Source: Mycobacterium sp. GA-0227b (lineage in GTDB: Bacteria > Actinomycetota > Actinomycetes > Mycobacteriales > Mycobacteriaceae). Taken from it: a DNA stretch of 64,000 bases. The translations under genes and the position numbers were made by a program. Position 1 is the stretch's first letter. Every line of letters begins with the position of its first letter. Of the stretch, positions 1 to 64,000 are shown piece by piece. The notes beneath the pieces were generated by a model. The model was not told the DNA's origin. It saw only the letters and a program-made list of their open reading frames with translations, and made no database searches. Location: the NCBI RefSeq assembly GCF_001499855.1, contig NZ_LQIK01000001.1:1-64000 (forward strand). Direction: 5' to 3'.

Positions 1-1
1 C

Positions 2-67
2 GGTGAACGCCCCGACTGGTGGTGGTACAACCCCTTCGAACCCCAACCCCCACCACCACCCAACTGA
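2..67 (+). CDS. C-terminal tail of an unidentified protein (5' end outside window)
   Basis: Frame 2 is open from the first base and reads GERPDWWWYNPFEPQPPPPPN before a TGA at 65-67. A Trp-rich then proline-rich tail in good mycobacterial codon usage looks like a real C-terminus, but only about 21 residues are visible. DUF222/HNH (13E12-type) proteins can end in similar proline-rich tails; that is a guess and nothing here proves it. Confidence 0.35.
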   Translation, partial: GERPDWWWYNPFEPQPPPPPN

Positions 68-367
68 ACCCGCCACCACGGCCGTCCGTAACGCCGCGTC
101 AACGATAAACCAGTTGAGGCTCAACAGAGTTCGGCCTGAGTCAGCGCATGGCCAGATCACCGCAGCATGTAAGTCGCTGCGCACCCGACAGCCCGCTAGA
201 TCGCCGTTGGCCAGACCGCCGCGCGCTGGACCGCCGTTCGCTCGATCGCGCGGCGTCCGCGGGCATCGTTCGAAGCGTCAGCCAGCCGCCGTCTGACACC
301 TCCTGACCCGCAGGATTAGACAGCCACCCCAGCGGGCACGCCTCCTCCAGACAATCAGGAGGCCCCC
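68..367. other. Intergenic region upstream of the alcohol dehydrogenase
   Basis: About 300 bases without a convincing gene. It holds a 13-nt palindrome GTTGAG-G-CTCAAC at 113-125, a possible operator or weak hairpin. A strong Shine-Dalgarno AGGAGG at 357-362 lies 5 nt before the ATG at 368. A 97-codon open frame across 3-296 has atypical Arg/Pro-rich composition and overlaps the tail of the preceding gene, so I do not call it. Confidence 0.5.
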
Positions 368-1546
368 ATGCGAGCAGTGACGTGGCACGGTCGGCGGAAG
401 GTGTCCGTCGACGACGTGCCCGATCCCGCGATCAAGGAACCGACCGACGCGATCATCCGGGTCACCAGCACCAACATCTGCGGCTCGGACCTGCACCTCT
501 ACGAAGTGCTCGGCGCCTTCATGACTCCCGGCGACATCCTCGGCCACGAAGCGATGGGCATCGTGGAAGAGGTCGGCCGTGGGGTCAACGGTCTGCAACC
601 CGGCGACCGCGTCGTGATCCCGTTCAACATCTCCTGTGGGCACTGCTTCATGTGCGACCACGGCCTGCAGAGTCAATGCGAGACCACGCAGAACCGCGAT
701 CAAGGCACCGGCGCCGCACTGTTCGGCTACTCCAAGCTCTACGGCGAAGTCGCCGGCGGACAGGCGGAGTATCTGCGCGTCCCGCAGGCTCAGTACACCC
801 ACATCAAGGTGCCCGAGGACGGGCCCGACGACCGCTACGTCTACCTCTCCGATGTGCTGCCCACCGCATGGCAGGCCGTCGAGTACGCCGCGGTGCCCGA
901 CGGCGGCACCCTCGTCGTCCTCGGCCTGGGACCGATCGGCTCGATGGCCTGCCGTATCGCGGCGCATCGCAAGGGCTGCAAGGTGATCGGCGTCGATCTG
1001 GTCGACGAACGAATCTCACGCGCCCGCGCCTACTGCGACGAAATCATCGACCTGCGCACCGACAACGCCGAAGAGGTCGTCAAGAGCCAGACCGACGGCC
1101 GCGGCGCCGACTCCGTCATCGACGCCGTCGGAATGGAAGCGCACGGTTCGCCCGTCGCCGAAACCATGCAGACCGCCAGCGGGTTCCTGCCCTCGCCGAT
1201 TGGCCGCGTGGTGATGAAGAATGCCGGCGTCGACCGGCTCGCCGCGTTGAACTCCGCCATCTCCCTGGTCCGCCGCGGCGGCACCATCTCTCTGTCCGGG
1301 GTCTACGGCGGCGCCGCCGATCCCATCAACATGATGACGTTGTTCGACAAGCAGATTCAGCTGCGGATGGGCCAGGCCAACGTCAAGAAGTGGGTGCCCG
1401 ACATCATGCCGCTGCTGACCGCCGAGGACCCGCTACGCCTCGAGCAGTTCGCCACCCACCGGCTTCCGCTGGACGCCGCACCCGAGGCTTATGCAAGCTT
1501 CCAGAAGAAGGAGGACGGCATGGTCAAGGTGATCCTCAAGCCGTGA
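368..1546 (+). CDS. Zinc-dependent alcohol dehydrogenase, formaldehyde-dehydrogenase-like MDR family
   Basis: A 392-residue medium-chain dehydrogenase expected to oxidise an alcohol or aldehyde adduct with NAD(P)+ in the cytoplasm. The N-terminal GroES-like domain carries the catalytic zinc set (Cys38 in NICGSD, His60-Glu61 in GHEAMG) and the structural zinc cysteines 90, 93, 96 and 104. The Rossmann loop GLGPIG is at 186-191. The long insertion before the C-terminus resembles glutathione-independent formaldehyde dehydrogenase-type proteins; the substrate cannot be read from sequence. The start is set by AGGAGG 5 nt upstream. The stop overlaps the GTG of the next gene, so the two are probably co-translated. 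Confidence 0.88.
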   Translation: MRAVTWHGRRKVSVDDVPDPAIKEPTDAIIRVTSTNICGSDLHLYEVLGAFMTPGDILGHEAMGIVEEVGRGVNGLQPGDRVVIPFNISCGHCFMCDHGLQSQCETTQNRDQGTGAALFGYSKLYGEVAGGQAEYLRVPQAQYTHIKVPEDGPDDRYVYLSDVLPTAWQAVEYAAVPDGGTLVVLGLGPIGSMACRIAAHRKGCKVIGVDLVDERISRARAYCDEIIDLRTDNAEEVVKSQTDGRGADSVIDAVGMEAHGSPVAETMQTASGFLPSPIGRVVMKNAGVDRLAALNSAISLVRRGGTISLSGVYGGAADPINMMTLFDKQIQLRMGQANVKKWVPDIMPLLTAEDPLRLEQFATHRLPLDAAPEAYASFQKKEDGMVKVILKP

Positions 1547-3012
1547 GCCACATGGATCAATCAGAAGCACCGCTGCTCGACGCGCTGGTCGACTACCGAA
1601 AACGCAACCGCTACGGCTTCACCCCGCCGGGTCACCGGCAGGGGCGCGGCACCGACGCCCGCGTTCTCGAGGTGCTCGGCCGTGAAGCCTTCGCCGACGA
1701 CCTGCTCGCCAACGGCGGACTCGACGACCGTCGCAGCAGCAACAAATACCTCCAGCACGCCGAAGACCTGATGGCCGAAGCAGTCGGCGCCGAGGTCGCC
1801 TGGTTCTCCACCTGCGGTAGTTCACTCTCCGTGAAGGCCGCGATGATGGCCGTCGCCGGCGGGGACGGCGGGCTGCTCGTCCCACGCGACAGCCACAAAT
1901 CCATCGTCGCCGGCCTCATCTTCTCCGGCGTCCAGCCGCAATGGGTCACCCCGCGCTGGGACGCCCAGCGCCACTTCAGCCATCCACCGTCGGCGCAGGA
2001 CTTCCGCGACGCCTGGGACCGTCATCCCGACGCAGCCGGAGCCCTCGTCGTCAGCCCCAGCGCGTATGGCACCTGCACAAACCTGTCCGAAATCGCCGAG
2101 GTCTGCCACGAACGCGGCAAGCCGCTGATCGTCGACGAGGCCTGGGGTGCACACCTGCCGTTCCATGAAGACCTGCCGACCTGGGCGATGGACGCCGGGG
2201 CCGACGTCTGCGTGGTGAGCGTGCACAAGATGGGCGCCGGTTTCGAGCAGGGCTCGGTCTTTCATCTGCAGGGCGACCTCGTCGACCAGGACCGCCTCTC
2301 GGCGTGCGCGGACCTACTGATGACTACCAGCCCGAACGTGTTGATCTATGCCGCGATGGACGGCTGGCGCCGGCAGATGGTCGAATGCGGCCGCGAATTG
2401 CTCGGCGACGCACTGGGACTCGCGCGTCAGCTACGCCAGGACATCGAGCTCATCCCCGACGTCGCGGTGATGGAGGACGAACTGCTCGGCAAAGAAGCGT
2501 CCCACGCCCTCGATCGCATGCAGATCCTGATCGACGTCTCCGCCACCGGCACGTCCGGCTACCAGGCGCACGACTGGCTGCGTGAACACAAGCAACTCGA
2601 CGTCGGCATGAGCGACCACCGGCGCATCCTGGCGACCATGTCGTTCGCCGACAACAAGGCCAGCGCGGAACGGTTGCTCGACGCGCTGTGGGCGTGGCGC
2701 AAGCAGGCCAACCACTTCGATCCGCCCCCGCCGATGCACCTGCCGTCGCCCGAGGAGATCGAATTGGAAACCGTCGAACTGCCTCGTGACGCGTTCTTCG
2801 GGCCGGTCGAGGAGGTGCCGATCGAGAAGGCGAGCGGGCGCGTCTGCGCGGAGCAGATCACCCCGTATCCGCCGGGTATCCCGGCGGTCGTCCCCGGCGA
2901 ACTGCTGAACGACGCGGTCCTCGACTACCTACGAACCGGGTTGAAAGCGGGCATGAACATTCCCGATGCGGCAGACACCTCGCTTGAGACAATCCGCGTC
3001 GTCGCCACCTGA
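1543..3012 (+). CDS. PLP-dependent Orn/Lys/Arg decarboxylase-family enzyme
   Basis: About 489 residues with the fold-type I decarboxylase/aminotransferase core: STCGSS early in the cofactor domain, the PRDSHKS segment, the DEAWGAH aspartate that contacts the pyridine nitrogen, and the Schiff-base lysine in SVHKMG. The C-terminal domain has PYPPGIPAVVPGE, typical of Orn/Lys/Arg decarboxylases. Likely role is decarboxylation of a basic amino acid; the substrate is unassigned. The GTG at 1543 overlaps the upstream TGA by 4 nt; an in-frame ATG at 1552 is the alternative. The frame stays open far upstream, antisense-like to the dehydrogenase, but that extension is Arg-rich shadow sequence. Confidence 0.85.
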   Translation: MSHMDQSEAPLLDALVDYRKRNRYGFTPPGHRQGRGTDARVLEVLGREAFADDLLANGGLDDRRSSNKYLQHAEDLMAEAVGAEVAWFSTCGSSLSVKAAMMAVAGGDGGLLVPRDSHKSIVAGLIFSGVQPQWVTPRWDAQRHFSHPPSAQDFRDAWDRHPDAAGALVVSPSAYGTCTNLSEIAEVCHERGKPLIVDEAWGAHLPFHEDLPTWAMDAGADVCVVSVHKMGAGFEQGSVFHLQGDLVDQDRLSACADLLMTTSPNVLIYAAMDGWRRQMVECGRELLGDALGLARQLRQDIELIPDVAVMEDELLGKEASHALDRMQILIDVSATGTSGYQAHDWLREHKQLDVGMSDHRRILATMSFADNKASAERLLDALWAWRKQANHFDPPPPMHLPSPEEIELETVELPRDAFFGPVEEVPIEKASGRVCAEQITPYPPGIPAVVPGELLNDAVLDYLRTGLKAGMNIPDAADTSLETIRVVAT

Positions 3013-3093
3013 TACCTCTGGTTTCGGGTCGGTGGCTTCTGGCAACATTACCGACGAGTAAGAAGTTTCCTCCGACAGTCAGCAGGTGGGCAG

Positions 3094-4926
3094 ATGACGG
3101 GAAGTGCGGAAATTTCGTTTATCGCGCAGGACGAGGGCGGTGGTGCCGCGCTCAACGAAGTGATCGGCCTCTCGGTCGCCGGCGCGGTGGTCGCGGCATT
3201 GCTGTTGTGGATCGGCTGGATGCACCGCAACCACAAGATCACCTGGTTGGCTCGCCTCGGCGACTGGTCCGGACGGCGGTTCAAGCGCCCGTCGTGGGTG
3301 GCCCTGCCGATCGCGTTGTTCATCGCGTCGATCATCTGCGCCCTGTTCGGCTTCATCTGGGACGTCAGCCTGCACATCGGCAACGGCCGTGACGACGGGG
3401 CGCTGGCCAATCCGGCGCACTACTTCATCCTGATCGGCCTGTTCGGCATCTTCGTCGCGGGCTGCACCGCGATGGTGCTGCCGTATGACCGGCCCGGCCC
3501 GTCCGCCGTGCGCATCACCGACGACTGGTACGCCCCGGTCGGCGGGATCGTGATGGCCGGTTGCGGGCTCTACGCGCTGATGGGTTTCCCGCTCGACGAC
3601 ATCTGGCACCGCATCTTCGGCCAGGACGTCACGCTGTGGGGACCCACGCACCTGATGATGATCGGCGGCGCGGGCTTTTCCACGTTGGCCGCGCTGTACC
3701 TGGAGAAGGAAGGCCAGCGCGTCCGGACGGAGGACACCCCACCCGACGGCATCGGCCTCAAGTTCGTGCAGTACCTGGCGTTCGCCGGCGTGCTCATCGG
3801 CGCGTCCGTCTACCAGATCGAATTCGACTTCGGCGTGCCGCAGTTCCGGCAGGTGTTCCAGCCCATGCTGATCGCCGCCGCCGCGGCGCTGGCACTGGTG
3901 GCCGCCCGCATCTACATGGGCCGAGGCGCGGCCCTGATCGCTGCGATCATCGCGATCGGGTTGCGCGGCCTGGTCGCGCTTGCGGTCGGTCCCATCCTCG
4001 ATGCGCCGATCAACTGGTTCCCGCTCTATCTCGGGGCGGCAGTGGTCGTCGAACTCCTGGCACTGACCCCTCTGTTGAAGCGGCCTCTGGTGTTCGGTCT
4101 GGTCGCCGGCCTGGGTATTGGCACCGTGGGACTGTGGCTGGAATCGCTTTGGATCAACGCCGTCTATCACTTGCCGTGGCCCACCAGCATCTGGCCGGAA
4201 GCATTGGCCATGGCGGTGCCGGTCGCGGTGCTCGTCGGCGCCTGCGGCGCGATGGTCGGCATGGTGTTGACCTCGCAGCGGCTACCCCGCCGCGCCGTCG
4301 GGGTCGGCCTCGTCGTGCTGACGGTGTTGGCGATCGGCGGCGCAACGGCCAACGGACTTCGCTATGACGTCCCCGAAAGTGCCTCGGCGGCAATCACTCT
4401 CACCGAGGTCCCGAACGCCGAAGGGGAACGATACGTGACCGCGGACGTGCAGATCACGCCCGCAAACCTGGTGAGTGACGATCCTAACTGGGTTTCCGTG
4501 CTCGGGTGGCAGGGCGAATTGCCCAACGACCGCGGCATCTTCATCGACCACCTCGAACAGGTGGGGCCGGGGCACTATCGCTCCACCGAACCGATGCCGG
4601 TGTCCGGTACGTGGAAGACGTTGCTGCGCGTGCACGACGGGCGCACGCTGGCCGCGGTGCCGATCTACCTGGCGGGCGATCCGGGGATCGGCGCCGAAGA
4701 GGTGCCCGCCGAGGCGTCGATGACACGTCCCTTCGTCGCCGAGATCACGATCCTGCAGCGTGAGCGCAGCCCGGACATCCCCCAGTCGCTGTGGCTGATC
4801 GGCTGCCTGATTGTGCTGGTCTGCAGCCTCGCAATGGTCGCGGGCGTCACCTGGGGTGGCGGCCGGATCAACAACAGCGAACCGTCCGGCAGCGAAGCAG
4901 AACTACAGCCGACCGCCCAAGCATGA
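3094..4926 (+). CDS. Polytopic membrane protein with extracytoplasmic C-terminal Ig-like domain
   Basis: 610 residues. The first about 420 form roughly 10-12 hydrophobic helices with conserved-looking membrane motifs FPLDDIWHRIFG and LWGPTHLMMIGG, whose His/Asp residues could bind metal. Residues about 430-555 form a soluble beta-rich domain (GHYRSTEPMPVSGTWKTLL) that resembles YtkA/FixH-type domains seen in copper and oxidase-assembly proteins, followed by one more TM helix. It begins a four-gene operon: its stop shares ATGA with the next gene. An AGGTGGG ribosome site precedes the ATG. No enzyme family is recognised. Metal handling is inferred from neighbours only. Confidence 0.75.
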   Translation: MTGSAEISFIAQDEGGGAALNEVIGLSVAGAVVAALLLWIGWMHRNHKITWLARLGDWSGRRFKRPSWVALPIALFIASIICALFGFIWDVSLHIGNGRDDGALANPAHYFILIGLFGIFVAGCTAMVLPYDRPGPSAVRITDDWYAPVGGIVMAGCGLYALMGFPLDDIWHRIFGQDVTLWGPTHLMMIGGAGFSTLAALYLEKEGQRVRTEDTPPDGIGLKFVQYLAFAGVLIGASVYQIEFDFGVPQFRQVFQPMLIAAAAALALVAARIYMGRGAALIAAIIAIGLRGLVALAVGPILDAPINWFPLYLGAAVVVELLALTPLLKRPLVFGLVAGLGIGTVGLWLESLWINAVYHLPWPTSIWPEALAMAVPVAVLVGACGAMVGMVLTSQRLPRRAVGVGLVVLTVLAIGGATANGLRYDVPESASAAITLTEVPNAEGERYVTADVQITPANLVSDDPNWVSVLGWQGELPNDRGIFIDHLEQVGPGHYRSTEPMPVSGTWKTLLRVHDGRTLAAVPIYLAGDPGIGAEEVPAEASMTRPFVAEITILQRERSPDIPQSLWLIGCLIVLVCSLAMVAGVTWGGGRINNSEPSGSEAELQPTAQA

Positions 4927-5093
4927 TCGGCGACCCGGACGGCACAGATGTTGTGATTCTGGCCGACCATCCGGTGTGGCTTGCGGTGCCCGCTTTCGCC
5001 CCGGCGATCGTGGTCGCCGGGGTGGTGGTGTACATCGCGGTGAAGAACCGGCGCAAACGCGAAACCCGACCGACCGACGAAGGGACACCGTGA
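4923..5093 (+). CDS. Small single-pass membrane protein (56 aa)
   Basis: A 56-residue protein with one hydrophobic segment (about residues 17-40, WLAVPAFAPAIVVAGVVVYI) followed by a basic KNRRKRETR stretch, predicting an N-out, C-in topology. ATG overlaps the upstream stop as ATGA and its own stop overlaps the next GTG as GTGA, so it is almost certainly translated as part of the operon. It resembles small accessory subunits of membrane complexes in size and position; the partner is presumably the 610-residue protein. No family recognised. Confidence 0.72.
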   Translation: MIGDPDGTDVVILADHPVWLAVPAFAPAIVVAGVVVYIAVKNRRKRETRPTDEGTP

Positions 5094-5521
5094 CACCGAC
5101 ACTGCGCCGACGATCCGCAATAGGCATCGTGACCGCTGTGACGCTCCTGGCCGCCGGATGCGGCGGCTCGCAGAGCACCGAGACCGAAGCGGGCAGTCCG
5201 GCGCAGCCGACGGTGAGCCCGTCGGACATGCCCGATCAGCAGCGACCACCGGATCGGCTCACCATCGACATCACGATTGAGGGCGGCAACGTCACCCCCA
5301 CCAACGCGCAGGCGCAGGGCAAGGTGAACGAGCCGATTGTGCTGCGGGTCAACAGCGACGCGGCCGACGAGCTTCACGTGCACTCGGTGCCTGAGCACAC
5401 GTTCGAGGTGGCGCCCAAGCCCGGCCAACAGTTCCAGTTCACCGTGGAGGTGCCGGGCAACGTCGAGATCGAACTGCATGAGCTGAACCGCGTCGTCGCC
5501 ACCGTCCAAGTTCAGCAGTGA
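5090..5521 (+). CDS. Cupredoxin-like lipoprotein
   Basis: 143 residues. The signal peptide ends in lipobox LLAAGC, giving an N-terminal lipidated Cys and a Ser/Pro linker. The domain after about residue 55 (LTIDITIEGGNV, then ELHVHSVPEHTFEVAP and GNVEIELHELNRVVATVQV) fits the EfeO/plastocyanin-like cupredoxin fold. The usual type-1 copper set C-H-M near the C-terminus is not complete: a His is present in ELHEL but no Cys or Met, so if it binds metal it does so through the His cluster HVH...EH. It is linked to its neighbours by GTGA overlap upstream and a 1-nt overlap downstream. Probably an extracytoplasmic partner of the two large membrane proteins. Confidence 0.8.
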   Translation: MTPTLRRRSAIGIVTAVTLLAAGCGGSQSTETEAGSPAQPTVSPSDMPDQQRPPDRLTIDITIEGGNVTPTNAQAQGKVNEPIVLRVNSDAADELHVHSVPEHTFEVAPKPGQQFQFTVEVPGNVEIELHELNRVVATVQVQQ

Positions 5522-6849
5522 TGCCGGGGCCGTCGGTTTCCGTACTGGCCCACGGTCTCGGCGGTTCGACCGATCTGCCGATCCCTTTCACCTATGCGCT
5601 GATCGGTGGGGCGTGGGCGTTGACGTTCACGTTCGCGGTGGTCGCGCTCGCTTGGCGGAAGCCGCGGTTCGATCCGACGAATTCCGTTCGACCCCTTCCC
5701 CGTTGGGTGTCGACGGTGGTGGACGCGCCGGTGACCCGGTGGATTGTCGCGCTCGCAGGCTTGGCGTTCGCGGTGTGGGTGGGCATCGCCGCGGTCGCGG
5801 GTCCCCAGGACGAGAGGAACCCGCTACCCGGCGTGTTCTACGTCTTGTTGTGGGTGGGTCTGGTGGCGGTGTCGCTGGTCATCGGGCCCGTGTGGCGGGC
5901 GATATCGCCGGTGCGGGCGGTGCTTCGGCTGTTGGGCAGTCGTTCGCTGGGCCTGGCCTACCCCGCGTGGCTGGGGTACTGGCCGGCGGTCTTCGGCCTG
6001 TTCGCGTTCGTCTGGCTGGAACTGGCCAGCCCCGAACCGGGTTCGCTTACCGCCATTCGGATCTGGCTGCTGATCTACCTCGGCGTCACTCTCGCCGGTG
6101 CGCTCTGCTTCGGTGAGCGGTGGTGCGCGCGGGCCGACCCGTTCGAAGTGTACAGCGTGGTGGCGTCACGGCTGTCGCCCTTTCGTCGCGACCCCGACAC
6201 CGGCCGGATCGCGATCGGCAACCCGTTCGACCACCTTCCGTCGCTGCCGGTGCGCCCGGGCACCGTTGCGGCCGTCGCCGTGCTCCTGGGATCGACTGCG
6301 TTCGACAGCTTCTCGGCGATGCCGGCGTGGCGAAACTTCGTCGACGACAACTCCTCGTCAGAGTTCACGGCAACCCTCATCAGAACCGCCGGCCTGCTCT
6401 CGTTCGCCGCGATCGTCGCCTGCACGTTCTGGCTCGCGTCGATCGCCACCGGCGGTGTCGACCGCGACCGTCGCCGCCGACTGCCCGGCCTGATGGCGCA
6501 TTCGCTGATCCCGATCGTCATCGGATATGTGTTCGCCCACTATCTGACGTATCTGATCGAGCGTGGACAGCAGACCATCATCCTGTTGGCCGATCCGCTG
6601 GGCCGCGGCTGGAACCTCCTCGGTATAGGCAACGCCGAGGTCAGCTACTTCCTGTCCCAACATCCGACGGTTCTCTCGAGCCTCAAGGTCGGGTTCGTCG
6701 TCGCCGGTCACATCGCCGGCGTGGTCGCGGCGCACGACCGCGCGCTGCGGATCCTGCCGTCCGGCTATCAACTCACCGGACAACTCGCGATGATGCTGGT
6801 CATGGTGGGCTACACGTTCACCGGGCTGTACCTGCTGTTCGGCGGGTAG
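5521..6849 (+). CDS. Polytopic membrane protein, fourth gene of cupredoxin operon
   Basis: About 442 residues with roughly 10 predicted TM helices and no recognised domain. Loops contain an aromatic/Trp-rich stretch (AYPAWLGYWPAVF) and a cytoplasmic-looking segment GERWCARADPFEVY. A GTG at 5518 is the alternative start; the ATG at 5521 overlaps the lipoprotein stop as TGATG, a common coupled arrangement. Conserved position after a cupredoxin lipoprotein and a YtkA-like membrane protein suggests the four products form one envelope complex. The stop TAG also forms part of the likely -10 box of pncA. Confidence 0.75.
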   Translation: MPGPSVSVLAHGLGGSTDLPIPFTYALIGGAWALTFTFAVVALAWRKPRFDPTNSVRPLPRWVSTVVDAPVTRWIVALAGLAFAVWVGIAAVAGPQDERNPLPGVFYVLLWVGLVAVSLVIGPVWRAISPVRAVLRLLGSRSLGLAYPAWLGYWPAVFGLFAFVWLELASPEPGSLTAIRIWLLIYLGVTLAGALCFGERWCARADPFEVYSVVASRLSPFRRDPDTGRIAIGNPFDHLPSLPVRPGTVAAVAVLLGSTAFDSFSAMPAWRNFVDDNSSSEFTATLIRTAGLLSFAAIVACTFWLASIATGGVDRDRRRRLPGLMAHSLIPIVIGYVFAHYLTYLIERGQQTIILLADPLGRGWNLLGIGNAEVSYFLSQHPTVLSSLKVGFVVAGHIAGVVAAHDRALRILPSGYQLTGQLAMMLVMVGYTFTGLYLLFGG

Positions 6850-6852
6850 CGT
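6847..6852 (+). promoter_or_regulatory. -10 box TAGCGT for leaderless pncA
   Basis: TANNNT hexamer ending 7 nt before the pncA ATG at 6860, so transcription would begin at or next to the start codon. Confidence 0.4.
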
Positions 6853-6859
6853 CGGAAGG

Positions 6860-7411
6860 ATGAAGGCGCTCATCATCGTCGACGTCCAGAACGACTTCTG
6901 CGAGGGCGGCTCGCTGGCCGTCACCGGCGGCAGCGACGTCGCAGGGGCCATCAGCGAGTTGCTCGCCGGCGAGAGCGACTACGCACATGTTGTGGCCACC
7001 AAGGACTTTCACGTCGATCCCGGCGACCATTTCTCCGAAAGCCCGGATTTCGTCACGTCCTGGCCGCGGCATTGCGTGGTCGGCACTGCCGGCGCCGACT
7101 TCCACCCGCACTTCCAATTCGACGCGGTCGAGGCGGTCTTCACCAAGGGCGAGTATTCGGCAGCCTACAGCGGGTTCGAAGGCACCGACGACGACGGCAC
7201 CTCGCTGGCCGACTGGCTGCGCCAGCGCGGGGTCGACGAGGTGGACGTGGTCGGCATCGCGACCGACCACTGCGTCAAGGCGACCGCCGCCGACGCCGCG
7301 GCCAACGGCTTCGCCACCCGGGTGCTGCTCGACCTGACGGCCGGTGTCGCGCCAGAGTCGACCGAGCAGGCCGTCGCCGACCTACGCAAGGCGGGCGTCG
7401 AAATCGCCTAG
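6860..7411 (+). CDS. pncA: Nicotinamidase/pyrazinamidase PncA
   Basis: 183 residues, essentially the length of M. tuberculosis PncA (186). It hydrolyses nicotinamide to nicotinate in NAD salvage and would activate pyrazinamide. The catalytic triad Asp8, Lys96, Cys138 and metal ligands Asp49, His51, His57, His71 all fall at the same numbers as in the M. tuberculosis enzyme; His57 is intact, unlike the H57D change of M. bovis. The TAG stop overlaps the TAG of the convergent crotonase gene by 4 nt. Transcription is probably separate from the membrane operon via a -10 box at 6847. Confidence 0.96.
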   Translation: MKALIIVDVQNDFCEGGSLAVTGGSDVAGAISELLAGESDYAHVVATKDFHVDPGDHFSESPDFVTSWPRHCVVGTAGADFHPHFQFDAVEAVFTKGEYSAAYSGFEGTDDDGTSLADWLRQRGVDEVDVVGIATDHCVKATAADAAANGFATRVLLDLTAGVAPESTEQAVADLRKAGVEIA

Positions 7412-8226
7412 CCGGCCGTCGGATCGACCGGCCTGCCCGTCCACGACGGCGCCCGCCGCTGCAGGTAGGCACGCACACCTTCCCTCGCGTCGTCATGGCC
7501 CATGAGCGCGACGTGGATGGCCGTCTCGCGCACGCCCACCGCAGCGCGGTCGAGGTCGAACGAGTCCCACAGCAGCCGCTTGCTGGCCGCCACCGACATC
7601 GGCGCGCTGTTCGTCGCGATGTCGTGCGCGACCTCCAATGCCGCAGGCAACACCTCCTCGGCCGGCAGCACCCTGTTGGCCACCCCCAGCTCGACAGCTC
7701 GGTGGCCGTCGAAAACCGCACCGGTCAACAGGATTTCGGCGGCCCGCGCAATGCCGATCAACCGCGGCAGCACCCAATGTGAACAGGCGTCTCCGACGAC
7801 GCCGCGCCGCACCTGCACCACGCCGTAGCGCGCATCGGCCGCGAAAATGCGGATATCGCACTGCAAGGCCAGGGTGAGTCCGAGCCCGATGGCGTGCCCG
7901 TTGACAGCCGCGATGACGGGTTTAGCCAGCGCCCAAGCGGGCACGTCGACGCCCGCGGCGCTGAAGCCCGCACCTGGCGCGGCGAAGGTGTCCTCGCCGG
8001 ACCCGAGGTCGGCGCCAGCGCAGAAAGCGGGCGGCGTCCCGGTGAGCACGACGACGCGGACCCGATCGTCACGGTCCAACCTTCGGTAGGCGTCGGCCAG
8101 TTCTTCGCGCATGCCGTCGCCGACCGCATTGCGCTGCCGCGGCCGGTTGAGCGTGACAGTTGCCACACCATCATCGACGTCGGTCACCAACGTCCGATAA
8201 GTGGGCAGGTCGGGACGGCTGGACAC
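7408..8226 (-). CDS. Enoyl-CoA hydratase/isomerase (crotonase) family protein
   Basis: 272 residues with the crotonase fold: oxyanion-hole segments FCAGADLGSG and NGHAIGLGLTLAL, and the C-terminal RAAEILLTG helix. By alignment from memory to rat ECH, the Glu144 position (in YGVVQVRRG) is not Glu while the Glu164 position (RAAE) is kept, so classical hydratase activity is uncertain and an isomerase or other crotonase reaction is possible. The GTG start at 8226 is chosen because AGGAG precedes it by 5-6 nt; an ATG 2 nt upstream is out of frame. Monocistronic, convergent with pncA and divergent from glgX. Confidence 0.85.
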   Translation of the reverse strand: MSSRPDLPTYRTLVTDVDDGVATVTLNRPRQRNAVGDGMREELADAYRRLDRDDRVRVVVLTGTPPAFCAGADLGSGEDTFAAPGAGFSAAGVDVPAWALAKPVIAAVNGHAIGLGLTLALQCDIRIFAADARYGVVQVRRGVVGDACSHWVLPRLIGIARAAEILLTGAVFDGHRAVELGVANRVLPAEEVLPAALEVAHDIATNSAPMSVAASKRLLWDSFDLDRAAVGVRETAIHVALMGHDDAREGVRAYLQRRAPSWTGRPVDPTAG

Positions 8227-8334
8227 ATGTTCTCCTGCGCTGGCGAACTTCGATGCGATTTGGTTGTGATGTTGCCTCACCGGGCACACCCGTATGGTTC
8301 CGTTGGTCTGTTCGTTCGTCGTCTGGAGTGTGCA

Positions 8335-10485
<2,151 letters not shown>

Positions 10486-10489
10486 AGGG

Positions 10490-10837
10490 CTATTCGACGA
10501 CGGGGAAGAACGAATCGCCGTCCTCGGGCGTCCCACTGATCTGGCCCTCGTCGGTGCCGTGGTCGTCCGGATTGACGCGGTCCATCTGCACGCCCTCGTC
10601 GGTCGGCCGCTCGGCCACATCGGGCTCCTCGGCGGCGAGTTTCTCGTCGAGAGTCTCGTCGATCTCGCCGTCGGCATTGACCTTGTCCGCCTCGCGCCAA
10701 TGATCTGGCGGATCGACGGTTTCATCGCCGTCGTCGTTGCGCACGTCATCGGAGTCGAACGCCTCCGTCGGGCGCAGCGTGTCGCCGACGCCGCCACCGT
10801 CGTTGGGTGAAGTACCTGGGTCCGGATTCGCGTTCAC
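10490..10837 (-). CDS. Acidic small protein, DUF5709-like
   Basis: 115 residues, strongly acidic and disordered-looking, with no signal peptide or TM. The motif ETLDEKLAAEEPDV and the surrounding Asp/Glu/Pro-rich sequence resemble DUF5709 proteins of actinobacteria, whose function is unknown. The stop is 4 nt from the convergent glgX stop. The GTG start at 10837 gives a product beginning with NANPDPG; an ATG two bases upstream is out of frame. About 55 nt separate it from the mak stop, so it may be downstream in the treS-mak transcript. Confidence 0.6.
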   Translation of the reverse strand: MNANPDPGTSPNDGGGVGDTLRPTEAFDSDDVRNDDGDETVDPPDHWREADKVNADGEIDETLDEKLAAEEPDVAERPTDEGVQMDRVNPDDHGTDEGQISGTPEDGDSFFPVVE

Positions 10838-10892
10838 ATTAGTTCGGTTGCCCGCCTGCCTTGACGCTAAACGCCGGGCCGGCGCCGGCGCG

Positions 10893-12238
10893 TCAGCCGA
10901 CGATCCGGGCGATCGACTTCAGCGGGATCGGCAACCAACTCGGCCGGAAGCGCGCCTCGTATGCGGCCTCGTAGACCGCCTTGTCCAATTCGTAGGCCGC
11001 CAGCAGCTGCCCGGAATCGCGCGGATCCGCGCCGGACACTTCGGCGTAGCCGTCGCAGAACGATGCGGCGTTGCGGTCCACCCACTCCCTTGCCCGCGCC
11101 CCGAGCTGACGGTCGTGGTCCTCGTCGGTGGACTGTTCCATCAGCCGCTGGTAGGCGGCGTACTCGTAGGACCGCAGCAGCCCGGCCACATCGCGCAACG
11201 GCGAGTCGGGGCGACGACGTTCCTCGAGCGGCTGGCCGGGCTCGCCTTCGAAGTCGATCAGCAGCCAACCCTCGGGGATGCGCAGCACCTGACCGAGATG
11301 CAGGTCGCCGTGGATGCGCTGAACCCTGATGGTCTCCTCGGAAAGCTTGCGGTATCGCTCCTCGATCAGCGGCGCGTACTGCTCGAGGGCGGGTACCGAC
11401 TTGGCCGCCGACGCCAACCGCTCCAACGCCGTGTCGGCCGGGAACAGCGCGGTCTCCGTGCCCAGTTCGTCGGCCAGCGTCGCATGCACCGACGCGACCG
11501 CCTCGCCGAGCCGGTAGGACTCCCCGGCGAAGTCGCCGCCCACCTCGTCGGCGTACAGGTCACCTTCGGCGAACAGGTCGCGGGTGCTCGCGGTCGCCAT
11601 GTCCCAGCCCTCGGCCGAGGTCGCCGCGAACTCCGTGACCATGCCCAGCGCGCACGGCTCGCCGTGCCCGTCCACTGGCCAAGTCGTCTCGAAAGAGCCG
11701 AGCAGCCGCGCCACATGCGGGTTGCCGGCGCGCGCCAGCACGCGGTTCAACTCGATGTCGGGGTTCGTCCCGGGCGTGATGCGGCGGAACAGCTTGAGGA
11801 TCGCCTCCTCCTCGAACACCACGCTGGTGTTGCTCTGTTCGGCCGCCGACACCCGCGGTGCGGCGTCCAGCGGTAACTCGACGTCGGGCTCCTTGACGAA
11901 GCGCACTGTGTTCTCGCCGGAGCCCACCGTCGCCGACGAGTCGATGAGCGACAGCAGGAACAGCGCGGCGTCGGGCTCGTAGAGCGCGTCGTAGGCAGTG
12001 CGGTCGCCGTCCGTCCCGATCGTCGCGACCTCCGCGTACTCCTCGATAGGTCCGGTATTCCAGCGCACCACCACTTGATATCGCTCACTCGAGCCGTCGG
12101 TGTAGGACACGTCGAGCAGCATGAGGTCCAGATCGTCGCGCAACGCAACGCGCGCGGCCTCCCGAACGGACGCCAACTCGCGGCTGCGCCCGGCATACCA
12201 CCGCTGGTGGGGCAGCCATTCGTCGAACGGCAGGGACA

Positions 12239-12239
<1 letters not shown>
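10893..12239 (-). CDS. mak: Maltokinase (Mak/Pep2)
   Basis: About 448 residues. Phosphorylates maltose with ATP to maltose-1-phosphate, the substrate of GlgE for alpha-glucan synthesis. N-terminal cap domain starting [19 protein letters not shown]; eukaryote-like kinase core with catalytic loop HGDLHLGQ and metal-binding DFEGEPGQ; C-terminal [15 protein letters not shown] is typical of the family. The ATG at 12239 overlaps the treS TGA by one base; a GTG at 12242 overlaps by 4. The coupling with TreS, which makes the maltose, matches the M. tuberculosis Rv0126-Rv0127 pair. Confidence 0.94.
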
Positions 12240-14047
<1,808 letters not shown>

Positions 14048-14228
14048 ACGGTCTCCAACCTACCCACGTCGCGAAGAATCGAATCGCCGTAGATCCGTGC
14101 GCCGGGGTGCCTGCGGATTCGTTCAGGGTCGGCGGCGTCGAACCCATTCGGAACGGTTGAATCGGCGAAGGAGACAAGCTACGGTTTTCGACGTCTTGTG
14201 ATCTTGATCTCCGAACGAAGTGGGTGCT
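14048..14228. other. Divergent intergenic region between treS and an HTH-like gene
   Basis: About 180 bases separating two divergent start codons. It must hold both promoters. I see no strong palindrome, terminator or RNA gene. Confidence 0.4.
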
Positions 14229-14687
14229 GTGGCTGATTCGACGCCGAACGACGGTGAAGCTCCGGTAATTGTCGGGATGGCCGATGCGGCGATGCACATG
14301 TACGACGCCGCCATCGAAGCGCTTCCCGGCCACAGCGACCCGGAGTTCTCGGAGCGGGCCGGCGTCATCCTCGCGGGCCTGCGCAAGTTGCAAGGCTCGC
14401 TGACGGAGGCGGCGGGTCGCAGCCGCCCGACACCGTCGGTCATCGTCGCGCTCAGCGGGGTCCGCAAGCGCTACGACGAGTTGATGGAGAACGCCGCGAC
14501 GGGACCGAACGCCACGCTCGGCCAGCGACTCTATGTCGCGCGGGTGCACGCGAAGCTGTCGAGCAAGGAGGCGGCCAACGGCGTCGGACTGCGCAGGGAT
14601 CTGATCGAAGCCGTGGAGGCGGAGGAACCCGCCACCGAGGAAGAAACCACCCGGATCAAAGACCTGATCGCAGCGCTCGGCGGCTGA
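14229..14687 (+). CDS. Conserved protein with C-terminal HTH-like segment
   Basis: 152 residues. N-terminal half is helical (MADAAMHMYDAAIEAL); residues about 98-150 (LGQRLYVARVHAKLSSKEAANGV) resemble an XRE-type helix-turn-helix: a LGQRLxxAR opening, then SSKEAANGVGL as the recognition turn. It may bind DNA, but no effector domain is visible. Start GTG 14229 has a CGAAG element 8 nt upstream; GTG 14220 is in frame and would add three residues. It lies upstream of the HugZ-like gene, 43 nt away, which has its own -10 box. Confidence 0.6.
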   Translation: MADSTPNDGEAPVIVGMADAAMHMYDAAIEALPGHSDPEFSERAGVILAGLRKLQGSLTEAAGRSRPTPSVIVALSGVRKRYDELMENAATGPNATLGQRLYVARVHAKLSSKEAANGVGLRRDLIEAVEAEEPATEEETTRIKDLIAALGG

Positions 14688-14718
14688 GGCTCGAGGCGGC
14701 TACGGGCGATCGCTTCGG

Positions 14719-14724
14719 TATCGT
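14719..14724 (+). promoter_or_regulatory. -10 box TATCGT for leaderless HugZ-like gene
   Basis: TANNNT hexamer ending 6 nt before the GTG at 14731. Confidence 0.4.
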
Positions 14725-14730
14725 TCCGGC

Positions 14731-15531
14731 GTGGCAACACGTGATCACGGCGACCCCGGCGACGCACCGTCGACTCCTCCGCCGCTGACGGAGGTGGTCA
14801 ACGCGTCCCGGCCGTCGGCGGCCGAGGAAGCCCGCACGATCGCCGCGTCCACCAACACCGGAACACTCGCGACGCTGACCTCCGACGGCGACCCGTGGGC
14901 GTCGTTCGTGACGTACGGCCTGCTCGACGGCGCCCCGGTGCTGTGCGTGTCCAACCTCGCCGAGCACGGCCGCAACCTCCTGAAGGATCCGCGGGCCAGC
15001 ATCGCGATCGTCGCGCCGGATTCGGAAACCGACCCGCTGGCCAGCGGTCGGATCACGCTCGCGGGCGTGGCGGAGCGACCCGTCGGCGACGAGTTGGCCG
15101 CCGCGCGGGAGGCGCACCTGTCGGCCGTCGCGGCCGCGAAGTACTACATCGACTACAGCGACTTCACGCTGTGGGTGCTGCGGGTGCACCGCGTGCGCTG
15201 GGTCGGTGGGTACGGCCGCATGGACTCGGCGACGGGTGAGGCCTACGCCGCGGCGCAGCCCGATCCGGTGCAGCCGCTGGCGGCCGGCGCTATCGAACAC
15301 CTCAACGCCGACCACGCCGACGCGCTGGTCGCGATGGCCAAAGTCCTCGGCGGCTACCCGGACACCACGGCGGCGACCTGCACGAGCGTCGACCGGTACG
15401 GCCTGGACCTACGGATCACCACCGACCGCGGCATGGCCTACACCCGGATCGGCTACCGCGCGCCGATCGATTCCATCGGCGAATTGCGTTCGGCCGCCGT
15501 GGAGCTGACGCGGCTGGCGCGTCGGGACTGA
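14731..15531 (+). CDS. HugZ-like pyridoxamine 5'-phosphate oxidase-fold protein with DUF2470 domain
   Basis: 266 residues. An N-terminal split-barrel flavin-binding-type domain (about 30-165; TGTLATLTSDGDPWASFVTY) is followed by a DUF2470 domain (about 185-262; IEHLNADHADALVAMAK). This layout is that of HugZ haem-utilisation proteins and related plant proteins, some of which degrade or bind haem; whether this one does is unknown. No signal peptide, so cytoplasmic. It has a GTG start and likely a leaderless promoter. The pyrE-like gene starts 15 nt downstream, also with its own -10 box. Confidence 0.85.
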   Translation: MATRDHGDPGDAPSTPPPLTEVVNASRPSAAEEARTIAASTNTGTLATLTSDGDPWASFVTYGLLDGAPVLCVSNLAEHGRNLLKDPRASIAIVAPDSETDPLASGRITLAGVAERPVGDELAAAREAHLSAVAAAKYYIDYSDFTLWVLRVHRVRWVGGYGRMDSATGEAYAAAQPDPVQPLAAGAIEHLNADHADALVAMAKVLGGYPDTTAATCTSVDRYGLDLRITTDRGMAYTRIGYRAPIDSIGELRSAAVELTRLARRD

Positions 15532-15533
15532 AA

Positions 15534-15539
15534 TACGAT
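15534..15539 (+). promoter_or_regulatory. -10 box TACGAT for leaderless pyrE-like gene
   Basis: TANNNT hexamer ending 7 nt before the ATG at 15547; it lies in the 15-nt gap after the HugZ-like gene. Confidence 0.45.
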
Positions 15540-15546
15540 TGCGGGT

Positions 15547-16125
15547 ATGTCTGCAGCCGCCGGGCGACCGGCCTCCTGGCAAGCGGCGTTCGACCTGATC
15601 GCCACCCGCGGTCACGAACGTCGCGAGGAGCCGTTCAAATTGGCCAGCGGCCAGCTGTCCCACGACTACATCGACGGCAAATACGCGATCGACACCGGCG
15701 AGCGGTTGGCGATCGTCAGCCGGGCGGTCGCGGAGTTGGCCGACAGCCGCGGCATCGAGTTCGACGCGGTCGGCGGCCTCACCATGGGGGCGGACCCGTT
15801 GGCGCACGGCGTCGCGATGGTGACCGGCAAGGCCTGGTTCTCGGTCCGCAAGGAACAGAAGCAGCGGGGCCGCGAGCAGTGGATCGAGGGCACGCGGCTG
15901 CAGGCGGGCACCCGGGTGCTGCTCGTCGACGACGTGATCAGCACCGGTGGCTCGACGGAGATCGCGTTCGACCGCGTGACCGCGGCGGGGGCGGTCGTCA
16001 CCGGGGTGATCCCGATGGTGGACCGCGGGGACATCGCGGCCAAGCGCTTCGCCGCTCGCAATGTGCCGTTCGCCGCGCTGGTGACATACCGCGACCTGGG
16101 CATCGAGCCGGTCAAGGACGTCTAG
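15547..16125 (+). CDS. pyrE: Orotate phosphoribosyltransferase-type PRTase
   Basis: 192 residues. The PRPP-binding motif VLLVDDVISTGGST is complete, and FKLASGQLSHDYIDGKYAI matches the OPRTase hood region that binds the base. The family converts orotate and PRPP to OMP in pyrimidine synthesis. Its N-terminal sequence differs from my memory of M. tuberculosis PyrE (Rv0382c), so it may be a second OPRT-like enzyme, and no other pyr genes are nearby. Convergent with the ABC ATPase gene, 22 nt apart. Confidence 0.8.
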   Translation: MSAAAGRPASWQAAFDLIATRGHERREEPFKLASGQLSHDYIDGKYAIDTGERLAIVSRAVAELADSRGIEFDAVGGLTMGADPLAHGVAMVTGKAWFSVRKEQKQRGREQWIEGTRLQAGTRVLLVDDVISTGGSTEIAFDRVTAAGAVVTGVIPMVDRGDIAAKRFAARNVPFAALVTYRDLGIEPVKDV

Positions 16126-16147
16126 CCCGACTGCGCCACGTTCGCGC

Positions 16148-17188
16148 TCAGGCAGGGACCACCAGGACGCCGTCGGCCTGGACACCGACCGTCACGGCGT
16201 CCCCCGGCGCGAAGGCGCGGGCGGCCGAACTGGCCATCTGCGCGCTGACCGGCACGCCGTCGGGCAGCGTCAGATGGACGCGGGACGACGGACCGAGGAA
16301 CACCACCGAGCTGACCGTCGACGTGCCGGCCGGGTCCGCGGTCACCATGACCGATTCCGGCCGCACCATCGCCAGGCCCGAGCCGGAAGCCACCGACCCA
16401 GGCAGCGTCGGCACCGACGTGCCGAGCAGATGCGCGCGACCGCCGGAGATCATCGCCGGCACTTTGTTGTTCAGCCCGACGAAGTCCGCGACGAACGGCG
16501 TCGCCGGGTTGGCGTAGAGGTCCGCGGGCGCCGCCACTTGTTCGAGCTTGCCGTGGCTCATGACCGCGACACGGTCGGCGACGGCGAGCGCCTCCTCCTG
16601 GTCGTGGGTGACGAACAGCGTCGTCGTGCCGACTTCGGACTGCACGCGGCGGATCTCGTCACGCAACTGTGAGCGGACCTTGGCGTCCAACGCCGAAAGC
16701 GGTTCGTCGAGCAGCAGCACGCGCGGCTGGACGGCCAGGGCGCGGGCCAGCGCGACGCGCTGTTGCTGTCCACCCGACAACTCGCTTGCGAACTTGTGGG
16801 TGTGTGCGGACAGCCCGACCAAGTCGATCATGTCGGCCGCCCGAGATAGCCGCTCGCGCTTCGACTTTCGACGCATCTTCAACCCGAACGCGATGTTGTC
16901 GAGCACCGTGAGGTGCGGGAAGAGGCTGTAGGCCTGAAACACCATGCCCATGTCGCGCTTGTTCGCCGGAATCCCGCTCAGATCCCGCCCGTCGACCGAC
17001 ACCGTCCCCGAGGTGGCTCGATCCAGGCCGGCGAGGATGCGCAGCGCGGTGGTCTTGCCGCAGCCGGACGGTCCGAGCAACGCGACCAGCTCGCCCGGTT
17101 CGATGTGCAGGGTCAGCCCGTCGAGCGCCTTCACCGACCCGTACACACGCGTAAGGTCGTTGAGTTCGACGGCGACTCCGGCGGTCAT
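16148..17188 (-). CDS. ABC importer ATP-binding protein
   Basis: 346 residues. Walker A GPSGCGKTT, Q-loop in FQAYSLFPH, signature LSGGQQQR, Walker B LLLDEPLSALD and switch His in VTHDQEE are all intact. The C-terminal about 100 residues form a TOBE-type regulatory domain (MVRPESVMV). Such ATPases (PotA/FbpC/PhnT group) energise uptake of polyamines, ferric iron or phosphonates. ATG overlaps the stop of the preceding permease as ATGA. Last gene of a four-gene importer operon. Confidence 0.92.
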   Translation of the reverse strand: MTAGVAVELNDLTRVYGSVKALDGLTLHIEPGELVALLGPSGCGKTTALRILAGLDRATSGTVSVDGRDLSGIPANKRDMGMVFQAYSLFPHLTVLDNIAFGLKMRRKSKRERLSRAADMIDLVGLSAHTHKFASELSGGQQQRVALARALAVQPRVLLLDEPLSALDAKVRSQLRDEIRRVQSEVGTTTLFVTHDQEEALAVADRVAVMSHGKLEQVAAPADLYANPATPFVADFVGLNNKVPAMISGGRAHLLGTSVPTLPGSVASGSGLAMVRPESVMVTADPAGTSTVSSVVFLGPSSRVHLTLPDGVPVSAQMASSAARAFAPGDAVTVGVQADGVLVVPA

Positions 17189-17967
17189 GGCGCGACTCCT
17201 CGCACGCCACGGCGCCCGCGGGTGACAAGCGAAAGTGCAAGCAGGAGACCGAAACCGAGTAGCAGCACGGCCAACGACGCCGCCACCGAGGTCGGGCCGT
17301 CGGACTTGCCGATCGCCACGATCTGCACCGGCAACGTCTGGTACCCGCTGAGCGAGGCGATCGTGTACTCGCCGAGCACGACGGCGATCGAGATGAACGC
17401 CGCGGACAGGATGCCCGACCAGATGTTGGGCACCACGACATGCAGAATCGTCGTCGTCCATCCGGCGCCGAGCGAGCGCGCGGCCTCGGTGAGCGTCGGC
17501 AGATCGATCGACGACAGCGCCGCGTCCAGCGCACGGTAGGCGAACGGGAACACCAACACGAGGTATACGAATGTCAGCGTCAACGCGGATTCCCCGAACA
17601 GGTACGTGACCCACAGGTACACGTTGCGCAGGCCGACGACGATGACCAACGCCGGAATCGTCAACGGCAGCAGGCACAGAAACTCCACCACACCGGTGGC
17701 CCACTGTGCGCGAAGGCGCACCCAGATCATCGTGGGCAGCAGGATCACCAACACCGCAAACACGGTAAACACCGCAAGCAGCAGCGAGACCACGATGGCC
17801 TGATACAGCGCGTCGTCGGCCACCAGGTTGGCCCACGCCCGAAGAGTTCGTCCGCCGGCAATCAGGTTGCGCGTGGAGAAGTCGGCCATCGCATACAGCG
17901 GGAACAGGAAGAACAATCCGAACAACACCCACAGCGCGCCTCGAAACAGCTTGGCACCGAAGCTCAT
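17185..17967 (-). CDS. ABC importer permease 2
   Basis: 260 residues with six predicted TM helices and the BPD permease EAA loop (LTEAARSLGAGWTTTILHVVVP). The start ATG at 17967 overlaps the permease-1 stop by 4 nt and its stop overlaps the ATPase start by 4 nt. Belongs with the PotC/PhnV-type inner-membrane subunits. Confidence 0.9.
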   Translation of the reverse strand: MSFGAKLFRGALWVLFGLFFLFPLYAMADFSTRNLIAGGRTLRAWANLVADDALYQAIVVSLLLAVFTVFAVLVILLPTMIWVRLRAQWATGVVEFLCLLPLTIPALVIVVGLRNVYLWVTYLFGESALTLTFVYLVLVFPFAYRALDAALSSIDLPTLTEAARSLGAGWTTTILHVVVPNIWSGILSAAFISIAVVLGEYTIASLSGYQTLPVQIVAIGKSDGPTSVAASLAVLLLGFGLLLALSLVTRGRRGVRGVAP

Positions 17968-18794
17968 CGGAGCCACCGCGCGGTGCGTCGCACCAACCTG
18001 TGGTAGATCACCATCACCACGGCGACGACGACGATCATCTCCAGCGCCAGGGCGTAGGCGAAGCCGGACTGACCCAACACCACCTCGCTGGTGAGCGCCG
18101 ACCGGATCAGCAGCGGCACGATCGGACTGCCCTGGCTGACCAACGCCGCGGCCGTCGCGTACGCCGCAAAAGCGTTGGCGAACAACAGCAGCGCGGAACC
18201 CAGGAACGCCGGCGCCAACAGCGGCACGACCACTTCGCGGAAGTACTGGCCGCGCGACGCCCCCAGGCTCACCGCCGCTTCCCGCCACTGCTCGCGCAGA
18301 CCCTCCAGCGCCGGCGCGAACACGATCACCATCAGCGGGATCTGAAAGTAGGCGTAGACGACGGTCAGTCCAGGGAGATCGTAGAGCCAGCCCGACGCCG
18401 CGAGATTCCATCCGAGCACCTGCTCGATCCACAGCGTCAGGACTCCGTTCAGCCCGATCGTCGCGAGAAACGCGAAAGCCAGTGCCACACCGCCGAACTG
18501 CGCGAGCACGCTGCACAGTGCGGTCACCGCGCGGCGCACCATCGAATTGGCCGGGCTCGACACGATCAACCACGAGAGGACGGCACCCAGCAACGCGCCG
18601 ATGAGCGCGGTGCTGCCCGACAACACCAGGCTCTTGGTCAGCGCCGAGAGCGCCGGGCCGGAGAACAACGCGTTGATGCGGGCCAGCGTGAACACGCTGT
18701 CGGCCCCATCTTCTCTGAACGCGTTGACGATCACCGTGACGGTCGGGACGACCAGGAACGTCGCCACCACGGCCAGAAACGGCAGCAGGGGCAC
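17964..18794 (-). CDS. ABC importer permease 1
   Basis: 276 residues from GTG 18794, six TM helices, EAA loop LREQWREAAVSLGASRGQYF. The frame is open upstream to a TGA only 30 nt earlier and contains no ATG, GTG or TTG there. A strong GAGGAG lies at about 18821-18825, 5 nt before a CTG codon (18815-18813) that would give LKKLRDAV before the present start. Either the GTG with a weak CGGGA site or this CTG is used. Partner of permease 2. Confidence 0.88.
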   Translation of the reverse strand: MPLLPFLAVVATFLVVPTVTVIVNAFREDGADSVFTLARINALFSGPALSALTKSLVLSGSTALIGALLGAVLSWLIVSSPANSMVRRAVTALCSVLAQFGGVALAFAFLATIGLNGVLTLWIEQVLGWNLAASGWLYDLPGLTVVYAYFQIPLMVIVFAPALEGLREQWREAAVSLGASRGQYFREVVVPLLAPAFLGSALLLFANAFAAYATAAALVSQGSPIVPLLIRSALTSEVVLGQSGFAYALALEMIVVVAVVMVIYHRLVRRTARWLR

Positions 18795-18824
18795 GGCATC
18801 CCGCAGTTTCTTCAGCGTCGCTCC

Positions 18825-19949
18825 TCAGCCGATCGCGGCGGCCCAGTGCTCGGACAGGTACTTGGTGGCCGCCTTGGTCTGCTGCGGGGACGGCACGGTG
18901 ACGGGCCCGTCGATGACCGGGACGGTCGCCGCGGCGTCCAATTTGCCGTCGGCGGCCATGATGTCGGCACGCACCGGTCGCACGCCGCCGAGCGCGAACA
19001 GGTTCTGTCCCTCGTCGCTGTAGAGGAATTCCTGCCACAACCGCGCGGCGGCCGGATGCGGCGCGTCCTTGTTGATCGCCTGGTAGTAGTAACCGGCCAC
19101 CGCGTGGTCCGACGGCACCAGCACCTGCCACGACGGCAACCTCTTGGTTTCGGCGGCGTTGGTGAAATTCCAATCGATGACCACCGGCGTCTGCCCGGAC
19201 TCGATGGTTGCCGGCGTCGGGTCGACGGGCAGGAAGTTGCCCGCGTCGGCGAGCTTTCGGAAGAACTCGACGCCCGGAACGATGTCGTCGACCGAACCGC
19301 CTTGGGAGAGCGCGACCATCAGCACACCGGAGAACGCGGCACCGGCCTGGGTGGGATCGCCGTTGAGCGCGACCTTGCCGCGGTACTCCGGTTTGAGGAG
19401 ATCATCGACAGCCGTCACCGGCGGGACTTTGGCCGAGTCGTATCCGATCGACATGTAACCGCCGTAATCGTTGACCCAGGTGCCGTTCGGGTCCTTGAAC
19501 GCCGCGGGGATGTCGTCGAAGTTGGCCACCTTGTACGGCGCGAACATCGCGGTGTTGGCCAACGCAACGGACTGGCCGAGGTCGAAAACGTCGGGCGCGG
19601 TGCTCTTACCCTTCTGCTGGGTGGCCGCGTTGATCTCATCCTGGCTCGACGCGTCGGGCTGCGCGGAGTTCACCTTGATGCCGTACTTGTCCGAGAACGC
19701 CTTGATGATCGCGCCGTAGTTCGCCCAATCCGGTGGCAGCGCAATGACATTGAGCTCGCCTTCCTTCTTGGCTGCCGCCACGAGCCCGTCGATTCCACCG
19801 AAATCCTCGGCGGAGGTGGCCTCGGCGGCCTTCACGCCGGACTCCGTCTGTGCGCCGTCTCCGCTCTTCTGCGGCGGCGCGCACGCGGTCGAACCGACCA
19901 GCAGGAGAACGGATGCGGCTGATGCGGCCACCAGGCCTGTGAAGTTCAT
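18825..19949 (-). CDS. ABC importer extracellular solute-binding protein (lipoprotein)
   Basis: 374 residues. Signal peptide with a permissive lipobox (VGSTAC), then a family 1/PotD-AfuA-like periplasmic binding fold: ELNVIALPPDWANY near the N-terminus, DVFDLGQSVAL, and YYYQAINKDAPHPAAARLW near the C-terminus. It delivers a small ligand to the two permeases encoded 30 nt downstream. Ligand unknown; polyamine, aminoethylphosphonate and iron are candidates in this family. SD GGAAGG is 7 nt before the ATG. Confidence 0.88.
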   Translation of the reverse strand: MNFTGLVAASAASVLLLVGSTACAPPQKSGDGAQTESGVKAAEATSAEDFGGIDGLVAAAKKEGELNVIALPPDWANYGAIIKAFSDKYGIKVNSAQPDASSQDEINAATQQKGKSTAPDVFDLGQSVALANTAMFAPYKVANFDDIPAAFKDPNGTWVNDYGGYMSIGYDSAKVPPVTAVDDLLKPEYRGKVALNGDPTQAGAAFSGVLMVALSQGGSVDDIVPGVEFFRKLADAGNFLPVDPTPATIESGQTPVVIDWNFTNAAETKRLPSWQVLVPSDHAVAGYYYQAINKDAPHPAAARLWQEFLYSDEGQNLFALGGVRPVRADIMAADGKLDAAATVPVIDGPVTVPSPQQTKAATKYLSEHWAAAIG

Positions 19950-20092
19950 TGCCGAACCTTCCGATGGTCTGGCGAAACGGCGCAGTGGCGCAGCGGTTAC
20001 CGCATCCGATCGCCGCGGTGAATCAATCTGTGCGGGGCGCTCGAACCCTATCGCGGCCGTACAGAGGACGGGAAACTTGCTTCTGTTCAGTT

Positions 20093-20106
20093 TGTCCGAC
20101 CGGACA
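20093..20106. promoter_or_regulatory. Palindromic operator candidate TGTCCGACCGGACA
   Basis: Perfect inverted repeat TGTCCG-AC-CGGACA. It lies 21 nt upstream of the TAACAT -10 box of the gene at 20140, over the expected -35 region, so a dimeric repressor bound here would block that promoter. It could also serve the divergent ABC importer. Confidence 0.5.
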
Positions 20107-20127
20107 TTTGTGCAGGTCTGTCGGCGT

Positions 20128-20133
20128 TAACAT
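20128..20133 (+). promoter_or_regulatory. -10 box TAACAT for leaderless gene at 20140
   Basis: TANNNT hexamer ending 6 nt before the GTG at 20140. Confidence 0.45.
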
Positions 20134-20139
20134 TCCTGT

Positions 20140-20685
20140 GTGGCGGAACGCGAAGCCTCGGGGGACTTCGACTACCTGTCCGACATCGTCGATGTCGCGG
20201 ACGCCGATGAGGCCCGCGACGATGAACTGCCGGAACCGAACATGGCGTTCGACGCCTTCGACGAGCGCACCTGGTACTTCGAACCCGCCCCGCCGCCCTG
20301 GTATCGAACCAAGCCCATGCTGACCGTGCTGGTCGCCGCGTCGGTCGCGGCCGTCGCGCTCGTCGTCTCCGGTGTCCTGCTCATGTTCCGCGGACCCGGC
20401 GAGCCCGCCGGCGAGGAGGCCACCACGGTCACCCCGACCGCGCAGACCACGGCCGCCCCGGCGCGCACCGCATCGGCGCCCAGGAAGTCACCGCCGCCAC
20501 CTGCAGCACCACCGCCGGTCGTGAGGTCGGCGGCACCCGCCGCCCCGCCGCCTGCCGCGACCAACCGGCCGCCCCCGCCGCAGACGAGGGCCACCCGCGA
20601 CGCGGAGTTCGGCGTGACGCGCACGCCGGTGACGCGATCGCCGATCAGCGTCGCACCGCGGCGACCGGGGCAGGCTCAGCGGTGA
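20140..20685 (+). CDS. Single-pass membrane protein with proline/alanine-rich exterior tail
   Basis: 181 residues. An acidic cytoplasmic N-terminus (about 1-58, including DERTWYFEPAPPPWYRT) leads to one TM helix at about 61-84 and then a low-complexity Pro/Ala/Thr tail of about 95 residues outside the membrane. Such tails are common in mycobacterial envelope proteins. No enzyme domain. The GTG start fits a leaderless -10 box. It precedes the Rv0121-like gene by 36 nt. Confidence 0.72.
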   Translation: MAEREASGDFDYLSDIVDVADADEARDDELPEPNMAFDAFDERTWYFEPAPPPWYRTKPMLTVLVAASVAAVALVVSGVLLMFRGPGEPAGEEATTVTPTAQTTAAPARTASAPRKSPPPPAAPPPVVRSAAPAAPPPAATNRPPPPQTRATRDAEFGVTRTPVTRSPISVAPRRPGQAQR

Positions 20686-20709
20686 TGCCACCGCCGGAGG
20701 GATCCGGAA

Positions 20710-20715
20710 TACGCT
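20710..20715 (+). promoter_or_regulatory. -10 box TACGCT for leaderless Rv0121-like gene
   Basis: TANNNT hexamer ending 6 nt before the ATG at 20722. Confidence 0.45.
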
Positions 20716-20721
20716 GAACGT

Positions 20722-21129
20722 ATGGCCGAATTCGATGCCGAGGCCGTCTTCGCCGAGTCGCCGGTGGCGATGCTGGCCACGGTGGGGCCGGAGTCGACGC
20801 CGCACGTCGTTCCGGTGGTGTTCGCGGTGCACCGCAACGTCGTCTACACCGCGGTGGACGCCAAGCGGAAGTCGACACACCGGCTGCGCAGGCTGGTCAA
20901 CATCGAAGCCAACCCGCAGGTGAGCATGCTGGCCCATCACTACGACGACGATTGGGCCAAGCTGTGGTGGGTGCGCGCCGACGGCCGCGCCGAAATTCAT
21001 TACAGCGGCGAGGAAATGGCGGCCGGTTACGCGCTGCTGCGCCGCAAGTACCCGCAATACCAGCGGCTCGAGCTGGCCGGGCCCGTGGTGACCGTCGACA
21101 TCGAGCGATTGTCGTCATGGCAGGCCTGA
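20722..21129 (+). CDS. PPOX-class F420/flavin-dependent oxidoreductase, Rv0121 type
   Basis: 135 residues forming a single split-barrel domain ([20 protein letters not shown], then [23 protein letters not shown], ending [13 protein letters not shown]). It matches the small mycobacterial family typified by Rv0121c, annotated as F420-dependent. It would reduce an unknown substrate with F420H2 or bind a flavin. Its position next to fusA2 is the same as I recall for Rv0121c-Rv0120c. No partner enzyme is evident. Confidence 0.83.
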
Positions 21130-21238
21130 ACAGCTTCGCGCAGCCCTTGTGCTCGCTGACGGTTAGAGGAATTGTGGTCTAACACACACTGCGGCGGCTG
21201 GGCGGCCGCCATCGGACGGGCGGTGGGAAGGGAACGTC

Positions 21239-23449
21239 ATGGCCGACAAGACGACACATGCCCAGGGCGCCGGAGCCGCTCCAACCGCGGACAGTCCGGC
21301 CGCCATCCGAAACGTGGTGCTGGTGGGCCCATCGGGTGGCGGCAAAACCACACTTGTCGAGGCGCTTCTGGTGGCCTCGGGTGTGCTGACCAGAGCCGGC
21401 TCCGTGCAGGACGGCAGCACCGTCTGCGACAACGACGAGGCCGAGATCTCCCAGCAGCGTTCGGTGGGCCTCGCGCTCGCGTCGCTGCGACACGACGGCA
21501 TCAAGGTCAATCTCATCGACACGCCCGGCTACGCAGACTTCGTCGGCGAACTGCGCGCGGGGCTGCGGGCCGCCGACTGCGCGCTGTTCGTCATCGCCGC
21601 CAACGAAGGCATCGACGGACCCACCAGGTCGCTGTGGATGGAGTGCAGCCAGGTCGGCATGCCACGCGCGGTGGTGATCACCAAACTCGACCACGCCCGC
21701 GCGAACTACGACAACGCGTTGGCCGCCGCGCAGCAGGCGTTCGGCGACAAAGTGCTTCCGCTGTACCTGCCGGCCACGCAGGCGAAGCCCGGCGCCAACG
21801 GAGCGGATTCACCGTGCACCGGGCTGATCGGGCTGCTGTCCCAGACGCACTACGAGTACGCCGACGGCAAACGCACCGCGACGCACGATCCCGACGACGC
21901 TTACGCCGAGGCGATCGAGGAGCACCGCGGCGCGCTGATCGAGGGGATCATCGAGGAGTCCGAGGACGAGACGCTGATGGAGCGCTACCTCGGCGGTGAG
22001 CAGATCGATCAGTCGGTGCTCATCGACGACTTGGAGAAGGCCGTCGCGAGGGCGTCGTTCTTCCCGGTCATCCCGGTGTGCAGCAGCACCGGGGTGGGCA
22101 CCGCCGAACTCCTCGAGATCATCACCGCGGGATTCCCCTCGCCGCCCGAGCATCAGCTGCCGGAGGTCTTCACCCCGCAGGGCAAGGGACGCGACCGGCT
22201 GCCGTGCGACGCGGCCGGCCCACTGCTGGCCGAGGTCGTCAAGACCACCTCCGATCCCTACGTCGGGCGGGTCAGCCTGGTCCGGGTGTTCTCCGGGACC
22301 ATCTCCCCCGACGCGACCGTGCATGTGTCCGGCCACTTCTCGTCGTTCTTCGGCGGCAACGGCTCCCTCACCGGTTCGCCGGCCGGCTCGCTGGCCGGGC
22401 ATGAGGACCACGACGAGGACGAGCGCATCGGCACGCTGTCCTTCCCGCTCGGCAAGCAGCAGCGGCCCGCACCGTCGGTGATCGCCGGTGACATCTGCGC
22501 GATCGGGCGCCTCAGCCGCGCCGAGACCGGGGACACGCTGTCGGACAAGTCCGATCCGCTGGTGTTGCGGCCATGGACGATGCCGGAACCACTGTTGCCC
22601 ATCGCAGTGCAGCCCCGGGCGAAGACCGACGAAGACAAGCTCTCCGTGGGGTTGCAGCGGTTGGCCGCCGAAGATCCCACCCTGCGCATCGAACAGAATC
22701 CCGAGACGCACCAGATCGTGCTGTGGACCATGGGCGAGGCGCACGCCAGCGTCGTGCTCGACGCGTTGTCCCGGCGCTACGGTGTCGCCGTCGACACCGT
22801 CGAGTTGCGTGTGCCGTTGCGAGAAACCTTCGCGGGCAAGGCCAAAGGTCACGGCAGGCACGTCAAACAGTCAGGCGGACACGGTCAGTACGCCGTGTGC
22901 GACATCGAAGTCGAACCTCTACCCGAGGGCTCGGGTTTCGAATTCGTCGACAAGGTGGTCGGCGGCGCGGTGCCCCGCCAGTTCATTCCGAGCGTCGAGA
23001 AGGGCGTGCGGGCGCAGATGGAGAAGGGGGTCGGGCCGGGCTATCCGGTCGTCGACATCCGCGTCACGCTGTTCGACGGTAAGGCGCACAGCGTGGACTC
23101 GTCGGACTTCGCCTTCCAGATGGCCGGCGGGCTGGCGCTGCGTGAGGCGGCCGCGGCCACGAAGGTGAACCTGCTCGAACCCGTCGACGAGGTGTCGATC
23201 CTGGTTCCGGACGACTTCGTCGGCGCGATCATGGGCGATCTGGCCGGGCGGCGGGGCCGTGTACTGGGCACCGACAAGGTCGGCGAGGACCGCACGTTGG
23301 TGAAGGCCGAGATCCCTGAGGTCGAACTGACCCGCTATGCCGTCGATCTGCGTTCGCTGGCGCACGGCGCCGGTACCTTCACCCGCTCGTTCGCCCGCTA
23401 CGAACCGATGCCCGAGCACGCCGCTGCGAAGGTCAAGGCCTCGGCCTGA
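21239..23449 (+). CDS. fusA2: Elongation factor G-like protein FusA2
   Basis: 736 residues, EF-G-like GTPase with domains I-V. P-loop GPSGGGKT at about 30-37, G3 DTPGY, G4 TKLD instead of the usual NKxD. The switch-I region (EISQQRSVGLAL) departs from the EF-G consensus, as in the mycobacterial EF-G2/FusA2 paralogues that do not support normal translocation. The C-terminal domains include GGHGQYAVCDIEVEPL and a domain V ending LAHGAGTFTRSFARYEP. Role is uncertain. GGGAAGGGAAC precedes the ATG. Convergent with the STAS gene, one nt between stops. Confidence 0.92.
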   Translation: MADKTTHAQGAGAAPTADSPAAIRNVVLVGPSGGGKTTLVEALLVASGVLTRAGSVQDGSTVCDNDEAEISQQRSVGLALASLRHDGIKVNLIDTPGYADFVGELRAGLRAADCALFVIAANEGIDGPTRSLWMECSQVGMPRAVVITKLDHARANYDNALAAAQQAFGDKVLPLYLPATQAKPGANGADSPCTGLIGLLSQTHYEYADGKRTATHDPDDAYAEAIEEHRGALIEGIIEESEDETLMERYLGGEQIDQSVLIDDLEKAVARASFFPVIPVCSSTGVGTAELLEIITAGFPSPPEHQLPEVFTPQGKGRDRLPCDAAGPLLAEVVKTTSDPYVGRVSLVRVFSGTISPDATVHVSGHFSSFFGGNGSLTGSPAGSLAGHEDHDEDERIGTLSFPLGKQQRPAPSVIAGDICAIGRLSRAETGDTLSDKSDPLVLRPWTMPEPLLPIAVQPRAKTDEDKLSVGLQRLAAEDPTLRIEQNPETHQIVLWTMGEAHASVVLDALSRRYGVAVDTVELRVPLRETFAGKAKGHGRHVKQSGGHGQYAVCDIEVEPLPEGSGFEFVDKVVGGAVPRQFIPSVEKGVRAQMEKGVGPGYPVVDIRVTLFDGKAHSVDSSDFAFQMAGGLALREAAAATKVNLLEPVDEVSILVPDDFVGAIMGDLAGRRGRVLGTDKVGEDRTLVKAEIPEVELTRYAVDLRSLAHGAGTFTRSFARYEPMPEHAAAKVKASA

Positions 23450-23450
23450 C

Positions 23451-23807
23451 TCAACCGGACTTCAGCGCGGTGAGTGCCTCGTCCAACGTCGAATACAGCG
23501 AGAACACCTGATCGAGTCCGGTCAGCTGGATCGGCCGACTGGTCGCCGGGCCGTCCGCCACCACCGCGAAGCGGGCGGCCTTGCTGACACTCTCGTGTGT
23601 CGCGACCAGCGCCTGCAGCCCCGCGGATGCGAGGAAGTCCACCGCCGACAGATCCACCACCAGCGCCGACGGCTCCTGTGTGAGTGCCTCGGTGATCGCC
23701 GCCTGGAACACGGGGACGGTGGCGAGGTCGACGTCGCCGCCGACCTCCAGCACAGCGATGCCGCCCTCGTGCGAGATCGAGGTGGAAATCGGGTCATTAC
23801 GTGACAA
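23451..23807 (-). CDS. STAS-domain anti-sigma factor antagonist
   Basis: 118 residues, a single STAS domain. The phosphorylatable serine is Ser61 in DFLASAG, as in SpoIIAA/RsbV. When dephosphorylated it would bind an anti-sigma kinase and free a sigma factor. The TTG start at 23807 is favoured because GGAGG lies 6 nt upstream. It is divergent from the SpoIIE-type phosphatase gene, separated by 183 nt, and a second STAS gene follows that phosphatase. Confidence 0.88.
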   Translation of the reverse strand: MSRNDPISTSISHEGGIAVLEVGGDVDLATVPVFQAAITEALTQEPSALVVDLSAVDFLASAGLQALVATHESVSKAARFAVVADGPATSRPIQLTGLDQVFSLYSTLDEALTALKSG

Positions 23808-23990
23808 GGCCGTCCTCCGGTCAGCGCCGCCACCGCGACGGCAATGGGCCGAGCTTAACCCGTGGCGTGCGGGCGGATATCAAAGCTTCAGCTGATCGGG
23901 CCGCGATGCGCAGGCTACTGTCGAATCGACAGACCTGAGGTGCTCGGGGATTCCGGTGCGCGCGAGCTGGGAGGGCCGACTGCGTCGAAC

Positions 23991-25958
23991 ATGACCGACC
24001 CCGGAGACTTGTACCACCGCTATGAGCGGGAGCGGGCGCGCGCCGACGATCTGGCCGATCGCGATGAGTTCCGCGGCGCACTGGTCAATTCGCTGCAGGA
24101 AGGCTTCTTCGTCGCCGACGACCACGGGTGCGTTGTCGAGATCAACGACGCCTTCGCCGAGATCACCGGGTACGGCCAGGAAGGCTTGCCCTATCCGATG
24201 CCCCATCCGTGGGTGATCGACGACGCAGCGGCGCATCACCGGAACAAGGCGCTCCTCCGCAACGGCAGGATCACCGCCGAGATCAGGATCCGGCACCGCG
24301 ACGGGCGCCTGCGTTGGGTGGCGGTCAGCATCAACGCCGTCCCGGATCATCACTCCCGCCGAGGCTTGTACGTGGGCACCATCCGCGACGTCACCGGGCC
24401 GCGCGCCGCCGCGGAGCGCGACCGTGCGGTAGCGCGCCTGGCCACCGCCGTCAGCGTCGCGAGGAACGTCGATGAGGTGCTGGCGATCACGTTGGCCCAG
24501 TGCCGCGTACCGCTGGATGCGCAGCGGCTGATGGCGGTCATATGGCCGAAGACCGAGGGCGAGCAGCCGACGGTACGGGTCGCGGGCGAACCGGGGTTGG
24601 CCGGCTGGGAGGACCTGGACGAGGACTGGCGCCGCACATTCGAGGACGCCCGCATGTGGATACCGCTGACCGTGACACCGGTCGGCGCGGCGCCCAGCGC
24701 CGGCACCACCCGCGGTTTCGTCGCCGTCCTCTCCGGCGCGCGCGACGTCGTGTTGTGCCTCGAGCACCGGGAGCCGCGGGTCGTCAGCGCGGAGGACCGG
24801 CGCTTGATCGGGGCACTGGTCGGCCACCTCAGCCTGGCCATGCAACACGTCCGGCAGTTCGAAAGCGCCCGGGAGACGTCGCTGACGCTGCAGCGGTCGC
24901 TGCTGGCACCGACCGATCTGCCGGCAGGGTTCGCCGTCCGCTACGAGCCGGCGGTGCATCCGCTGGAGATCGGCGGGGACTTCTACGAAGTGCTTCCCGT
25001 CGGTGAACGCCGGATCGGGCTGGTCGTCGGAGACTGTGTGGGCCGCGGCCTGGCGGCGGCCGCGGTGATGGGCCAGTTGCGCGCGTCGACACGCGCGTTG
25101 CTGCTGACCGGCGCGCAGCCCTCGACCGTGCTCGAACACCTCGACTCGGTCGCCGAGTTCATCCCGGATGCCTTCTGCACCACCGTGTTCGTCGCGATCA
25201 TCGACACCGAATCCGCGACGGTGCAGTACAGCAGCGCCGGACATGTGCCGCCGGTGCTGGTGTCCGAAGCGGCGCCACCGCAGTTGCTGGACGCGGCGTG
25301 CTCGGTTCCGTTGGCGGTCAAGCACACCCAACCGCGCCCGCAGGCAACGCACCTGTTGGCCCCGCTCTCGACGCTGATGCTCTACACCGACGGTCTGGTC
25401 GAACGCCGCAGCCGACCGATCGACGCCCAGATCGAGCAGGTGGCCACCGTGGTGGCCGACACCGCGGATCTGCCGATCGAAGAAGTCGCCGACGCGGTGC
25501 TGGCCAGAATGTCACCCGAGGGCGGCTACGACGACGACGTGGCGATCGTGCTCTATCGGTCCACCCGCGCCGCGCTTGTCATCGACGACACCGCGACCGC
25601 CCCGAAGCTGACGGAGGTGCGGCATCGACTGGCGGCGTGGCTCAGGTCGAACGGTATCTCCGACGCGGCGGCGGCCGACCTCGTCCTCGTCGTCAACGAG
25701 GCGTGCTCCAACAGCGTCGAGCACGCCTACCGCGGACGTGCGCCCGGGCGCATGCGCGTGGAAGCCGAGATTCACGACGACGCCGTGCATGTGCGGGTCA
25801 CCGACTTCGGGTCGTGGAAGGCGCCACCCGCCGATCCCGGCACCCGGGGCCGCGGCCTGTTGTTGATGCGCGCGGTCAGCGATCACGTCGACCTGGACGG
25901 CACTCCGGCGGGGACGACCGTGGCTATGACGTTTCAATTACCGGAGATTCAACTTTGA
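23991..25958 (+). CDS. PAS-GAF-SpoIIE phosphatase fused to HATPase (anti-sigma-kinase-like) domain
   Basis: 655 residues with a short acidic coiled N-terminus. PAS domain (about 25-135; NSLQEGFFVADDHGCVVEIN), GAF-like region (about 150-290), PP2C/SpoIIE phosphatase (about 310-515) with metal aspartates in IGGDFYEV, VVGDCVGRG, LYTDGLVE and YDDDVAIVL, then an RsbW-like ATPase (about 525-655) with N-box VNEACSNSVEHAY and GRGLLLM. It would dephosphorylate STAS partners and also carries a kinase-like module, coupling a sensory signal to sigma-factor release. It is flanked by two STAS genes. No close SD; start ATG 23991 is the only good candidate. Confidence 0.9.
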   Translation: MTDPGDLYHRYERERARADDLADRDEFRGALVNSLQEGFFVADDHGCVVEINDAFAEITGYGQEGLPYPMPHPWVIDDAAAHHRNKALLRNGRITAEIRIRHRDGRLRWVAVSINAVPDHHSRRGLYVGTIRDVTGPRAAAERDRAVARLATAVSVARNVDEVLAITLAQCRVPLDAQRLMAVIWPKTEGEQPTVRVAGEPGLAGWEDLDEDWRRTFEDARMWIPLTVTPVGAAPSAGTTRGFVAVLSGARDVVLCLEHREPRVVSAEDRRLIGALVGHLSLAMQHVRQFESARETSLTLQRSLLAPTDLPAGFAVRYEPAVHPLEIGGDFYEVLPVGERRIGLVVGDCVGRGLAAAAVMGQLRASTRALLLTGAQPSTVLEHLDSVAEFIPDAFCTTVFVAIIDTESATVQYSSAGHVPPVLVSEAAPPQLLDAACSVPLAVKHTQPRPQATHLLAPLSTLMLYTDGLVERRSRPIDAQIEQVATVVADTADLPIEEVADAVLARMSPEGGYDDDVAIVLYRSTRAALVIDDTATAPKLTEVRHRLAAWLRSNGISDAAAADLVLVVNEACSNSVEHAYRGRAPGRMRVEAEIHDDAVHVRVTDFGSWKAPPADPGTRGRGLLLMRAVSDHVDLDGTPAGTTVAMTFQLPEIQL

Positions 25959-26157
25959 CGAAGTTCTACGCGGCGTCGACGCCGTCCGCGTGGTATTACA
26001 TCTATCGGCAAGGACGTCTGTCGAGGAAAGGCAGCGGTGCGGACTATTTGGTATGCACGGAGGCGGCGGCGCCTCTAGGACACGGAGGTGCTGTGACTGG
26101 AACCGCTCACGTTGCCGTCGATGGGTGTGCCCGACTGTCGGTGAGACTCTGAAAGCC
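25959..26157 (+). other. Spacer between SpoIIE-type phosphatase and second STAS gene
   Basis: About 200 bases with no supported gene. It probably holds the promoter of the STAS gene at 26158. I see no strong terminator. Confidence 0.3.
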
Positions 26158-26469
26158 ATGGGGCAAGACCAGTTCCGGTTCACCGCCGGAAGCGCCGAAG
26201 CGCGTCCGGTCGTCACCGCGGTCGGCGAGATCGACTTGGCGAACGTCGATGAGTTCAGCGCGGTCTTGTCGCGCGCTGCGACGGACAGCTCAGCGGTGAC
26301 GGTCGATCTCACGCGGGTGACGTACTGCGACAGCGCCGCGTTGCGCGCGCTGTTCTCCGTCGCGGCGAGCGCCAAGCTGGATTTGATCGTGCCCGCGAAA
26401 GGACCGATCACCACCCTGCTCACCATTTCCGGCCTCGACAAGGTCGCCACGGTCACCGTCGTCGACTGA
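26158..26469 (+). CDS. STAS-domain protein (second antagonist)
   Basis: 103 residues, single STAS domain with the switch serine in TYCDSAALRAL (Ser59; Cys57 and Asp58 precede it). Beta strands ARPVVTAVGEIDLANV and AVTVDLTRV fit the family. A GAAAG lies just before the ATG. It is downstream of the SpoIIE/HATPase gene in the same direction and probably one of its substrates. Convergent with the DMT transporter gene, 16 nt apart. Confidence 0.85.
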   Translation: MGQDQFRFTAGSAEARPVVTAVGEIDLANVDEFSAVLSRAATDSSAVTVDLTRVTYCDSAALRALFSVAASAKLDLIVPAKGPITTLLTISGLDKVATVTVVD

Positions 26470-26485
26470 TCGGTTCGCCTGACGG

Positions 26486-27376
26486 CTAAGACCCGCGCTT
26501 CGCGGCCGCTTCGAGTTCCTCTTCCAGCGCGCCCTCGTCGCGGCCGAGCGCGATCGTCGCCGCCGTCATCGCGGCGATTGCGATCGTGATCGCGATGGCC
26601 TTTCCGCCGTCGACGGTCAGATCCTCGCCGAGCACCACCGCGCCCAGCACGACGGCGATCACGGGTTCGAGCACCAACATGGTGGGCACGGAGGTCTGCA
26701 AGGAGCCGGCGTGAAATGCGGACTGCTGCAGGAACACCGCGACGACGCCCAGCACGAGAAGCAGATACAGTCCCGGTGCGGTGAGGACGGCGCGCACGCC
26801 CTCATGCGTGAGCAGGTGCATGACGATCTTGGTCAGCACCGCGACGACGCCGAACAACACACCCACCGCGACCGCCAGCAGCACCGCCCGCTTCCATCCG
26901 CCGTTGCGGACCGCGACGGTGACACACACCATCACCGCCCCGGTACAGACGACGGCGACGAGCGCCGACAGCGGGGCAGACGCCTCGTAGTCGCCGGGCC
27001 GCGTCTTGGCCAGCAACACGAAAACGGCCAGTGCCGTGGTGAGCACCAAAGCCCACATCCACTCTCCGCGGGTGACCCGGCGGTTGGCCAGCCGTGCACT
27101 CATCGGCAGCGCGAACAGCAGAGCGGACACCAGGATCGGTTGCACCAGCAGCAACGATCCGTTGGCCAAGGCGAGAGCCTGAAAGACGTAGCCCGCAACG
27201 GCCGCGGCCGTGCCCGCCCACCACAGCCGTCTACGTAGCAGCGTCATCACCATCACGGTGCTGACACCGTGCTCCTCGGGGACGTCCATGGTCGCGCGCT
27301 GTCGAACCACGATGCCGATCGCCAAAAAGACCGCGGCGAGCAGGGCGAGCACGACGACCAGGCCCTGGCCTACCAC
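26486..27376 (-). CDS. DMT/NIPA-like multidrug or metal transporter
   Basis: 296 residues with about 9-10 TM helices, an EamA/NIPA-like pattern (VLEPVIAVVLGAVVLGEDL near the C-terminus). It probably exports or exchanges a small metabolite; NIPA relatives carry magnesium. The GTG start at 27376 lies inside a 14-bp-period direct repeat, where GGTAGG of the neighbouring copy can serve as ribosome site. The C-terminus is acidic (EEELEAAAKRGS). Confidence 0.78.
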   Translation of the reverse strand: MVGQGLVVVLALLAAVFLAIGIVVRQRATMDVPEEHGVSTVMVMTLLRRRLWWAGTAAAVAGYVFQALALANGSLLLVQPILVSALLFALPMSARLANRRVTRGEWMWALVLTTALAVFVLLAKTRPGDYEASAPLSALVAVVCTGAVMVCVTVAVRNGGWKRAVLLAVAVGVLFGVVAVLTKIVMHLLTHEGVRAVLTAPGLYLLLVLGVVAVFLQQSAFHAGSLQTSVPTMLVLEPVIAVVLGAVVLGEDLTVDGGKAIAITIAIAAMTAATIALGRDEGALEEELEAAAKRGS

Positions 27377-27407
27377 GACGGGCCTACCAAAGCTGGCCTA
27401 CCAAAGC
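27367..27407. repeat. Three 14-bp-period direct repeats at the transporter start
   Basis: GGCCTACCAAAGC occurs perfectly at 27381-27393 and 27395-27407, and its first nine bases again at 27367-27375. Spacing is exactly 14 bp. The third copy overlaps the GTG start codon of the minus-strand transporter gene, so on the mRNA each copy presents GGTAGG. Confidence 0.8.
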
Positions 27408-27530
27408 GTTCCGCCCCTTTCCGGCCACAGCGAGCACATCGGACAAGCACAACATACGGCCGGCCGGTCCGCCGAACTGGCGACCGCCCGCGAGGTTTGG
27501 TGCCCCAACTATCGGGGCATCAAACCGATC

Positions 27531-27881
27531 ATGAACTTGCGACGTTTGATCCTGCTGGTCGGCGCAGTCGTACTCGTCATCGGGGTCGTCGGGCTGCTGA
27601 TGCCCGTATCGATCTCGGGACCCGACAACCAGGAGATCGGATGTGGCAACGCCGTCGCCGCGGACGACTCCGCGGCCCGCGAGGCCAACACCAACGACCC
27701 GAACCAGCTGAAGAACCTGCCGGTAATCGACGAGCTGACGGAGGATCCGCCCGACTACGTCGCGCAGTGCAACTCGGCGGTCTCCGACCGCCGCATGTGG
27801 TCGATTCCCGTGGCCGTCATCGGTTTGGTGGTGCTCGTCGGCGGCTTCCTGGTCGGCGGACGCGCGACCCGCGCGGGTTAG
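27531..27881 (+). CDS. Small conserved membrane protein with two TM helices
   Basis: 116 residues: N-terminal TM (about 6-26), an extracytoplasmic loop of about 65 residues with cysteines in EIGCGNAV and YVAQCNSAV that could form a disulfide, and a second TM (about 90-110) ending in a basic tail. Loop motifs DYVAQCNSAVSDRRMW and the layout recur in mycobacterial proteins of unknown function. Its TAG stop overlaps the convergent downstream gene by 4 nt. No clear SD. Confidence 0.7.
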   Translation: MNLRRLILLVGAVVLVIGVVGLLMPVSISGPDNQEIGCGNAVAADDSAAREANTNDPNQLKNLPVIDELTEDPPDYVAQCNSAVSDRRMWSIPVAVIGLVVLVGGFLVGGRATRAG

Positions 27882-28153
27882 CTGGCCTCGCGACCGCCCG
27901 CGACGACCCGCAGGGTCGGGGCCGTACTGTCGGGCGCGATCCTGTCGTTGACGTTCGCGACGACCGAGTCGACGCGATGGACCGCCCGGTCGCACAGGCC
28001 GCGTACCTTGTCGCTGGCCGTGTCCACGTCGTCGGCCGCGCTCAGCAGATAGGCCCGCACGTTGACGCGCAGTCGTTCGCCGGCGGAGCGCACACGGCGG
28101 CGCAGCCGATCGTCGATCTCGACCGTGACGTAGGGCATCACGTGAAGCTTCAT
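27878..28153 (-). CDS. Small hypothetical protein, RHH-like N-terminus
   Basis: 91 residues. The start ([20 protein letters not shown]) resembles the strand-helix opening of ribbon-helix-helix proteins, but the rest is not diagnostic. The ATG at 28153 overlaps the MFS transporter stop as ATGA, which supports both the start and expression as a downstream operon gene. Met6 is an alternative. Function unknown. Confidence 0.55.
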
Positions 28154-29457
28154 AGGCCCACCTTAGCCGCGGGGACCTGCTGGTCGCTGGTTTGGACGAG
28201 CGGTCGGCCCGCGGACTCGCGCAGAGTGAGGATCGCCGCGAGCGAGACGACGGCGGCGACGATCAGGTACCACGCGGGCGCCAGGTCGCTGCCGGTCTCG
28301 GAGGCGAGCCAGGTGACGACGTAGGGCGTCGTACCGCCGAATCCGGCGACGCAGATGTTGTAGCCGATCGAGAACCCGCTGTAGCGCACGGTGGTGGCGA
28401 ACAGTTCGACGCCCGCCGACACCGCGGCCGAGACGTAGATCGACTCGATGACCGCGAGCCCGCAGTGCGCGGCGATCGCGGCGACCATCGATCCGGAATT
28501 CAACAGCAGGAAGAACGGATAGCCGAGCACCGCGAACGCCACCGAGCCGGCGATCAGCATCGGCCGGCGGCCGATCCGGTCGGACAGCGCGGCCAGCGGA
28601 AGAATGAGTATCAGCGCGACGAGGCTGGCCAGGGTGATCGAGACGAAGGCGTCGGTCTTGCTGAACCCGAGTGTCTTGATGAAATAGGTCGGCAGGAACG
28701 TGAACACCACGTAGTAGCCGATGTTGAAGACGATGAACAGGCCGATCACCTGCAGGATGAGCCGCCACGACGTCCTCACCGCTTCGCGCAGCGGCGACTT
28801 GGCGACCCGGTCGCTTCTGCTGAGCTCGGCGAACTGCGGCGTGTCGTCGAGGCGAAGCCGGATGTAGAGGCCGACGAGGCCCAGCGGCCCGGCGATCAGG
28901 AAAGGAATGCGCCAGCCATAGCTCTCCATCGCCGCGGGCGGCAGCAGCGCCTGCAGCAGCGTCACGGTCACCGAGCCGAGAAGAAAGCCCAGGACACCGG
29001 ACCATGCCATGAACGTGATCGTCAGCCCGCGACGCCGGTCGGACGCGAACTCAGCGAGATAGACTGCGCCGCCGCCATATTCGCCACCAGCCGAGAATCC
29101 CTGCAGGCAGCGCAGGAACAGCAGCAGCAGCGGAGCGGCCACACCGATCGAGGCGTATGTCGGCAGCAGGCCGATCAGTACCGTTGCGCCGCTCATCAGC
29201 AGGATCACCAGTGCCAGTACCCGCTGCCTGCCCAGCTTGTCGCCGAGCGGGCCGAAGACGAACCCGCCCAGCGGCCGCATGAAGAAGGCCGCCGCGAAGA
29301 TCGCGAAGGTGTTGAGCAGCGCTGCCGTCTCGTTGCCCGCCGGGAAGAAGTTGGCGGCGATGAACGTCGCCAGGAAGCCGTAGATCGCGAAGTCGAACCA
29401 CTCGACCGCGTTGCTGATCGAGGCGCCGGTGATCGCCTTGCGCACCTCGCTTGGCAT
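28150..29457 (-). CDS. MFS metabolite:proton symporter (ProP/ShiA-like)
   Basis: 435 residues, 12 TM helices, MHS-family features: N-terminal [14 protein letters not shown], loop motif [10 protein letters not shown] and the second-half copy [10 protein letters not shown]. Members take up organic acids, shikimate, proline or betaine with protons. AGGAGG lies 6 nt before the ATG at 29457. A perfect 8-bp-arm inverted repeat at 29495-29514 is a likely operator. No regulator gene is adjacent. Confidence 0.88.
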
Positions 29458-29494
29458 CCCGGCCTCCTGAAAGTAAGCGTCCCGCTGAGCATTT

Positions 29495-29514
29495 CGCTTA
29501 TCGTTTGATAAGCG
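29495..29514. promoter_or_regulatory. Palindromic operator upstream of MFS symporter
   Basis: CGCTTATC-GTTT-GATAAGCG, a perfect 20-bp dyad with 8-bp arms, 38 bases upstream of the symporter ATG. No T-run follows on either strand, so an operator is more likely than a terminator. Confidence 0.6.
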
Positions 29515-29586
29515 TCCTAAGACGATATCGGGCAGCGCGTCAACGGCCCACCGTCTCTTGGTATGAGGTCGACGTCAAGCGCGCCT

Positions 29587-30009
29587 CTACCGTCGCCGCT
29601 CCCCCACCCAGAACGGCCGCGTCGCCAACACCACGGCCGTCAGCACTGCAAGCGGCGCCAGCAACGGCACCCACGGCAGCTCCAGCGGTAACGCGACCGC
29701 CGCCAGCCCGATGGCCGCGAAGCCGAGCGCACCGATGACTGTCGGGGCGGTGACGTCCGCGGTGTGCCGCAACACCAGATACGCGGCCCCCGACAGTCCA
29801 CACAACGCCGCCACAGCGGGAGTCGCCGAAGCAAGGACGATCGCCGCGGCGGTGGACACCACCGCCAATGTCGCGGCTGCACGAAACACGTTGCCCGCCA
29901 AGATGAGTACTACCGCCACGCCACACGCGGCCAACGCCGCACCCTCGGACTGCAACGTGGCCGCGGCCACCATGACCAAGCCGAACGCCGTCGACAATGC
30001 GCGGTTCAC
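29587..30009 (-). CDS. Membrane protein, last gene of moxR operon (Rv3162c-like)
   Basis: 140 residues that are almost all hydrophobic: about five TM helices, ending with the basic tail PFWVGERRR. The GTG at 30009 overlaps the DUF58 stop as GTGA. The position after a MoxR-DUF58 pair corresponds to Rv3162c of M. tuberculosis. A longer in-frame extension to 30171 is Arg/His-rich antisense-like sequence inside the DUF58 gene and is rejected. Confidence 0.7.
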   Translation of the reverse strand: MNRALSTAFGLVMVAAATLQSEGAALAACGVAVVLILAGNVFRAAATLAVVSTAAAIVLASATPAVAALCGLSGAAYLVLRHTADVTAPTVIGALGFAAIGLAAVALPLELPWVPLLAPLAVLTAVVLATRPFWVGERRR

Positions 30010-31259
30010 CGTCGCCCCCGCACCGGTCGCCGTCGATGGGGCACGAGTTGCATGGATTGGTCGAGGGTGTCCTCGTCGCGCCATGCCACGATGTCGACGC
30101 CGACGGTGCCCATGTCTCGGTACATGAACGACCGTTGCAGGGACCACATTCGGGCCACCAGCCCGTCGCACTCACCCTCGAACGGAGCGCCCTGCAGCAC
30201 GTCGACCGCGATGACGGTGTGGCCACGCTTACGGAGATCGATCAGCGCCAGCGCGAACTCGGTGTCGAGCAGCGTGGAGAACGCGACGACGATGGCGCCC
30301 GGCGGGATCGCGGCGCGCGGCGCCAGCGTGCCCGAAGTGGTGTCGTATCCACCGCTGACCCCGAGCATCGCGTCGAGCACCCGGTAGAACTGCCTGCGAC
30401 CGATGTCGGCGCTCAGCCATCGCGGATGCCGGTCCCCGAGTGCGACGACGCCTGCCCGGTCACCACTGCGCAACGCGCTCTGCACCACCTGCACGGCGCC
30501 GCGTGCGGTGCGTTCGGTGGCTTCGGTCGCGGGGCCCGCCGGTTGCGCATAGTTGTCGATGAGCACGACCACGTCGACGGCGCGATCGGTCAGTCGCTCG
30601 GTGACGTGCAGGCTGCCCCGGCGCGCGCTGACCGCCCAATTGACCGTCCGGAGCTGATCGCCCGGCACGTACCGCCGGACGTCGGCGTACTCCACGCCGG
30701 GGCCGATGTGCCGGGTCAGGTGGGTCCCTAGGCGGTCGAGCAGTTCCGTGCGCGGCATCCCCGTCGACTGCGGCGGGGCCATCGGAAACACGTAGACGTC
30801 CGCGGCGTCGACCACTGCGATGCCCTCGACGAGACCGCCGCGCGCAGTGGCGGTCACCTGCGCGCGAAGCGGATACCGGCCCCACCGTTGCGCGGCCGCC
30901 ACCACGGTCTGCCGGCTTACGCTCTCCCGCTCGGCGACCTCCAGTGTCATCCCTTCTACCGCAGCGGCTTTCATCGCCGCCGCATCGTTCTCGGCCTCGG
31001 CCCACAGCGTGATCCGCGCCGGCTCGCCTTCGAAGCATCGGTGGATCCCGGGGTCGGCGTACACGTGCACCTTCGGCACCGGCCGCTGCCAACCCACCGA
31101 ACACAGCACCCCGATCAGCGGCGCGGCGAACACGATGAGTTCCCAGCGCGAGCCAATCACCGCGGCGGCCATCGACAGCACCGCGCAGGTCAACAGCGCT
31201 CGCGCGAGTGGCGATGCACGCCAGTCCAGTTCGGCCTCGGTGCAGCGGGTTTCGATCAC
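30006..31259 (-). CDS. DUF58 / von Willebrand-like domain protein (Rv3163c-like)
   Basis: 417 residues. Two TM helices near residues 20-50, then a beta-rich region and the DUF58 signature (VRRYVPGDQLRTVNWAVSAR) followed by a degenerate VWA domain (VDVVVLIDNYAQ). In MoxR systems this protein is thought to work with the AAA+ ATPase in envelope or metal-cofactor assembly. GTG overlaps the moxR stop by 4 nt; its stop overlaps the next gene by 4 nt. Confidence 0.85.
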   Translation of the reverse strand: MIETRCTEAELDWRASPLARALLTCAVLSMAAAVIGSRWELIVFAAPLIGVLCSVGWQRPVPKVHVYADPGIHRCFEGEPARITLWAEAENDAAAMKAAAVEGMTLEVAERESVSRQTVVAAAQRWGRYPLRAQVTATARGGLVEGIAVVDAADVYVFPMAPPQSTGMPRTELLDRLGTHLTRHIGPGVEYADVRRYVPGDQLRTVNWAVSARRGSLHVTERLTDRAVDVVVLIDNYAQPAGPATEATERTARGAVQVVQSALRSGDRAGVVALGDRHPRWLSADIGRRQFYRVLDAMLGVSGGYDTTSGTLAPRAAIPPGAIVVAFSTLLDTEFALALIDLRKRGHTVIAVDVLQGAPFEGECDGLVARMWSLQRSFMYRDMGTVGVDIVAWRDEDTLDQSMQLVPHRRRPVRGRR

Positions 31260-32221
31260 GGGTTAGTCCGCGGCACCGGCAGCCGTCGTAGCAGCTCGTC
31301 GACCACGTCGCTGCCCCGAACCCGCCGCACCCACATCTCCGGGCGCAGCGTGATGCGGTGCGCAATCGCAGGTATGGCAAGGGTTTTCACATCTTCGGGG
31401 ACGACGTAGTCCCGGCCGAGCAGCAGCGCGCGGGCGCGGGCCAGCGCAACGAGGTCGAGTTCGGCCCGTGGGCTGGCGCCCACCGCGATCTGCGGGTGCT
31501 GGCGGGTGGCGGCGGCCAAGGACACGACGTAGCGCAGCACGTCGTCGTGCACGCTGACCTGTTCCACCGATTCCCGCATCGCGACGAGTTCGTGCGCGTC
31601 GACGACCTGCCCAACTGTGGGCTCCGCCGATCCGCGGTCGATGCGGCGGCGCAACATCGAGGCCTCCTCCTGCTCGGACAGATACCGCAGTTCGAGCCGG
31701 ATCGTGAAACGGTCCAGTTGGGCCTCGGGCAGTGGATAAGTGCCCTCGTACTCGATCGGGTTGTCGGTCGCCAGCACGATGAACGGCGACGGAAGCTTGT
31801 GTGTGGCGCCGTCGATGCTCACCTGGCTTTCGGCCATCGCCTCGAGCAATGCCGCCTGTGTCTTGGGAGGCGTGCGGTTGATCTCGTCGGCGAGCAAGAG
31901 GTTGGTGAAGATCGGGCCGGGACGGAATTCGAAGCGACCCGACTGCATGTCGTACACGGTCGAGCCGAGCAGGTCGGCCGGCAGCAGGTCCGGGGTGAAC
32001 TGAACGCGCTTGAACTCCAGGCCGAGCGCCGCCGCGAACGAGCGGGCGATCAGCGTCTTTCCGAGGCCCGGCAGGTCCTCGATGAGCACGTGGCCGCCGG
32101 CGAGCACGGTGGTGAGGATCAGGGTCAGCGCCCCGCGTTTGCCGACCACGACCCGCCCGATCTCGTCGAGCACGGTTTCGCAGTTCGCGGTGGTAGTCGC
32201 CGCAGGCAATCCTGCTGTCAT
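31256..32221 (-). CDS. MoxR-family AAA+ ATPase (moxR3 type)
   Basis: 321 residues. Walker A PGLGKTL, Walker B LLADEINRTPPKTQ, sensor region VLATDNPIEYEGTYPLPEAQLDRF and the C-terminal lid domain are intact. MoxR ATPases are chaperone-like and act with DUF58/VWA partners. ATG overlaps the upstream gene as ATGA and its stop overlaps the DUF58 start as GTGA. Size and order match Rv3164c. Confidence 0.93.
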   Translation of the reverse strand: MTAGLPAATTTANCETVLDEIGRVVVGKRGALTLILTTVLAGGHVLIEDLPGLGKTLIARSFAAALGLEFKRVQFTPDLLPADLLGSTVYDMQSGRFEFRPGPIFTNLLLADEINRTPPKTQAALLEAMAESQVSIDGATHKLPSPFIVLATDNPIEYEGTYPLPEAQLDRFTIRLELRYLSEQEEASMLRRRIDRGSAEPTVGQVVDAHELVAMRESVEQVSVHDDVLRYVVSLAAATRQHPQIAVGASPRAELDLVALARARALLLGRDYVVPEDVKTLAIPAIAHRITLRPEMWVRRVRGSDVVDELLRRLPVPRTNP

Positions 32222-32703
32222 ACCCGCTCCAACCGTTGCAGGATCTCATCTAGCGTCGCGCGGCCGGGACCGGGTTGGTCCGCAACGCTTTTCACGACGT
32301 TCTCCGGGTTGACCCACTCCCACAGTTCCGGGCCGAACAGCATCTCACCGGTGGCGTGATAGGCGGTGCGGTTCCGGTTCCGGCGTTGGCCCGTCGCCAA
32401 CTCGAACTGCCGGGCGAGCATCGGCCGCAGGTGCCGGTCCCAATCCTTGCGCGTGGCCTCCGCGCGGCTGATCAGCGTCTCGGTGCGAGATCGCCAGCGA
32501 AGCAGCGACTCCGCGGCGTCGTCGGAAGGCGTTGCCTCATAACTGGTCTCGTCCTCCCGCGCGAGCTGCCACCGCACGCCGAGCAGCGCCAACGCCAGCG
32601 CGCCACCCGTGACAATGAGGATCAGTTGGCGGTCGCGGGTTGCGATCGCGATCAGTTCGGTCCCCGCCACCAACAGGAATGCCGCTGCCGCAAGCTTTCT
32701 CAT
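32218..32703 (-). CDS. Membrane-anchored protein, second gene of moxR operon (Rv3165c-like)
   Basis: 161 residues. Two TM helices in the first about 45 residues, then a soluble helical region (SRAEATRKDWDRHLRPMLARQ) containing the recognisable motif TGEMLFGPELWEWVNPE. ATG 32703 overlaps the DUF4129 stop as ATGA. Found in the same place in moxR3 operons; function unknown. Confidence 0.8.
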   Translation of the reverse strand: MRKLAAAAFLLVAGTELIAIATRDRQLILIVTGGALALALLGVRWQLAREDETSYEATPSDDAAESLLRWRSRTETLISRAEATRKDWDRHLRPMLARQFELATGQRRNRNRTAYHATGEMLFGPELWEWVNPENVVKSVADQPGPGRATLDEILQRLERV

Positions 32704-33668
32704 GAGACCGCCCCCGCGGTCCGCTGTGGCAGTTCGGCCAGCACCCGATTCAGGACGTGCACGGCGGCGTCGCGGTGCGACTCGCTCATCACATGCGGCG
32801 AGAATCGGGCCTCCTCGAACAGATCGACCAGTTCGGTCGCGCTGTCGGAGCGCAACGCGCCGCTCGCTACGGCCCGGGCAAGTACCTCGGTGGGGGTGTC
32901 GCAGGCCTGGGGCACCGCACCGGGGACGCGGGTGAGCTCGCGTTCCATGGCGGCATAGCACGCGATGATCGCCTCTCGTGGTTCTCGGCTGAGATCGCCG
33001 ATCTCGGCGAGCCCGATCTCGGCGGCCCTGGCAAGCGACGTCGCGGTCGCCGGCCTCGCCGGTTCGTCGACGGCGTCGAGGACGGCGGCCGGAACAGGGG
33101 CGCGAGTCCGCCGCCGGGAGGCGACCGCCATGCTGACGACGATCAGCGCCATCAAGATCAGCATCGGCGGGATGAGGTAGCTGATCACATTCGGGCCGGC
33201 GGCGTCGTCCTCGCCCGGCGGGCGCGGAGCAGCCGGATCAGCAGGAACCCGATCATCGGGAACCGATTCCGGCGGACTGCTCGGCGGCGGTTCGATCGGC
33301 CCCGGATCGGGCAGCCGTGACAGCAGCACGACCACCAGCAGCAACACGATCACGGCCGCGAGCGCGACGACCGCGAAACGCCACGTCGGCCGCTCGGAGG
33401 TCCCCACGCTGCGCGGCAGGTCGCCCGCAGGCGCGCGGCGTGGTCGCGGGTTGCGCATCCGCACGACGATCGCCAAACCCAGGATCGCCACCGCCACACA
33501 CAGCAACACGACGACGGCGGCCAGCGCGGCCGGATTGCTGCGCTGTGGTTCCGTCCGGTCGACTGTCCGCTCGACGCCGGGTACGTAGCCGCGCAGCGCC
33601 CATGCAGCAAGCACCATGAGCGTGATCACCGCAATCACGCGTCGCGTCGACGTGCCGGAAGCGCCCAT
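32700..33668 (-). CDS. DUF4129 membrane protein, first gene of moxR operon (Rv3166c-like)
   Basis: About 322 residues. TM helices near 12-30, 50-72, 100-125 and 165-185, with a Pro-rich extracytoplasmic loop between the last two, and a C-terminal DUF4129 domain (REAIIACYAAMERELTRV, TPTEVLARAV, FEEARFSPHVM). Start ATG 33668 fits family length (about 319); an upstream in-frame extension would run over the divergent methyltransferase promoter. First cistron of five overlapping genes. Confidence 0.8.
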   Translation of the reverse strand: MGASGTSTRRVIAVITLMVLAAWALRGYVPGVERTVDRTEPQRSNPAALAAVVVLLCVAVAILGLAIVVRMRNPRPRRAPAGDLPRSVGTSERPTWRFAVVALAAVIVLLLVVVLLSRLPDPGPIEPPPSSPPESVPDDRVPADPAAPRPPGEDDAAGPNVISYLIPPMLILMALIVVSMAVASRRRTRAPVPAAVLDAVDEPARPATATSLARAAEIGLAEIGDLSREPREAIIACYAAMERELTRVPGAVPQACDTPTEVLARAVASGALRSDSATELVDLFEEARFSPHVMSESHRDAAVHVLNRVLAELPQRTAGAVS

Positions 33669-33722
33669 GGCCCTGTCGCCATCCTGGCACGGAAGGGTGT
33701 CGGCCATTTCAGTTCGGCCCGA

Positions 33723-33728
33723 TACGTT
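33723..33728 (+). promoter_or_regulatory. -10 box TACGTT for leaderless methyltransferase gene
   Basis: TANNNT hexamer ending 7 nt before the ATG at 33736. Confidence 0.45.
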
Positions 33729-33735
33729 GGACGTC

Positions 33736-34401
33736 ATGGGCATCTCACTGCACAACCCCGAAGTCGCCTCGGCACTCGACCGGATGTACGCCGAAGCCGG
33801 CGACCAGATGGCGGCGCTGCGTGACCGGGGCGCCGACTTCTCCCGCCTGTCGGAGGCGAGCCCGCAGGAGCGCGCCGATGCGCTCAGCGACTTCTATATG
33901 CCGGTCACCCCGGAGGCGGGTCGGCTGCTCTATGCGCTGGTGCGGGCGAGCAGACCCGCAACCATCGTCGAGTTCGGGATGTCCCTGGGGATCTCCGCCA
34001 TTCACTTGGCCGCCGCCGTGCGGGACAACGGCAGCGGTCGCGTCGTCACCACAGAGCTGAGCGAAGCCAAGGTCGCCGCCGCGACGAAGACCTTCGCCGA
34101 CATCGGGCTCGACGATGTCATCACGGTGCTGGCCGGTGATGCGCTCAAAACCCTGCAGACGCTGGAGGGCCCAGTCGATTTCGTCCTGCTCGACGGCTGG
34201 AAGGAGCTCTACCTACCGGTACTCGAGCTGCTGGCGCCCCGCCTGTCGCCGGGCGCACTGGTCATAGCCGACAACACGTCGATGGCCGACCTCGCGCCGT
34301 ACCTCGAGCACGTGCGCGACCCGAGCAACGGCTACGTCAGCGTCCCGTTCCCCGCGAGGGAGAGCGACAGCATGGAGATCAGCTGTCGCGCAGTCACTTA
34401 A
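33736..34401 (+). CDS. SAM-dependent O-methyltransferase, family 3 type
   Basis: 221 residues. Class I Rossmann methyltransferase: glycine-rich motif I region IVEFGMSLGISAIHLA, acidic residue after strand 2 (VVTTELSEAK), and DFVLLDGWKELYLPVL as motif IV/metal-binding region. Typical of caffeoyl-CoA O-methyltransferase-like bacterial enzymes that need a divalent metal. Substrate unknown. It is divergent from the moxR operon and overlaps the convergent coiled-coil gene by 8 nt. Confidence 0.86.
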   Translation: MGISLHNPEVASALDRMYAEAGDQMAALRDRGADFSRLSEASPQERADALSDFYMPVTPEAGRLLYALVRASRPATIVEFGMSLGISAIHLAAAVRDNGSGRVVTTELSEAKVAAATKTFADIGLDDVITVLAGDALKTLQTLEGPVDFVLLDGWKELYLPVLELLAPRLSPGALVIADNTSMADLAPYLEHVRDPSNGYVSVPFPARESDSMEISCRAVT

Positions 34402-35221
34402 CGCGCCGCAGCCGCGTCTTGGCCTCCTTGACGACGGCGGCGGCGTCGCGGCTGGCTTGCTTGGCCTTGTCGTAGGCGTCCTCGGCGCCGGCCAGGGCGC
34501 GTTCGGCTTCCTGCAACCGCCGCTTCGCATCCTGGTGTCTCAGGCGCGCTGCCGCCAGATCCGATTGCAGCTCGGACAGCGCATCGTCGGCCTCGGCTTT
34601 GGCGTGTTCGGCGGCGGCCAGCGCGGCGCGCGCCTGTTGCTTTTCCCGCCGGGCCGCCGCATCTTTGTCGTCGCGCGGCTCGTCCTTCGCCGCCGGTTCG
34701 GGTTCGGGTTTGCGCTCCGGTTTACGTCTGGTCGTCGGGCTGACAACGATTGCGGTGTCGCCGAACTCGCCGAAGCCGGACCACTCCTCGGCCTTGGTCA
34801 ACCGACCCAGCCGGTCGGCGACGTCCGGGTCGGCGACCGCGGCCTGCAGCGTGCCGGTGACGTCGTCACGCAACGCCCCGGTCGCGCTCTTGAGCTCGGC
34901 CTCCTCGAACGCGGTGCGGGTCAGGTCGTTGACCAGCCGGCGCTGCTCGGCGGACAGCTCGCGGATACGTTCGCCGTCCATCGCGGCGTGGGCGTCGCGC
35001 AGCCGCTCGCCCAGATCCTTCAGGCGCCGCTTGACGCCGTCGTCGCCCAGCGCCAGCCGGTTGACCACCCAGGCCGCGGACGTCGGCTTGCGCGCGGCCG
35101 AGATCCGTTTGGCCACATCGGTGTCGCCCCGCTTCTTCGCCTCGCCGGCGAGCTTGGTGCGCAGCGCGGTGAAGTCTTCGGGCTTCGCGGCGTACAGCTC
35201 GTCGAGCGCGTCGTCGGCCAT
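34394..35221 (-). CDS. Coiled-coil conserved actinobacterial protein
   Basis: 275 residues. N-terminal conserved half (ALDELYAAKPEDFTALRTKL; SAAWVVNRLAL) then a Lys/Glu/Pro linker (about 165-195) and a long alanine-rich coiled coil (about 195-270: heptads of A, E, K, R). No signal peptide or TM. The conserved half is widespread in actinobacteria without known function. GAGGAT ribosome site before the ATG. It overlaps the methyltransferase gene tail to tail and lies 10 nt after the rhomboid gene start region on the same strand, so it is upstream of none. Confidence 0.75.
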   Translation of the reverse strand: MADDALDELYAAKPEDFTALRTKLAGEAKKRGDTDVAKRISAARKPTSAAWVVNRLALGDDGVKRRLKDLGERLRDAHAAMDGERIRELSAEQRRLVNDLTRTAFEEAELKSATGALRDDVTGTLQAAVADPDVADRLGRLTKAEEWSGFGEFGDTAIVVSPTTRRKPERKPEPEPAAKDEPRDDKDAAARREKQQARAALAAAEHAKAEADDALSELQSDLAAARLRHQDAKRRLQEAERALAGAEDAYDKAKQASRDAAAVVKEAKTRLRRVK

Positions 35222-35231
35222 CGGATCATCC

Positions 35232-36080
35232 TCAGGCCATGCCGAACGGTGCCAGCAGAACGGCCGTACGCCACCACACCAGCAGCGCGAACACCACGAG
35301 TGTGGCCGCGGTGGCTCCGGCCTGAACCAGGTTGCGGGAGCCGCGCGGGGCGTAGGCGTACGCCGTCGCGATCACGGCACCGGTGACCAGCCCGCCGATG
35401 TGGCCCTGCCAGCTGATGTTCTGCGAGCTGACCAGCGGTATGACGAACGTGAACGCCAGGTTGATCGCGATGAGCGCGACCACCCACCGCACGTCCATGT
35501 TCAGCCGTTTGCCGACCACGAAGACCGCGCCGAACAACCCGAACACCGCGCCCGACGCCCCCGCGGTCTGCGCGACCGGCGAGGACAGCAGGTACACCAG
35601 CACCGATCCGCCCAGCGCGCTGAGCAGGTAGAGACTCGAGTACCGCAGCCTGCCCAGCGCCGCCTCCAGCGGCGGGCCCACCACGTACAGGGCCCACATG
35701 TTGAACAGGATGTGCGCCGGACCGTAGTGCAGGAAAGCCGACGTCACCATGCGGTACAGCTCGCCGTCGGCCACGGCGTAGGACTGCAGCACCAGTTCGC
35801 GTTGCAGGCCCGGTACCAGGATCTGGAGCGCGAACATCACCACGTTCACGCCGATCAGCACGTAGGTGACCGTCGGTTTGGCCGTCGGCACCCCGCCGAA
35901 CTGGGTGCGCACTTGGCGGACCTGGCTTGCGCCCGAGTTCACGCAGTCCACGCACTGATGGCCGACCGCCGCGTCGCGCATGCATTCCGCGCAGATGTAG
36001 CGGTTACACCGGGCGCAGCGGACATACGTCACCCGGTCGGGGTGCCGGTAGCACGTCGGCGTCACGGGCGGGGTCGACAT
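35232..36080 (-). CDS. Rhomboid-family intramembrane serine protease (Rv0110-like)
   Basis: 282 residues. An N-terminal B-box-like zinc module (CYRHPDR, CARCNRYICAECM, HQCVDC) precedes six or seven TM helices. Catalytic Ser is in GASGAVFGL and catalytic His in WQGHIGG. Rhomboids cut TM helices of client proteins. The ATG at 36080 is supported by a -10 box 7 nt upstream. The stop lies 10 nt before the start of the coiled-coil gene on the same strand, so the two are probably co-transcribed. Confidence 0.9.
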   Translation of the reverse strand: MSTPPVTPTCYRHPDRVTYVRCARCNRYICAECMRDAAVGHQCVDCVNSGASQVRQVRTQFGGVPTAKPTVTYVLIGVNVVMFALQILVPGLQRELVLQSYAVADGELYRMVTSAFLHYGPAHILFNMWALYVVGPPLEAALGRLRYSSLYLLSALGGSVLVYLLSSPVAQTAGASGAVFGLFGAVFVVGKRLNMDVRWVVALIAINLAFTFVIPLVSSQNISWQGHIGGLVTGAVIATAYAYAPRGSRNLVQAGATAATLVVFALLVWWRTAVLLAPFGMA

Positions 36081-36394
36081 GGACACCACCTTAGGTTCGG
36101 CCCGTCGGGGCCATCCGAACAGCTGGGTCGATAACAATTCGGTCACCATCTGCATCACGATCAATTAAGGGCGGTCGGCGAATTCTGAGAGTTTTCAAGA
36201 TCTGTACATCGATCTGCCCGCGCGCTTATCGAATTCGGCCGGAATTGCGGCACAGATCACGGCGATCCGATGTAACGCCTGCTGGTGAGCCGTTTTCGGG
36301 CCCTGCGGCCACGTTTGCATCCGTTTGCCTTGGGTACCTTGGATTTCGCGGACGGGGGATCCGCGACCATCCCAATTCAAAGGAAAGAAACGCT
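36081..36394. other. Divergent intergenic region, rhomboid / hemophore
   Basis: 314 bases, less GC-rich than the surroundings. The rhomboid end holds the -10 box at 36088-36093. The hemophore end has a possible promoter in TTGCCTTGGGTACCTTGGAT (about 36326-36345) and a clear AAAGGAAAG ribosome site just before 36395. I see no RNA gene or convincing iron box. Confidence 0.45.
36088..36093 (-). promoter_or_regulatory. -10 box TAAGGT for leaderless rhomboid gene
   Basis: On the minus strand TAAGGT ends 7 nt before the ATG at 36080. Confidence 0.45.
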
Positions 36395-36793
36395 ATGAAA
36401 ATCCGTGGAATCGCCGCGCGTCGGCGAATCGCAGGCGCCTGTGCTGCCAGCCTGCTAGGGGGTCTGGCCGCAGCAACCATCGCCGCACCGTCGGCGGCGG
36501 CCGCGCCGGACTGCAGCGCCAGCGCCGTGTCCGGCACCGTCAGCTCGGTGACCGGCTCGGCCCGGTCCTATCTGGACAGCCATCCCGGTGCCAACCAGGC
36601 CGTGACCACCGCGTTCAGCCAGCCTCGTGCTGAGGCGTCGGCCACTCTTCGCGGCTACTTCACCGCGAACCCGCAGGAGTACTACGACCTGCGCGGCATC
36701 CTCGCGCCGATTGGCGACGTGCAGCGCACGTGCAACATCCAGGCGCTGCCGCCGGACTTGGCATCGGCCTATGACGAGTTCATGGCCGGCTGA
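36395..36793 (+). CDS. Secreted haem-binding protein, Rv0203-type hemophore family
   Basis: 132 residues. Twin-Arg/basic N-terminus (RRRIAGACAA), signal peptide ending near SAAAAPDC, mature part with cysteines in PDCSAS and RTCNIQ likely forming a disulfide. Motif SYLDSHPGANQAVTTAF is the hallmark of the mycobacterial hemophore family typified by Rv0203, which carries haem to MmpL importers. No MmpL gene is in the window. AAAGGAAAG SD, ATG at 36395. A terminator follows at 36829. Confidence 0.85.
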   Translation: MKIRGIAARRRIAGACAASLLGGLAAATIAAPSAAAAPDCSASAVSGTVSSVTGSARSYLDSHPGANQAVTTAFSQPRAEASATLRGYFTANPQEYYDLRGILAPIGDVQRTCNIQALPPDLASAYDEFMAG

Positions 36794-36828
36794 TTCCGGG
36801 TTGCAACCGGTTGAATCCGTCTGAAGTG

Positions 36829-36866
36829 ACCCGCCGCCGCAGCTCCCGCTGTGGCGGCGGGTTTTT
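36829..36866 (+). terminator. Rho-independent terminator after hemophore gene
   Basis: Perfect 10-bp stem ACCCGCCGCC (36829-36838) / GGCGGCGGGT (36853-36862), 14-nt loop, then a T run to 36866. The only classical intrinsic terminator I found in the window; it isolates the hemophore gene from the next one. Confidence 0.85.
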
Positions 36867-36903
36867 GATTGCCATCGGCAACTTGCGCTTAGACTGGCTC
36901 CCT

Positions 36904-37401
36904 ATGAAGCTGACGCGACCCGCAACCGTCGCCGCGACGGTGCTCCTCGCCCTGGGTGGGGCGGGTGCCGCGCAGGCCCAGCCGGACGAACCTCACCATC
37001 CGGATCCAGCCGCCCCGGGGCCATCTGCCGCGCCCGGGCCGGCACCGGCACCGGGGCCGGGACCGGCCCCGCAGGCTGCGCCCGCGACGCGCATCGACCG
37101 CGACGGCACCTACAAGGTCGGCACCGACATCCTGCCGGGTACCTATTCGACGGCAGGTCCGATCGCCGACGGCGCCTGCTACTGGAAGCGCGTCAACAAC
37201 GACGAGATGCCGGACAACGCGCTCACCAAGAAGCCTCAGGTGGTTCGCATCGAGGCGACCGACACCGCGTTCACCACAAGCGACTGCCAGCCGTGGCAGC
37301 AGACCAACGCCGCCCCGCCGCCCCAGGCCGCGCCCAGCGACCTGCTCGGACAGCTCGGCGCGTTCATCGGCAAGGGAATCCTGAACGGCGGCCCCGGCTA
37401 G
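36904..37401 (+). CDS. Secreted proline-rich protein
   Basis: 165 residues. Signal peptide cleaved near AQAQP, a Pro/Ala/Gly-rich linker (about 25-62), then a compact domain (about 65-125) with IDRDGTYKVGTDILPGTY and two cysteines (GACYW, SDCQPW) that probably pair. This domain recurs in small secreted mycobacterial and actinobacterial proteins of unknown role. A TAGACT hexamer lies 8 nt before the ATG. Its TAG stop is part of the next gene's -10 box. Confidence 0.75.
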   Translation: MKLTRPATVAATVLLALGGAGAAQAQPDEPHHPDPAAPGPSAAPGPAPAPGPGPAPQAAPATRIDRDGTYKVGTDILPGTYSTAGPIADGACYWKRVNNDEMPDNALTKKPQVVRIEATDTAFTTSDCQPWQQTNAAPPPQAAPSDLLGQLGAFIGKGILNGGPG

Positions 37402-37404
37402 CCT
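37399..37404 (+). promoter_or_regulatory. -10 box TAGCCT for leaderless serine hydrolase gene
   Basis: TANNNT hexamer ending 6 nt before the GTG at 37411; overlaps the stop codon of the preceding gene. Confidence 0.4.
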
Positions 37405-37410
37405 GGCGGC

Positions 37411-38655
37411 GTGGCTGATCTTCGCGCCGAGGGCCGGATCCGCGTGCCCGCCGATCTCGACGCCGTGACTGCGGTCGGCGAAGAGGACCATTCCGGAGTC
37501 GACCCCGCCTCGGTCGAGCGCATCTGGGACGCCGCCCGGCATTGGTATCGAGCCGGTATGCAGCCCGCGATCCAGTTGTGCCTACGCCGCAACGGCAGAG
37601 TCGTGCTGAACCGGGCGATCGGGCACGGTTGGGGCAACGGTCCCGCCGATCCGCCCGATGCGGAGAAGGTGCCCGTCACGACCGAAACACCGTTCTGCGC
37701 GTACTCGGCGGCCAAGGCGATCACGTCGACGGTGGTGCACATGCTCGTCGAGCGCGGGTGCTTCTCGCTCGACGACCGCGTCTGTGAGTACCTGCCCAGC
37801 TACACCAGCCACGGCAAGCACCGCACCACGATCCGGCATGTGCTGACCCACAGCGCGGGGATTCCGATCCACACCGGACCGCGTCCGGACCTGCGCCGCA
37901 TGGACGACAGCGAGTACACCCGCGAGAAGCTGGGCGAACTCAAACCGCTGTATCGGCCCGGCCTCGTCCACATCTATCACGGGTTGACGTGGGGTCCGCT
38001 GATCCGCGAGATCGTCGGCGCCGCGGCAGGCCGCAACATCCGCGATGTCCTGGCGTCTGAGATCCTCGAGCCACTCGGATTCCGGTGGACCAATTATGGC
38101 GTTGCGGCACAGGATGTTCCGCTGGTTGCGCCGAGCCACGCGACCGGCAAAGAGCTCCCCCAGCCGGCCGCCACCGTATTCCGGTTGGCGGTCGGCGGGT
38201 CGCTGTACAAGATCATTCCGTTCTCGAACAGCCCGCAGTACCTCACCAGCGTGCTGCCGTCGTCGAACACCGTGTCTACCGCTTTCGAGCTGTCGCGCTT
38301 CGCCGAATTGTTGCGTCGCGGCGGCGAACTCGACGGTGTGCGGGTGTTGGCACCCGAGACACTGCGCGCTGCGACCGCCGAATGCCGACGGCTGCGGCCG
38401 GATGTCGCGGTCGGGTTGGCGCCGCTGCGCTGGGGCACCGGCTACATGCTGGGGTCCAAGCGGTTCGGACCATTCGGCCGCAATACTCCCTCAGCGTTCG
38501 GGCACACCGGCCTGACGAACATCGCCGTGTGGGCCGATCCGCAACGCGGGCTCGCCGCGGGTTTGATCAGCAGCGGCAAGCCGGGACCGCATCGCGAGGC
38601 CAACCGGTACACCGCGCTGCTGGACTGCATCACCTCGGAGCTCCAGCCGAACTGA
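37411..38655 (+). CDS. Beta-lactamase-fold serine hydrolase/esterase
   Basis: 414 residues of the class C beta-lactamase/EstB/Lip family. Nucleophile motif SxxK is SAAK in FCAYSAAKAITS; the second motif is at HIYHGLTWG with Tyr; a C-terminal HTG is in AFGHTGLTN. No signal peptide is evident, so a cytoplasmic esterase or peptidase is more likely than a secreted beta-lactamase. Substrate unknown. GTG start with a probable leaderless promoter. Confidence 0.87.
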   Translation: MADLRAEGRIRVPADLDAVTAVGEEDHSGVDPASVERIWDAARHWYRAGMQPAIQLCLRRNGRVVLNRAIGHGWGNGPADPPDAEKVPVTTETPFCAYSAAKAITSTVVHMLVERGCFSLDDRVCEYLPSYTSHGKHRTTIRHVLTHSAGIPIHTGPRPDLRRMDDSEYTREKLGELKPLYRPGLVHIYHGLTWGPLIREIVGAAAGRNIRDVLASEILEPLGFRWTNYGVAAQDVPLVAPSHATGKELPQPAATVFRLAVGGSLYKIIPFSNSPQYLTSVLPSSNTVSTAFELSRFAELLRRGGELDGVRVLAPETLRAATAECRRLRPDVAVGLAPLRWGTGYMLGSKRFGPFGRNTPSAFGHTGLTNIAVWADPQRGLAAGLISSGKPGPHREANRYTALLDCITSELQPN

Positions 38656-38681
38656 CCCTGCGCCAGAGCCCCTACGCGACT

Positions 38682-39794
38682 TCAGTTTCGACGCACGCCG
38701 CGGTAGATGCCGCGCCATACGATCCAGGGCATCAGCACCCGATCGATCGACCAGCCGGGAAAACCGAACGCCTGGCCATTGGGCGTGAACACCTCGAGCC
38801 CGTCGGGCTGCGGTCCGAGCACCGACCCCCAGCGACGGCTCGCCGGCCGATAGGACCGCAACGGCTTTCCGGCCAACTCGGCGCGAATGTTGTGGGCCAG
38901 CAGCCCGTCGGCGCGGTTGCGGGCCGACGTGCGCAGCGGATCGGTCGCGGCGACGTCACCGATCGCGTACACACCGCGCTGCCCCGGAACCCGAAGCTCG
39001 GGTGACACTCGCACGAAGCCGTGCTCGTCGAGCATCTCCGGCGGCAGCCACTGCGTGTTGGGCCGAACCCGGCCGATCGCCCACAGCACCGCATCCGCGG
39101 CGGTTTCGGGTTGGGCGGTGCTCCACTGCACCGGCCCGGTGGTGAGATCGTCGCACTCGAAGCCGTCCGGTACGACTGCCCGGTGACCGGCGTGCACTCC
39201 GACGCCGAAGTCGTTCAGCCGGCGGCTCACCCGGTCCCAGACGCGGGCGTGGTGGTGCACCAGCGCACGGTCGCCGGGGTAGTACAGCCCGATGCGCTTG
39301 CCGGGGTAGGTGCGCGCGAGGTTGGCGGCGCTGCTCACCGCGGCGGCGCCACCGCCGATGACGACGACCGAACGGGCTGCGGCCAGGCGCTGATGCGCCT
39401 CGCGGAGGTCGGTGGCGATCTCGTCGGCCGACTGCAGGCGCGGTTGGCGCCAGAACCCGTTGGTGACGCCGGTCGAAATGACCAGGGCGTCATAAGGTTC
39501 GGCGGTCGTGCTGCCGTCGCCCTGTTGTACGAACACCTTTCGCGCGGCCAGGTCGACTCCGGACAGCGTGCCGTGAAGTGTCCGAACACGATCGAGGCCG
39601 CGGAATCGGTCGAAGGTGATCCAGTTGTAGCGGGCCCAGTCGTTCGGACGGCTCAGCCGCATCCCGAGTTCCTGGCCGCTGAGCAGACCCGGCTTGGCGG
39701 AGATGCCGACGACGTCGGCGTGCCGCGCTAGCTTGATCGCGGTCAGCACACCGCTGTCACCGAGGCCCGCGATGACCACCCGCGCGCGGCTCAT
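38682..39794 (-). CDS. FAD/NAD(P)-dependent oxidoreductase (NDH-2/AIF-like)
   Basis: 370 residues. N-terminal FAD Rossmann motif VVIAGLGDSGVLTAIKLA, second dinucleotide motif VVVIGGGAAAVSSAANLA for NAD(P)H, and the FAD-binding GVYAIGDVAATD near the C-terminus. The single-domain length and lack of a redox-active CxxC point to an NDH-2/FSP1-like quinone reductase or ferredoxin reductase-like enzyme. GAAG element before ATG 39794. About 40 nt separates it from the next small gene upstream. Confidence 0.86.
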   Translation of the reverse strand: MSRARVVIAGLGDSGVLTAIKLARHADVVGISAKPGLLSGQELGMRLSRPNDWARYNWITFDRFRGLDRVRTLHGTLSGVDLAARKVFVQQGDGSTTAEPYDALVISTGVTNGFWRQPRLQSADEIATDLREAHQRLAAARSVVVIGGGAAAVSSAANLARTYPGKRIGLYYPGDRALVHHHARVWDRVSRRLNDFGVGVHAGHRAVVPDGFECDDLTTGPVQWSTAQPETAADAVLWAIGRVRPNTQWLPPEMLDEHGFVRVSPELRVPGQRGVYAIGDVAATDPLRTSARNRADGLLAHNIRAELAGKPLRSYRPASRRWGSVLGPQPDGLEVFTPNGQAFGFPGWSIDRVLMPWIVWRGIYRGVRRN

Positions 39795-39829
39795 CGACCG
39801 CCGTTCTTCAGGTGTCGCACCCAGTCACC

Positions 39830-40090
39830 CTAGCCAGTCGGCAGGTTGCCGACCTCCAGACCGGCGATCTCGGACTCTCCGTCGAAGATCACCCGCCCGA
39901 AATCTTTGACCACGCAGCGCAACCGGCCGCCGAGATGCTCGAAGTCGGTGTCGACGTTGCATCGCTCGGCGGGCAGCGGCACGGGAAGCGTGTGCGGCTC
40001 CAGATGTGTGCCGTCGCCGTGTAATTCGATCTGATAGCGCAGCGACGTCGCGCGCAGGCGCCATGTGCGGTCCCCGATGTCCGAGCGCAC
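39830..40090 (-). CDS. Small conserved hypothetical protein
   Basis: 86 residues from GTG 40090: SDIGDRTWRLRATSLRYQI, then EPHTLPVPLPAERCNVDTDF and a C-terminal beta region ending GLEVGNLPTG. Composition and codon use look coding. The upstream frame is open and has a CTG at 40111-40109 with GAGGG 7 nt before it (product LTPPTAWVRSDIG), a possible non-standard start. It sits 12-33 nt after the cyclotransferase stop on the same strand. No family identified. Confidence 0.6.
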   Translation of the reverse strand: MRSDIGDRTWRLRATSLRYQIELHGDGTHLEPHTLPVPLPAERCNVDTDFEHLGGRLRCVVKDFGRVIFDGESEIAGLEVGNLPTG

Positions 40091-40122
40091 CCACGCCGTC
40101 GGCGGAGTCAGGCGAAAACCCT

Positions 40123-40923
40123 CTACGACGGCGTGGGCAACCGGACCCGGTACATCGACGGCCAGAACTTGCCGGTCAACAGATATTCGTCGCCGTCGAC
40201 GTGGGCGATGCCGTTGAGCACCTTTTCACGGCCGGCGTCCTGCTCGGGCCACAGCCCGGCGGCATCGACCACGGTGTCGACCCTGCCCGTCGCCGGATCG
40301 ATGCGCACGATCAAGTCGGTCTGCCAGACGTTGGCCCAGACCCGGCCGTCGACGCACTCCAACTCGTTGAGGTTCCGCAATGGCTGATCGTCGCGGGTGA
40401 CGGCGATGGAGCCGGTCTCGGCGAACGTCGACGGGTCGTGGAACCGCAGCTGGTCGGTGCCGTCACTGCGGACCAGCCGGTCACCGTCTCGGCACAAACC
40501 CCAGCCTTCCCCGTCGACCGGAACCTCCCGCAGCGGGGTGAGGGAGCTCTTGTCCCATTCGACCGCAACCCCGTCCTCCCAGGTCAACTCCCAGATCCGG
40601 TCGTCGACGACCGTGATGCCCTCGCCGTAGTAGTTGTTCGGGACGGGCACCGCTCGGCGCAGCTCGCCGGTGTTCGGGTCGAGTTCGCGGAGCTGCGATT
40701 TGCCGGCGACGCCGGTGCCCTCGTACAACGTCGACCCGTCGAGCTCGAGCCCCTGGGTCCACGCCGTGCTGTCGTGGGGAATCTGGGCCAGCACAACGGG
40801 TTTGATCACCGGTGCCGGACCGGTCGACGGGTCACTCTGCGCGGTCGGCGACGAACCGCCACACGCCACGGGGACGACGGCGAACATCGCGATCGCCACA
40901 CGGCGGGCAACCCAGGAATACAT
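40123..40923 (-). CDS. Glutaminyl-peptide cyclotransferase (plant/bacterial type), exported
   Basis: 266 residues. Exported N-terminus (VAIAMFAVVPVACGG) with a Cys that is not a perfect lipobox because Pro is at -3. The mature part is a five-bladed propeller of the glutamine cyclotransferase family: WTQGLELDGSTLYEGTG, NYYGEGITVVDDRIWELTW, LNELECVDGRVWANVWQTD and LNGIAHVDGDEYLLTGKFWP. It converts N-terminal Gln to pyroglutamate on exported proteins. The ATG lies in a 13-nt palindrome CATAGG-C-CCTATG (40921-40933). Confidence 0.9.
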   Translation of the reverse strand: MYSWVARRVAIAMFAVVPVACGGSSPTAQSDPSTGPAPVIKPVVLAQIPHDSTAWTQGLELDGSTLYEGTGVAGKSQLRELDPNTGELRRAVPVPNNYYGEGITVVDDRIWELTWEDGVAVEWDKSSLTPLREVPVDGEGWGLCRDGDRLVRSDGTDQLRFHDPSTFAETGSIAVTRDDQPLRNLNELECVDGRVWANVWQTDLIVRIDPATGRVDTVVDAAGLWPEQDAGREKVLNGIAHVDGDEYLLTGKFWPSMYRVRLPTPS

Positions 40924-41011
40924 AGGCCCTATGCCTACCGGATGCAACGGCTTCGCGCGCGGTTGCGGCGAACTACGCGCTACCGGGTCAGGGCGGTCCG
41001 CAGTTGCGCCG

Positions 41012-44000
41012 TCAGGGCCGGACCGCGTCGATCGCCCGGTAGATGCGCTGTTCGCTGACCGGCCGCGGGGTGCCGAGCTGTTGCGCCCACAAACTGACCC
41101 GCAACTCCTCGATCTGCCGGCCGATGTCGCGGACGTCGGCGGCGGCCGCGCGCGCGGGCGACAATGCGTGCACCAGCTCGTCGTAGGCGTCCTGCACCGC
41201 GTGCACCCGCTGCATCCGGTCACGGTCGGCGCCGGGCGCGTGCGGCAGCCGATCCAGCCGCCTGCCGATCGCGAGCAGGTAGCGGCGCAGGTCGGCCAGA
41301 TGCGCGGCCCCGGTCGCCGTGACAAAGCCGCGGGGCAACAACCGGTCGAGCTGCGCTCGGATGTCAGCGACCGCGTCGGCCTGGGCGGCCGACGGCGCCG
41401 CCGGCAGCGCCACTTCCACATCGTGCGCCGCCGCGAGCACCTGCTCGACGCGCGTGACGATTTCGACGGTGGTGCGCACCAGGTCGGAGGCGACGCGGTC
41501 GCGCAGCGCAGCGAACTCGTCGCCTGTCCACGCCGGTGTGGGTGCCAGCAGGTCGGTCGCCGCGTCGGCGCAGTCTTCGAGCAACGCCTGCAGTGAGCCA
41601 GCCGGGTTGGCGCCGAGAACCAGCCGGGTCCGCGGCTGTAGCTGGCGTTCGACGGCTTTCACCGGAGAAGACACGGCGATGCGCAGCAGTCTGCGGGTAC
41701 CCGGCCCCATCGACGCCTGTTGTTCGGCAGCTGTCGGGAACACGTGGACGTCGACCGCGGCGCCGGCGTCGACGAGTGCCGGATATCCCCGCACGGTGTG
41801 GCCGCCGACGACCCGTTCGACGCTGCGCGGCAACACATCCAGGTCTTCGGGCCACGAACGCAGACCGATCCGGTCCAGGTCGCCGGCGACCGCGTCGGCA
41901 ACCGCGCGTCGCACCGGGGCCGCGAGCCGCTGCTGGAGGGCTTCGAGGTCCTTGCCACGTGCCAGTTCGGTGCCGTCGGCGTTCTCGACGGCGAAGGTGA
42001 CGCGCAGGTGCGACGGCAGCTTGTCGAGGTCGAACGCGTCGATCGGCACCAGAACGCCGGTGCGCCGGTGCAGTTCGCGCTGCACGGCCTCGAGGAGCGG
42101 TTCGCCGCCGGGTGTGATTCCGGCCAACACCGCGCGCGCCGTGTCCGGAGCGGGAACGAAGTTGCGGCGCAGGTTTTTCGGCAGCGACCGGATCAGCGCG
42201 GTGACCAGTTCCTCGCGCAGCGCGGGCACCTGCCAGGCGAACTCGTCGCCGCCGAGCCGGGCCAGCACCTCGACCGGCACGTGCACCGTGACACCATCGT
42301 CCGCGGCGCCCGGTTCGAATCGGTAGCTCAACGGCAGCGACAGCGCGCCGGCCTGCCAAGCATCCGGCTGGCCGTCGACCGCGTCGTCAGTTCGCAGGAG
42401 ATCGTCGCGGGCGAAGGTCAGCAGCTCCGGCGTCACGTGGCGCTGCTTCTTCCACCACGCGTCAAAGTGCCGCGCCGACACCACATCCGCCGGAATGCGG
42501 GCGTCGTAGAACGCGAAGACCTCGTCATCGCCGACGAGCAGGTCGCGTCGGCGCGCCTTCTCCTCGAGCTCCTCCAGTTCCGCCCGCAGCCGGGCGTTGT
42601 CACGGAAGAAGTGGTGGCGGGTCTGCCAGTCGCCCTCGACGAGGGCATGCCGAATGAACAACTCGCGGGCGAGGTCGGGTTCGATCTGCGAGTAGTTCAC
42701 GCGGCGGCGCGGCACCAGCGGCAGCCCGTAGAGCGTCACCCGCTCATAGGCCATCACGGCGCCGCGCTGGGCGTCCCAGTGCGGCTCGCTGTAGGTGCGC
42801 TGAACGAGATGCGCGCCAACCCTTTCGGTGACTTCGGGTTGGATACGCGCGCCGATTCGCCCGTAGAGCCTGCTGGTTTCGACGAGGTCGGCGACGACGA
42901 TCCAGCGCGGCGGGCGTTTCGTCAGCGCGGAACCCGGCGCGAGAACGAACTTCGCGTTGCGCGCGCCCTGGTATTCGCGGCCGTCGCCGTCGCGCAGCCC
43001 GATGTGCGACAGCAGGCCGGCGAGCAGCGCGGCGTGCACCCGCGCCGGATCGGCAGGCTCCCGGTCATCGGACTCCGTGATACCCAAGTCCCTGGCGATG
43101 CTGCGCAGCTGCCCGGTGAGGTCCTGCCACTCGCGGATCCGCAGGTAGTGCAGGAACTCCTCGCGGCACATGCGACGAAACGCATTGCCGGACAATTCCT
43201 GTCGCTGCTCGCGCAGATAGCGCCACAGGTTGAGGTAAGAGACGAAATCCGAGTGCTCGTCGGCGAACCGAGCGTGCTTTTGCCTGGCGGCCTCCTCGCG
43301 GTCGGCGGGCCGTTCCCGCGGATCGGGGATCGACAGCGCCGCGGCCAACACCAGGATCTCCCGCACGCAGCCTTCGGTGTCGGCCTGCAGGATCATCCGG
43401 CCCAGCCGCGGGTCGATCGGCAACTGCGCGAGCCGCCGGCCGATGTCGGTGATCGCACCGTCGGCGTCGAACGCGCCGAGTTCCTGCAGCAGCTGCACAC
43501 CGTCGCGGACGCTGCGCCGATCCGGCGGGTCGAGAAACGGAAACGTCTCGATATCACCGAGATTCAATGCCGCCATCTGCAGAATCACCGCGGCCAGGTT
43601 GGTGCGCAGGATCTCCGGGTCGGTGTAGCGCGGCCGCGATGCGAAGTCTTCCTCGGAGTAGAGGCGGATGCACACACCGGGTGCCGTGCGGCCCGAGCGG
43701 CCGGCCCGCTGCGCGGCGGAGGCCTGTGAGATCGGCTCGATCGGCAGCCGCTGAACTTTGGTCCTGCGGCTGTAGCGGGAGATGCGGGCGGTGCCCGGGT
43801 CGACGACGTACCGGATGCCGGGCACCGTCAACGACGTCTCGGCGACATTGGTGGCCAGCACGATGCGACGCAAGGCGCGGCTGGGCTGAAACACCTTCTG
43901 CTGCTCGGCCGTTGGCAGCCGGGCGTACAGCGGCAGCACTTCGGTGTTGTCATCGACGATGCCGCTCAGGACCTGACTGGTGTCGCGGATCTCGCGCTCA

Positions 44001-44926
44001 CCGGACAGGAAGACCAGCACGTCGCCCGGCGGCTCACTCGCCAGCTCACCGATGGCGTCGACGATCGCTTCGGTCTGGTCGCGCATCTCGGTGCGCACCA
44101 CCTCGTGGTCGGGATCGTCGGGGTCCGCCGCGTCCGGGTCGTCGACCGGTGCGACGGCGACTTCCAAAGGCCGGTAACGAATCTCAACGGGATAGGTGCG
44201 TCCCGACACCTCGACGATCGGCGCACCCGCGAAATGGGCGGCGAAGCGTTGCGGCTCGATCGTCGCCGAAGTGACGATCACCTTGAGGTCCGGCCGCCTA
44301 GGCAGCAGTTCGCGCAGGTATCCGAGCAAGAAGTCGATGTTGAGGCTGCGCTCGTGGGCCTCGTCGAGGATCAGCGTGTCATAGCGCAGCAGGCGGCGGT
44401 CGCGTTGGATCTCGGCCAGCAGGATGCCGTCGGTCATCAACTTCACCAGCGTGCGGTCGCTCGCCTGGTCGGTGAAGCGCACCGTGTAGCCGATCGCATC
44501 ACCGAGCGGACTGCCGAGTTCGTCGGCGATGCGCGCAGCGACGGTCCGGGCGGCCAGGCGCCGCGGCTGCGTGTGCCCGATGGTGCCGCGCACACCGCGG
44601 CCGAGTTCGAGGCAGATCTTCGGCAGCTGCGTCGTCTTGCCCGAACCGGTTTCGCCGGCGACGACCACCACCTGATGCGCGTTGATCGCCTCGGCGATGT
44701 CGTCGCGGCGGTCGCTGACCGGCAGGTCGGGATAGGTGATTTCGGGCATCGCGGCCATCCGGGTGGCCACCAGCGCCTCCGCGGCGGCGATCTGTTCGGC
44801 GATCCGGCGCAGGTTCTCCGGTCGCTTGTCGCGGAGGTTCTTCAGGCGGCGGCCGATGCGGGCCGCGTCGCGGATCGTCAGTGCGTCGAGCCGCGCTCGC
44901 AACTCAGCGGCTGACAGTCCGGACAC
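41012..44926 (-). CDS. hrpA: ATP-dependent RNA helicase HrpA (DEAH box)
   Basis: 1304 residues from GTG 44926, the usual HrpA length. Walker A GETGSGKT at 91-98, DEAH at 188-191, SAT motif III (VTSATIEP), motif VI QRAGRSGR, then HA2/OB-fold and the long C-terminal DUF3418 region typical of HrpA. DEAH helicases unwind RNA; bacterial HrpA acts on mRNA and stalled ribosomes. It overlaps the upstream FUSC gene by 23 nt on the same strand. A long antisense frame inside it is a high-GC shadow. Confidence 0.95.
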   Translation of the reverse strand: MSGLSAAELRARLDALTIRDAARIGRRLKNLRDKRPENLRRIAEQIAAAEALVATRMAAMPEITYPDLPVSDRRDDIAEAINAHQVVVVAGETGSGKTTQLPKICLELGRGVRGTIGHTQPRRLAARTVAARIADELGSPLGDAIGYTVRFTDQASDRTLVKLMTDGILLAEIQRDRRLLRYDTLILDEAHERSLNIDFLLGYLRELLPRRPDLKVIVTSATIEPQRFAAHFAGAPIVEVSGRTYPVEIRYRPLEVAVAPVDDPDAADPDDPDHEVVRTEMRDQTEAIVDAIGELASEPPGDVLVFLSGEREIRDTSQVLSGIVDDNTEVLPLYARLPTAEQQKVFQPSRALRRIVLATNVAETSLTVPGIRYVVDPGTARISRYSRRTKVQRLPIEPISQASAAQRAGRSGRTAPGVCIRLYSEEDFASRPRYTDPEILRTNLAAVILQMAALNLGDIETFPFLDPPDRRSVRDGVQLLQELGAFDADGAITDIGRRLAQLPIDPRLGRMILQADTEGCVREILVLAAALSIPDPRERPADREEAARQKHARFADEHSDFVSYLNLWRYLREQRQELSGNAFRRMCREEFLHYLRIREWQDLTGQLRSIARDLGITESDDREPADPARVHAALLAGLLSHIGLRDGDGREYQGARNAKFVLAPGSALTKRPPRWIVVADLVETSRLYGRIGARIQPEVTERVGAHLVQRTYSEPHWDAQRGAVMAYERVTLYGLPLVPRRRVNYSQIEPDLARELFIRHALVEGDWQTRHHFFRDNARLRAELEELEEKARRRDLLVGDDEVFAFYDARIPADVVSARHFDAWWKKQRHVTPELLTFARDDLLRTDDAVDGQPDAWQAGALSLPLSYRFEPGAADDGVTVHVPVEVLARLGGDEFAWQVPALREELVTALIRSLPKNLRRNFVPAPDTARAVLAGITPGGEPLLEAVQRELHRRTGVLVPIDAFDLDKLPSHLRVTFAVENADGTELARGKDLEALQQRLAAPVRRAVADAVAGDLDRIGLRSWPEDLDVLPRSVERVVGGHTVRGYPALVDAGAAVDVHVFPTAAEQQASMGPGTRRLLRIAVSSPVKAVERQLQPRTRLVLGANPAGSLQALLEDCADAATDLLAPTPAWTGDEFAALRDRVASDLVRTTVEIVTRVEQVLAAAHDVEVALPAAPSAAQADAVADIRAQLDRLLPRGFVTATGAAHLADLRRYLLAIGRRLDRLPHAPGADRDRMQRVHAVQDAYDELVHALSPARAAAADVRDIGRQIEELRVSLWAQQLGTPRPVSEQRIYRAIDAVRP

Positions 44927-46061
44927 TCGGGTCAGAATAGGCGTCGCGCGCGGAGTCAACTTCCTCGCAGAGGCGCTGGGCGTCGGTGTAGAGGCCACCG
45001 TAGATGGCCCACTGCGTCGGCCGGTCGAGCTCGCGGTTTCGGACATGCACCGTCAGTTCGTCGAACGCCGATGTGCACCTGCGGGCCTCCTCGGCCAGAG
45101 GTTCGTCGCCGAAGTCCGCGACGGTGTGCATCGCTCCTGCGGCCGCCACGGCGTCGCGCACGGCCGCGAGCAGGGTGCCGTAGTCGCGCAGGAACTCATC
45201 GTGTTGCATGCCCGACTCGTCGCGCTCGACGGCGCGGGCCAAACCGGTCGTCACCCATCGCAGCTCTTCGCTGATCCGCTCGAGCGCGTGGATCGTCACC
45301 CGGTGACCCGCGACCCCGGTGTCGGAGCGGACCAGGAGTCGCCGCAAATTCAGCTTTGTGGTGCGCACGGCGTGGTCGAGGGTGTGGCGCGCCTGCGCCG
45401 CCTTATTCGGCAGGGCGTCGGCGCGCCAACGCCAATCGCGCGCCGCCTCGATGCTGACGTCGCCGTCCACCAGCTCCTCGGCCATGTCCGACATCAGTTC
45501 GACCATCGATCCGCTGACCGATTCGACGGCGTACCGGGCGCTGCGATAGCGCAACGGCGGAGCGATGACCAGCGTCACCACGAGCGCCACCGCGGCGCCC
45601 AGCAGCACCATGCCCGCGATGGACGGCAGAGGGCTGCCGGTCGAGGCGTTGCCGGACGGCTGCGCGAAGGCGCCATACGCGAAGATCGCCGCGACCGTGA
45701 CGTTTATCCCCTGGCTACCCAACCGGCGCCAACGCCCGATGACCAGCGCGACGATGAGCATCACCGGAAACAGCCACACCGCGACTCCCCACACCCACAC
45801 CCCCGCTCCGGCCAGGCCGATGCCGGCGAGCATGGCCGCCGTGTACCGAAAAGCCTTCGCGACCGAGTCGGCGATCGTGATGTCGACCAGCAACAGCGCG
45901 GAGAACGCAGCGAAGGTGGCGTGTGAGGCGTCGAACACCTCGGCGGCCAGCAGCCAGGCGATGGTGCACGCGATAACGGACTTCACCAACGCGAGTGCCG
46001 TTTCGCGGTCCAGGCTCACCTGCGCGAAGCCCCGGGCGCGCGCTACGAGACTGCCCACCAC
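44904..46061 (-). CDS. FUSC/aromatic-acid-exporter-like membrane protein
   Basis: 385 residues. Six TM helices in the first about 180 residues (ALVKSVIACTIAWLLAAEVF; TFAAFSALLLVDITIADSV) and a long cytoplasmic helical C-terminal half, the half-size layout of FUSC/ArAE proteins that export aromatic acids or other anions. Start GTG 46061. Its 3' end overlaps the hrpA start by 23 nt, so the two are probably co-transcribed. Confidence 0.82.
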   Translation of the reverse strand: MVGSLVARARGFAQVSLDRETALALVKSVIACTIAWLLAAEVFDASHATFAAFSALLLVDITIADSVAKAFRYTAAMLAGIGLAGAGVWVWGVAVWLFPVMLIVALVIGRWRRLGSQGINVTVAAIFAYGAFAQPSGNASTGSPLPSIAGMVLLGAAVALVVTLVIAPPLRYRSARYAVESVSGSMVELMSDMAEELVDGDVSIEAARDWRWRADALPNKAAQARHTLDHAVRTTKLNLRRLLVRSDTGVAGHRVTIHALERISEELRWVTTGLARAVERDESGMQHDEFLRDYGTLLAAVRDAVAAAGAMHTVADFGDEPLAEEARRCTSAFDELTVHVRNRELDRPTQWAIYGGLYTDAQRLCEEVDSARDAYSDPSVRTVSR

Positions 46062-46097
46062 CTCATCTGGCCTTCCCGCTGCCGCGGGACTTAACCG

Positions 46098-46991
46098 TCA
46101 AGCCTTGTCGGGTGCCCAGTACTCGAGCATCTCGGCGAAGGTCTCGAACGCGGGCGTGGACACGCCGTACGTCGCCTCGAGGTGGATGCTCAGCGGAAAG
46201 CCGAGGTCCGCGACGCCGTCGATGACGCGCTTGTACAGGTCGAGCATCAGCTTGCGCTTTTCCCCCGGCTCCGTGGCGGCCAGGCGCTTGACGAACTCCT
46301 GCTCCTCGGCGACCGCGGCGTTACCCGGATCCTGGATCAGCCAGTCGATCAACCCGACTTTGCTCTCCATCTTCGGCACGAAGCCGAACGACAGCAGGAT
46401 CTCCGGCCGGTGATCGGTGTTCTCGGCGAAGTCGCGCAGGAAGCCCACGATCGCGTCCGAGTAGAGCAACTGGGTCATGCCGTAGGTAGCGCCCCGCTCA
46501 CACTTGAAGGTGAACCGGCCCTGCTCCCCGTCGCGGGTCGGAATGAGGATCGCCCCGCGGTTCGGCACGAGATCGTCGTAGATCGACAGCGCATCCACCG
46601 GTGCGACGCCAGAGCCCTCGCCGTCGTTCATCGTGCGCGGCACCCCGACGAACGCGATGCCGTCGAATCCGGCACGCGACAGCTCCGTCAGGCGGCGCCG
46701 CAGCGTCGGTTCGTCCATGAACGCGGTGACCTGAGTGCACAAGCCGTTCACCCCGGCAAGCTCGGGCGTGATCATCGACCAGAAGTCGAGCACGTCGAGT
46801 TTCGGCTTCATCTCGATGGGCCGGTCGGCGTCCTCTTCGATCATGCCGGGGATCATCACGTGCCTGATGCGACCCTCGAGACCCGTCTCGGCGGAGCATC
46901 GCAGCACCTTGTGCGCATCCGCCAGCGCCTGCTCGCGGCCCCGCTCGACGTTCGGCGGCACGAGCTCGAGCGCGATGGTGTTCAGCGTCAC
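46098..46991 (-). CDS. Methylenetetrahydrofolate reductase, non-canonical mycobacterial type
   Basis: 297 residues, TIM-barrel protein of the MTHFR superfamily: TIALELVPPN at the N-terminus, IRHVMIPGMIEEDADRP, DGIAFVGVPRTMND and the C-terminal KRVIDGVADLGFPLSIHLE. It resembles the Rv2172c-type mycobacterial MTHFRs, some reported as flavin-independent (recalled, not checked). It would make 5-methyl-THF for methionine synthesis. GTG 46991 is chosen because AGGAG lies 7 nt upstream; an ATG at 47006 overlaps that SD. Divergent from selO. Confidence 0.75.
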   Translation of the reverse strand: MTLNTIALELVPPNVERGREQALADAHKVLRCSAETGLEGRIRHVMIPGMIEEDADRPIEMKPKLDVLDFWSMITPELAGVNGLCTQVTAFMDEPTLRRRLTELSRAGFDGIAFVGVPRTMNDGEGSGVAPVDALSIYDDLVPNRGAILIPTRDGEQGRFTFKCERGATYGMTQLLYSDAIVGFLRDFAENTDHRPEILLSFGFVPKMESKVGLIDWLIQDPGNAAVAEEQEFVKRLAATEPGEKRKLMLDLYKRVIDGVADLGFPLSIHLEATYGVSTPAFETFAEMLEYWAPDKA

Positions 46992-47097
46992 CGAACTGCT
47001 CCTCATCAGACAATTACTTCCCGCGGCGCGGCAGGTCCACGATGACCACTGGTCGCGAATTCGCGCTGCTGCCCCGGGAGCATCACCATACAGCCCC

Positions 47098-47154
47098 GCG
47101 CGTTTGTGAATCTGACGACGCAAACGCGCCTCAAACCGTCGCCGGATTCACAAA
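47098..47154. repeat. Overlapping, mutually exclusive inverted repeats between MTHFR and selO
   Basis: GCGCGTTTG (47098-47106) pairs with CAAACGCGC (47121-47129). TTTGTGAATC (47103-47112) pairs with GATTCACAAA (47145-47154). Both pairs are perfect and share TTTG, so only one hairpin can form at a time. The block sits about 107 nt upstream of MTHFR and 37 nt upstream of selO. It may be a double operator or an RNA switch. Confidence 0.6.
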
Positions 47155-47177
47155 TGAAGACCCGGCGGATCCGCTCG

Positions 47178-47183
47178 TACTGT
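47178..47183 (+). promoter_or_regulatory. -10 box TACTGT for leaderless selO
   Basis: TANNNT hexamer ending 7 nt before GTG 47191; supports that start over the in-frame GTG at 47182, which lies within the box. Confidence 0.5.
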
Positions 47184-47190
47184 GGAAGGG

Positions 47191-48651
47191 GTGAGCATCG
47201 CACCGCCAGCCTTCGCTTTCGCCGACCACTACGCCAGCCAGCTGCCGGAGTTGGCGGTCCGCTGGCAGGCCGAGGCGGCGCCCGACCCGCGGCTGCTTGT
47301 GCTCAACGAGTCGTTGGCCGCCGAACTGGGAATCGACGCTGAGTGGTTGCGCGGGCCCGACGGGCTGCGGCTGCTGGTCGGCACGCTGGTGCCGAGCGGC
47401 GCCACGCCGGTCGCGCAGGCATACGCCGGGCATCAGTTCGGCGGTTACGTCCCGCGGTTGGGCGACGGACGGGCCCTGTTGCTCGGCGAGCTCACGACGA
47501 CCTCCGGAGAGCTGCGCGACCTGCACCTGAAGGGATCCGGCGCGACGCCGTTCGCCCGCGGCGGCGACGGGCTGGCGGCGGTGGGCCCGATGCTGCGCGA
47601 GTACATCGTCAGCGAGGCGATGCACGCGATGGGGATACCGACCACGCGCTCGCTGGCCGTCGTCGCGACCGGCCGCCAAGTGCAGCGCGAGACGCTCCTG
47701 CCGGGCGCGGTGCTGGCTCGCGTCGCCCGCAGCCATCTGCGCGTCGGCACGTTCCAGTACGCCGCGAACACCGGCGACACCGACCTGTTGCGGCGCCTCG
47801 CCGACCACGCGATCGAACGGCACCACCCGGCGGCCGCGGACGCGGGCAACCGTTATGTCGCGCTGTTCGAATCGGTGGTGGCGGTGCAGGCGGCGCTGCT
47901 CGCGAAGTGGATGCTCGTCGGTTTCGTGCACGGCGTGATGAACACCGACAACATGACGATCTCGGGCGAGACCATCGACTACGGGCCGTGTGCGTTCATG
48001 GAGGCCTACGACCCCGAAACGGTGTTCAGCTCGATCGACTCGTGGGGTCGCTATGCCTACGGCAACCAGCCGGCCATCGCGGTGTGGAACCTGGCCCGGT
48101 TCGCCGAGGCGCTGCTGCCTCTGTTCGCCGACGATCAACAGCAGGCGATCGCGATCGCCGAAGGCGGTCTCACCGGCTTCACGCCCCGGTTCCAGGAGGC
48201 GCTTTCGGCGGGCATGTGCGCCAAGCTCGGCCTCGCGGACACCACCCCGGACGAGATCGCGGTGCCGCTGATGAACGACCTGATCGCGCAACTGCACCAG
48301 AGCCACGTCGACTTCACGTCGTTCTTCCGCCATCTCGGTCAGGCCGCCCGCGGCGACCACGAACCCGCCCGCGGCCTGTTCCTCGACCTCGCCGCGTTCG
48401 ACGACTGGCTGGCGCGGTGGCAGGCGTTGAAGCCCGACCCCGCGGTGATGGACCGCGCCAACCCGGTTTACATTCCGCGCAATCATCTCGTCGAGGAGGC
48501 GCTGACGGCGGCCACCGGCGGCAACCTCGAGCCGCTGCACCGGTTGCTGGACGCCGTGACCGCGCCTTACGACGAGCGCCCGGGGCTCGAACGTTACGCC
48601 GAGCCGGCGCCGGAGGACTTCGGGAAGTACCGAACCTTCTGTGGGACCTGA
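47191..48651 (+). CDS. selO: Protein adenylyltransferase SelO (YdiU family)
   Basis: 486 residues. Pseudokinase-fold AMPylase that transfers AMP to Ser/Thr/Tyr of client proteins. Family motifs: [55 protein letters not shown] and FMEAYDP. The C-terminus ends FCGT, with Cys where eukaryotic SelO has selenocysteine. No other redox gene adjoins it. GTG start at 47191 with a leaderless -10 box; divergent from the MTHFR gene. Confidence 0.95.
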
Positions 48652-48773
48652 CCCGCGAAGCACCGGGCTGTGCGTGCCGGTGATGACAAGGTATCCGCAT
48701 CCGCCGGTCGCCTAGCGGCCGTCGCGTCGCCGCGAAGATTAGGCCGACGGCGTCACGGGCAATATCAAGATCT

Positions 48774-49847
48774 ATGGCCACCGACGATGCGCTGCACCGC
48801 GACCTGCTTCAAGAATTGCTCCACGCGTACGGGCCGTGCGGCCAGGAAGACGCCGTGCGGGAGATCTGCCACCGCGAGTTGGGCCCACACGTCGACGAGG
48901 TATGGGTCGATGAGGCGGGCAACCTGGTTGGCCTGATCCGCGGCGCCGACAGCGAGGCGCCCGCCGTTCGTGTGATGGCGCACATGGATGAGTTGTCGAT
49001 GCTCGTCAAGCGCATCGACTCGGACGGCATCCTGCACATGACGCCGCTGGGCACGATGTATCCGGGCAACTTCGGTCTCGGGCCGGTCGCGCTGCTCGGC
49101 GACAAGGAGACCGTCTGCGGCGTGTTGACGCTCGGTTCGGAGCACACCACCAAGGAGAGCGAGCGGATCTGGGAGACCAAGCCGGATCAGGGCGACAAGG
49201 CGCTGGACTGGATGCACGTGTACGTGTTCACCGGGCACAGTCCCGACGATCTCGCCGACGCGGGCATCAGACCCGGCACCCGGGCGTGCGTGCACCGAAG
49301 CAAGCGCACGCTGATCGACGTCGGCTCCGATTACCTCGGCTGCTATTTCATGGACGACCGCGCCGCGGTGACCGCACTGCTCGATGTGCCCCACCGGTTG
49401 GGGAAACGCGGGCAACGCCCCGCGCGGGACACCTATCTCGTGTTCACCACGAGCGAGGAGGTCGGCGGTATCGGCGGCTCGTACGCCAGCCATTCGCTGC
49501 CCGGCGATCTGACCCTGGCGTTGGAGGTGGGTCCGACGGAGGCCGAGTACGGCACCACCTGCAGCGGCGGCCCGATCATCGCGTATAGGGACGCCGAGAG
49601 CGTCTACGACAAGGTGGTGGCCGACACGTTGCTCGAAATCGCCTCCGGCCTCGGGATGTCCCCTCAGCCGGCGGTGCTGGGCGCGTTCGAATCCGACGCG
49701 TCGCACGCGAAGGCCAGCGGGCTGACGCCGCGCGCGGGCCTGTTGTGCCTGCCGACGCTCAGCACGCACGGCTACGAAGTGATTGCCCGACAAGCGATTC
49801 CGGACATGGCCGCGGTGCTTGCCGAGTTTCTGCGGCGCGGCGCGTAA
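48774..49847 (+). CDS. M42 family metallopeptidase (glutamyl/deblocking aminopeptidase)
   Basis: 357 residues. Two-zinc M42/M28-like core: first ligand AHMDEL, bridging Asp in FMDDRAAV, catalytic Glu pair in TSEEVGG, and the last His in STHGYEV. The PDZ-like insertion domain lies between residues about 90 and 180. M42 enzymes form cytoplasmic dodecamers that trim peptides. ATG 48774; 122 nt of apparently empty sequence separates it from selO. Convergent with the next gene, 8 nt apart. Confidence 0.88.
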   Translation: MATDDALHRDLLQELLHAYGPCGQEDAVREICHRELGPHVDEVWVDEAGNLVGLIRGADSEAPAVRVMAHMDELSMLVKRIDSDGILHMTPLGTMYPGNFGLGPVALLGDKETVCGVLTLGSEHTTKESERIWETKPDQGDKALDWMHVYVFTGHSPDDLADAGIRPGTRACVHRSKRTLIDVGSDYLGCYFMDDRAAVTALLDVPHRLGKRGQRPARDTYLVFTTSEEVGGIGGSYASHSLPGDLTLALEVGPTEAEYGTTCSGGPIIAYRDAESVYDKVVADTLLEIASGLGMSPQPAVLGAFESDASHAKASGLTPRAGLLCLPTLSTHGYEVIARQAIPDMAAVLAEFLRRGA

Positions 49848-49855
49848 CGGCGCGC

Positions 49856-50509
49856 TCAGCCGTCGAGTTCGCCGGCGATACCCCGCTCGATGGCGGCGCG
49901 GGCACGCTCGGGCAGCACGATCAACCCGTCGAGTTCGCGACGCGCCAGCTCGTAGCCGCGTTCACGCTCCTGCGGGGTGGCCGCAGTGTCGGTGGCGACG
50001 CGCAGCATGTTCTGCGCGCGGGCGAGCCGCAGCTGCTCCTGTGCCGAGAAATCGCTGCGCCGACGCCGGACCGCCTCGTTCTCCGCGGCGTCGAAGGCGG
50101 TGACGTAGTCGGTCACCGCGTCGACGTACTCGCGCGCGGCCTCGCCGTCGACGGCGAGGTCCTCGGCCTTTGCCGGCCGCAGCAGGTCGGCGCGCAGCTT
50201 GGTGCGGTGAAACCGCTCGGTCAGCGGGTCGCGCATGTCGGTCATCAGCGGGAAGTCGAGCAGCTTGGCCAGATCCAACTCGTACTCCAGCCAGCGGGTG
50301 TCGGTGCGGTCGTGCTCCTTGACCGCGCGGGCGATCGCTTGCCAAGGGGCGGCGGTGTTCGCGCGCCGCGGCGGTTCGGCGGCGGATGGTCGGGGCGGCT
50401 CGCCGTGGCGTGCGCGGGCCGCCGCCACCGCCCGCCATCCGCCGTACAGCACGCCGGCGAGCGGGACGAGCACGATCAACAGCTCGACCAGGCGGAAGAT
50501 CAGGCCCAT
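49856..50509 (-). CDS. Membrane-anchored hypothetical protein with helical domain
   Basis: 217 residues. One N-terminal TM (about 3-25; LVELLIVLVPLAGVLYGGW), an Ala/Pro linker, then a soluble helical domain (about 60-215) rich in Arg/Glu/Ala (TRWLEYELDLAKLLDFPLM; ERGYELARRELDGLIVLP). Common in mycobacteria; function unknown. ATG 50509 is preferred since GGAG lies 5 nt upstream; a GTG at 50536 would add nine residues. Confidence 0.72.
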   Translation of the reverse strand: MGLIFRLVELLIVLVPLAGVLYGGWRAVAAARARHGEPPRPSAAEPPRRANTAAPWQAIARAVKEHDRTDTRWLEYELDLAKLLDFPLMTDMRDPLTERFHRTKLRADLLRPAKAEDLAVDGEAAREYVDAVTDYVTAFDAAENEAVRRRRSDFSAQEQLRLARAQNMLRVATDTAATPQERERGYELARRELDGLIVLPERARAAIERGIAGELDG

Positions 50510-50573
50510 ACCGACTCCATGGAGCCAGGATGCCACTGCCGGTGCAAGGGGTGCCGGTCCGTGGACCTACGCG

Positions 50574-50645
50574 CGAGATTGCACTCAGGGTTGCGGATGT
50601 GCGCTTGAATCGGAGGCAGCGAGCACAACCCTGACCGCAATCTCG
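50574..50645. repeat. Long imperfect palindrome between DUF899 gene and membrane protein gene
   Basis: Arms CGAGATTGCACTCAGGGTTG (50574-50593) and CAACCCTGACCGCAATCTCG (50626-50645) pair at 18 of 20 positions around a 32-nt loop. No T-run follows. It fills most of the 159-nt gap. It resembles an interspersed palindromic (REP/MITE-like) unit or a large transcription-ending hairpin. Confidence 0.65.
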
Positions 50646-50668
50646 GCGGTAGCTTCGACACCCATTAG

Positions 50669-51376
50669 CTACTCGGCGCCGGTGCCGTACGCGCGCGCGA
50701 TGTCGGGCGAGTCGAGCCAGCCCGAGTACGTCGGGCGCTGCGGCCAGCCCTCGGGCGAATCCTGCCACTCCTCCTGGCGACCCCAGGGCAGCACGTCGAT
50801 GAGCGCGAACGAATGGCTGAGTTGTTCGGTGCCGCGGCCATTGGTGTGCCATGTCCGGTACACGGTGTCACCGTCTCGCAGAAACACGTTTACCGCGAAC
50901 CCTTCGCCGGGCGCGGCATCGACGTCGGCGCCGAACGAACTCTCCGACGACGAGTACCAGGTCATCTTGTTGCCGACCTTGGTGCGGTAGGCCAGCGCCT
51001 CCTCGATAGGGCCGTTGGTGACGATCACGAACCGGGCGTCGTAATTGTCGAGGAACTCCAGCCGGGTGAACTGGGAGGTGAAACCGGTGCAGCCGCCGCA
51101 CTGCCACTCCGCGCCGTCGGTCCACATGTGGTTGTAGACGATCAGCTGCGAGCGCCCCTCGAACACGTCGGCAAGCCTGACGGGACCGTGCTCGCCGATC
51201 AGCGTGTAGTCGGGCATCCGGACCATGGGCAGCCGCCGACGCTGGGCGGCGATGGCGTCCAGTTCGCGCGTCGCGGCCTTCTCACGCCTTCGCAGGTCGT
51301 CGAGCGCGGCGCGCCACGTCGCCACATCGACGACGGGCGGTAGGGCGGCCGGTTGAGTCGTGACGGGGTTCGTCAT
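50669..51376 (-). CDS. DUF899 thioredoxin-fold protein
   Basis: 235 residues. DUF899 family signature CGGCTGFTSQF plus SQLIVYNHMWTDGAEW and GFAVNVFLRDGDTVYRTW. Relatives share the AhpC/thioredoxin fold and are thought to be redox proteins; the CGGC pair could be active. No signal peptide. ATG 51376 is chosen: AGGAGG lies 7 nt upstream; the TTG at 51382 overlaps that spacing. Confidence 0.88.
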   Translation of the reverse strand: MTNPVTTQPAALPPVVDVATWRAALDDLRRREKAATRELDAIAAQRRRLPMVRMPDYTLIGEHGPVRLADVFEGRSQLIVYNHMWTDGAEWQCGGCTGFTSQFTRLEFLDNYDARFVIVTNGPIEEALAYRTKVGNKMTWYSSSESSFGADVDAAPGEGFAVNVFLRDGDTVYRTWHTNGRGTEQLSHSFALIDVLPWGRQEEWQDSPEGWPQRPTYSGWLDSPDIARAYGTGAE

Positions 51377-51443
51377 CGTCAATCCTCCTGCGGGAGATGG
51401 TGCACTCGCAGGTTATGACCGACTCAGCGGCCGAAAGTCATCG

Positions 51444-51617
51444 TCAGCTCTTCTTGGACCCGCCGGACTTCTTGCCGCCGCCGGAGTTCTTGCCGCCCTT
51501 CTTCGACGCGTTGGGCGTGTTCGCGATCGCCGCAGCGCGCGACTTGCTCATGCCCTTCTTGCGCAGGCCCTCGTACTGTTTGTCGTTCTTGACGCTGGAA
51601 CCGTGATCCTTCGCCAT
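51444..51617 (-). CDS. Small basic protein, DUF7218 family
   Basis: 57 residues: AKDHGSSVKNDKQYEGLRKKG then MSKSRAAAIAN and a Gly/Lys/Ser-rich tail (KKGGKNSGGGKKSGG). The first about 35 residues match the small DUF7218 proteins of actinobacteria and proteobacteria. The basic tail could bind nucleic acid. GGAGG lies 5 nt before the ATG. Function unknown. A 5' in-frame extension lacks support. Confidence 0.82.
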   Translation of the reverse strand: MAKDHGSSVKNDKQYEGLRKKGMSKSRAAAIANTPNASKKGGKNSGGGKKSGGSKKS

Positions 51618-51693
51618 GGTGGCCTCCTCCATCGTGGTGCGTTCGGGATACCCGCAGATGACGGCCCCCACACAGCGATGACGTGCGTGGTGT

Positions 51694-52818
51694 TTAGACA
51701 GCGGCGGCGGCCTCGCCTTGAAGCTGCCGGTCGCGGACATCGGTGAGGAAGTTGCTCACCTCGACGGCGAGCCGCCGCGCGTGCGACGAATCGACGAGGT
51801 CGAAGGCATGTCCGGCGCGCGGTATCTCGCTGTACTCCACCGTATTACGCGATACCGCACGTAATCTCTCACCGAACTCTCGCGCCTCACCCACCGGGAT
51901 GATGGTGTCCTGTTCACCGTGAACGAGCAAGAACGGCGGCGCGTCCTTGTGAATGCGCGCCAATGGAGAAGCGGCGGTGAAGATGTCGGGATGGCGAGAC
52001 TGCCTGCGTCCCACGACAACTCGCTCCAGGAAGTTCTGGAAGTTTCTGCGCGCCGGGGTCGAGCGGTCCTGCCAGTCGTAGCGACCGTAGATACCGACGA
52101 CCGCGTCGACGGAGGTGTCGGCGTCCGTGGTGAGCTCACCGCGGAACGCCGGGTCGCCCGGTGTGAGGGCGGCGAGCGACGCGAGGTGCCCACCCGCCGA
52201 GCAGCCCGCCACCGCGACGAAGTTGCGATCTCCGCCGTACTTGTCGACGTTGGCGCGCGCCCACGCGATCGCTGCGTTGACGTCGGCGATCTGGCGCGGC
52301 CAGCGGTGCAGCGGTGACACCCGGTAGTCCATCGTCAGGCACACCCAGCCCTGCTTGACCAGGTGATGCAGCATTGTGTGGCCCTGCATGACGCGGGAGC
52401 CCTGCACCCAGGCGCCGCCGGGCACGAACAGCAGCACCGGGGCGTCGGGCGGCAGGTCGGGCAGCCGCCAGACGTCGAGAAGCTGTGCAGGGTGATCGCC
52501 GTAGCGCACCGATCTGCGGTAGAGGCACTTCTGCCGCTGCGCACGGAAGCGCAGGTACGGCGGTACTCGGGTGCCGCGCTGCGACGCGATCGATGCGTCG
52601 GCGGCGTCTGCCGGTGCGGCCTCCGGAGCCGCACCGAAGCGGCGGGTGACCATGCCGCGCACCGCGGCGGGCGCGTAGTGGTGGCCGTACATCGCCATCG
52701 CGGTCAGGCCGGCGAACGGCTCGAGGTGCTTGCCCACCACCGGCAGCGACGAGTACAGCCTTGTCGACGCCATGACCAGGTCGAATGGGTGAAGCGAGCG
52801 GGGCAGCGACATCGTCAT
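51694..52818 (-). CDS. Alpha/beta hydrolase (HSL/carboxylesterase type)
   Basis: 374 residues. Oxyanion motif FVPGGAWVQGSR, nucleophile elbow VAGCSAGGHLAS, catalytic Asp near HGEQDTIIP and His in PRAGHAFDL. An N-terminal extension of about 115 residues (LVMASTRLYSSLPVVGK) is hydrophobic and may touch the membrane. Likely an esterase for lipids or xenobiotics. The ATG 52818 overlaps the stop of the upstream zinc-ribbon gene as ATGA, which fixes the start. Confidence 0.88.
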   Translation of the reverse strand: MTMSLPRSLHPFDLVMASTRLYSSLPVVGKHLEPFAGLTAMAMYGHHYAPAAVRGMVTRRFGAAPEAAPADAADASIASQRGTRVPPYLRFRAQRQKCLYRRSVRYGDHPAQLLDVWRLPDLPPDAPVLLFVPGGAWVQGSRVMQGHTMLHHLVKQGWVCLTMDYRVSPLHRWPRQIADVNAAIAWARANVDKYGGDRNFVAVAGCSAGGHLASLAALTPGDPAFRGELTTDADTSVDAVVGIYGRYDWQDRSTPARRNFQNFLERVVVGRRQSRHPDIFTAASPLARIHKDAPPFLLVHGEQDTIIPVGEAREFGERLRAVSRNTVEYSEIPRAGHAFDLVDSSHARRLAVEVSNFLTDVRDRQLQGEAAAAV

Positions 52819-52922
52819 CCGGCCATCGCCAGGTCGGCATCGCCAGCTCGACCGCTGCAGGAGTCGCAAGCGACTTCGTCAAGGCTGAAATGCCCGCAAG
52901 TGGGACAGATGAACTCGAGCAT
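52815..52922 (-). CDS. 35-residue zinc-ribbon micro-protein
   Basis: Encodes MLEFICPTCGHFSLDEVACD plus 15 residues, SCSGRAGDADLAMAG. Two CxxC knuckles (Cys6/Cys9 and Cys19/Cys22) spaced as in a compact zinc ribbon. AAAGG lies about 9 nt before the ATG. The stop overlaps the hydrolase ATG by 4 nt, so the micro-protein is almost certainly translated and coupled to the hydrolase. Possible roles: metal-binding accessory, regulatory peptide or leader. No known partner. Confidence 0.72.
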   Translation of the reverse strand: MLEFICPTCGHFSLDEVACDSCSGRAGDADLAMAG

Positions 52923-53018
52923 GCGATACGCCTTTCGAGGCTGGTGTAAACGCCGACTTTCTGCAGCCCGCCTCACATACCCCGGCCCTCGGGCTGCAAA
53001 ACCCGTCCGGTGTGTCAG

Positions 53019-53024
53019 TACCGT
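53019..53024 (+). promoter_or_regulatory. -10 box TACCGT for leaderless aldo/keto reductase gene
   Basis: TANNNT hexamer ending 7 nt before GTG 53032; favours that start over the in-frame GTG at 53023. Confidence 0.45.
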
Positions 53025-53031
53025 GGGCACG

Positions 53032-54006
53032 GTGAAGTACTTGGACGTCGACGGAGTGGGCCGGGTCAGCCGTATTGGGCTTGGCACCTGGCAGTTCGGC
53101 TCCCGCGAATGGGGTTATGGCGACACGTATGCGGCCGGGGCCGCCCACGAGATCGTGCAGCGCTCGCTCGCCCTGGGCGTCACGCTCTTCGACACCGCCG
53201 AAATTTACGGGTTCGGTAAGAGCGAGCGCATCCTGGGCGAGGCGCTCGGTGACGCCCGCGCTGACGTGGCGGTGGCCAGCAAGGTGTTCCCGGTCGCACC
53301 GTTCCCGGCAGTGGTCAAACAGCGTGCACAGGCCAGCGCGCAGCGGTTGGGGCTGCAGAAGATCCCGCTGTATCAGATTCACCAGCCGAACCCGGTGGTG
53401 CCCGATTCGGTGATCATGCCCGGTATGCGCGACCTGCTCGACAGCGGCGTGATCGGCGCGGCCGGCGTGTCCAACTATTCGCTGGACCGCTGGCGCAAGG
53501 CCGACGAGGCGCTGGGCCGGCCGGTGATCAGCAATCAGGTGCACTTCTCGCTGGCTCATCCGCAGGCGCTCGAGCATCTCGTGCCGTTCGCCGAACGGGA
53601 GAACCGCATCGTGATCGCCTACAGCCCGCTCGCTCAGGGGTTGCTCGGCGGCAAGTACGGACCCGAGCACCGGCCCAGCGGCGGCGCCCGGGCAATGAAC
53701 CCGCTGTTCGGCACGGAGAACCTGCGCCGCGCCGAACCACTGCTGCAGACGCTGCGCGATATCGCCGCCGACGTCGGCGCCAAACCCGCGCAGGTGGCGC
53801 TGGCGTGGCTGATCGGCCTGCCCAACGTCGTCGCCATACCGGGCGCATCGAGCGTCGAACAACTCGAGTTCAACGTGGCCGCCGCCGACATCGAACTCAG
53901 CGCGGACGCTCAAGCAGCGCTCACCGCGGCGGCCCGGGCGTTCCGGCCGGTGTCGACCGTCCGCTTCCTGACAGACACGGTCCGGGAGAAACTCGGCGTG
54001 CGCTAG
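53032..54006 (+). CDS. Aldo/keto reductase
   Basis: 324 residues, AKR TIM barrel. Catalytic tetrad in FDTAEIYGFGKSE (Asp, Tyr), VASKVF (Lys) and YQIHQP (His). NADPH-binding C-terminal region IPGASSVEQLEFN. Reduces carbonyls; the substrate is not predictable. GTG 53032 with a leaderless promoter. Convergent with the FAAL gene, 12 nt apart. Confidence 0.92.
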   Translation: MKYLDVDGVGRVSRIGLGTWQFGSREWGYGDTYAAGAAHEIVQRSLALGVTLFDTAEIYGFGKSERILGEALGDARADVAVASKVFPVAPFPAVVKQRAQASAQRLGLQKIPLYQIHQPNPVVPDSVIMPGMRDLLDSGVIGAAGVSNYSLDRWRKADEALGRPVISNQVHFSLAHPQALEHLVPFAERENRIVIAYSPLAQGLLGGKYGPEHRPSGGARAMNPLFGTENLRRAEPLLQTLRDIAADVGAKPAQVALAWLIGLPNVVAIPGASSVEQLEFNVAAADIELSADAQAALTAAARAFRPVSTVRFLTDTVREKLGVR

Positions 54007-54018
54007 CGGTCGTCGAGA

Positions 54019-55842
54019 CTAACGGCGCAGCTTTCCGCCGATGTATTCGGCACGACAGGCGCCGCGGGCGAGCTTGCCGCTCGTCGTGCGCGGAATGGCC
54101 CCTGCCGCGACGAAACGGATATCGGCGGCCGCGATGCCGTGTCGCAGCACGACAGCGTTGCCAATCGCCTCGATCGCCGGCGCCGGATCGAGTCGTGCCG
54201 TGCCGCTCGCGCGTTCGGCGACGATCACGAGGGCGCCCTCGCCATCGGGTCCCGGCACCGTGAACGCGGTGACGTGCCCCGGTCGCGCCATCGCCGAGGC
54301 GTCTTCGGCGGTGGCCTCGACGTCCTGCGGGTAGTGCTGTTTGCCGTCGATGACGATCATGTCGGCGCGCCGGCCGGTGACGTACAGCTCGCCTTCTCGG
54401 TGAACGCCCAGATCGCCGGTGCGCAACCAGTTTGCCTGCAGTGCAACGCCTTCGGCGTGACTGCCGGATGGCAATCGGGACGTGAGCCGGGCCCCGAAGG
54501 CGCGACGTGTCTCGTCGGGCCGGCCCCAATAGCCTTTCCCGAGATTGTCGCCGTGCAGCCAGATCTCGCCGATCCGGCCGTCCGGCAATTCCGCGCCGGT
54601 GTCGGGGTCGGCGACGACGGCCCACTGGCTGCGCGCCACCTGTCCGCAGGACACGTGCGCCACCGCGCCGGGACAACCTGCCGCGACGGGCACGGCGTGG
54701 CCCTCGGCGAGTTGCTCGCGGTCGAAATACACTGCGCCGGCGTGGGCGTCCGGTGCGATGGTCGAGACGAAAAGCGTTGCCTCCGCGATACCGTATGACG
54801 GTCGAAACGCATTGAGCGGCAATCCGTATGGTGTGAACGCGGCGTTGAACGTTTCGATCGCCTCGATGCTGACGGGTTCGGAGCCGACGATCAGCACCGC
54901 CTTGCTCAGGTCGAGGTGGTCGCCGGGTGCGGGCAGACCCCGCTGCGCCGCGTACTCGTAGGCGAAGTTCGGTGCCGCCGTGACCACCCGGCCCTCACGC
55001 GCACCGTCCGACAGCGCCTTGATCCACCGCTGTGGACGGCGGATGAACGCGGTGGGCGACATCAGCGTCGAATGCCCGCCGTACACCGCCGGGAACCCGA
55101 TCATCGACAAGCCCATGTCGTGAAACAGGGGTAACCAGCTAACGCCATGCACTCTTCGGTCGAGCAGGTCGATGGACAGGATCATCTGGATGAGGTTGGT
55201 ACCGACCGCGCGGTGCGTGATCTCGACACCGACCGGCGGCCGGGTCGCACCAGAGGTGTACTGCAGATGCGAGATGTCGTCGAGACGCAGCGGCACCGGT
55301 TCGAAATCGTCACCGGAGTCGGTGATGTCGTCGAGCAGTACCACCCGTGGAGCGGGCACGCCGTCGAGGCCGGCGAGAAAGTCGTGCACGTTCGCGGCCG
55401 CGGCCGCGGTGGTCACCACCACCGAAGGCTCGGAGTCGCGTAGCGCGGTGCCGAGTCGTTGGGCGTGGCCCTGTAATTCGGGTGCGAACAACGGGACCGC
55501 GATGGCGCCCGCCTTGATCGCGGCGAAGAACCCGGTGACGTAGTCGAGGCCCTGCGGCGCCAGGATGGCCACCCGGTCTCCTCGCTGCGCGACCCGTTGC
55601 AGGTGCGCGGCGACCGCCCGTAGGCGCGCGCCGAGTTGCCTCCAGGTGAGTTCTGTGACCCGGCCGTCGGTGTTGCCGGTGTAGTCCAGGTAGCGGTAGG
55701 CCGGCGCATCGCCGACGTTGGCGATGTTGCGGTCGATGAGCGAGATCAGGTTCACGCCGGCGGGCACCGCGACGTGGCCGTCGGCGTCCAGGCAGTCCTC
55801 GATCCGCAACAGTCCATCGTGGGTCACGGTCCGTTCACCCAT
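54019..55842 (-). CDS. Fatty acyl-AMP ligase (FAAL, FadD family)
   Basis: 607 residues. Adenylate-forming enzyme; the ATP loop LQYTSGATRPPVGVEITHR is the FAAL variant, with Pro-Pro-Val-Gly where acyl-CoA ligases have a lysine motif. The FAAL-type insertion and the catalytic-Lys region TTSGKLARGACR are present. It activates fatty acids as acyl-AMP and passes them to an acyl carrier protein or polyketide synthase. No PKS or ACP gene is nearby, so its partner is remote. Leaderless -10 box upstream. Confidence 0.9.
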   Translation of the reverse strand: MGERTVTHDGLLRIEDCLDADGHVAVPAGVNLISLIDRNIANVGDAPAYRYLDYTGNTDGRVTELTWRQLGARLRAVAAHLQRVAQRGDRVAILAPQGLDYVTGFFAAIKAGAIAVPLFAPELQGHAQRLGTALRDSEPSVVVTTAAAAANVHDFLAGLDGVPAPRVVLLDDITDSGDDFEPVPLRLDDISHLQYTSGATRPPVGVEITHRAVGTNLIQMILSIDLLDRRVHGVSWLPLFHDMGLSMIGFPAVYGGHSTLMSPTAFIRRPQRWIKALSDGAREGRVVTAAPNFAYEYAAQRGLPAPGDHLDLSKAVLIVGSEPVSIEAIETFNAAFTPYGLPLNAFRPSYGIAEATLFVSTIAPDAHAGAVYFDREQLAEGHAVPVAAGCPGAVAHVSCGQVARSQWAVVADPDTGAELPDGRIGEIWLHGDNLGKGYWGRPDETRRAFGARLTSRLPSGSHAEGVALQANWLRTGDLGVHREGELYVTGRRADMIVIDGKQHYPQDVEATAEDASAMARPGHVTAFTVPGPDGEGALVIVAERASGTARLDPAPAIEAIGNAVVLRHGIAAADIRFVAAGAIPRTTSGKLARGACRAEYIGGKLRR

Positions 55843-55848
55843 GAGCGC

Positions 55849-55854
55849 AGTCTA
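55849..55854 (-). promoter_or_regulatory. -10 box TAGACT for leaderless FAAL gene
   Basis: Minus-strand TAGACT ending 6 nt before the ATG at 55842. Confidence 0.45.
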
Positions 55855-55896
55855 GGTACCGCTGCCTCGGTCCTGGTACGTCCGTACCAGAGCCGG

Positions 55897-57072
55897 TTAC
55901 GCCTCGCGTTGGAGTGAGAGGACCGTGATGTCCGGTGGCGCACCGATGCGTACCGGCGGGCCCCAGAACCCGACCCCCCGCGTGACGTACAACTGGGTGC
56001 CGTCGACGGCCGAAAGCCCCGCGAGGGACGGTTGCACGCTGCCGACGACGTAGTGGAACGGCCACATCTGCCCGCCGTGGGTGTGCCCGGACAGCTGCAG
56101 GTCCACTCCGCGCTCGGCGGCCTCGTCGACCAGCACGGGCTGGTGCGCGAGCAGCACCGTCGGGCCCGCCGGACTCCGTCCAGACAATGCTCGGTCGAAG
56201 TCCGGACCGTCGGATCGCGATGCCCCGGCCAGGTCGTTGACGCCGGCCAGGTTGAATACCGCACCCCCGCGGCGGATCAGCGTGTTCTCGTTGCGTAGCG
56301 GCCGGATGCCCAACCGCTCCAGCTCTCGAAGCCACTCGAGCGTGTCGTCGACGAAGTATTCGTGGTTGCCGGTGACGAAGAACGTGCCTTCCCGGGACGC
56401 CAGGTCCCCCAACGGGGCTGCGGCCGAACCGAGTTCGCCGACGGTGCCGTCCACCACGTCGCCGACGATCGCGACGAGATCCGGCGAGGTGCCGTTGATC
56501 ATCTCGACGATCCGCTCGGTGTGTCTCCGCCCGGCCAGCGGTCCGAGATGGATGTCGCTCACCACCGCGATGCGAAAGTCGTGAAACGCCGGATCGAGGT
56601 TGCGCAGCCGCACCGGTACGCGCAGCAGGTCGGGTGGACCGGTCGCCGTGGCCGCCCCGAAACCGACGAGGCCCACAGATGCTGCGCCGGCGGTGACGGC
56701 GCCCGCCCGGGCGAGGAACAGGCGTCGAGTCAGATCTGCTGGCGCCGTCGGGTTTTCTGGGTCGGTCGGCGCCGTCTCGGCGCGCACCCATCGGCGCAGC
56801 ACCAGGCGCACGGGTTCGAATACCAACAGGACCAGCAACAGGTACGCGGCCACTCCGAACCACAGGTAGCCGGGCCAGGCGAACCAACCCGACTCGGCCG
56901 GGCCGATCACCCGGGGCAGCACCAGCGCGGCGAGCAGCACACCCGCCAGCGCGAGCAGGATGGCGGTCAGCGCGCGACGCGCCCGGCCCGGCCTGGTGGT
57001 GTCCTTGATCAACCTCTTCCACAAATAGAGGTGCATGACCGCGAGCACCGCGCCGAGAACGACGATGAACAT
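55897..57072 (-). CDS. Membrane metallophosphoesterase, calcineurin-like
   Basis: About 391 residues. Three N-terminal TM segments, then a twin-Arg-like stretch RRLFLARAGA, then a calcineurin-type domain with all metal motifs: SDIHLGP, VGDVVDG, GNHEYF, AHQP and SGHTHGGQ. The catalytic domain probably faces outward. YkuE/LpxH-like relatives hydrolyse lipid phosphates. ATG 57072 is preferred because GAAGG lies 6 nt upstream; a GTG at 57078 adds two residues. Confidence 0.88.
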   Translation of the reverse strand: MFIVVLGAVLAVMHLYLWKRLIKDTTRPGRARRALTAILLALAGVLLAALVLPRVIGPAESGWFAWPGYLWFGVAAYLLLVLLVFEPVRLVLRRWVRAETAPTDPENPTAPADLTRRLFLARAGAVTAGAASVGLVGFGAATATGPPDLLRVPVRLRNLDPAFHDFRIAVVSDIHLGPLAGRRHTERIVEMINGTSPDLVAIVGDVVDGTVGELGSAAAPLGDLASREGTFFVTGNHEYFVDDTLEWLRELERLGIRPLRNENTLIRRGGAVFNLAGVNDLAGASRSDGPDFDRALSGRSPAGPTVLLAHQPVLVDEAAERGVDLQLSGHTHGGQMWPFHYVVGSVQPSLAGLSAVDGTQLYVTRGVGFWGPPVRIGAPPDITVLSLQREA

Positions 57073-57100
57073 GCGCACCCTTCGCGGTCGAATTGGTGAT

Positions 57101-57143
57101 TTCGGTGTCGTTGGTTGCGTTCAGCGCATCCCCCGACACCGAA
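57101..57143. repeat. Inverted repeat between FadE pair and metallophosphoesterase
   Basis: TTCGGTGTCG (57101-57110) and CGACACCGAA (57134-57143) pair perfectly around a 23-nt loop. No T-run. It lies just after the FadE stop on the minus strand, so it could end that transcript or be a palindromic repeat unit like the one at 50574. Confidence 0.6.
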
Positions 57144-57148
57144 GTCGC

Positions 57149-58246
57149 TCAGAGGGACACCGTTCCGTAGTCGCCGACGTGGCCGACCAGCGTGCGCAGC
57201 TGGTCGTCGGCCGTGCCGAACGTGTTGTCGATCGCGGTGAGCCGCGCGGCGTAGTGGCCGACCGGATATTCGGCGGTCATGCCGATGCCACCGTGCAGCT
57301 GGATCGCTTCCTGCGCGATGTGCCGCCCGGACCGGCCGATCTGCAGTTTGGTCCGCGCCGCGATCACCGGGTCGAACCGCCCGTCGGCGATCGACATCGC
57401 GGCGTAGAAGTTCATGCTGCGCGCGAGCTCCAGCGAGACATACATGTCCGCCGCGCGCTGCGTCAACGTCTGGAACTTGCTCAGCGGAACACCGAATTGC
57501 TTACGGCTGGTGAGGTATTCGGTGGTGAGCCGCAAAGCCTCCTCCATGGCGCCGACCGCCTCCGAGCACAGCGCCGACTGATAGCGGATCACGGTGCGCG
57601 CGACGTACTCGGCCGCGTCACCACCGTCGCCGAGCGGTTCGGCGGGGGCGGCGTCGAAGTCCAGCTGAGCACCGCGGCGGCCGTCGAACGTGCGATAGGC
57701 CTGTCTGGTCGTCGCGGCGGCCTCGACGATGAAGAGGCCGATTCCGCCTTCGGGCAGCGCCGCGGTGACGACCACGGTGTCCGCCGAATCACCGGCCAGC
57801 ACAGGGTTTTTCCGACCGCTGACCGTCCACGTGTCGCCGCTTCGCTCCGCACGAGCGGCAGGCTCGGTGGTCGGGACGCGCGCGCCGGGCTCCGCATGGG
57901 CGAAGGCCAGCAGCGTGTCACCCGCCGCCACCCCCTCGAGGATCTCCTTCTGTTGTTCGCTGCCCAGTTCGGCGATCAGGCCGCCCGGGACGAGCGCCGC
58001 CTGCGCGACCGGCTCCGGTGCGAGCCGCCGGCCGATTTCGGTCAGCACCACCATCGCCTCGATCTGGCCGGCCTCGGTGGGGTCGAAACCGAGCCCCAGA
58101 ATGCCAACCTCGGCCAGTTGGGCCCACACCTCGCGGCGCCAGCCGGGCTCGGCCTTGGTGACACCGGCGATGTCGTCGTCGCGCGACAGCACGTCACGGG
58201 TGACGTCGCGGAGCAGTTGTTGTTCCTCGGTCAGGTCGAAGTCCAC
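57149..58246 (-). CDS. Acyl-CoA dehydrogenase, smaller FadE subunit
   Basis: 365 residues. ACAD fold: N-terminal helices DLTEEQQLLRDVTRDVL, middle beta domain (DTWVSGRKNPVLAGDSADTV shortened here: VSGRKNPVLAG), C-terminal QLHGGIGMTAEYPVGHY. Shorter and more divergent than its neighbour; such pairs form alpha2-beta2 FadE heterotetramers in mycobacteria, acting on sterol or other CoA esters. It follows the larger subunit by 7 nt. Confidence 0.9.
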   Translation of the reverse strand: MDFDLTEEQQLLRDVTRDVLSRDDDIAGVTKAEPGWRREVWAQLAEVGILGLGFDPTEAGQIEAMVVLTEIGRRLAPEPVAQAALVPGGLIAELGSEQQKEILEGVAAGDTLLAFAHAEPGARVPTTEPAARAERSGDTWTVSGRKNPVLAGDSADTVVVTAALPEGGIGLFIVEAAATTRQAYRTFDGRRGAQLDFDAAPAEPLGDGGDAAEYVARTVIRYQSALCSEAVGAMEEALRLTTEYLTSRKQFGVPLSKFQTLTQRAADMYVSLELARSMNFYAAMSIADGRFDPVIAARTKLQIGRSGRHIAQEAIQLHGGIGMTAEYPVGHYAARLTAIDNTFGTADDQLRTLVGHVGDYGTVSL

Positions 58247-58253
58247 AGTCGGC

Positions 58254-59429
58254 TCACAATCCCAGGATGGTCGAAGCGATGATGCTGCGCTGAATCTCGT
58301 TGGTACCGCCGTAGATAGACGTCTTGCGATAGTTCAGGTAGCGGGGCGCGGCGTCCTGTGCCCACGCCGGAGTATCGATGTCACCACCGGCGTCGAACGG
58401 CAGGGCATCCGGACCGGCCACCTCGACGAGCAGCTCGGTGGCGGCCTGCTGCAGCTGGCTGCCGCGCAGCTTGAGGATCGACGACGCGGGGTTGGGTTTG
58501 CCATCGGCCTCCGATCCGCTGACCCGCATCTGCGTGAGCTCCAGCGCGAGCAGCCCGGTTTCGATCTCGGCGACGCGCGCGGCGAACAGCGGGTCATGCA
58601 GCAGCGGAGTGCCGTTGACCTGCAGCTGTGCGGCATGGTCCTTGACTTGAGACATCCACAGCTTCGTCAGCCCGATGCGGGCGATGCCGGTGCGTTCGTT
58701 GCCGAGCAGAAACTTGGCGTAGGTCCAGCCCTGGTTTTCCTCGCCGACGAGTTGGTCGGCCGGGATCCGGACGTCTTCGAAGAAGATTTCGTTGACCTCG
58801 TAGCTGCCGTCGATCAACTCGATCGGGCGCAGTGTGATCCCCGGTGTGGACATCTCGGCCAGGAGGAACGAGATGCCGGCCTGCCGCTTGGGCGCGTTCG
58901 GATCGGTCCGCGCGAGCAGGAAGATCCAGTCGGCGTACTGGCCGAGTGTCGTCCACGTCTTCTGGCCGTTGACGACGTAGGTGTCGCCGTCGCGCACCGC
59001 GGTGGTGCGTATCGACGCGAGGTCCGAGCCCGCCTCGGGTTCGGAAAAGCCCTGGCACCACCAGATGTCGATGTTGGCCGTCGGCGGCAGGAACCGCTCC
59101 TTCATCGCTTGCGAGCCGAACTGGGCGATCACCGGGCCGACCATCTTGGTGTTGAAGGCCAGCGGTTCGGGCACACCGGCCAGTTGCATCTCGTCGAGCC
59201 AGATCTGCCGCTGCAGCGGCGACCACTTCTTACCGCCCCACTCGACCGGCCAGTTCGGCACGGCCAGCCCATTCTCGTTGAGGATCCGCTGGCTGATCAC
59301 CATGTCCTCGGGGAAGTTCGGATGACCGGTCTTGCCCCTGTCGCGGATGTCTTCGGGAATCTCGGTGGCGTAGAACCGCCGCAACTCGTCGCGGAACGCA
59401 GCGTCCTCGTCACTCAGTGCCAACTTCAA
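58254..59429 (-). CDS. Acyl-CoA dehydrogenase, larger FadE subunit
   Basis: 391 residues, a complete ACAD: FSEPEAGSDLAS, VNGQKTWTTLGQYADW for FAD/substrate contact, and the C-terminal SIYGGTNEIQRSIIA. FAD-dependent alpha,beta-dehydrogenation of an acyl-CoA. First gene of a two-gene operon with the smaller subunit. A near-palindrome CCGGATAC-CC-GTGTCCGG lies 32 nt upstream of the ATG and may control it. Confidence 0.93.
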   Translation of the reverse strand: MKLALSDEDAAFRDELRRFYATEIPEDIRDRGKTGHPNFPEDMVISQRILNENGLAVPNWPVEWGGKKWSPLQRQIWLDEMQLAGVPEPLAFNTKMVGPVIAQFGSQAMKERFLPPTANIDIWWCQGFSEPEAGSDLASIRTTAVRDGDTYVVNGQKTWTTLGQYADWIFLLARTDPNAPKRQAGISFLLAEMSTPGITLRPIELIDGSYEVNEIFFEDVRIPADQLVGEENQGWTYAKFLLGNERTGIARIGLTKLWMSQVKDHAAQLQVNGTPLLHDPLFAARVAEIETGLLALELTQMRVSGSEADGKPNPASSILKLRGSQLQQAATELLVEVAGPDALPFDAGGDIDTPAWAQDAAPRYLNYRKTSIYGGTNEIQRSIIASTILGL

Positions 59430-59460
59430 GGTCCACCCCGTTCTGTCGTGCGGTTGCTCA

Positions 59461-59478
59461 CCGGATACCCGTGTCCGG
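59461..59478. promoter_or_regulatory. Near-palindrome upstream of FadE operon
   Basis: CCGGATACCCGTGTCCGG: two 8-bp arms with one mismatched pair, 32 nt before the FadE start. A possible TetR-type operator. Confidence 0.4.
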
Positions 59479-59513
59479 CAAGTCCATGTGAGTGCATATG
59501 AATTGTGCCCGTC

Positions 59514-60233
59514 CTACTTCCACGCGAAGACCGGTTGCTCGAGTTCGTCCACCGGATCGTGGCGGCCTTCCAGGCACCACCACCGCAGTTGCAGAAGCAC
59601 CGCGCCCGTCGGCGCGTGGATCAGGTCATTGCCCAGCGGTACCTGCACCACCGGTCGCGGGCTCTCGGGGATCTCGATGAACCGCGGCGAGTCGTCGCGC
59701 TGCAGCTGGTGTAACCCGACCCGGTACACCGCGACCACCTCATCGGGCGCCGGTCGCGGATCGAGCCGGCCGCCACCCCAGAGCACCACCGGGGTGATGA
59801 CGTATCCGGATCGCGTCGGATAGTCGTCGAGCAGGCCCAGCACCGTCGACTCCGGCAGCCTTACCCCAACCTCCTCGTCCAGCTCGCGCAGTGCCGCGTC
59901 GATCACGGTCTCCCCAGCGTCGAGCCGGCCGCCGGGCAGCGCCCACTGCGCGGCGTGCGATGTCAATCGGGATGCCCTGCGACACAACAGGAAAGCCGCG
60001 CCGCCCGAGACGTCGACCATGCGTCCGTCGAGGCCGGCTTCCGGCATCGGGCGCCCGTCGATCCAGTCGTCGACGTTCGCCGGATCCACCCGGTCCTCAC
60101 CGACCTCGGAATCGACGAGCACCACGGCGACCGCCGCGTGCCTCTTGGTCGGGTCGGTCACCGCGCGACGCCGGTGTCCCGACAGGTTCGCCCTGATCCG
60201 CTCGCGCAGCGCATCGTCGTAGGAGATCGTCAC
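59514..60233 (-). CDS. Nudix hydrolase, CoA-pyrophosphatase-like
   Basis: 239 residues. Full Nudix box GGRLDAGETVIDAALRELDE then EVGV. The preceding LLCRRASRLTSHAAQWALPG resembles the NuCoA motif of CoA diphosphatases. N-terminal about 90 residues are an extra helical/acidic region. GTG start at 60233 with a -10 box 6 nt upstream. An in-frame extension to 60797 runs antisense through the repeat gene and is rejected. Confidence 0.87.
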   Translation of the reverse strand: MTISYDDALRERIRANLSGHRRRAVTDPTKRHAAVAVVLVDSEVGEDRVDPANVDDWIDGRPMPEAGLDGRMVDVSGGAAFLLCRRASRLTSHAAQWALPGGRLDAGETVIDAALRELDEEVGVRLPESTVLGLLDDYPTRSGYVITPVVLWGGGRLDPRPAPDEVVAVYRVGLHQLQRDDSPRFIEIPESPRPVVQVPLGNDLIHAPTGAVLLQLRWWCLEGRHDPVDELEQPVFAWK

Positions 60234-60239
60234 CGCTTG

Positions 60240-60245
60240 ACCATA
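60240..60245 (-). promoter_or_regulatory. -10 box TATGGT for leaderless Nudix gene
   Basis: Minus-strand TATGGT ending 6 nt before the GTG at 60233. Confidence 0.45.
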
Positions 60246-60324
60246 ATGACGCGTTGTTTCGTCGGCGCGGTCCGGGGCAACTCCGTCAGCACGCTGCAGT
60301 ACCAGCCCAACGGAAGGGATCGAC

Positions 60325-60573
60325 ATGGCACTCGACGACGACGACATCACCACGTCAGGCGCAGAAGGCGAAGGGCCGGCCGACGGCGGCTCGAATCCGG
60401 AGGGCCACGACGGCGGCGCAGACGGCACCGCTGGCGGTGAAGGCCCCGCTGACGGCGGCTCCAACCCCGAAGGCCACGACGGCGGCGCAGACGGCACGGC
60501 CGGCGGTGAAGGCCCCGCTGACGGCGGCTCCAACCCCGAAGGCCACGACGGCGGCGCCGACGGAACCGCCTGA
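60325..60573 (+). CDS. Acidic Gly/Asp-rich protein of three 23-residue repeats
   Basis: 82 residues: a 14-residue leader (ALDDDDITTSGAE after Met) followed by three nearly identical 23-residue units, the last one residue short. Each unit contains GEGPADGG, SNPEGHDGG and ADGT. No Cys, no aromatic, no hydrophobic core: disordered. GGAAGGG precedes the ATG by about 7 nt. The stop lies 21 nt before the JmjC oxygenase start on the same strand, so the two are probably one operon. The short leader plus repeated Asn/Asp/His-rich units resembles a multi-core substrate peptide. Confidence 0.75.
   Translation: MALDDDDITTSGAEGEGPADGGSNPEGHDGGADGTAGGEGPADGGSNPEGHDGGADGTAGGEGPADGGSNPEGHDGGADGTA
60367..60573 (+). 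repeat. Three tandem 69-bp coding repeats
   Basis: Units at 60367-60435, 60436-60504 and 60505-60573. The second and third are almost identical; the first has more silent differences, so recent duplication of the last two is likely. Confidence 0.85.
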
Positions 60574-60594
60574 TCCCTTCCAATTCTGAGCCCG

Positions 60595-61798
60595 ATGCTG
60601 ACGCGCTGCGTTGCGACCGATGCTCGACGGTTCGCCGACGAGTACTGGGGTCGCAAACCGTTGCTCAGCCGGGCCGACGCGTTACCCCGCGACTTCAGTG
60701 ATCTGTTGTCTCCCGACACGGTTGACGAGTTGATCGCCGAGCGCGGGGTGCGCGCGCCGTTCATCCGGCTGGCCAAAGAGGGTGACGTCCTGTCCAAGGA
60801 CTGCTATCTCGGGCCGGCTGGGTTCGGCGCCGAGATACCCGATCAGATCGACTCCGCGAAGCTGCTGAGCCAATTCGTCTCCGGCGCAACGATTGTGCTG
60901 CAGGGTCTACACCGGTTGTGGCCGCCGCTCATCGCTTTCGTCCGCCAGGCCGTCGACGAGCTCGGTCATCCGGTACAGGCCAACGCCTACGTCACCCCGC
61001 CGGTCAATCGCGGCTTCGACCCGCACTACGACGTGCACGACGTCTTCGTCTTGCAGGTCTCGGGCCAGAAGCGCTGGATCGTGCACGAGCCGGTCTTCGA
61101 GCACCCGCTGCCGTGGCAACCCTGGACACAGCATCGCGCCCAGATCGAGAAGCGGGTCGCCGACGCACCGGTCATCGACACTGTGCTGTCCGAAGGTGAC
61201 GCGCTCTATCTACCGCGGGGCGCAGGCCCTGCAGATGACCTCGATCCACCTCACCATCGGGGTGGCGCCGGTGACCGGTGTCGACGTGGCCCGCGCCGTC
61301 GTGGACCAGTTGGCGAGCACCGCGTCGTTCCGGGAGTCACTGCCGATGGGCGCCTCGGACGCCGATGAGACGATGGCGAAGGTGAGCAAGGTCATGGCGC
61401 AGATGGTCGGGGCGTTGCGGGATGAGGCGGCGACGCTCAGCGCAGGCGCCGCCGCGCAACTGTCGCGGCGTCACGCCGACAGGACCCGTCCTGTCGGCGT
61501 CCGCCCGTTGGCGTCGCTCGCGGCGGCCGATCGTGCCGCCGACGCGGTGGCGCAATGGCGACACGGGCTCTCCGCGACCGTCGACCGAACCGATGACCGC
61601 ATCGTCCTGCGCCTGCCCGACCGGACCATGACCTTCCCGCAGACGTGCGAAGACGCGGTCCGGACGCTGCACCTCGGAGGCGTCGTCGATGCGACGAGCC
61701 TGCCGGGTCTCGACCACGCTGACGCGACCGTCCTGATCCGGCGGCTGCTGCGGGAGGGAGTCGTCGTTCCGGTGACCTTCCCGGCCGACGCCGGATGA
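60595..61798 (+). pseudogene. JmjC/cupin 2-oxoglutarate oxygenase (YcfD/No66-like), frameshifted
   Basis: Two frames together encode a whole protein of about 400 residues. Frame 1 from ATG 60595 has EYWGRKPLL, then the metal motif HxD in DPHYDVHDVFVLQVSGQKRW, and reaches LYLPRG at about 61218. The homologous sequence continues in another frame from about 61220 (AQALQMTSIHLTIGVAPVTG) to 61798, giving the winged-helix C-terminal region. The family motif LYLPRG-x-x-H, which supplies the third iron ligand, is missing at the junction. A net loss of 3n+2 bases (11 fits) explains both. Frame 1 alone ends at 61368 as a 257-residue chimera without the last ligand. Likely inactive, unless the assembly is wrong here. 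Confidence 0.85.
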
Positions 61799-62688
61799 CC
61801 GCCGCGAAGCGAATCCCGTGCAGCGACCAGTCGCTGGCCCGCGACGACCCGATGTACGGCACGGCGTCGGCGGGGTCGTCGTGGGTGCTGCTCGAGTTGA
61901 GCGGGGCGTGGGGGCCGTCGGCGTTCCTGCAGTCGCCGAACTGCATCGACCCTCAACTCGGCCGCGCCATCGTCCGCCGTGTCGAGAAGGCGGGCATGCG
62001 CATTGCGGCCATCCGACGGCATGGTCGCCGCCCCGACATTCCCCGATGGCGCTGGTACATAGCGCACTCCGGCGTCGGCAGCGAGGCGCTGCACCATGGA
62101 GAGGTCACGGGCCCCGACGGATTCCTCGAACTCGCCCTCGACGGCAGCGACGGGCAGTTGTCCACCGATCCGCTGATCGCGATCTGCTCGCACGGCAAAC
62201 ACGACCAGTGCTGCGCGGTACGGGGCCGCAGCGCATGCAGTGCGATCACGGCAGAGTTCCCCGAATTCACCTGGGAGTGTTCACATCTCGGCGGCGACCG
62301 CTTTGCCGCCACCATGCTCGTCCTGCCCGAAGGGCTGTGCTACGGACGGGTCGACTCGACCGATTCGGCTGGGCTGGTGCGCCTGTATCTCGACGGACGG
62401 CTGGACAACCGGTTCCTGCGCGGGCGCACATCGCTACCGCATGCCGTGCAGGCCGCGCAGTACTTCGCCCGCGAGCGCAACGGCGACGACCGCATCGACG
62501 CGCTGCACCCGCTGCACGTCGAGCGCGGAGAACATCGGATCCGCGTTCTGCTCGATGGCGGGGCGGGGCCGATCGAGGTGATCCTGCACGAGGAATTGTC
62601 CGAACCCCTGCTGTCCCAATGCCATGCCCAGGTCGCCGGCCAGGTCCGCATCTTCACGCTCGGGTCCCTGGGTTCTGCCGACGCTTAG
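61795..62688 (+). CDS. Sucrase/ferredoxin-like family protein
   Basis: 297 residues of the Suc_Fer-like (thioredoxin-fold ferredoxin-like) family. CSHGKHDQCCAVRG and the later WECSHLGGDRFA segment are the family's core and could bind a [2Fe-2S] cluster through these cysteines. ATG overlaps the end of the oxygenase frame as ATGA, so it belongs to the repeat-peptide/JmjC operon. Function unknown; an electron carrier is plausible. Confidence 0.85.
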   Translation: MTAAKRIPCSDQSLARDDPMYGTASAGSSWVLLELSGAWGPSAFLQSPNCIDPQLGRAIVRRVEKAGMRIAAIRRHGRRPDIPRWRWYIAHSGVGSEALHHGEVTGPDGFLELALDGSDGQLSTDPLIAICSHGKHDQCCAVRGRSACSAITAEFPEFTWECSHLGGDRFAATMLVLPEGLCYGRVDSTDSAGLVRLYLDGRLDNRFLRGRTSLPHAVQAAQYFARERNGDDRIDALHPLHVERGEHRIRVLLDGGAGPIEVILHEELSEPLLSQCHAQVAGQVRIFTLGSLGSADA

Positions 62689-62725
62689 GTCCTGCCCCGA
62701 GTAGTCACAGACGATTTCGCCGCGG

Positions 62726-62764
62726 ATACATGTATGTGCTATGCATACTTTGTGACGCCGTCAC
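62726..62764. promoter_or_regulatory. Palindrome cluster at the MarR gene start
   Basis: ATACATGTAT (62726-62735) is a perfect palindrome, TATGCATA (62740-62747) another, and GTGAC-GCC-GTCAC (62752-62764) a third over the start codon. GTATG/CATAC arms also face each other across this region. Autoregulatory MarR operators often look like this. Confidence 0.5.
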
Positions 62765-63216
62765 GATACGACCAACTCGACGAACTGCTGACCCGCATCG
62801 CCATAGCGCGGCAGCGACCGAGTTGGCGGGACCGCCTTCTCGCCGGTGCCGGCCCGGTGACCAGCGCGTCCACCCTGCGGGTACTACGAGCGGTCGAGCA
62901 GTGCCAACAGCTTTCCGGCGGGGCCTCGATCCGCGAGGTCGCGGACTTCATGGCCGTCGAGCACTCGACGGCCAGCCGGTCGGTCGCCGCCGTCGTGAGC
63001 GCGGGCCTCGTCACCAAGACGTCCGCCGCCGATGACCAACGGCGGTGCACGCTGGTGCTGACCGAGGCGGGTCGTCAGGCGCTGGAGATCGTGGCCAGCC
63101 GGCGGCGCGACCTTGTCGCTGAGGTGATCGCCGACTGGCCCGAAGCCCGCGTCGACACTCTGGTCGAACTCCTCGACCGGCTGACCGAGCGATTCGAACG
63201 CGCGGCGGCCCGATGA
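62752..63216 (+). CDS. MarR-family transcriptional regulator
   Basis: About 154 residues. Winged helix with SIREVADFMAVEHSTASRSV as helix-turn-helix and DDQRRCTLVLTEAGRQAL as the wing and last helix. Start GTG 62752 (TPSRYDQL) is preferred; ATG 62734 in frame would add six unusual residues (MCYAYF). Neither has an SD, so it is probably leaderless. The stop overlaps the MFS start as ATGA, the usual regulator-exporter pairing. Confidence 0.87.
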   Translation: MTPSRYDQLDELLTRIAIARQRPSWRDRLLAGAGPVTSASTLRVLRAVEQCQQLSGGASIREVADFMAVEHSTASRSVAAVVSAGLVTKTSAADDQRRCTLVLTEAGRQALEIVASRRRDLVAEVIADWPEARVDTLVELLDRLTERFERAAAR

Positions 63217-64000
63217 CCGCCGAGGCCACCGTCCGGTCGCAGGCGCGCGGCGCGTTCGGGTTGATCTTCGACCCGGTGTTCGGCGCGCTGTTCTGGGGCA
63301 AGATCTTTTCCGTCGTCGCGGTGTGGACGCACGGCATCGTCGCGGCGATCGTGATGTACGACGCGACCGGTTCGGCGCTGATGGTCGGAATGGTCGGCGT
63401 CGTGCAGTTCGCGCCGCAGTTGATCCTCAGCCCCACCAGCGGCAAATGGGCCGATACCGGCGACCCCGCCCGGCAGATCCTGCTCGGTCGAGTGTTGTGT
63501 GTCGCCGGTTCCGGCCTGACCGCGGCCTGGCTGTTCGCCGAACCCGCGCAATCCGGCATGTCTGCGGCGATTCCCGTGCTGCTCGGCACCCTGCTGGTCG
63601 GGTTCGGCTTCGTGGTGGGCGGACCGGCGATGCAGTCGATCGTGCCGAACCTCATCCGCGACGGCGAACTGTCGACGGCCATGGCGCTCAACAGCTTTCC
63701 GATGACGGTCGGGCGCGTCGTCGGGCCCGCCGCGGGCGCGTACATCGCCGCACATCTGGGTTCGGGGGCAGCGTTCGCGGTCAGCGCCGGACTGCATCTG
63801 GTGTTCGCGATCGTGCTCGTCGCCGTCCGCTTCCCGGCGCCGCCGGCGCGGCTCGCCGGCACGGACTTCCGCGTGCGGGTGGCACTCAGATACGTTTGGC
63901 GGGACCGTCCGCTGTTCCTGGCGCTGGTCGCGGTCACGACCGTGGGGCTCGCGTCCGATTCGTCGATCACGTTGACCCCGTCGATGGCCGACGAACTCGG
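63213..64000 (+). CDS. MFS exporter, EntS-like, 3' end outside window
   Basis: At least 262 residues are visible from ATG 63213 and the frame is open at the window end. It has the N-terminal half of an MFS_3 exporter: FDPVFGALFWGKIFSVVAVW, motif A-like SGKWADTGDPARQILLGRVL and ALNSFPMTVGRVVGPAAGAY in TM5. Relatives export siderophores or drugs. Coupled to the MarR gene by ATGA, so probably repressed by it. Confidence 0.85.
   Translation, partial: MTAEATVRSQARGAFGLIFDPVFGALFWGKIFSVVAVWTHGIVAAIVMYDATGSALMVGMVGVVQFAPQLILSPTSGKWADTGDPARQILLGRVLCVAGSGLTAAWLFAEPAQSGMSAAIPVLLGTLLVGFGFVVGGPAMQSIVPNLIRDGELSTAMALNSFPMTVGRVVGPAAGAYIAAHLGSGAAFAVSAGLHLVFAIVLVAVRFPAPPARLAGTDFRVRVALRYVWRDRPLFLALVAVTTVGLASDSSITLTPSMADEL

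What the first reader, a model, noticed from the sequence alone, without database searches (positions are those of the whole stretch)
60325..62688. Repeat peptide, JmjC oxygenase and ferredoxin-like protein in one operon
A short-leader acidic protein with three copies of a unit rich in Asn, Asp and His (SNPEGHDGG, ADGT) is followed after 21 nt by a JmjC 2-oxoglutarate oxygenase and, with ATGA overlap, a thioredoxin-fold ferredoxin-like protein. JmjC enzymes of this group hydroxylate His, Arg, Asn or Asp of proteins. The arrangement suggests that the repeats are the substrate: a multi-core, hydroxylated peptide system not described to my knowledge.
Basis: inference. Interest (0 to 1): 0.7.

Follow-up and report, generated by a model that had tools for sequence, protein, structure and literature searches.

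The report
Aspartate-repeat peptides with dedicated JmjC hydroxylase
In many actinobacteria a gene for an aspartate-rich repeat peptide lies directly before a gene for a predicted JmjC oxygenase, which likely hydroxylates the repeats; in this strain the oxygenase gene is broken by a short deletion.

Summary
In detail: an 82-residue acidic repeat peptide (60325-60573), a JmjC gene 21 nt downstream and a Suc_Fer-like gene with an ATGA overlap. The JmjC gene is broken here: against three close relatives it lacks 14 bases near 61219, which takes the third iron ligand and shifts the frame. The arrangement is not local. All 80 named JmjC loci examined carry the repeat sequence directly upstream (74 as clean open frames). 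Of 169 sampled same-order genomes with this JmjC clade, 164 were examined and all have the repeat (directly upstream in the 153 whose positions I could compare); a repeat profile hits none of 129 genomes without the clade. 77 of 80 named loci also carry the Suc_Fer-like gene; no other neighbour is widely shared. The enzyme models as NO66/MINA53-like. Distant relatives have repeats built on Asp almost without His or Asn. I commit to the repeats being the enzyme's dedicated substrate, most likely hydroxylated on Asp, with the ferredoxin-like protein as helper. Modification, leader recognition and function are untested. Databases call the enzyme 'cupin' or 'ribosomal protein L16 Arg81 hydroxylase', the peptide 'hypothetical' or 'BatC protein'; my searches found no paper describing the system.

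The parts
60325..60573 (+). Asp/Gly-rich repeat peptide gene, 82 aa: acidic leader MALDDDDITT and three identical 22-aa units; likely the substrate
   Evidence: 157 homologous proteins at E <= 0.001, of which 120 were listed
60595..61224 (+). First piece of the JmjC (PF08007) gene; carries the HxD iron ligands; loses the family reading frame near 61219
61214..61798 (+). Second piece of the JmjC gene in another frame, including the part that a relative's model shows as the beta/helical C-terminal domain
   Evidence: model 219-408; domain from the model of relative L032
61219..61224 (+). Site where 14 bases present in L119, L120 and L121 are missing; neither piece reads the third iron ligand
   Evidence: translations; ligand position
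61795..62688 (+). Suc_Fer-like (PF06999) protein, 297 aa, predicted thioredoxin-like [2Fe-2S] ferredoxin domain about 123-217
   Evidence: only PF06999 match found in the genome

Best explanation
The window holds a three-gene cassette whose first gene encodes an aspartate-rich repeat peptide that is likely the dedicated substrate of the NO66-like JmjC enzyme encoded next to it, which would hydroxylate the repeat Asp side chains. Shown: the gene order, its conservation across Actinomycetota, intact iron ligands in 80 of 80 named relatives, and a 14-base loss that breaks the enzyme gene in this strain. Inferred: the acidic leader (D-D-D-I-x-T) is held by the C-terminal domain while the Gly-rich repeats pass through the active site one acceptor at a time, giving several hydroxyls per chain, most likely at the Asp beta carbon, with His or Asn of the mycobacterial-type unit as possible extra sites. 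Inferred: the ferredoxin-like protein keeps the enzyme iron reduced or uses the modified peptide in a later redox step. Inferred: the product is an intracellular or passively released acidic, metal-binding peptide, because no export or protease gene travels with the cassette.
For: Linkage: repeat sequence directly upstream in 80 of 80 named loci, 74 as clean open frames. Order survey of 298 genomes: a profile of the repeat peptide hits 124 of 169 JmjC-clade genomes, 0 of 21 with only distant JmjC matches and 0 of 108 with none; of the 45 without a profile hit, 10 were seen with divergent repeats, and 30 of 30 fetched had them; 5 not examined. Positions: 111 of 111 comparable profile hits lie upstream on the same strand, gap -44 to 445 (for G104 and G222 the second-best hit was used, see full report); with the window, G053 and the 40 above that makes 153. 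Phylum sample: 17 of 19 loci. Tree: the linked enzymes group apart from three other mycobacterial JmjC proteins. Enzyme: model pLDDT 91.5, best PDB matches NO66, then MINA53 and YcfD; H144, D146, K159, H212 in 80 of 80. Asp: distant relatives have Asp repeats such as DGDASDASDGDA; with a frame choice that ignores Asp, 87 of 110 distinct stretches upstream hold four or more Asp, against 6 for His and 7 for Asn. Suc_Fer-like gene in 77 of 80.
Against: No modification was observed. The nearest solved relatives are named His hydroxylases (NO66, MINA53) or an Arg hydroxylase (YcfD), not Asp hydroxylases, so the acceptor call rests on repeat conservation alone. That Asp is in all 108 peptides is no evidence, because the peptides were picked by Asp-containing motifs. 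The Asp-blind choice gave another, Asp-poor frame in 23 of 123 loci. Two of 19 phylum-sample loci (L150, L151) have the enzyme without a clear repeat. Three named loci lack the Suc_Fer-like gene. In L032 residues 306-404 are only slightly basic (net +1), though six Arg there or next to it are conserved in 20-22 of 22 rows. No widely shared protease or transporter. The 80 named loci are the best 80 of 590 matches to a query built from repeat-linked enzymes, so that count is biased; the order survey is less so.
Confidence: 0.57

Rival explanations
1. The enzyme is a true ribosomal oxygenase (His or Arg of a ribosomal protein) and the repeat peptide is a regulator or decoy that binds its peptide groove, not its product.
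For: Fold and sequence place it next to NO66, MINA53 and YcfD; databases call it, among other names, 'ribosomal protein L16 Arg81 hydroxylase'. A tight-binding repeat would also stay linked.
Against: A ribosomal target would not need a repeat gene in 164 of 164 examined clade genomes. Three other JmjC proteins of the same genus (L016, L017, L031) show no Asp-repeat peptide upstream and sit outside the clade. The closest solved relatives by profile are eukaryotic NO66 and MINA, not YcfD.
Confidence: 0.15
2. The substrate pairing is right but the main acceptors are His and Asn of the GHDGG and GGSN motifs; Asp only provides charge.
For: NO66 and MINA53 are named histidyl-hydroxylases; that their target segments are Gly-rich is recalled. 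His is present in 100 and Asn in 94 of 108 distinct cores.
Against: Repeats of L154-L161 are built of Asp with Gly, Ala, Ser, Thr and Val, with almost no His or Asn, yet these loci keep the Suc_Fer-like neighbour and group with the clade.
Confidence: 0.19
3. The peptide is an unmodified acidic metal-binding or storage protein, and the oxygenase and ferredoxin-like protein act on a metabolite it delivers.
For: Asp-rich Gly loops resemble metal-binding sequences (recalled, no call). No leader protease is widely shared.
Against: The enzyme belongs to a family whose solved members are named protein hydroxylases. The link persists across the order and phylum while repeat sequence changes freely.
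Confidence: 0.09

Closest known systems
NO66 / MINA53 histidyl-hydroxylases (ribosomal oxygenases, PF08007)
   Same: Same fold (Foldseek TM about 0.65-0.71 for NO66, rmsd mostly 5.6-6.5), same H-x-D...H and Lys columns; protein-acting enzymes
   Different: About 21% identity; fixed ribosomal-protein targets; no adjacent repeat peptide gene or ferredoxin-like partner known to me
YcfD/RoxA, ribosomal protein L16 Arg81 hydroxylase
   Same: PF08007-type enzyme, and a label that databases put on this clade
   Different: Weaker profile match (E 4.4e-9 for E. coli YcfD, 9.3e-11 for the Rhodothermus one, against 1.1e-26 for NO66); repeat cores mostly lack Arg (absent in 95 of 108)
JmjC/cupin hydroxylases PbsQ, BpmG/BipG of the biphenomycin RiPP pathway (PMC12257519, PMC12707348; passages seen)
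   Same: A JmjC-type enzyme that hydroxylates a ribosomal precursor peptide encoded nearby
   Different: Acts on one ornithine after MNIO and arginase steps in a multi-enzyme cluster; here one oxygenase, Asp-rich repeats and a ferredoxin-like protein
SmaO Asp beta-hydroxylase of a graspetide cluster (cited in PMC13097080, passage seen; the primary paper is not held)
   Same: Beta-hydroxylation of Asp in a ribosomal peptide
   Different: N-terminal part of a graspetide precursor, followed by SmaX conversion; enzyme family not checked here
RRE-like domains fused to JmjC (PMC12710340; outline with abstract, section 6 and part 2 of the reference list seen)
   Same: Reports RRE-like domains on PF08007 proteins of fish and algae and bacterial homologues in RiPP-like contexts; our enzyme has a predicted beta/helical C-terminal domain
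   Different: No repeat peptide, Asp modification or Suc_Fer-like partner in the parts I saw

Membership tests
JmjC PF08007 (JmjC_2) oxygenases | Profile match above the curated cut-off | tested here: met
   Window first piece 74.4 bits against cut-off 22
JmjC PF08007 (JmjC_2) oxygenases | Iron ligands H-x-D...H in the window copy | tested here: not met
   HxD present, third ligand lost with the 14-base loss near 61219; relatives 80 of 80 intact
Ribosomal oxygenases (NO66/MINA53/YcfD) | Fold of the family | tested here: met
   Model of relative L032, Foldseek E 1.3e-24 to 4ccn NO66
Ribosomal oxygenases (NO66/MINA53/YcfD) | Hydroxylates a ribosomal protein | not testable with these tools
   Needs an assay
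RiPP (ribosomally made, modified peptide) | Small gene-encoded precursor under selection beside a modifying-type enzyme | tested here: met
RiPP (ribosomally made, modified peptide) | Post-translational modification of the core | not testable with these tools
   Needs mass spectrometry
RiPP (ribosomally made, modified peptide) | Leader recognised by a winged-helix/RRE-type domain | tested here: inconclusive
   Acidic leader [DE]DD[IM] recurs and a beta/helical C-terminal domain is predicted; peptides were picked by such a leader; binding not tested
RiPP (ribosomally made, modified peptide) | Dedicated leader protease or exporter | tested here: inconclusive
   None widely shared in flanks of up to 3.5 kb of 80 loci, proteins of 100 aa or more only
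Suc_Fer-like PF06999 | Profile match above the curated cut-off | tested here: met
   60 bits against 34.9
Suc_Fer-like PF06999 | Thioredoxin-like [2Fe-2S] ferredoxin fold | tested here: inconclusive

The most novel reading that the evidence does not exclude
A phylum-wide class of ribosomal peptides, poly(beta-hydroxy-aspartyl) repeats made by one dedicated JmjC enzyme and a ferredoxin-like partner, sits in more than half of the sampled genomes of this order and has gone unrecognised because the enzyme is labelled a cupin or a ribosomal L16 hydroxylase; it would be a metal-binding hydroxy-acid polymer of everyday actinobacterial physiology, not an occasional natural product.
Probability: 0.33. 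Interest if true: 0.88.

Novelty: new variant of a known kind. Interest (0 to 1): 0.74.

Why it matters
If true, many genes annotated as 'ribosomal protein L16 Arg81 hydroxylase' or 'cupin' have another substrate than their name says, and a very common actinobacterial gene pair becomes directly testable by co-expression and mass spectrometry. It would give a hydroxylation substrate with variable repeat number (2 to 4 copies of [HA]DGGADG in 73 named genes counted) and a natural polymer rich in hydroxy-acid side chains, which would chelate metals, and it would put a NO66-type JmjC enzyme in bacterial peptide modification.

Tried and rejected
Iron regulation: an IdeR/DtxR-type box upstream was sought in 139 loci; eight loci reach 5-6 mismatches of 19 (0.6 expected from mononucleotide shuffles), but they are two clusters of related mycobacteria, some fetched twice, so no general iron control is shown; a Zur-like pattern was close to its shuffles. 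Other shared genes: every ORF cluster found in 11 or more of the 80 named loci overlaps the cassette itself (the enzyme, the Suc_Fer-like gene, the repeat gene, or other frames of them); the largest clusters outside it cover 10, 8 and 8 loci. MarR and MFS genes downstream are therefore not part of it. Plasmid carriage: 90 plasmid records match the enzyme, all under 60% identity, 68 of them Streptomyces. RNA families in 59000-64000: none at gathering score. The Suc_Fer-like model by Foldseek: no match at 0.001. Literature: ten searches. Repeat motif strings and 'BatC protein' gave no paper. Six papers hold both 'JmjC' and 'RiPPs'; three concern RiPPs and passages or sections of them were seen, the other three are on mitochondria or eye disease by title and were not opened. 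Subscription papers and preprints are not held, so 'not described' is limited to this library. A chance origin of the repeat ORF was dropped after the codon test.

Full report
WHAT IS THERE. The repeat ORF (60325-60573) has a 10-residue acidic leader and three identical 22-residue units; the copies differ by synonymous changes. It stands 21 nt before the JmjC start at 60595, and the Suc_Fer-like gene (61795-62688) overlaps the JmjC end by ATGA. Pfam gives JmjC_2 (PF08007) for the first JmjC piece, nothing for the second, and Suc_Fer-like (PF06999) for the third gene; the repeat peptide matches no Pfam or NCBIfam family. The genome search found a single PF08007 and a single PF06999 match.

THE ENZYME IS BROKEN HERE. 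The clade profile matches as two pieces in different frames, positions 6-216 and 219-408. Against L120, L119 and L121 the window lacks 14 bases near 61219, where the family's third iron ligand lies, and neither frame reads that ligand; L112 aligns less cleanly (2 + 12 bases, plus other differences). A length difference of 14 is not a typical homopolymer error, but an assembly error cannot be excluded. Relatives are intact: 79 of 80 named loci have one unbroken match over more than 370 positions, the exception being L090, and 80 of 80 keep both His, the Asp and the Lys of the active site.

THE LINKAGE. I surveyed relatives in three ways. First, 80 named loci (best 80 of 590 confirmed): 74 have the repeat gene as a clean open frame directly upstream; in the other six the repeat sequence is there but frame-shifted (L033, L054, L081), interrupted by unknown bases (L064, L103) or cut by the contig start (L106). 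These loci were chosen by similarity to a repeat-linked query. Second, 298 genomes of the order: 190 have a match, 169 of them strong (E below 1e-100), 21 weak (2.1e-53 or worse). A profile of 14 repeat peptides hits 124 of the 169 at 1e-5, none of the 21 and none of the 108 without a match (Fisher p 8e-46, not corrected for shared ancestry). Of the 45 strong genomes without a hit, 10 had been seen with divergent repeats, and all 30 whose upstream DNA I fetched have them, one (L174) cut by the contig end; five (G068, G076, G084, G088, G094) were not examined. In the window's own family it is 22 of 22 strong genomes; of the 39 genomes of its own genus in the sample, 16 have the strong enzyme match, 5 a weak one and 18 none. 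Positions could be compared for 111 of the 124; in all 111 the repeat match lies upstream on the same strand (in G104 and G222 the best repeat match is on another contig and I used their second match). Adding the window, G053 and the 40 read by eye gives 153 with position known; for the other 11 only presence in the genome is shown. Third, 396 genomes of the phylum, order included: 38 have a match at 1e-60. Of 19 loci this added (two of them from genomes of the order survey) 17 show Asp-rich repeats upstream; L150 shows none and L151 an acidic, non-repetitive protein; eight further matches had no locus and were not examined. The Suc_Fer-like gene follows in 77 of 80 named loci (not found in L092, L109, L110) and in 149 of 161 loci overall, the latter count including genomes fetched more than once, the window itself and three loci outside the clade.

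ONE CLADE. In a tree of 39 enzymes the repeat-linked ones group apart, by a long branch, from three other mycobacterial PF08007 proteins (L016, L017, L031); L150 and L151 are nested inside, which reads as two losses (root at the midpoint only). So the pairing appears old in Actinomycetota.

THE ENZYME. The model of L032 (pLDDT 91.5, pTM 0.87) matches NO66 best, then MINA53, YcfD and B. subtilis YxbC; by sequence NO66 E 1.1e-26, YcfD 4.4e-9. The C-terminal 100 residues are predicted as beta strands and helices, where this family is known (recalled) to carry a winged helix; Arg 305, 310, 329, 389, 390 and 393 are conserved in 20-22 of 22 rows. Whether they bind the acidic leader is a guess.

WHICH RESIDUE. 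Over 108 distinct peptides (from 134 entries; peptides of 200 residues or more and one duplicate locus dropped) His is missing from the core in 8, Asn in 14, Arg in 95, Cys in all. That Asp is always there follows from how the peptides were picked (Asp-containing motifs and an acidic leader), so I made an Asp-blind check: among the frames that end just upstream of the enzyme I took the one with the highest third- over second-position GC. In 100 of 123 loci that stretch holds four or more Asp; in 23 it is another frame or ORF. Among the 110 distinct stretches 87 hold four or more Asp, 6 His, 7 Asn, 21 Arg, 32 Glu, 49 Ser and 50 Thr. In the distant group L154-L161 the upstream peptides, picked there by acidity, are runs such as DGDASDASDGDA. 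Asp is thus the acceptor I commit to; Ser and Thr are not excluded by counts alone. The nearest solved enzymes act on His or Arg, which is the main argument against.

WHAT IS KNOWN. Among the 120 listed homologues databases name the enzyme 'cupin', 'ribosomal protein L16 Arg81 hydroxylase', 'putative ribosomal oxygenase' or 'NO66', and the peptide 'hypothetical protein', once 'BatC protein' in Leifsonia poae. JmjC-type hydroxylation of RiPP precursors is in print for biphenomycins (PMC12257519, PMC12707348; passages), Asp beta-hydroxylation in a graspetide is cited in PMC13097080 (passage), and RRE-like domains on PF08007 proteins with bacterial homologues in RiPP-like contexts are mentioned in PMC12710340 (section 6). 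None of what I saw describes Asp-repeat peptides with JmjC and Suc_Fer-like genes; my searches (listed in Tried and rejected) cover open-licence papers only.

VERDICT. In this strain the cassette has probably lost its enzyme.

Noticed in passing
window about 59514-60240, minus strand: Divergent gene with a NUDIX-like box (GGRLDAGETVIDAALRELDEEVGV; motif recalled, no family search done); not widely shared as a neighbour in other loci.
   Followed up: no
window 62734-63216 and 63213 onward, plus strand: MarR-type regulator overlapping a membrane protein that looks like an MFS transporter (label from sequence look, no call); starts 45 nt after the Suc_Fer-like gene but is not widely shared with the cassette.
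   Followed up: partly
L033, L054/L011, L081: Three of 80 named genomes have the repeat gene itself frame-shifted while the JmjC match is unbroken; slippage in the repeats or assembly errors.
   Followed up: partly
L090: Gordonia polyisoprenivorans: JmjC match split near model position 334, the only broken enzyme among the 80 named loci.
   Followed up: no
L150, L151: Clade enzymes with a Suc_Fer-like gene (L150) or without (L151) and no clear repeat upstream; possible losses or a substrate elsewhere in the genome.
   Followed up: partly
L008, L061, L063, L067, L069, L094, about 117 bases upstream of the repeat gene: A shared TTAGG..AGCCGTACCTTC stretch, 5-6 mismatches from an IdeR-type box, in one group of related mycobacteria only.
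   Followed up: partly
G104:C9:47-283, G222:C92:21139-21249: Extra repeat-peptide matches on second contigs, one near a contig end; perhaps second cassettes.
   Followed up: no
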